A stretch of 10,501 nt of DNA, from the NCBI GenBank assembly GCA_009392075.1, contig VFHG01000087.1:1-10501 (forward strand), in the 5' to 3' direction. The notes under the pieces were generated by a model. That model made no database searches. It had not been told where the DNA came from and was given only the letters and a program-made list of their open reading frames with translations. This DNA comes from SAR202 cluster bacterium (GTDB lineage: Bacteria; Chloroflexota; Dehalococcoidia; UBA3495). This document shows positions 1 to 10,501 of this stretch, in pieces (positions within the stretch are counted from its first letter, which is position 1; every line of letters begins with the position of its first letter). The position numbers were made by a program, and so were the translations under genes.

Positions 1-1
1 C

Positions 2-806
2 GATGCCGATTACATTATCTTCTGTGGCGTGCATTTCATGGCGGAGACCGCCTGCATCCTGGCCGCCCCCACCAGGAAGTAATCCTGCCCAACATCACCG
101 CTGGCTGCTCAGTGGCTGACATGGCGCCGACGGAGGATGTTGAAGATGCCTGGGCCGACCTGGAAGAGGCCCTGGGACTGGTCGGAATAGTTCCTGCCAC
201 CTATATGAATTCCATCGCCGGGATAAAGGCCCTTTGTGGCCGGAACAACGGCATCGTTTGTACATCTTCAAACGCCAAGGCTGCTCTTGAGTGGGCCTTT
301 GAACAGGGCGAGTGTATGCTCTTCCTGCTGACCAACATCTGGGCCGAAACACGCCGGAGCAGCTCCGCCGAGCCAAGATGGTGCTCTGGCAGGGCCATTG
401 CTCCGTCCATACCCGGTTCACGACCAGCCAGATAAATGCGGCGAGGGCGCTGCACCCTGACATCAACATCATTGCCCACCCGGAATGCCCGATGGAAACC
501 GTCCAGGCCGAGGACATGGTCGGCTCCACTGAATTCATCCGGGAAAAGGTCAACTCAGCCCCGCCTGGCAGCAAATGGGGGATCGGCACCGAGGTCAGTC
601 TGGCCAACCGGTTAGCCATCAACAACCCAGATAAGACCGTTTTCTGCCTGGACTCGGTGGCCTGCCCCTGCTCCACCATGTACCGCGTACACCCCGCCTA
701 CGTGCTCTGGATGCTGGACGGCAAGGTCAATAACGAGATTAACGTGCCTGACGACATCAAGCGCGACTCCAAGATCGCCTTGAACCGGATGCCCTCTTTC
801 AGGTAG
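2..806 (+). pseudogene. nadA: Quinolinate synthase NadA, 3' part, with two frameshifts
   Basis: NadA is the [4Fe-4S] enzyme that condenses iminoaspartate with dihydroxyacetone phosphate to quinolinate in NAD synthesis. The 5' end lies outside the window. Three reading frames in series carry the conserved sequence. Frame 2 from position 2 encodes FCGVHFMAETA and runs into a TAA at 80. Frame 1 from 79 encodes AGCSVADM and VCTSSNA. Frame 3 from about 324 encodes PADQHLGRNTPEQL, MVLWQGHC, HPEC, GSTEFI, IGTEVSLANRLA and CPCSTMYRVHP, and ends with TAG at 804-806. All three expected cluster-cysteine regions (GCS, HPEC, CPC) survive. Each break is explained by one missing base, near 77-81 and within the TTCC run at 322-325. 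The rest is well conserved and nadC follows, so sequencing or assembly error is as likely as true decay. Confidence 0.85.
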
Positions 807-861
807 ACCCGCCTCTCGTTTCTCCTGCCTTTCCCTTATGGCCCGCCAAATGCAGTTGCGG

Positions 862-867
862 TACAAT
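862..867 (+). promoter_or_regulatory. Possible -10 element upstream of nadC
   Basis: TACAAT matches the sigma-70 -10 consensus at five of six positions and lies in the 121-base gap between nadA and nadC. No good -35 hexamer sits 16-18 bases upstream, so this is weak. nadC may instead be read through from nadA. Confidence 0.25.
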
Positions 868-927
868 TGTGCCTGGCAAATCACCCGGCCTCCAGGCTTT
901 CATCGATAATGTAAGGAAGGCTGTCCC

Positions 928-1782
928 ATGACTCAGTTCCCCCCCGACGTCTATGCGTTGATCGACGCGGCCGTCGCAGAAGACCAAACCTTCAATGACT
1001 CTACAACCCAGGCGGTGATCCCGCCGGAGATTCAGGGCACAGGCTGGTTGCGGGCCAAAGCCAACGGCGTGCTGGCTGGGGTCGATGTGGCCATGGCTGT
1101 ATTCCTACGTGTTGACCCTGCATTGGATGTAAAAGCGGTCTTGCAAGACGGCGCGCCACTCTCTCCCGGGGATGACATCGCAGTGGTCCGTGGCTCGGCG
1201 GCCGGGATTCTTAGGGCTGAGCGCATCGCGCTGAATTTCATGCAGCGGATGAGTGGTATCGCCAGCGACACCAACCGCTACGTTGAGGCGGTTAAAGGCC
1301 TGAACGCCAGAATAGTGGACACTCGAAAGACGGTCCCCGGCCACCGTTACCTGGACAAATATTCAGTGCGCATGGGCGGTGGCTACAATCACCGGCTGAA
1401 TCTGGCCGATGGCATCCTGATCAAGGACAATCACATTCAGGCCAACGCATTCCGCGAGATGGGCCTGAAAGACGTGATCCAACTGGCCCTGGCCCGCGCC
1501 TCCCACACCATCAAGGTTGAGGTGGAAGTGGAGACTATGGACCAGGTGGAGGTGGCCTTGGAAGCCGGCGCCCACATCATCATGCTGGACAACATGTCGG
1601 TACCTGAGATGGCCGACGCCATGATGGTTATAGGCGACCAGGCCATCGTGGAAGCCTCCGGGGGTATCACCTACGACACCGTGCGGGCGGTAGCGGAAAC
1701 GGGCGTGGACCTGATCTCTATTGGCGGCCTGACTCATTCAGTCGACGCCTTAGACATCAGCCTAGACTTAGAATTCGACTAA
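928..1782 (+). CDS. nadC: Nicotinate-nucleotide diphosphorylase (quinolinate phosphoribosyltransferase) NadC
   Basis: NadC converts quinolinate and PRPP to nicotinate mononucleotide, CO2 and pyrophosphate, the step after NadA, in the cytoplasm. The 284-residue length is normal for the family. The N-terminal sandwich domain leads into ALNFMQRMSGIAS (about 101-113), then the substrate-binding DTRKTVPGHR (131-140), GGGYNHR (150-156), LIKDNH (164-169), VEVEVE (197-202), IMLDN (218-222), EASGGI and the C-terminal SIGGLTHS. These are the phosphate- and quinolinate-binding residues of type II phosphoribosyltransferases. The ATG is chosen because AAGGAAGG lies about 8 bases upstream. It is 121 bases downstream of nadA on the same strand, the usual partner. 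It ends with TAA. Confident. Confidence 0.97.
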   Translation: MTQFPPDVYALIDAAVAEDQTFNDSTTQAVIPPEIQGTGWLRAKANGVLAGVDVAMAVFLRVDPALDVKAVLQDGAPLSPGDDIAVVRGSAAGILRAERIALNFMQRMSGIASDTNRYVEAVKGLNARIVDTRKTVPGHRYLDKYSVRMGGGYNHRLNLADGILIKDNHIQANAFREMGLKDVIQLALARASHTIKVEVEVETMDQVEVALEAGAHIIMLDNMSVPEMADAMMVIGDQAIVEASGGITYDTVRAVAETGVDLISIGGLTHSVDALDISLDLEFD

Positions 1783-1809
1783 ACATCCCGACTACTCATT
1801 GGAGGAGCC

Positions 1810-1887
1810 ATGGTAAGTCCAGTCGACCCGGTGATACTGGCGATGGAGCGGAAACGGAGAATTGTTCCACCAAACCGCTCATGGTGA
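1810..1887 (+). CDS. Possible 25-residue ORF behind nadC
   Basis: A textbook GGAGGAG lies 2 bases before an ATG, 27 bases after the nadC stop. The frame encodes a basic peptide (starts MVSPVDPVILAMERKRR) and ends with TGA at 1885-1887. A second ATG at 1881 overlaps its end and opens a 10-codon frame. I recognise no family. It may be a real small protein translated from the nadC mRNA, the decayed start of a lost gene, or chance. The Shine-Dalgarno is the only strong support, and its spacing to the ATG is tight. Confidence 0.25.
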   Translation: MVSPVDPVILAMERKRRIVPPNRSW

Positions 1888-1912
1888 CCTTGTCGAACCA
1901 CCTGTTCTCTTG

Positions 1913-1947
1913 ACGCCGGTCTGGTCTCCCCAGACTAACTCCGGCGT
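1913..1947. terminator. Hairpin between nadC and dtd
   Basis: A two-part stem is visible: ACGCCGG (1913-1919) pairs with CCGGCGT (1941-1947), and inside it TCTGG (1920-1924) pairs with CCAGA (1930-1934). It overlaps the stop codon of dtd and lies between two convergent genes, where a bidirectional terminator would be expected. There is no T-run on either side, so intrinsic termination is uncertain. Confidence 0.4.
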
Positions 1948-2399
1948 GGGCGCTGCCGGTCGGCGCTGTCTAGCATCAGGGTTACCGGGCCGTCGTTCTC
2001 CAAGCTGACCAGCATGTGCTCTTGGAATCTTCCGGTGGCCACCTTCAACCCTTTGTCCCGGAACAACCGCACCGTATGTTCGTAGAGACGTTTGGCCTCC
2101 TCGGGGCCTGCTGCCTGGTTGAAGTCGGGCCGCCGTCCCTTGCGCGTCTCTGCGTAGAGGGTGAACTGGCTCATGACTAAAATCTCAGCCCCAATGTCCA
2201 ATGCGGAACGGTTGAACCGGTTCTCATCGTCGGCGAAGATCCTGAGGTTGGCGGTCTTTTCTACCAGGTATTCGGCGTCGGCCTCGTCGTCTTCCTTGGA
2301 GACACCCAGCAGGACGACCAGACCGGGGCCGATCTCGCCGGCAGTCTCGCCGGCAACGGCAACCGAAGCTTTGGTAACCCTCTGGACCAATGCCCTCAT
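1935..2399 (-). CDS. dtd: D-aminoacyl-tRNA deacylase Dtd
   Basis: Dtd hydrolyses D-amino acids (and glycine on tRNA-Ala) from mischarged tRNAs, a proofreading step in the cytoplasm. The 154-residue length is typical (about 145-155). It starts MRALVQRV, as most family members do, carries the catalytic SQFTLYA (residues 77-83), then KGRRPDF, TGRF and the NDGPVT motif (135-140) whose Gly-cisPro enters the active site of the other subunit. The C-terminus has a short Arg-rich extension. It stops with TAG. The Shine-Dalgarno is weak (TTGAG). A CCCTTT/AAAGGG inverted repeat (2414-2434) lies in the leader. It is downstream of the FmdB gene on the same strand, 90 bases away, with a possible terminator between them. 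Confidence 0.96.
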   Translation of the reverse strand: MRALVQRVTKASVAVAGETAGEIGPGLVVLLGVSKEDDEADAEYLVEKTANLRIFADDENRFNRSALDIGAEILVMSQFTLYAETRKGRRPDFNQAAGPEEAKRLYEHTVRLFRDKGLKVATGRFQEHMLVSLENDGPVTLMLDSADRQRPRRS

Positions 2400-2476
2400 G
2401 AAAAACTCAACAACCCTTTGGGAAGGCTAAAGGGAATACAGTAACCGAACGTAGCGCAGGCAAGGCCCAGCAGGCC

Positions 2477-2495
2477 AAAAACTAGTTTCCTAGTT
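2477..2495 (-). terminator. GAAA-tetraloop hairpin with U tail at the end of the FmdB gene
   Basis: Read on the minus strand, AACTAG-GAAA-CTAGTT is a perfect 6-bp stem with a GNRA tetraloop, followed by TTT. The left arm contains the TAG stop of the FmdB-like gene. The stem is A/U-rich, so it may terminate only part of the transcripts and leave some read-through into dtd. Confidence 0.5.
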
Positions 2496-2882
2496 GGAGC
2501 TTGCGGGAGTGGAGGAGGAGTTGCTGTTGCTGCTGGACTCAGACGAAGAACTGGATGAACTGTCGCTGGCGGATTTGGTGGCCGTGTCCGATTTGGAATC
2601 AGTGGACGACTTAGAGTCGCTGGAAGAATTGGAATCAGAAGATTTTGAGTCAGACGAGGATGAGCTATCGCTGGAGCCGTTCTTGCTTTCCGACGGAGTC
2701 TTCGGCCGTCCGTAGTCGGTGGTGTAGAAACCGCTGCCTTTGTAGATGACGGGAACCGCGTGATAGACCCGTTGGCCCTTTCCGGCACACGCCGGGCAGG
2801 TCCCTTTGCCAGCTTCTGCGAAGGACTGCACCAATTCAAATTCTGTTCTGCAGCTTTCGCAGCGGTAATCGTAACGAGGCAC
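2490..2882 (-). CDS. FmdB-family zinc-ribbon protein with Ser/Asp-rich tail
   Basis: Residues 1-60 are the small zinc ribbon named after FmdB, a putative regulator of formamidase operons. They begin PRYDYRC and have two Cys pairs, C8-x-x-C11 and C29-x-x-C32, which should bind one zinc ion. A GSGFYTTDYGR segment follows, as is usual in this family. From about residue 67 to the end (130 in all) the protein is almost only Ser, Asp, Lys, Asn and Thr, with imperfect repeats such as SSSDSKSS, and is surely disordered. Many family members have a shorter tail of this kind. The start codon is GTG, supported by AGGAGA 6 bases upstream and by the conserved N-terminus. Its precise role is unknown. It has its own promoter. 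Confidence 0.88.
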   Translation of the reverse strand: MPRYDYRCESCRTEFELVQSFAEAGKGTCPACAGKGQRVYHAVPVIYKGSGFYTTDYGRPKTPSESKNGSSDSSSSSDSKSSDSNSSSDSKSSTDSKSDTATKSASDSSSSSSSESSSNSNSSSTPASSN

Positions 2883-2950
2883 GGGTACTCTCCTGTATAT
2901 GATGACCCTTTGGCAGTTCCATAGGGTTAAGTGCTAAGGCCAACTAATCC

Positions 2951-2979
2951 AATTTACCAGCGGCACTTATAGCTGTCAA
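2951..2979 (-). promoter_or_regulatory. Sigma-70-type promoter of the FmdB-like gene
   Basis: On the minus strand TTGACA (2974-2979) and TAAATT (2951-2956) are separated by exactly 17 bases. The -35 is a perfect consensus. The start of transcription should fall near 2944, leaving a leader of about 60 bases before the GTG. Confidence 0.75.
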
Positions 2980-3054
2980 CGCGCCTGATTGCCGCACCAC
3001 TCAACGTCGATGCTTGAAGAAAAACCGGTAATCACCCTGGGATTTGGCCTTCAG

Positions 3055-3080
3055 TAAAACAGGCGGCTTAAAAAGCCGCC
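3055..3080 (-). terminator. Intrinsic terminator of rpsU
   Basis: On the minus strand GGCGGCTT-TTT-AAGCCGCC forms a perfect 8-bp stem (3062-3080) followed by TGTTTTA. It lies about 85 bases beyond the rpsU stop codon and in front of the next promoter, so it closes the rpsU transcript. Confidence 0.85.
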
Positions 3081-3164
3081 CGGTAATTGCATTTCCGCTA
3101 AGACTGCGTGCAGAAACCCAAACCCAGGCACGATTCGGTGCGGGTCAGGGTCTTGTCGGCGGTC

Positions 3165-3353
3165 TTACCTGCGGTTCTGGCGACGGCGACGGCGTGCGGC
3201 TCTCTGGGCGGCCAATCGCTCTTTCTGCGCCTTGGAGCGGAAGAAGCGGCGGTCCTTGAGTTCCCGCAGGATCCCGGAGTGCTGTACCGAAGCCCGGAAC
3301 CGGTTTACCAGGCTCTCCGGGTTCTCGCCATCGCGAGGGGTCACGTATGCCAT
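3165..3353 (-). CDS. rpsU: Small ribosomal subunit protein bS21
   Basis: bS21 binds the 30S platform near the anti-Shine-Dalgarno end of 16S rRNA and helps initiation. The 62-residue length fits. Visible family features are the GENPESLVNRF segment (residues 9-19), GILRELKDRRFF (27-38), which matches the usual Gil-elk-R-fy pattern, and a very basic C-terminal helix ending in runs of Arg. The ATG has GGAGA 5 bases upstream. It is a one-gene transcription unit with a promoter at 3393-3421 and a terminator at 3062-3080. Confidence 0.94.
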   Translation of the reverse strand: MAYVTPRDGENPESLVNRFRASVQHSGILRELKDRRFFRSKAQKERLAAQRAARRRRRQNRR

Positions 3354-3363
3354 TCGAATCTCC

Positions 3364-3377
3364 GACCGTTGCCGGTC
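3364..3377 (-). promoter_or_regulatory. GNRA-tetraloop hairpin in the rpsU leader
   Basis: On the minus strand GACCG-GCAA-CGGTC is a perfect 5-bp stem with a GCAA tetraloop. It directly abuts the GGAGA Shine-Dalgarno (3359-3363). With the predicted start of transcription near 3386, it occupies most of the short leader. A place for bS21 autoregulation or control of ribosome access is an inference. Confidence 0.5.
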
Positions 3378-3392
3378 TATCTAGTTAAAGCT

Positions 3393-3421
3393 AATTTACC
3401 ACAGGCACGATTTCCAATCAA
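3393..3421 (-). promoter_or_regulatory. Sigma-70-type promoter of rpsU
   Basis: On the minus strand TTGATT (3416-3421) and TAAATT (3393-3398) are spaced by exactly 17 bases. The -10 and the two preceding G residues are identical to those of the FmdB promoter. It lies between the cysteine hydrolase stop and rpsU. Confidence 0.75.
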
Positions 3422-3448
3422 CCAGGCCGTTTCCCCAGCATGCTCGGT

Positions 3449-4171
3449 TCAGACCGCCGTGCCGCGCTTGGCGCCAACCTCTCCCAGGTACTCCAGCACG
3501 TCGGCCAGAGGCAGGACATCGGCGTATTTCTGGTTCATATCGAACAGGTTGATGGCGTGGGCGGCTTCGTGCCGGTCAAACACACCTTCTTCCACGACGA
3601 TCATGCGGAACCGGTTGGTGCAGCCGTCCAGAACGCTGGCCCTGACGCAGCCGCTGGTGGTCTCGCCCACGGCGATGATGGTGTCCACGTTATGGGCGGT
3701 CAGGTGGCCGATCAGAGGTGTTCCCCAGAAAGCGCTGGGAGAGTCTTTGCGCATGACCGGCTCGCCGTCGATGGGAGCTACCTCGTCGATGATGTCATTG
3801 CGTCGGTTGCGGCGTTCCAGTGCTTCCGGACTTCGGTCTTGGTTGCCGTAGACCTGCCGGCCCGTGCTCCAGCCAGCCAGGCCGTCATCGTCGCGTCCGG
3901 TTGCGTGAATCACGGGGATGCCGGCATCCCGGGCCGTTTTTAGGACGGTCTGAATCGGGCGGATGGCGTCCCAGGCGGCCAGGCCGCAACTGGCCGGCCA
4001 CTCTTTGGTAGCCTCCAGGATAGGCTGGGGCCGGTCACCGAACACCCACCGATAGAGGTCGATCAGCAGCAGGGCCGGCTTCTCGCCAAAGCCCACGTGC
4101 TTGTTCTCGCCCATCGCCACGTGTTCCCGGTCTTGATCAGTAAGAAACTTGTCCCAGACTCGCTCGGCCAT
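3449..4171 (-). CDS. Isochorismatase-family cysteine hydrolase (N-carbamoylsarcosine amidohydrolase-like)
   Basis: The family hydrolyses C-N or ether bonds of small amides such as N-carbamoylsarcosine, maleamate or nicotinamide, through a Cys nucleophile. The triad is visible: Asp38 in LLLIDLYRWVFGD, Lys142 in MRKDSPSAFWGT and Cys175 in VGETTSGCVRASVLDG, where the hydrophobic-Gly-Glu-Thr-Thr stretch carries the usual cis-peptide. The length, 240 residues, and the region around VIHATGRDDD match the amidohydrolase branch rather than true isochorismatases. The substrate cannot be named. A GGTGAG lies about 2 bases before the ATG, and the stop is TGA, at the usual family end. It starts 37 bases after the Sec-rhodanese stop on the same strand, so the two are probably cotranscribed. 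Confidence 0.9.
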   Translation of the reverse strand: MAERVWDKFLTDQDREHVAMGENKHVGFGEKPALLLIDLYRWVFGDRPQPILEATKEWPASCGLAAWDAIRPIQTVLKTARDAGIPVIHATGRDDDGLAGWSTGRQVYGNQDRSPEALERRNRRNDIIDEVAPIDGEPVMRKDSPSAFWGTPLIGHLTAHNVDTIIAVGETTSGCVRASVLDGCTNRFRMIVVEEGVFDRHEAAHAINLFDMNQKYADVLPLADVLEYLGEVGAKRGTAV

Positions 4172-4208
4172 AACTCACCGCCTAAGATTGTTCTGTCTTA
4201 TACCTAAT

Positions 4209-4592
4209 TTATTCCTTGGTTGGCAGACCGGCTTCTTTCCAAGCGGTCATCCCGCCGTCCATGTATGCCACGTTGTCGAATCCCATGTCTTGGAGTATCT
4301 GGGCGCCCACGGCGGCCCTGTTTCCAAGTTTTCAAGTTGTGATGATCTGTACGTTTGGGTCCGAAAGCCTCGGGTCCAGCCTGGAACAGTCTTCAGCCGC
4401 CGCGTCCAAGTCTTCAACCGACATGAAAACCACGTTTTCAGCCTGCTCGCTGAGCGGGACGTTCTCTTTAAGACGTGTCTCGATCAACAGTATCTTGGGT
4501 TCCGCGTCCATCTGTTCTTTTGAAACGGTAACTTCGACGGGTGTAGTCTGGCCCTTGGCGGCTTCTACCCGCTGCCTGAAATCATCGGTCAT
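4209..4592 (-). CDS. Rhodanese-like sulfurtransferase with in-frame TGA (predicted selenocysteine) at the active site
   Basis: Rhodaneses pass sulfane sulfur through a single catalytic Cys in a six-residue loop. Here the 127-residue frame carries TGA (4334-4332, residue 87) exactly at that position: IITT-[TGA]-KLGNR. Beyond it the frame runs on with clear rhodanese sequence, RAAVGAQILQDMGF, NVAYMDGGMTAW and AGLPTKE, to a TAA at 4209-4211. The N-terminal half (KILLIETR, residues 33-40) is a diverged version of the usual Asp-x-Arg segment. The start at 4592 is chosen over an ATG at 4628 because AGGAGG (4601-4606) lies 8 bases before it. A stem-loop lies just behind the TGA. If the TGA is not read through, the product is an 86-residue fragment without active site. 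A pseudogene or base error is the alternative, but intact flanks and the second similar gene in the window argue against it. Confidence 0.85.
4289..4328 (-). promoter_or_regulatory. SECIS-like stem-loop in the rhodanese mRNA
   Basis: On the minus strand, starting 4 bases after the TGA, CTTGGA (4328-4323) pairs with TCCAAG (4294-4289). Inside, GGG-CGCC (one bulged C) pairs with GGCG-CCC and closes a GUG loop at 4310-4308. The loop starts 22 bases after the TGA and begins with G. Bacterial SECIS elements, as I know them, have the apical loop about 16-37 bases after UGA with a G in its first two bases, so this fits. The fold was found by eye, without energy calculation. Confidence 0.65.
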
Positions 4593-4618
4593 CGATGTTG
4601 CCTCCTCATTTAAAGTAG

Positions 4619-4662
4619 GTGACATCATAATCTAAATGCCAGGCATCGGATAGAGATGTCAC
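4619..4662. promoter_or_regulatory. Nested dyad in the rhodanese/FKBP divergent promoter region
   Basis: GTGACATC (4619-4626) and GATGTCAC (4655-4662) form a perfect 8-bp inverted repeat, and ATGCC-A-GGCAT (4636-4646) forms a second one at nearly the same centre. On the minus strand a TATGAT -10-like hexamer (4629-4624) overlaps the left arm. The placement suggests an operator controlling one or both divergent genes. No known regulator can be assigned. Confidence 0.4.
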
Positions 4663-4739
4663 TTCATCCAAATAAACGTTGTGCTAACATCTTTGGGCGC
4701 GAACGGGCGGCATTTACATAACAGCGGAGGTCTAACGAC

Positions 4740-5189
4740 ATGCGGTGGCTCTTGATTTTTGTGTTCTTGGCAACCTTGGGAGTCGCATGCGGGTCTTCCT
4801 CCGATTCTGATTCCGAATCTAACTCAGAGGTAAACATGGCAGATGAAGAAACCACCACCACGGCTTCCGGGCTACAGATCAAGGTGATCGAAATTGGGAC
4901 CGGCGATAAGGCAGAAGCGGGAAAGACCGCGGTGGTCCATTACACCGGCTGGCTGCTGGACGGCACCAAATTCGACAGCTCAGTCGACCGGGGCACGCCA
5001 TTCGAGTTCCCACTGGGCGCCGGCCGGGTGATCAAGGGCTGGGACGAAGGCGTGGCGACCATGAACATCGGCGGTAAGGTTGAATTGATAATTCCCCCTG
5101 ACCTAGCCTACGGGGCCTCGGGCGCTGGCGGCGTGATTCCCCCGAATGCCACCCTCAAGTTCGAGGTGGAACTGCTGGACTTGAAGTAA
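4740..5189 (+). CDS. FKBP-type peptidyl-prolyl cis-trans isomerase, predicted lipoprotein
   Basis: FKBP domains turn Xaa-Pro peptide bonds and assist folding. Residues 1-17 are a hydrophobic signal ending LGVAC, a loose lipobox with Cys17 as the probable lipid anchor. A Ser/Asp/Glu linker follows (18-32). The FKBP domain covers about 43-149 and keeps the binding-pocket residues: HYTGW, KFDSS, FEFPLG, RVIKGWDEG, the AYG segment, GVIPPNATL and the closing FEVELLDL. The protein should act outside the cytoplasmic membrane on exported proteins. The ATG is preceded by GGAGGT with 8 bases spacing, which supports the lipoprotein start rather than the internal Met at residue 33. It stops with TAA. It is divergent from the Sec-rhodanese. 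Confidence 0.93.
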   Translation: MRWLLIFVFLATLGVACGSSSDSDSESNSEVNMADEETTTTASGLQIKVIEIGTGDKAEAGKTAVVHYTGWLLDGTKFDSSVDRGTPFEFPLGAGRVIKGWDEGVATMNIGGKVELIIPPDLAYGASGAGGVIPPNATLKFEVELLDLK

Positions 5190-5216
5190 GGGCTGCGCTC
5201 TTGGCTAGAAAGGCGC

Positions 5217-6257
5217 TCAGTCTTGGAAGTTGGGCGCCACCTTCTGGGCGAACAGCTTCAAGCTGTTGGCTGCGATGTCGTAAGGCATGGCTCCCAGACG
5301 GAAGTGGATGATCACTCCGCCAACGCCGGTGCCGTGCACCTTCTGAAGCCGCTCGGTCACGGTCTCGGGTGAGCCGACGATTATTCCATGTTCCAGTGAA
5401 TTCCTGGCCGAACCGACGATTCTAGACGCCTGGGCTTCAAGTTCCGCCGCCGTGTTCATTCGGTCGCGGTTGGTCTGCAGGTAGGACCGCATGTTTTGGA
5501 AGTAGGGAATCCCTACTTTCTCGGCTTCAGCATCGGTCTCAGCCACGAATATATTGCGCCAGACCCACGAGTCGGCCACATTGCGGGCCACGGTCTCATC
5601 GTTATGGCCGGCGTCGGACATCGTCGCCCGGTATTGGTCCATGCGTTCGACGGTGACCTCGTCGCTCTGGACGTTCATCATGAACGGCCGTCCCTCCCGG
5701 GCCATTTCCAGCGTCGATTCCAGACCGGAGCAAGCGCGAATCATGGGCGGGTGTGGTTTCTGGTACACCTGTGGCCGCAACACGGGCAATTCCAACTGCC
5801 AGTACTTGCCGTTGTGCTTGTAGTCCCTGGTGGTCCAGGCTTGGAGCAGGATATCTTCCACTTCCAAGAGCATCTCGTGGGAATCGTCAGGGTCGATGCC
5901 AAACCCACGGAACTCGTAGAAGTTGTAGGCCGTGCCCCGGCCTACGCCAACGATCATGCGGCCCTTGCTGATATTGTCGACCAGTGCGATCTGCTCGGCG
6001 AACCTGATGGGGTGGTGCAAGGCCATCTGGGCCACGGCGAACCCAATCTTGATCTTCTTGGTGCGGGCGGCGATGGCCGCGGCGAAGGTGGTTGGGTCCA
6101 CGTAGGCGCAGCCCCCGTCGAAATGGTGCTCTGCCAGCCAGACCACGTCGTAGCCAAGTTCCTCGGACAGTTCTGCCTCCCGGAGAGATTCTTCAATGAC
6201 GTCATAGTCGCCGTCAGGAGATTGGCTCTCCGGGAATAAGAAGTTGCTAAACTTCAT
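5217..6257 (-). CDS. LLM-class (luciferase-like) flavin-dependent oxidoreductase
   Basis: This is a TIM-barrel monooxygenase of the bacterial luciferase superfamily, expected to use reduced flavin and O2 on an unknown organic substrate. The 346-residue frame shows the family's N-terminal block (AELSEELGYDVVWLAEHHF, about 28-46), then TKKIKIGFAVAQMALHHPIRFAEQ, DNISKGRMIVGVGRG (flavin-phosphate region) and the C-terminal GIIVGSPETVTERL with a GVGGVIIHFRLG strand. These place it in the alkanal monooxygenase-like branch. It ends with TGA at the normal family end. GAGGAG lies 5 bases before the ATG. It is divergently arranged with an alpha/beta hydrolase, which could act on the product, though this is only inference. 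Confidence 0.92.
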   Translation of the reverse strand: MKFSNFLFPESQSPDGDYDVIEESLREAELSEELGYDVVWLAEHHFDGGCAYVDPTTFAAAIAARTKKIKIGFAVAQMALHHPIRFAEQIALVDNISKGRMIVGVGRGTAYNFYEFRGFGIDPDDSHEMLLEVEDILLQAWTTRDYKHNGKYWQLELPVLRPQVYQKPHPPMIRACSGLESTLEMAREGRPFMMNVQSDEVTVERMDQYRATMSDAGHNDETVARNVADSWVWRNIFVAETDAEAEKVGIPYFQNMRSYLQTNRDRMNTAAELEAQASRIVGSARNSLEHGIIVGSPETVTERLQKVHGTGVGGVIIHFRLGAMPYDIAANSLKLFAQKVAPNFQD

Positions 6258-6275
6258 GTTGTCTCCTCGATGAAA

Positions 6276-6299
6276 TGCCGTGGTCGTTCACCCACGGCA
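6276..6299. promoter_or_regulatory. Inverted repeat at the start of the luciferase-like transcript
   Basis: TGCCGTGG (6276-6283) and CCACGGCA (6292-6299) are perfect inverted repeats with an 8-base spacer. They lie immediately behind the -10 of the minus-strand promoter, at the predicted start of transcription, and in front of the Shine-Dalgarno. It could be an operator at +1 or a 5' hairpin of the mRNA. Confidence 0.5.
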
Positions 6300-6305
6300 G
6301 AACAG

Positions 6306-6334
6306 ACGCTAGCACCCGATTTCGAGAGTGTCAA
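6306..6334 (-). promoter_or_regulatory. Promoter of the luciferase-like gene
   Basis: On the minus strand TTGACA (6329-6334) is 17 bases from TAGCGT (6306-6311), which is preceded by TGC, an extended -10. The -10 hexamer is weak, but the perfect -35 and the TG motif make it a plausible promoter. Confidence 0.6.
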
Positions 6335-6369
6335 TTTATCCAGCCCTAGTCAAAAGGTATGCCACACCA

Positions 6370-7158
6370 ATGAGCATCGATGCACATGGGACTCGATTCG
6401 AATATTTAGAGACTCCAGGCACGAGACCAATTGTGTTGGCCCATGGAGTCGGCCTTGACCAAAGCATCTGGGGCGCGATGCTGGCTGATTTTGCGGGCCG
6501 GTCCACGCTAACCTACGATCTGCTGGGGCACGGCGACACCGATAAACGTCTCGGCGCCCAGACTTTCCATCCCTTCATAGACCAGTTGCGGGCCCTGCTT
6601 GAAGAGCTCCAGATCGAAGAGATGGTGTTGGTAGGGTTTTCCCTCGGGGGCCAGGTGGCCAAGCATTTTGCCTCGTCCTACCCAGACATCGTTTCGGCGT
6701 TGGTCTTGATCAGCACCACCTACCAACGCACGTCTGAGGAACGGGCGGCGATGTCTTTAAGAGTCCAACAAGCAAAGGACGGCGACCAGCAAGGACTAGA
6801 AGCATCGGCGCTGCAGAGGTGGTTCAACTCGGAGTTCTTGGCAGCCCATCCAGACGTGGAACGCCAGATCACTGCCAGGCTGCAGAAAAACGACCCGGCC
6901 AGGTTTCTTGAGAGCTATGAACTGCTGTCAAACGCGGAGGACCACCATCTGGACTACGGATCCTTCGCCATGCCAACCCTAATCATCACCGGAGACGGCG
7001 ACCCAGGTTCAACGCCCAGAATGGTGCAAGAGATGGCCCTGGCTATGCCCAAGGCTCAAATAGAGATAGTTCAGGGAGCTAAACACCTGGGTATCATCGA
7101 GCATCACCGGCGGTTCAGTGGCCCGATTAAAAATTTCTTGGCGGAATCGGGTCTCTAG
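6370..7158 (+). CDS. Alpha/beta-fold hydrolase
   Basis: This is a serine hydrolase of the alpha/beta superfamily, 262 residues from the ATG at 6370. The oxyanion-hole HGVGLD (25-30), the nucleophile elbow GFSLGG with Ser91, the acid in ITGDGDPGS (Asp211 likely) and His239 in GAKHLG are all in the expected order, with a cap region between about 115 and 195. Such enzymes hydrolyse esters, lactones or C-C bonds, and the substrate cannot be told. An upstream in-frame GTG at 6328 would add 14 residues but has no Shine-Dalgarno. AAAGGT lies 11 bases before the chosen ATG, and MSIDAHGTRFEY resembles usual N-termini. It is divergent from the luciferase-like gene and convergent with the next gene, 9 bases away. 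Confidence 0.93.
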   Translation: MSIDAHGTRFEYLETPGTRPIVLAHGVGLDQSIWGAMLADFAGRSTLTYDLLGHGDTDKRLGAQTFHPFIDQLRALLEELQIEEMVLVGFSLGGQVAKHFASSYPDIVSALVLISTTYQRTSEERAAMSLRVQQAKDGDQQGLEASALQRWFNSEFLAAHPDVERQITARLQKNDPARFLESYELLSNAEDHHLDYGSFAMPTLIITGDGDPGSTPRMVQEMALAMPKAQIEIVQGAKHLGIIEHHRRFSGPIKNFLAESGL

Positions 7159-7167
7159 CCTACCAAA

Positions 7168-7761
7168 CTAGAAAATCCCTGCCTGCAAGTCCGCGATATA
7201 AGGCTCGAATGCCTGCTTCTGTTCGTCGGTCGAGGGCGGGTCGGCGGTCAGGACATCGTCGTAATAGTCCTGAGCAATCTGGCCTTGCTGCTCACGGTTG
7301 AAATCGCTGAACCGCTTGCCGCCCGGACGTTTCTTAGCCAGACCCTGCCAGCCTCCGTATTTGTAACCCTCGGTTTTCTGGGCTTGTACGGCCTGCGCGA
7401 GATAGACCGAGCCGTCCTTTTCGAACTGTTTCACGTGCACCATATCGTGCACCAGCAGTTTGAGGTGGCCCCGTGAATGATGTCCTTTTGCGGGAAGGTT
7501 GATGGTGTGGAATAAGGTCATCGCCCGGTCGCCGTTCATCTTGAAAACCAGGGCCATCACCCCGCCCTCCGCGATCCTGACTTTCGGGTACTGCACTGTC
7601 TCAGGGCCCAGAACCTGGCCAGACGCTTCCAACTCTTCTGCGGTCAGTACTGAGGTGTGGGTAAGTAGACGTAAAAGTACCTGCAAGATTTTGGGAATCT
7701 GCAGCAGATCGAGAATCTTGAAGACCGGTTTGGCCAGCAAAAGATACTCTTTGGCCAGCAT
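7168..7761 (-). CDS. Uncharacterised protein with an HDMVH motif (metallopeptidase-like)
   Basis: The 197-residue protein has a hydrophobic, helical N-terminus (AKPVFKILDLLQIPKILQVLLRLL, broken by charges, so not a clear signal) and a central LLVHDMVHVKQFEKDG (about 102-117). That resembles the HExxH-containing LLxHExxHVxQ segment found in uncharacterised metallopeptidase-like proteins, with Asp in place of the catalytic Glu. A basic KRPGGKRFSDFNREQQGQIAQDYY segment follows. I do not recognise a named family, and activity is doubtful given the Glu-to-Asp change. The Shine-Dalgarno is poor (GTGGGAT), but TAA closes the frame upstream, so this ATG is the only one possible. It is 128 bases downstream of the Sec-thioredoxin-like gene on the same strand. 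Confidence 0.7.
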   Translation of the reverse strand: MLAKEYLLLAKPVFKILDLLQIPKILQVLLRLLTHTSVLTAEELEASGQVLGPETVQYPKVRIAEGGVMALVFKMNGDRAMTLFHTINLPAKGHHSRGHLKLLVHDMVHVKQFEKDGSVYLAQAVQAQKTEGYKYGGWQGLAKKRPGGKRFSDFNREQQGQIAQDYYDDVLTADPPSTDEQKQAFEPYIADLQAGIF

Positions 7762-7786
7762 GGCATCCCACTGTTTCTGGCATGTT

Positions 7787-7861
7787 TATGCCCAGCCGGA
7801 ACTGCCTGACCCGGTTTGCGGAAATCTAACACCCGCGGTCTGGGGAGTCAAACTGGGCATA
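7787..7861. repeat. Inverted repeat between the thioredoxin-like and HDMVH genes
   Basis: TATGCCCAG (7787-7795) and CTGGGCATA (7853-7861) are perfect 9-bp inverted repeats 57 bases apart. They occupy the intergenic region between two minus-strand genes. They could close a long RNA hairpin between the two coding regions. No T-run follows. Function unknown. Confidence 0.35.
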
Positions 7862-7889
7862 TCCGGGTGGCCGAAACAGTTGGGCTATC

Positions 7890-8741
7890 TCAGCCGCCGG
7901 CCAGTTCCGTGAGGTCGGAGAATACCTCGCGCCACTTGTCTGCGCCGCCGTCGGCGTAGCCAGCCCGGTAGGTAATGATTCCTTGGTGGTCCAGTGCGAT
8001 CTTGGTCGACTGCTGCAGAACCCGCAGCCCTTTTAGTACGTCTGTGTCTATCTCAGCTATCGGCCAGGGGTAACCCTCTTTGATCCGGTACGACTCCAAT
8101 TGGTCGATGCTCTCGAATGGGCTTTGGCCAATGGCATAGAAATCTACGCGGTCCGCGAACTCGGGGTAGACATTTTTCATGCTCCGTAACTCGGAGCGGC
8201 AGACGGCTCACCAAGTTGCAAAGAAGAATAGGAACACCGGCCGCCCTTGGCTCGCGAGCTGGGCCGTTGACTGCCGCGTTCCGTCAATTAACGTGAATTC
8301 AAAGTGCGAGACGGTGCTGCCGACGTCGATGCCAACCCCAGGCTGGTCTACGATGATCGCCGCTTTCGAGGGAGCGGCCGCCGAAGGCGAATTTGGAGCA
8401 GTTACAGGAGTCGCTGGAGGTGACGATTCCGGAGCCGTGGCGCCTGCGGGCGTAGATGAGTTAGCCGGCGCCGTCGAATTCGAATCGGTCTGAAGCGTCG
8501 CCGTGGCTCCGACCTCGGGGGTTGGAAGCGAATCCGATGCCTGAGCGGCTACCGCGCCACCCGCAGTATTAACCTCTGAAGTGGGCGCAGCTGTGTCTGA
8601 CAGTGTACGGGTCGAAACTTGCGCATCTCCTGAGGTTGATGGCGCAAGCGTCGAAGCTAACGGCGCCTTAGTTGCGGAGGCCCCACAAGCCAACAAGCCC
8701 AAAACAACGGCCATCACTGGCAAAGCAAATATTCGTGACAT
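7890..8741 (-). CDS. Thioredoxin-like lipoprotein with in-frame TGA (predicted selenocysteine) in a UxxC motif
   Basis: Residues 1-19 form a lipoprotein signal ending in the lipobox LLAC (Cys19). A long Ala/Ser/Thr/Pro linker (about 20-130) precedes a thioredoxin-fold domain of the TlpA/ResA or AhpC-TSA type (about 145-283): HFEFTLIDG, then FLFFFATW-[TGA]-AVCRSE. The TGA (8210-8208, residue 178) stands where the first redox Cys belongs, so the motif is UAVC with Cys181 as resolving residue. The frame runs on for 105 residues with normal domain sequence (KNVYPEFADRVDFYAIG, KIALDHQGIITYRAGYAD) to a TGA stop at 7892-7890. The usual cis-Pro is replaced by Ser245-Thr246. A stem-loop lies behind the internal TGA. 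The protein should face outward, working as a thiol or peroxide reductase. A nonsense mutation is the alternative. Confidence 0.85.
8181..8197 (-). promoter_or_regulatory. SECIS-like stem-loop in the thioredoxin-like lipoprotein mRNA
   Basis: On the minus strand GCTCCG (8197-8192), loop AGTTA, CGGAGC (8186-8181) is a perfect 6-bp hairpin. Its loop begins 17 bases after the TGA and has G as second base, meeting the bacterial SECIS pattern for distance, stem and loop. The encoded residues in it (RSELRS) are ordinary, so the stem is not explained by the protein motif. Confidence 0.7.
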
Positions 8742-8747
8742 TTTCCG

Positions 8748-8779
8748 GTTATCCCCAACCGTCCTCTGGGACGGATAAC
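8748..8779 (-). promoter_or_regulatory. Leader hairpin before the thioredoxin-like lipoprotein gene
   Basis: On the minus strand GTTAT-CCGTCC-CAGA-GGACGG pairs, with the GTTAT arm meeting ATAAC after an unpaired TTGGGG stretch; GTTATCC could alternatively pair with GGATAAC. The only purine-rich candidate for ribosome binding, GGGGAT, lies inside the structure, 6-7 bases from the start codon. Folding could therefore mask translation start. Confidence 0.4.
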
Positions 8780-8920
8780 AGAATTCGATTTATGCCGATG
8801 TACCGGGAATCGCGGCGCTCTAGGCCAGGTCAATGATTCCATCCCGGTCTGGTATTAGTACGACAGTGCCCCAATCACGGTTTCCTCGCCCCTAGGTTCT
8901 CCCTTGTTTTTGTGCTTGAA

Positions 8921-8929
8921 TGGTATACT
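8921..8929 (+). promoter_or_regulatory. Extended -10 promoter of the TPR gene
   Basis: TGGTATACT is a TG-N-TATACT extended -10, five of six matches in the hexamer. There is a TTGTTT upstream, but only 14 bases away, so the -35 is poor. Start of transcription would be near 8936, giving a leader of about 90 bases with a GC-rich hairpin at 8975-8992. Confidence 0.55.
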
Positions 8930-9025
8930 CGGCCTCAAAGATTGGGGTACGGAAAAACTGGTGATCAAAACGATGGGCCCGGCTGCCGGCCCAGATTCAA
9001 CTTGAGCGTAACGTAAAAAATTGCA

Positions 9026-9904
9026 ATGAACCAGTCGACGCCCGAACGGTCCGGGTTTTACTACAGTCTGGGCGTGGCCTACTACGCACTGGGTCAATTT
9101 GAGAGTGCGATAGAAGGCTACGATGAGGCCGTTCGCATCAATCCGGAGTATTCCGAGGCCTACCACAACCGGGGGAACGTCTACCACGACCTAGGCCAGA
9201 ATGTGCGTGCCATCGAGGATTACGACCAGGCCATCCAGCATAACTCGCAGTATTCCGCAGCCTACAACAACCGGGGAATCGCATACTACGATCTGGGTGA
9301 GCATTGGCGCTCCGTCAACGACTACGACGAGGCGATCCGGATCAATCCCGAATACGTGGTGGCCTACAACAATCGCGGCAATGCCTACCTCGCAGTGGGC
9401 GAGCACGAGCGCGCGATCGAAGATTACAACGAGGCTATAGCTTTAGACCCCGAAAATGTTCCAGCCTTCAGCAACCGGGGGACCGCCTACCACGCCCTGG
9501 GTGAGAATGAGCGGGCCATTGAGGACTACGACGAGGTAATCAGAATCAACCCCGATTACGCTGCGGCCTACAACAACCGAGGGAACGCCTACAACGACTT
9601 GGAGCAGCATGCCCGGGCACTAGAGGATTACGACGAGGCCATCCGTCTCGACCCCAATGACCCTGATGTTTACATAAACCGGGGAAATATTCTCTCCGGG
9701 ATGGATGAATACGAACGCGCCGCCGAAAACTACACTGAAGCGATCCGGATCAATCCAAATTACTCTGAGGCCTACCACAACCGGGGAGTAATGTATCACC
9801 GCTTGGGCCTTTACGAAGAATCGGAACAGGATCTGGCCAAGGTTGCCGAGTTGAAGGCGGAATCTGGAGGCGACTCAACCGGTGGAAACAGCTCCTCTCA
9901 ATGA
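9026..9904 (+). CDS. Tetratricopeptide-repeat protein (eight TPRs)
   Basis: The 292-residue protein is almost entirely TPRs, 34 residues each, in register from about residue 10 to 280. Consensus positions repeat clearly: AYNNRGNAY, LGE, RAIEDYDEAIRINP. The repeats stack as a helical scaffold that binds other proteins. The NRGNAY type is common in bacterial TPR proteins of unknown role. There is no signal peptide, enzyme domain or transmembrane segment, and a short Gly/Ser tail ends it. The ATG has no Shine-Dalgarno, and an in-frame TAA at 9014 excludes an earlier start, so initiation may depend on something else. It stops with TGA. A strong terminator follows 41 bases later. The partner cannot be inferred. 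Confidence 0.93.
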   Translation: MNQSTPERSGFYYSLGVAYYALGQFESAIEGYDEAVRINPEYSEAYHNRGNVYHDLGQNVRAIEDYDQAIQHNSQYSAAYNNRGIAYYDLGEHWRSVNDYDEAIRINPEYVVAYNNRGNAYLAVGEHERAIEDYNEAIALDPENVPAFSNRGTAYHALGENERAIEDYDEVIRINPDYAAAYNNRGNAYNDLEQHARALEDYDEAIRLDPNDPDVYINRGNILSGMDEYERAAENYTEAIRINPNYSEAYHNRGVMYHRLGLYEESEQDLAKVAELKAESGGDSTGGNSSSQ

Positions 9905-9939
9905 TTCAGGCCGCCAATGTCAGGAGATAGATCGCGACG

Positions 9940-9970
9940 AAAAAAGACCCCCACATCGTGGGGGTCTTTT
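9940..9970. terminator. Bidirectional intrinsic terminator
   Basis: GACCCCCAC (9946-9954), loop ATC, GTGGGGGTC (9958-9966) is a perfect 9-bp stem with AAAAAA before it and TTTT after it. It serves the TPR gene on + and the convergent coiled-coil gene on -. Confidence 0.93.
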
Positions 9971-10029
9971 CATGCCCAGCTTTCTAGCCTGAAGGGAGCT
10001 TCAGGCCGCTCTTAGAGAAGTTTGTGCAA

Positions 10030-10501
10030 TTATGCCGCGATGCTCTTCTTGGAAGCTTTGGCCTTGCTTCCGGAAGGCTTCTCTGAAGAATCAGCGTCAA
10101 CACCGTTGGTGGAGGGAGCATGTTCTTCATCAGAGTCGGCGCTCTCTAGCGAGGGCGCTTCGTTGGCTGCTTCGGGTTCAGCGTTAAGCGCCTGCGGGGA
10201 GTCCTTCCCGAATTCTTCCACTGTGGGCAGAAGATTGTTGCAAATCTCCATCACCGAGGCGCGGATCCCATCGGTGACGTTCTGAGTTGTCTGCCTGATG
10301 AAAAACTCCGCTTGGAGCCTGGCGTTAGACTCAGTGCTTTGGGCTAGTGTCTGGGAGACATTGATGATGGCCTGAGCTTCCTGCCGGGCCTTGCCGAGGA
10401 TCTCTTGGGCATCGGATTGGGCAGTGCTCAAGTCCGCTTCGCTGTCGGCCTTGGCCTTGCTGCGAATTTTCTCGCTGTCCTCTTTGGCCTTGGTGAGCAT
10501 C
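10030..10501 (-). CDS. Coiled-coil protein, DivIVA-like, partial
   Basis: The frame is open to the right edge, so the N-terminus is missing and the Met at 10500 need not be the start. The visible first half is a charged coiled coil with Ala-rich heptads (KAKEDSEKIRSKAKADSEAD, then AQEILGKARQEAQAII). A further helix (FFIRQTTQNVTDGIRASVMEIC) follows, and then an acidic, Ser/Pro/Ala-rich tail ending in Lys/Ala. The pattern of the helix resembles the distal part of DivIVA-family cell-division or polarity proteins, whose conserved membrane-binding N-terminus would lie outside the window. An ATP-synthase b-subunit-like stalk is another possibility. It ends with TAA. Identification is tentative. Confidence 0.6.
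   Translation of the reverse strand, partial: MLTKAKEDSEKIRSKAKADSEADLSTAQSDAQEILGKARQEAQAIINVSQTLAQSTESNARLQAEFFIRQTTQNVTDGIRASVMEICNNLLPTVEEFGKDSPQALNAEPEAANEAPSLESADSDEEHAPSTNGVDADSSEKPSGSKAKASKKSIAA

What the first reader, a model, noticed from the sequence alone, without database searches (positions are those of the whole stretch)
7890..8741. Selenocysteine thioredoxin-like lipoprotein with a UxxC motif
Seen directly: a lipobox-bearing frame continues through TGA at 8210-8208 to a complete thioredoxin fold, and the TGA replaces the first Cys of W-C-x-x-C, leaving UAVC. Known: in thioredoxin-fold selenoproteins Sec commonly takes the attacking position in a CxxC/UxxC motif. Inference: a membrane-anchored Sec oxidoreductase outside the cell membrane, which is uncommon because most bacterial selenoproteins are cytoplasmic or exported dehydrogenases.
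Basis: partly seen in the sequence, partly recalled or inferred. Interest (0 to 1): 0.93.

Follow-up and report, generated by a model that had tools for sequence, protein, structure and literature searches.

The report
Hidden selenocysteine thioredoxin-like lipoprotein, SAR202 bacteria
A gene that standard annotation cuts short at a UGA codon is predicted to make one membrane-anchored thioredoxin-like redox protein with selenocysteine in its active site; the same UGA, and the RNA hairpin that would let it be read, are kept in dozens of related bacteria.

Summary
On the minus strand, ORF 8741-8208 runs into TGA 8210-8208. The frame continues to TGA 7892-7890, giving 283 residues: a lipobox, a low-complexity linker and a ResA/TlpA-like domain with W-U-A-V-C.

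The TGA is very likely selenocysteine. All 62 family domains found in the window and 41 related loci carry TGA at this codon. Close full-length homologues carry WCPVC. Selection after the TGA is purifying. Stem bases of a UGA-proximal hairpin covary without exception (48 C-G, 14 T-A); the one cysteine form whose DNA I read has lost that hairpin. Relatives hold SelA, SelB, SelD and tRNA-Sec. The window's own genome is not held.

UxxC thioredoxin-fold selenoproteins were printed in 2005, so this is a new member of a known kind. The reaction is inferred; usual electron partners (CcdA/DsbD, VKOR, DsbB) are mostly missing in ten relatives.

More novel: sister genes in 13 related genomes read QLP[A/S]-UGA-UGA-[Gln/Gly]-stop, followed by a second such hairpin, a likely Sec-Sec tail.

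The parts
8688..8741 (-). predicted lipoprotein signal peptide, residues 1-18 (MSRIFALPVMAVVLGLLA)
   Evidence: sequence; loose lipobox pattern in 49 of 57 family proteins given a start; C19 nearly invariant in A1
8685..8687 (-). Cys19, predicted lipid-anchored residue
   Evidence: 90% or more conserved in the 25-row alignment A1
8331..8684 (-). Ala/Pro/Ser/Thr-rich linker, residues 20-137, low model confidence
   Evidence: pLDDT about 50 for most of it; poorly conserved
7902..8330 (-). ResA/TlpA-like thioredoxin-fold domain, residues 138-280
8208..8210 (-). in-frame TGA, predicted selenocysteine 178 (W-U-A-V-C)
   Evidence: TGA in 62 of 62 family domains; Cys in close full-length homologues
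8199..8201 (-). Cys181, predicted resolving cysteine of UxxC
   Evidence: invariant in A1
8181..8197 (-). predicted bSECIS hairpin GCUCCG-AGUUA-CGGAGC, +14 to +30 counting the U of UGA as +1
   Evidence: invariant GAGTT and compensatory stem pairs across 62 sites; 6-bp stem in 57 of 62
8190..8192 (-). Glu184 codon, always GAG in the Sec forms; matches ResA Glu80 by its spacing from the second Cys (number taken from the ResA E80Q entry title)
   Evidence: GAG in 62 of 62
8007..8009 (-). Ser245, at the place of the thioredoxin cis-proline
   Evidence: column holds Ser 57, Met 9, Ala 5, Thr 1 and no Pro in 72 family rows; opposite Pro of 2m72 in the profile alignment
7890..7892 (-). terminal TGA, read as the real stop
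   Evidence: orthologues end here with TAA, TAG or TGA

Best explanation
ORF 8741-8208 and its continuation past TGA 8210-8208 very likely form one gene whose UGA is decoded as selenocysteine, making a predicted membrane-anchored, ResA/TlpA-like protein with the active-site motif W-Sec-A-V-C that would exchange disulfides outside the cell membrane. Proposed steps. (1) Ribosomes translating the mRNA meet UGA; a hairpin with its loop at +20 to +24 (U of UGA as +1) would recruit SelB with Sec-tRNA. The hairpin is shown by comparison; the recruitment is inferred from how bacterial selenoproteins are known to be made. (2) The protein is predicted to be exported and lipid-anchored at Cys19, with the redox domain held off the membrane by a 118-residue linker. 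(3) Sec178 would attack a disulfide or another oxidised group on an extracytoplasmic partner, and Cys181 would resolve the bond, leaving a Sec-Cys selenenylsulfide. (4) An unidentified donor would reduce it again. Substrate, direction and donor are not shown.
Against: The window's own genome is not held, so its Sec machinery is untested. Alone, the window's hairpin is not significant: 18 of 200 shuffles fold as well and 19% of synonymous resamplings do. Over 58 distinct sites the mean z is -1.1, 34 of 58 are below -1, and RNAalifold gave only a 3-bp consensus on ungapped columns. The selD loops lie about 10 nt further from their UGA. The cis-proline of thioredoxins is replaced in all 72 family rows. 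Usual partners are scarce in ten clade genomes: DsbD_TM 2, VKOR 0, DsbB 0. Neighbouring genes differ between the clades looked at. Lipidation and export were not tested.
Confidence: 0.8

Rival explanations
1. The protein is a selenoprotein, but works mainly as an extracytoplasmic thiol peroxidase: Sec178 would be oxidised by peroxides and Cys181 would resolve it.
Confidence: 0.2
2. The TGA is an ordinary stop: the gene makes a short lipoprotein, and the downstream half is a separate or decaying ORF.
For: Standard reading gives this, as do 55 of 69 database entries. The downstream piece has an ATG at 8180.
Against: The truncated product would lack most of the thioredoxin fold and its redox motif. 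The sequence after the TGA is under purifying selection in the same frame. The codons between the TGA and ATG 8180 are conserved too. Cys homologues are continuous.
Confidence: 0.02
3. The TGA is a sequencing or assembly error for a Cys codon.
For: The window does show a frame break in nadA, so errors are possible.
Against: TGA at the same codon in 62 of 62 domains, nearly all from other genomes.
Confidence: 0.01
4. TGA is reassigned to an ordinary amino acid throughout this genome.
For: It would also keep the frame open.
Against: In 19 related loci, 96 of 191 ORFs of at least 150 aa (spurious ones included) end with TGA. This gene and several orthologues end with TGA too. tRNA-Sec, SelA, SelB and SelD are present in relatives, and the TGA sits exactly at a catalytic Cys position.
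Confidence: 0.01

Closest known systems
UxxC 'Prx-like' and 'thiol-disulfide isomerase-like' selenoproteins (Sargasso Sea 2005, PMC1088965; Table 1 of PMC13188914, where cd02966, PF00578 and PF08534 UxxC forms are listed)
   Same: Selenocysteine replaces the first Cys of a CxxC in a TlpA/AhpC-TSA-like thioredoxin fold; found in marine metagenomes; Cys homologues exist.
   Different: The passages I read name no lipoprotein form and no SAR202/Chloroflexota form. I could not compare with the deposited sequences, so identity with one of those printed families is not excluded.
ResA / TlpA / CcmG thiol-disulfide oxidoreductases
   Same: Fold, WCxxC position, Glu three residues after the second Cys, extracytoplasmic membrane anchor (predicted).
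   Different: Sec for the first Cys; no Pro at the cis-Pro place in 72 of 72 family rows; NCBIfam scores far below the cut-offs (ResA 37.8 against 170 bits); DsbD_TM relatives in only 2 of 10 clade genomes.
Pneumococcal Etrx2 surface lipoprotein thioredoxin (2yp6, 4hqz)
   Same: Exposed lipoprotein with a TlpA-like domain (entry titles and matches).
   Different: Cys enzyme; 16-17% identity over the aligned domain.
C-terminal Sec-tail selenoproteins (KCU-star, SaoC, listed in PMC13188914)
   Same: Compare with the sister proteins, not the window protein: selenocysteine at the C-terminal end.
   Different: The sisters would have two adjacent Sec plus one residue, and a third Sec in the thioredoxin domain.

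Membership tests
bacterial selenoproteins | in-frame UGA aligned with Cys of homologues, with coding conservation on both sides | tested here: met
bacterial selenoproteins | bSECIS hairpin just after the UGA | tested here: met
   comparative evidence strong; the window's hairpin alone is not significant
bacterial selenoproteins | SelA, SelB, SelD and tRNA-Sec in the same organism | tested here: inconclusive
   own genome not held. Ten clade genomes: SelA 8, SelB 7, SelD 10, tRNA-Sec at 60 bits or more 7; all four in 6
bacterial selenoproteins | selenium shown in the protein | not testable with these tools
   needs 75Se labelling or mass spectrometry
TlpA/ResA-like oxidoreductases | thioredoxin fold of the ResA/TlpA type | tested here: met
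TlpA/ResA-like oxidoreductases | WCxxC redox motif | tested here: met
   W-U-A-V-C with Sec for the first Cys; Cys in homologues
TlpA/ResA-like oxidoreductases | cis-proline facing the active site (recalled as a thioredoxin-fold feature) | tested here: not met
   Ser245 in the window; no Pro in 72 of 72 family rows, Pro in both outgroup rows; opposite Pro of 2m72. It works like the family rather than being a typical member
TlpA/ResA-like oxidoreductases | score over the curated NCBIfam cut-off for ResA, DsbE or TlpA | tested here: not met
   37.8 against 170; 31.4 against 359; 20.3 against 230 bits
TlpA/ResA-like oxidoreductases | CcdA/DsbD-type electron conduit in the genome | tested here: inconclusive
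   DsbD_TM in 2 of 10 clade genomes, 10 of 14 control genomes; own genome not held
TlpA/ResA-like oxidoreductases | membrane anchor outside the cytoplasm | tested here: inconclusive
   loose lipobox pattern in 49 of 57 proteins; 7 of the other 8 seem to have an N-terminal membrane helix; prediction only
peroxiredoxins | PxxxT/SxxC peroxidatic motif (recalled) | tested here: not met
   F174 and U178 at the Pro and Thr places

The most novel reading that the evidence does not exclude
The family has a two-gene form in 13 of the 39 family genomes that carry it. The upstream gene's protein carries three selenocysteines: one in W-U-P-[E/H]-C and two side by side at the very C-terminus, QLP[A/S]-Sec-Sec-[Gln/Gly]-stop, a vicinal diselenide tail that could act as a swinging redox arm for the neighbouring W-U-x-x-C lipoprotein, as the Cys-Sec tail does in thioredoxin reductase (recalled). 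The tail is read by a bSECIS lying beyond the stop codon: a conserved GGCGUC-GUU-GACGCC hairpin whose loop begins at +21 from the second UGA in 10 of 13 copies, exactly where GUU begins in the main bSECIS.
Probability: 0.7. Interest if true: 0.8.

Novelty: new member of a known kind. Interest (0 to 1): 0.55.

Why it matters
The gene and its family, found here in SAR202/Dehalococcoidia-type genomes, are recorded in the protein database mostly as fragments cut at the active site (55 of 69 entries), so their redox role is invisible to annotation-based surveys. They put selenium use into a predicted cell-surface thiol redox system in which nearly all members found keep Sec. The codon-level covariation gives a clean, testable bSECIS consensus for this lineage, and the Sec-Sec tails of the sister genes would be an unusual chemical design that can be tested directly in a heterologous host.

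Tried and rejected
Single-sequence folding of the window hairpin was not significant by itself. RNAalifold on ungapped columns gave only three pairs, probably because 26 of the 62 sites carry a one-base bulge; I therefore counted pairs directly.

Genomic context gave no partner. Neighbours differ between the clades looked at: in the window a TPR protein and a 197-aa protein without a confident Pfam match; elsewhere PcrA/UvrD, ThrS, an SBP_bac_5 protein, a release-factor-like protein, or a DsbH/DUF255 thioredoxin-like protein. Rfam and ARAGORN found nothing in the window. The window protein reached no NCBIfam cut-off.

Searching for Cys forms of the Sec-Sec-tailed paralogue found two short proteins that look frame-disturbed and no Cys tail. 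Class-wide, two genomes of 393 matched it at E 1e-20; one is the Cys form G207 and one a TGA form, and I did not check their tails.

Paper searches: for SAR202, Dehalococcoidia or Chloroflexota selenoproteins; for lipoprotein selenoproteins; for adjacent UGAs or Sec-Sec tails. I judged these from listings, plus passages of PMC5649159, PMC9751293 (a glycine reductase of another phylum) and PMC11650866 (selenium only in a reference title). No listed paper reports this family. PMC5649159 does say that selA and selB COGs co-occur in most sponge-symbiont bins of various phyla; SAR202 bins are among its bins.

The tree needs 4 changes of the Sec/Cys label, but its deep forks are open, so I claim no direction of change. 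My first count of the cis-Pro place used the 25 rows of A1 (all Ser); the wider count shows Met, Ala or Thr in 15 of 72 rows, and the report uses that.

Full report

Relatives keep the TGA. A genome scan found one close relative, in a record titled SAR202 cluster bacterium bin.363 (Chloroflexota, Dehalococcoidia), with W-TGA-PVC. In the 50 genomes of that genome's family, 49 had some match; in 39 a match with E of 2.8e-12 or better holds an in-frame TGA (my count; two of the listed TGA matches also run over a TAG). I fetched 40 stretches around these. A profile search of the window, L001 and those 40 found 62 domains, all with TGA at the attacking position. Since the stretches were fetched because of a TGA match, this count is biased towards TGA. 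The class-wide sample is not: of 393 genomes, 19 had a match at E 1e-15, 18 with the TGA and one (G207) with Cys (at most six candidates were scored per genome).

The protein database tells the same story. Of 69 homologues (in one search only the 7999 candidates sharing most words were scored), 55 end at the Trp before the TGA, 9 close full-length ones read WCPVC, 2 distant ones have another CxxC, and 3 fit neither. After the TGA, dN/dS of the window against ten orthologues lies between 0.08 and 0.37. The highest value is from the closest pair, which has few changes; the 55 codons before the TGA gave 2.0 in that pair and 0.07-0.25 in the other nine. Several dS values are above 1, so these ratios are rough.

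The RNA signal. After each TGA lies a hairpin, in the window GCUCCG-AGUUA-CGGAGC at 8197-8181. Alone it is not significant (18 of 200 shuffles as stable; 19% of synonymous resamplings). Across the family it is: the Glu codon is GAG in 62 of 62 (background 61%), the next Leu codon is TTA or TTG in 61 of 61 (background 22%; one site has Phe), and the third base of the codon before GAG is C whenever the codon after Leu is CGG or CGC (48) and T whenever it is CAG or CAA (14), with no exception. These are compensatory changes, one side of them at a wobble base. Kinship inflates the Fisher p of 3e-14. A six-pair stem forms in 57 of 62, in 26 of these with a one-base bulge; the other five have one mispair. 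The single Cys form with DNA at hand, G207, reads TGT ... GAG CTC GAG CGT and has lost loop and stem, whereas two Sec forms from outside the family sample (L090, L092) keep GCC GAG TTG CGG.

The machinery. In ten window-clade genomes SelA was found in 8 and SelD in 10, each best match with an in-frame TGA, in G041 split in two pieces. SelB was over cut-off in 7 (G039, G042 and G043 miss it), tRNA-Sec at 60 bits or more in 7 (G039, G040 and G042 miss it); all four in 6. In the wider family 40 of 50 genomes have tRNA-Sec at that level (my count; the tool's own cut-off passes 44), and SelB passes in 43 of 49. The nine selD genes fetched have a hairpin with a GUC or GUU loop after their TGA, though at +31 instead of +21. 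The window's own genome is not held.

What it does. The fold, the W-U-x-x-C and the Glu three residues after the second Cys say ResA/TlpA-like disulfide exchange; Sec would make the attacking residue a better nucleophile and would form a selenenylsulfide with Cys181. This is inferred. Two facts pull the other way. The thioredoxin cis-proline is replaced in all 72 family rows, Cys forms included: Ser 57, Met 9, Ala 5, Thr 1, with Pro only in the two outgroup rows. And the usual electron conduits are rare: DsbD_TM in 2, VKOR in 0 and DsbB in 0 of ten clade genomes, with matches in 10, 3 and 6 of 14 control genomes. A thiol-peroxidase role is therefore kept as the main rival. The neighbours do not name a partner.

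A more unusual relative. In 13 related genomes a second family gene lies just upstream of the lipoprotein gene. Its frame reads ...QLP[A/S]-TGA-TGA-[CAG 4, CAA 1, GGA 5, GGG 3]-[TAG 11, TAA 1, TGA 1], then a hairpin GGCGUC-GUU-GACGCC or a variant, then the next gene's start. One hairpin is changed on both sides of a pair (L088, GGCGCC-GUU-GGCGCC). The loop is GUU in 11 of 13, and begins at +21 from the second TGA in 10 of 13, the same place as GUU in the main hairpin. Of 96 TGA-ended ORFs of at least 150 aa in 19 loci of this set (L070-L088) none is followed by a second TGA (spurious ORFs are included). The exact pattern occurs once in each of 9 of 49 genomes and its reversed control never; the other four tails differ from it in loop or stem. 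The 13 proteins form one clade (100/99). So the tail is likely translated as Sec-Sec-Gln or Sec-Sec-Gly. Against it: no Cys version of the tail was found, the 13 are one clade and not independent, and a conserved hairpin between two genes could serve another purpose. The window's clade shows no such gene in the loci I read.

Novelty. UxxC Prx-like and thiol-disulfide-isomerase-like selenoproteins were printed in 2005 (PMC1088965, passages) and again in GOS data and reviews (PMC2398784, PMC9312934, PMC13188914; passages). The word counts of those calls give 'lipoprotein' 0 times in all four papers, and 'Chloroflex-' 0 times in the three where I searched it (not PMC1088965). My paper searches for SAR202, Dehalococcoidia or Chloroflexota selenoproteins found no report of this family, and those for Sec-Sec tails or adjacent UGAs found none in bacteria; these were judged from listings and a few passages. 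The library lacks most subscription papers and I could not fetch the deposited UxxC sequences, so the window protein is best called a new member of a known kind, with the Sec-Sec sisters as the candidate new variant.

Noticed in passing
L072, L073, L077-L086 and L088: C-termini of the upstream paralogues (e.g. L072:6329-6985 minus): TGA-TGA-(Gln/Gly)-stop tails with a conserved downstream GGCGUC-GUU-GACGCC hairpin: likely C-terminal Sec-Sec tails.
   Followed up: partly
window 1-806: NadA (quinolinate synthase) is split over two overlapping frames, 1-435 and 312-806, matching profile positions 66-139 and 142-293: an indel error in the assembly or a broken gene.
   Followed up: partly
L062-L066, L068: Tandem arrays of two or three UxxC family genes; one type seems anchored by an N-terminal membrane helix without a lipobox, and the motif is T/I/Y-U-x-x-C instead of W-U-x-x-C.
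   Followed up: partly
window 7168-7761 (minus): A 197-aa protein with HDMVH, next to the selenoprotein gene; by eye a similar ORF follows it in L001 (8863-9435). No confident Pfam or NCBIfam match.
   Followed up: no
database protein P0019: One homologue (391 aa) has lipase/SGNH-type Pfam domains (PF13472, PF00657) before the domain that is cut at the Trp.
   Followed up: no
L061:2989-5202 and L077:2533-4581: A DsbH/DUF255 thioredoxin-like protein lies beside the selenoprotein genes, a possible redox partner in those clades.
   Followed up: no
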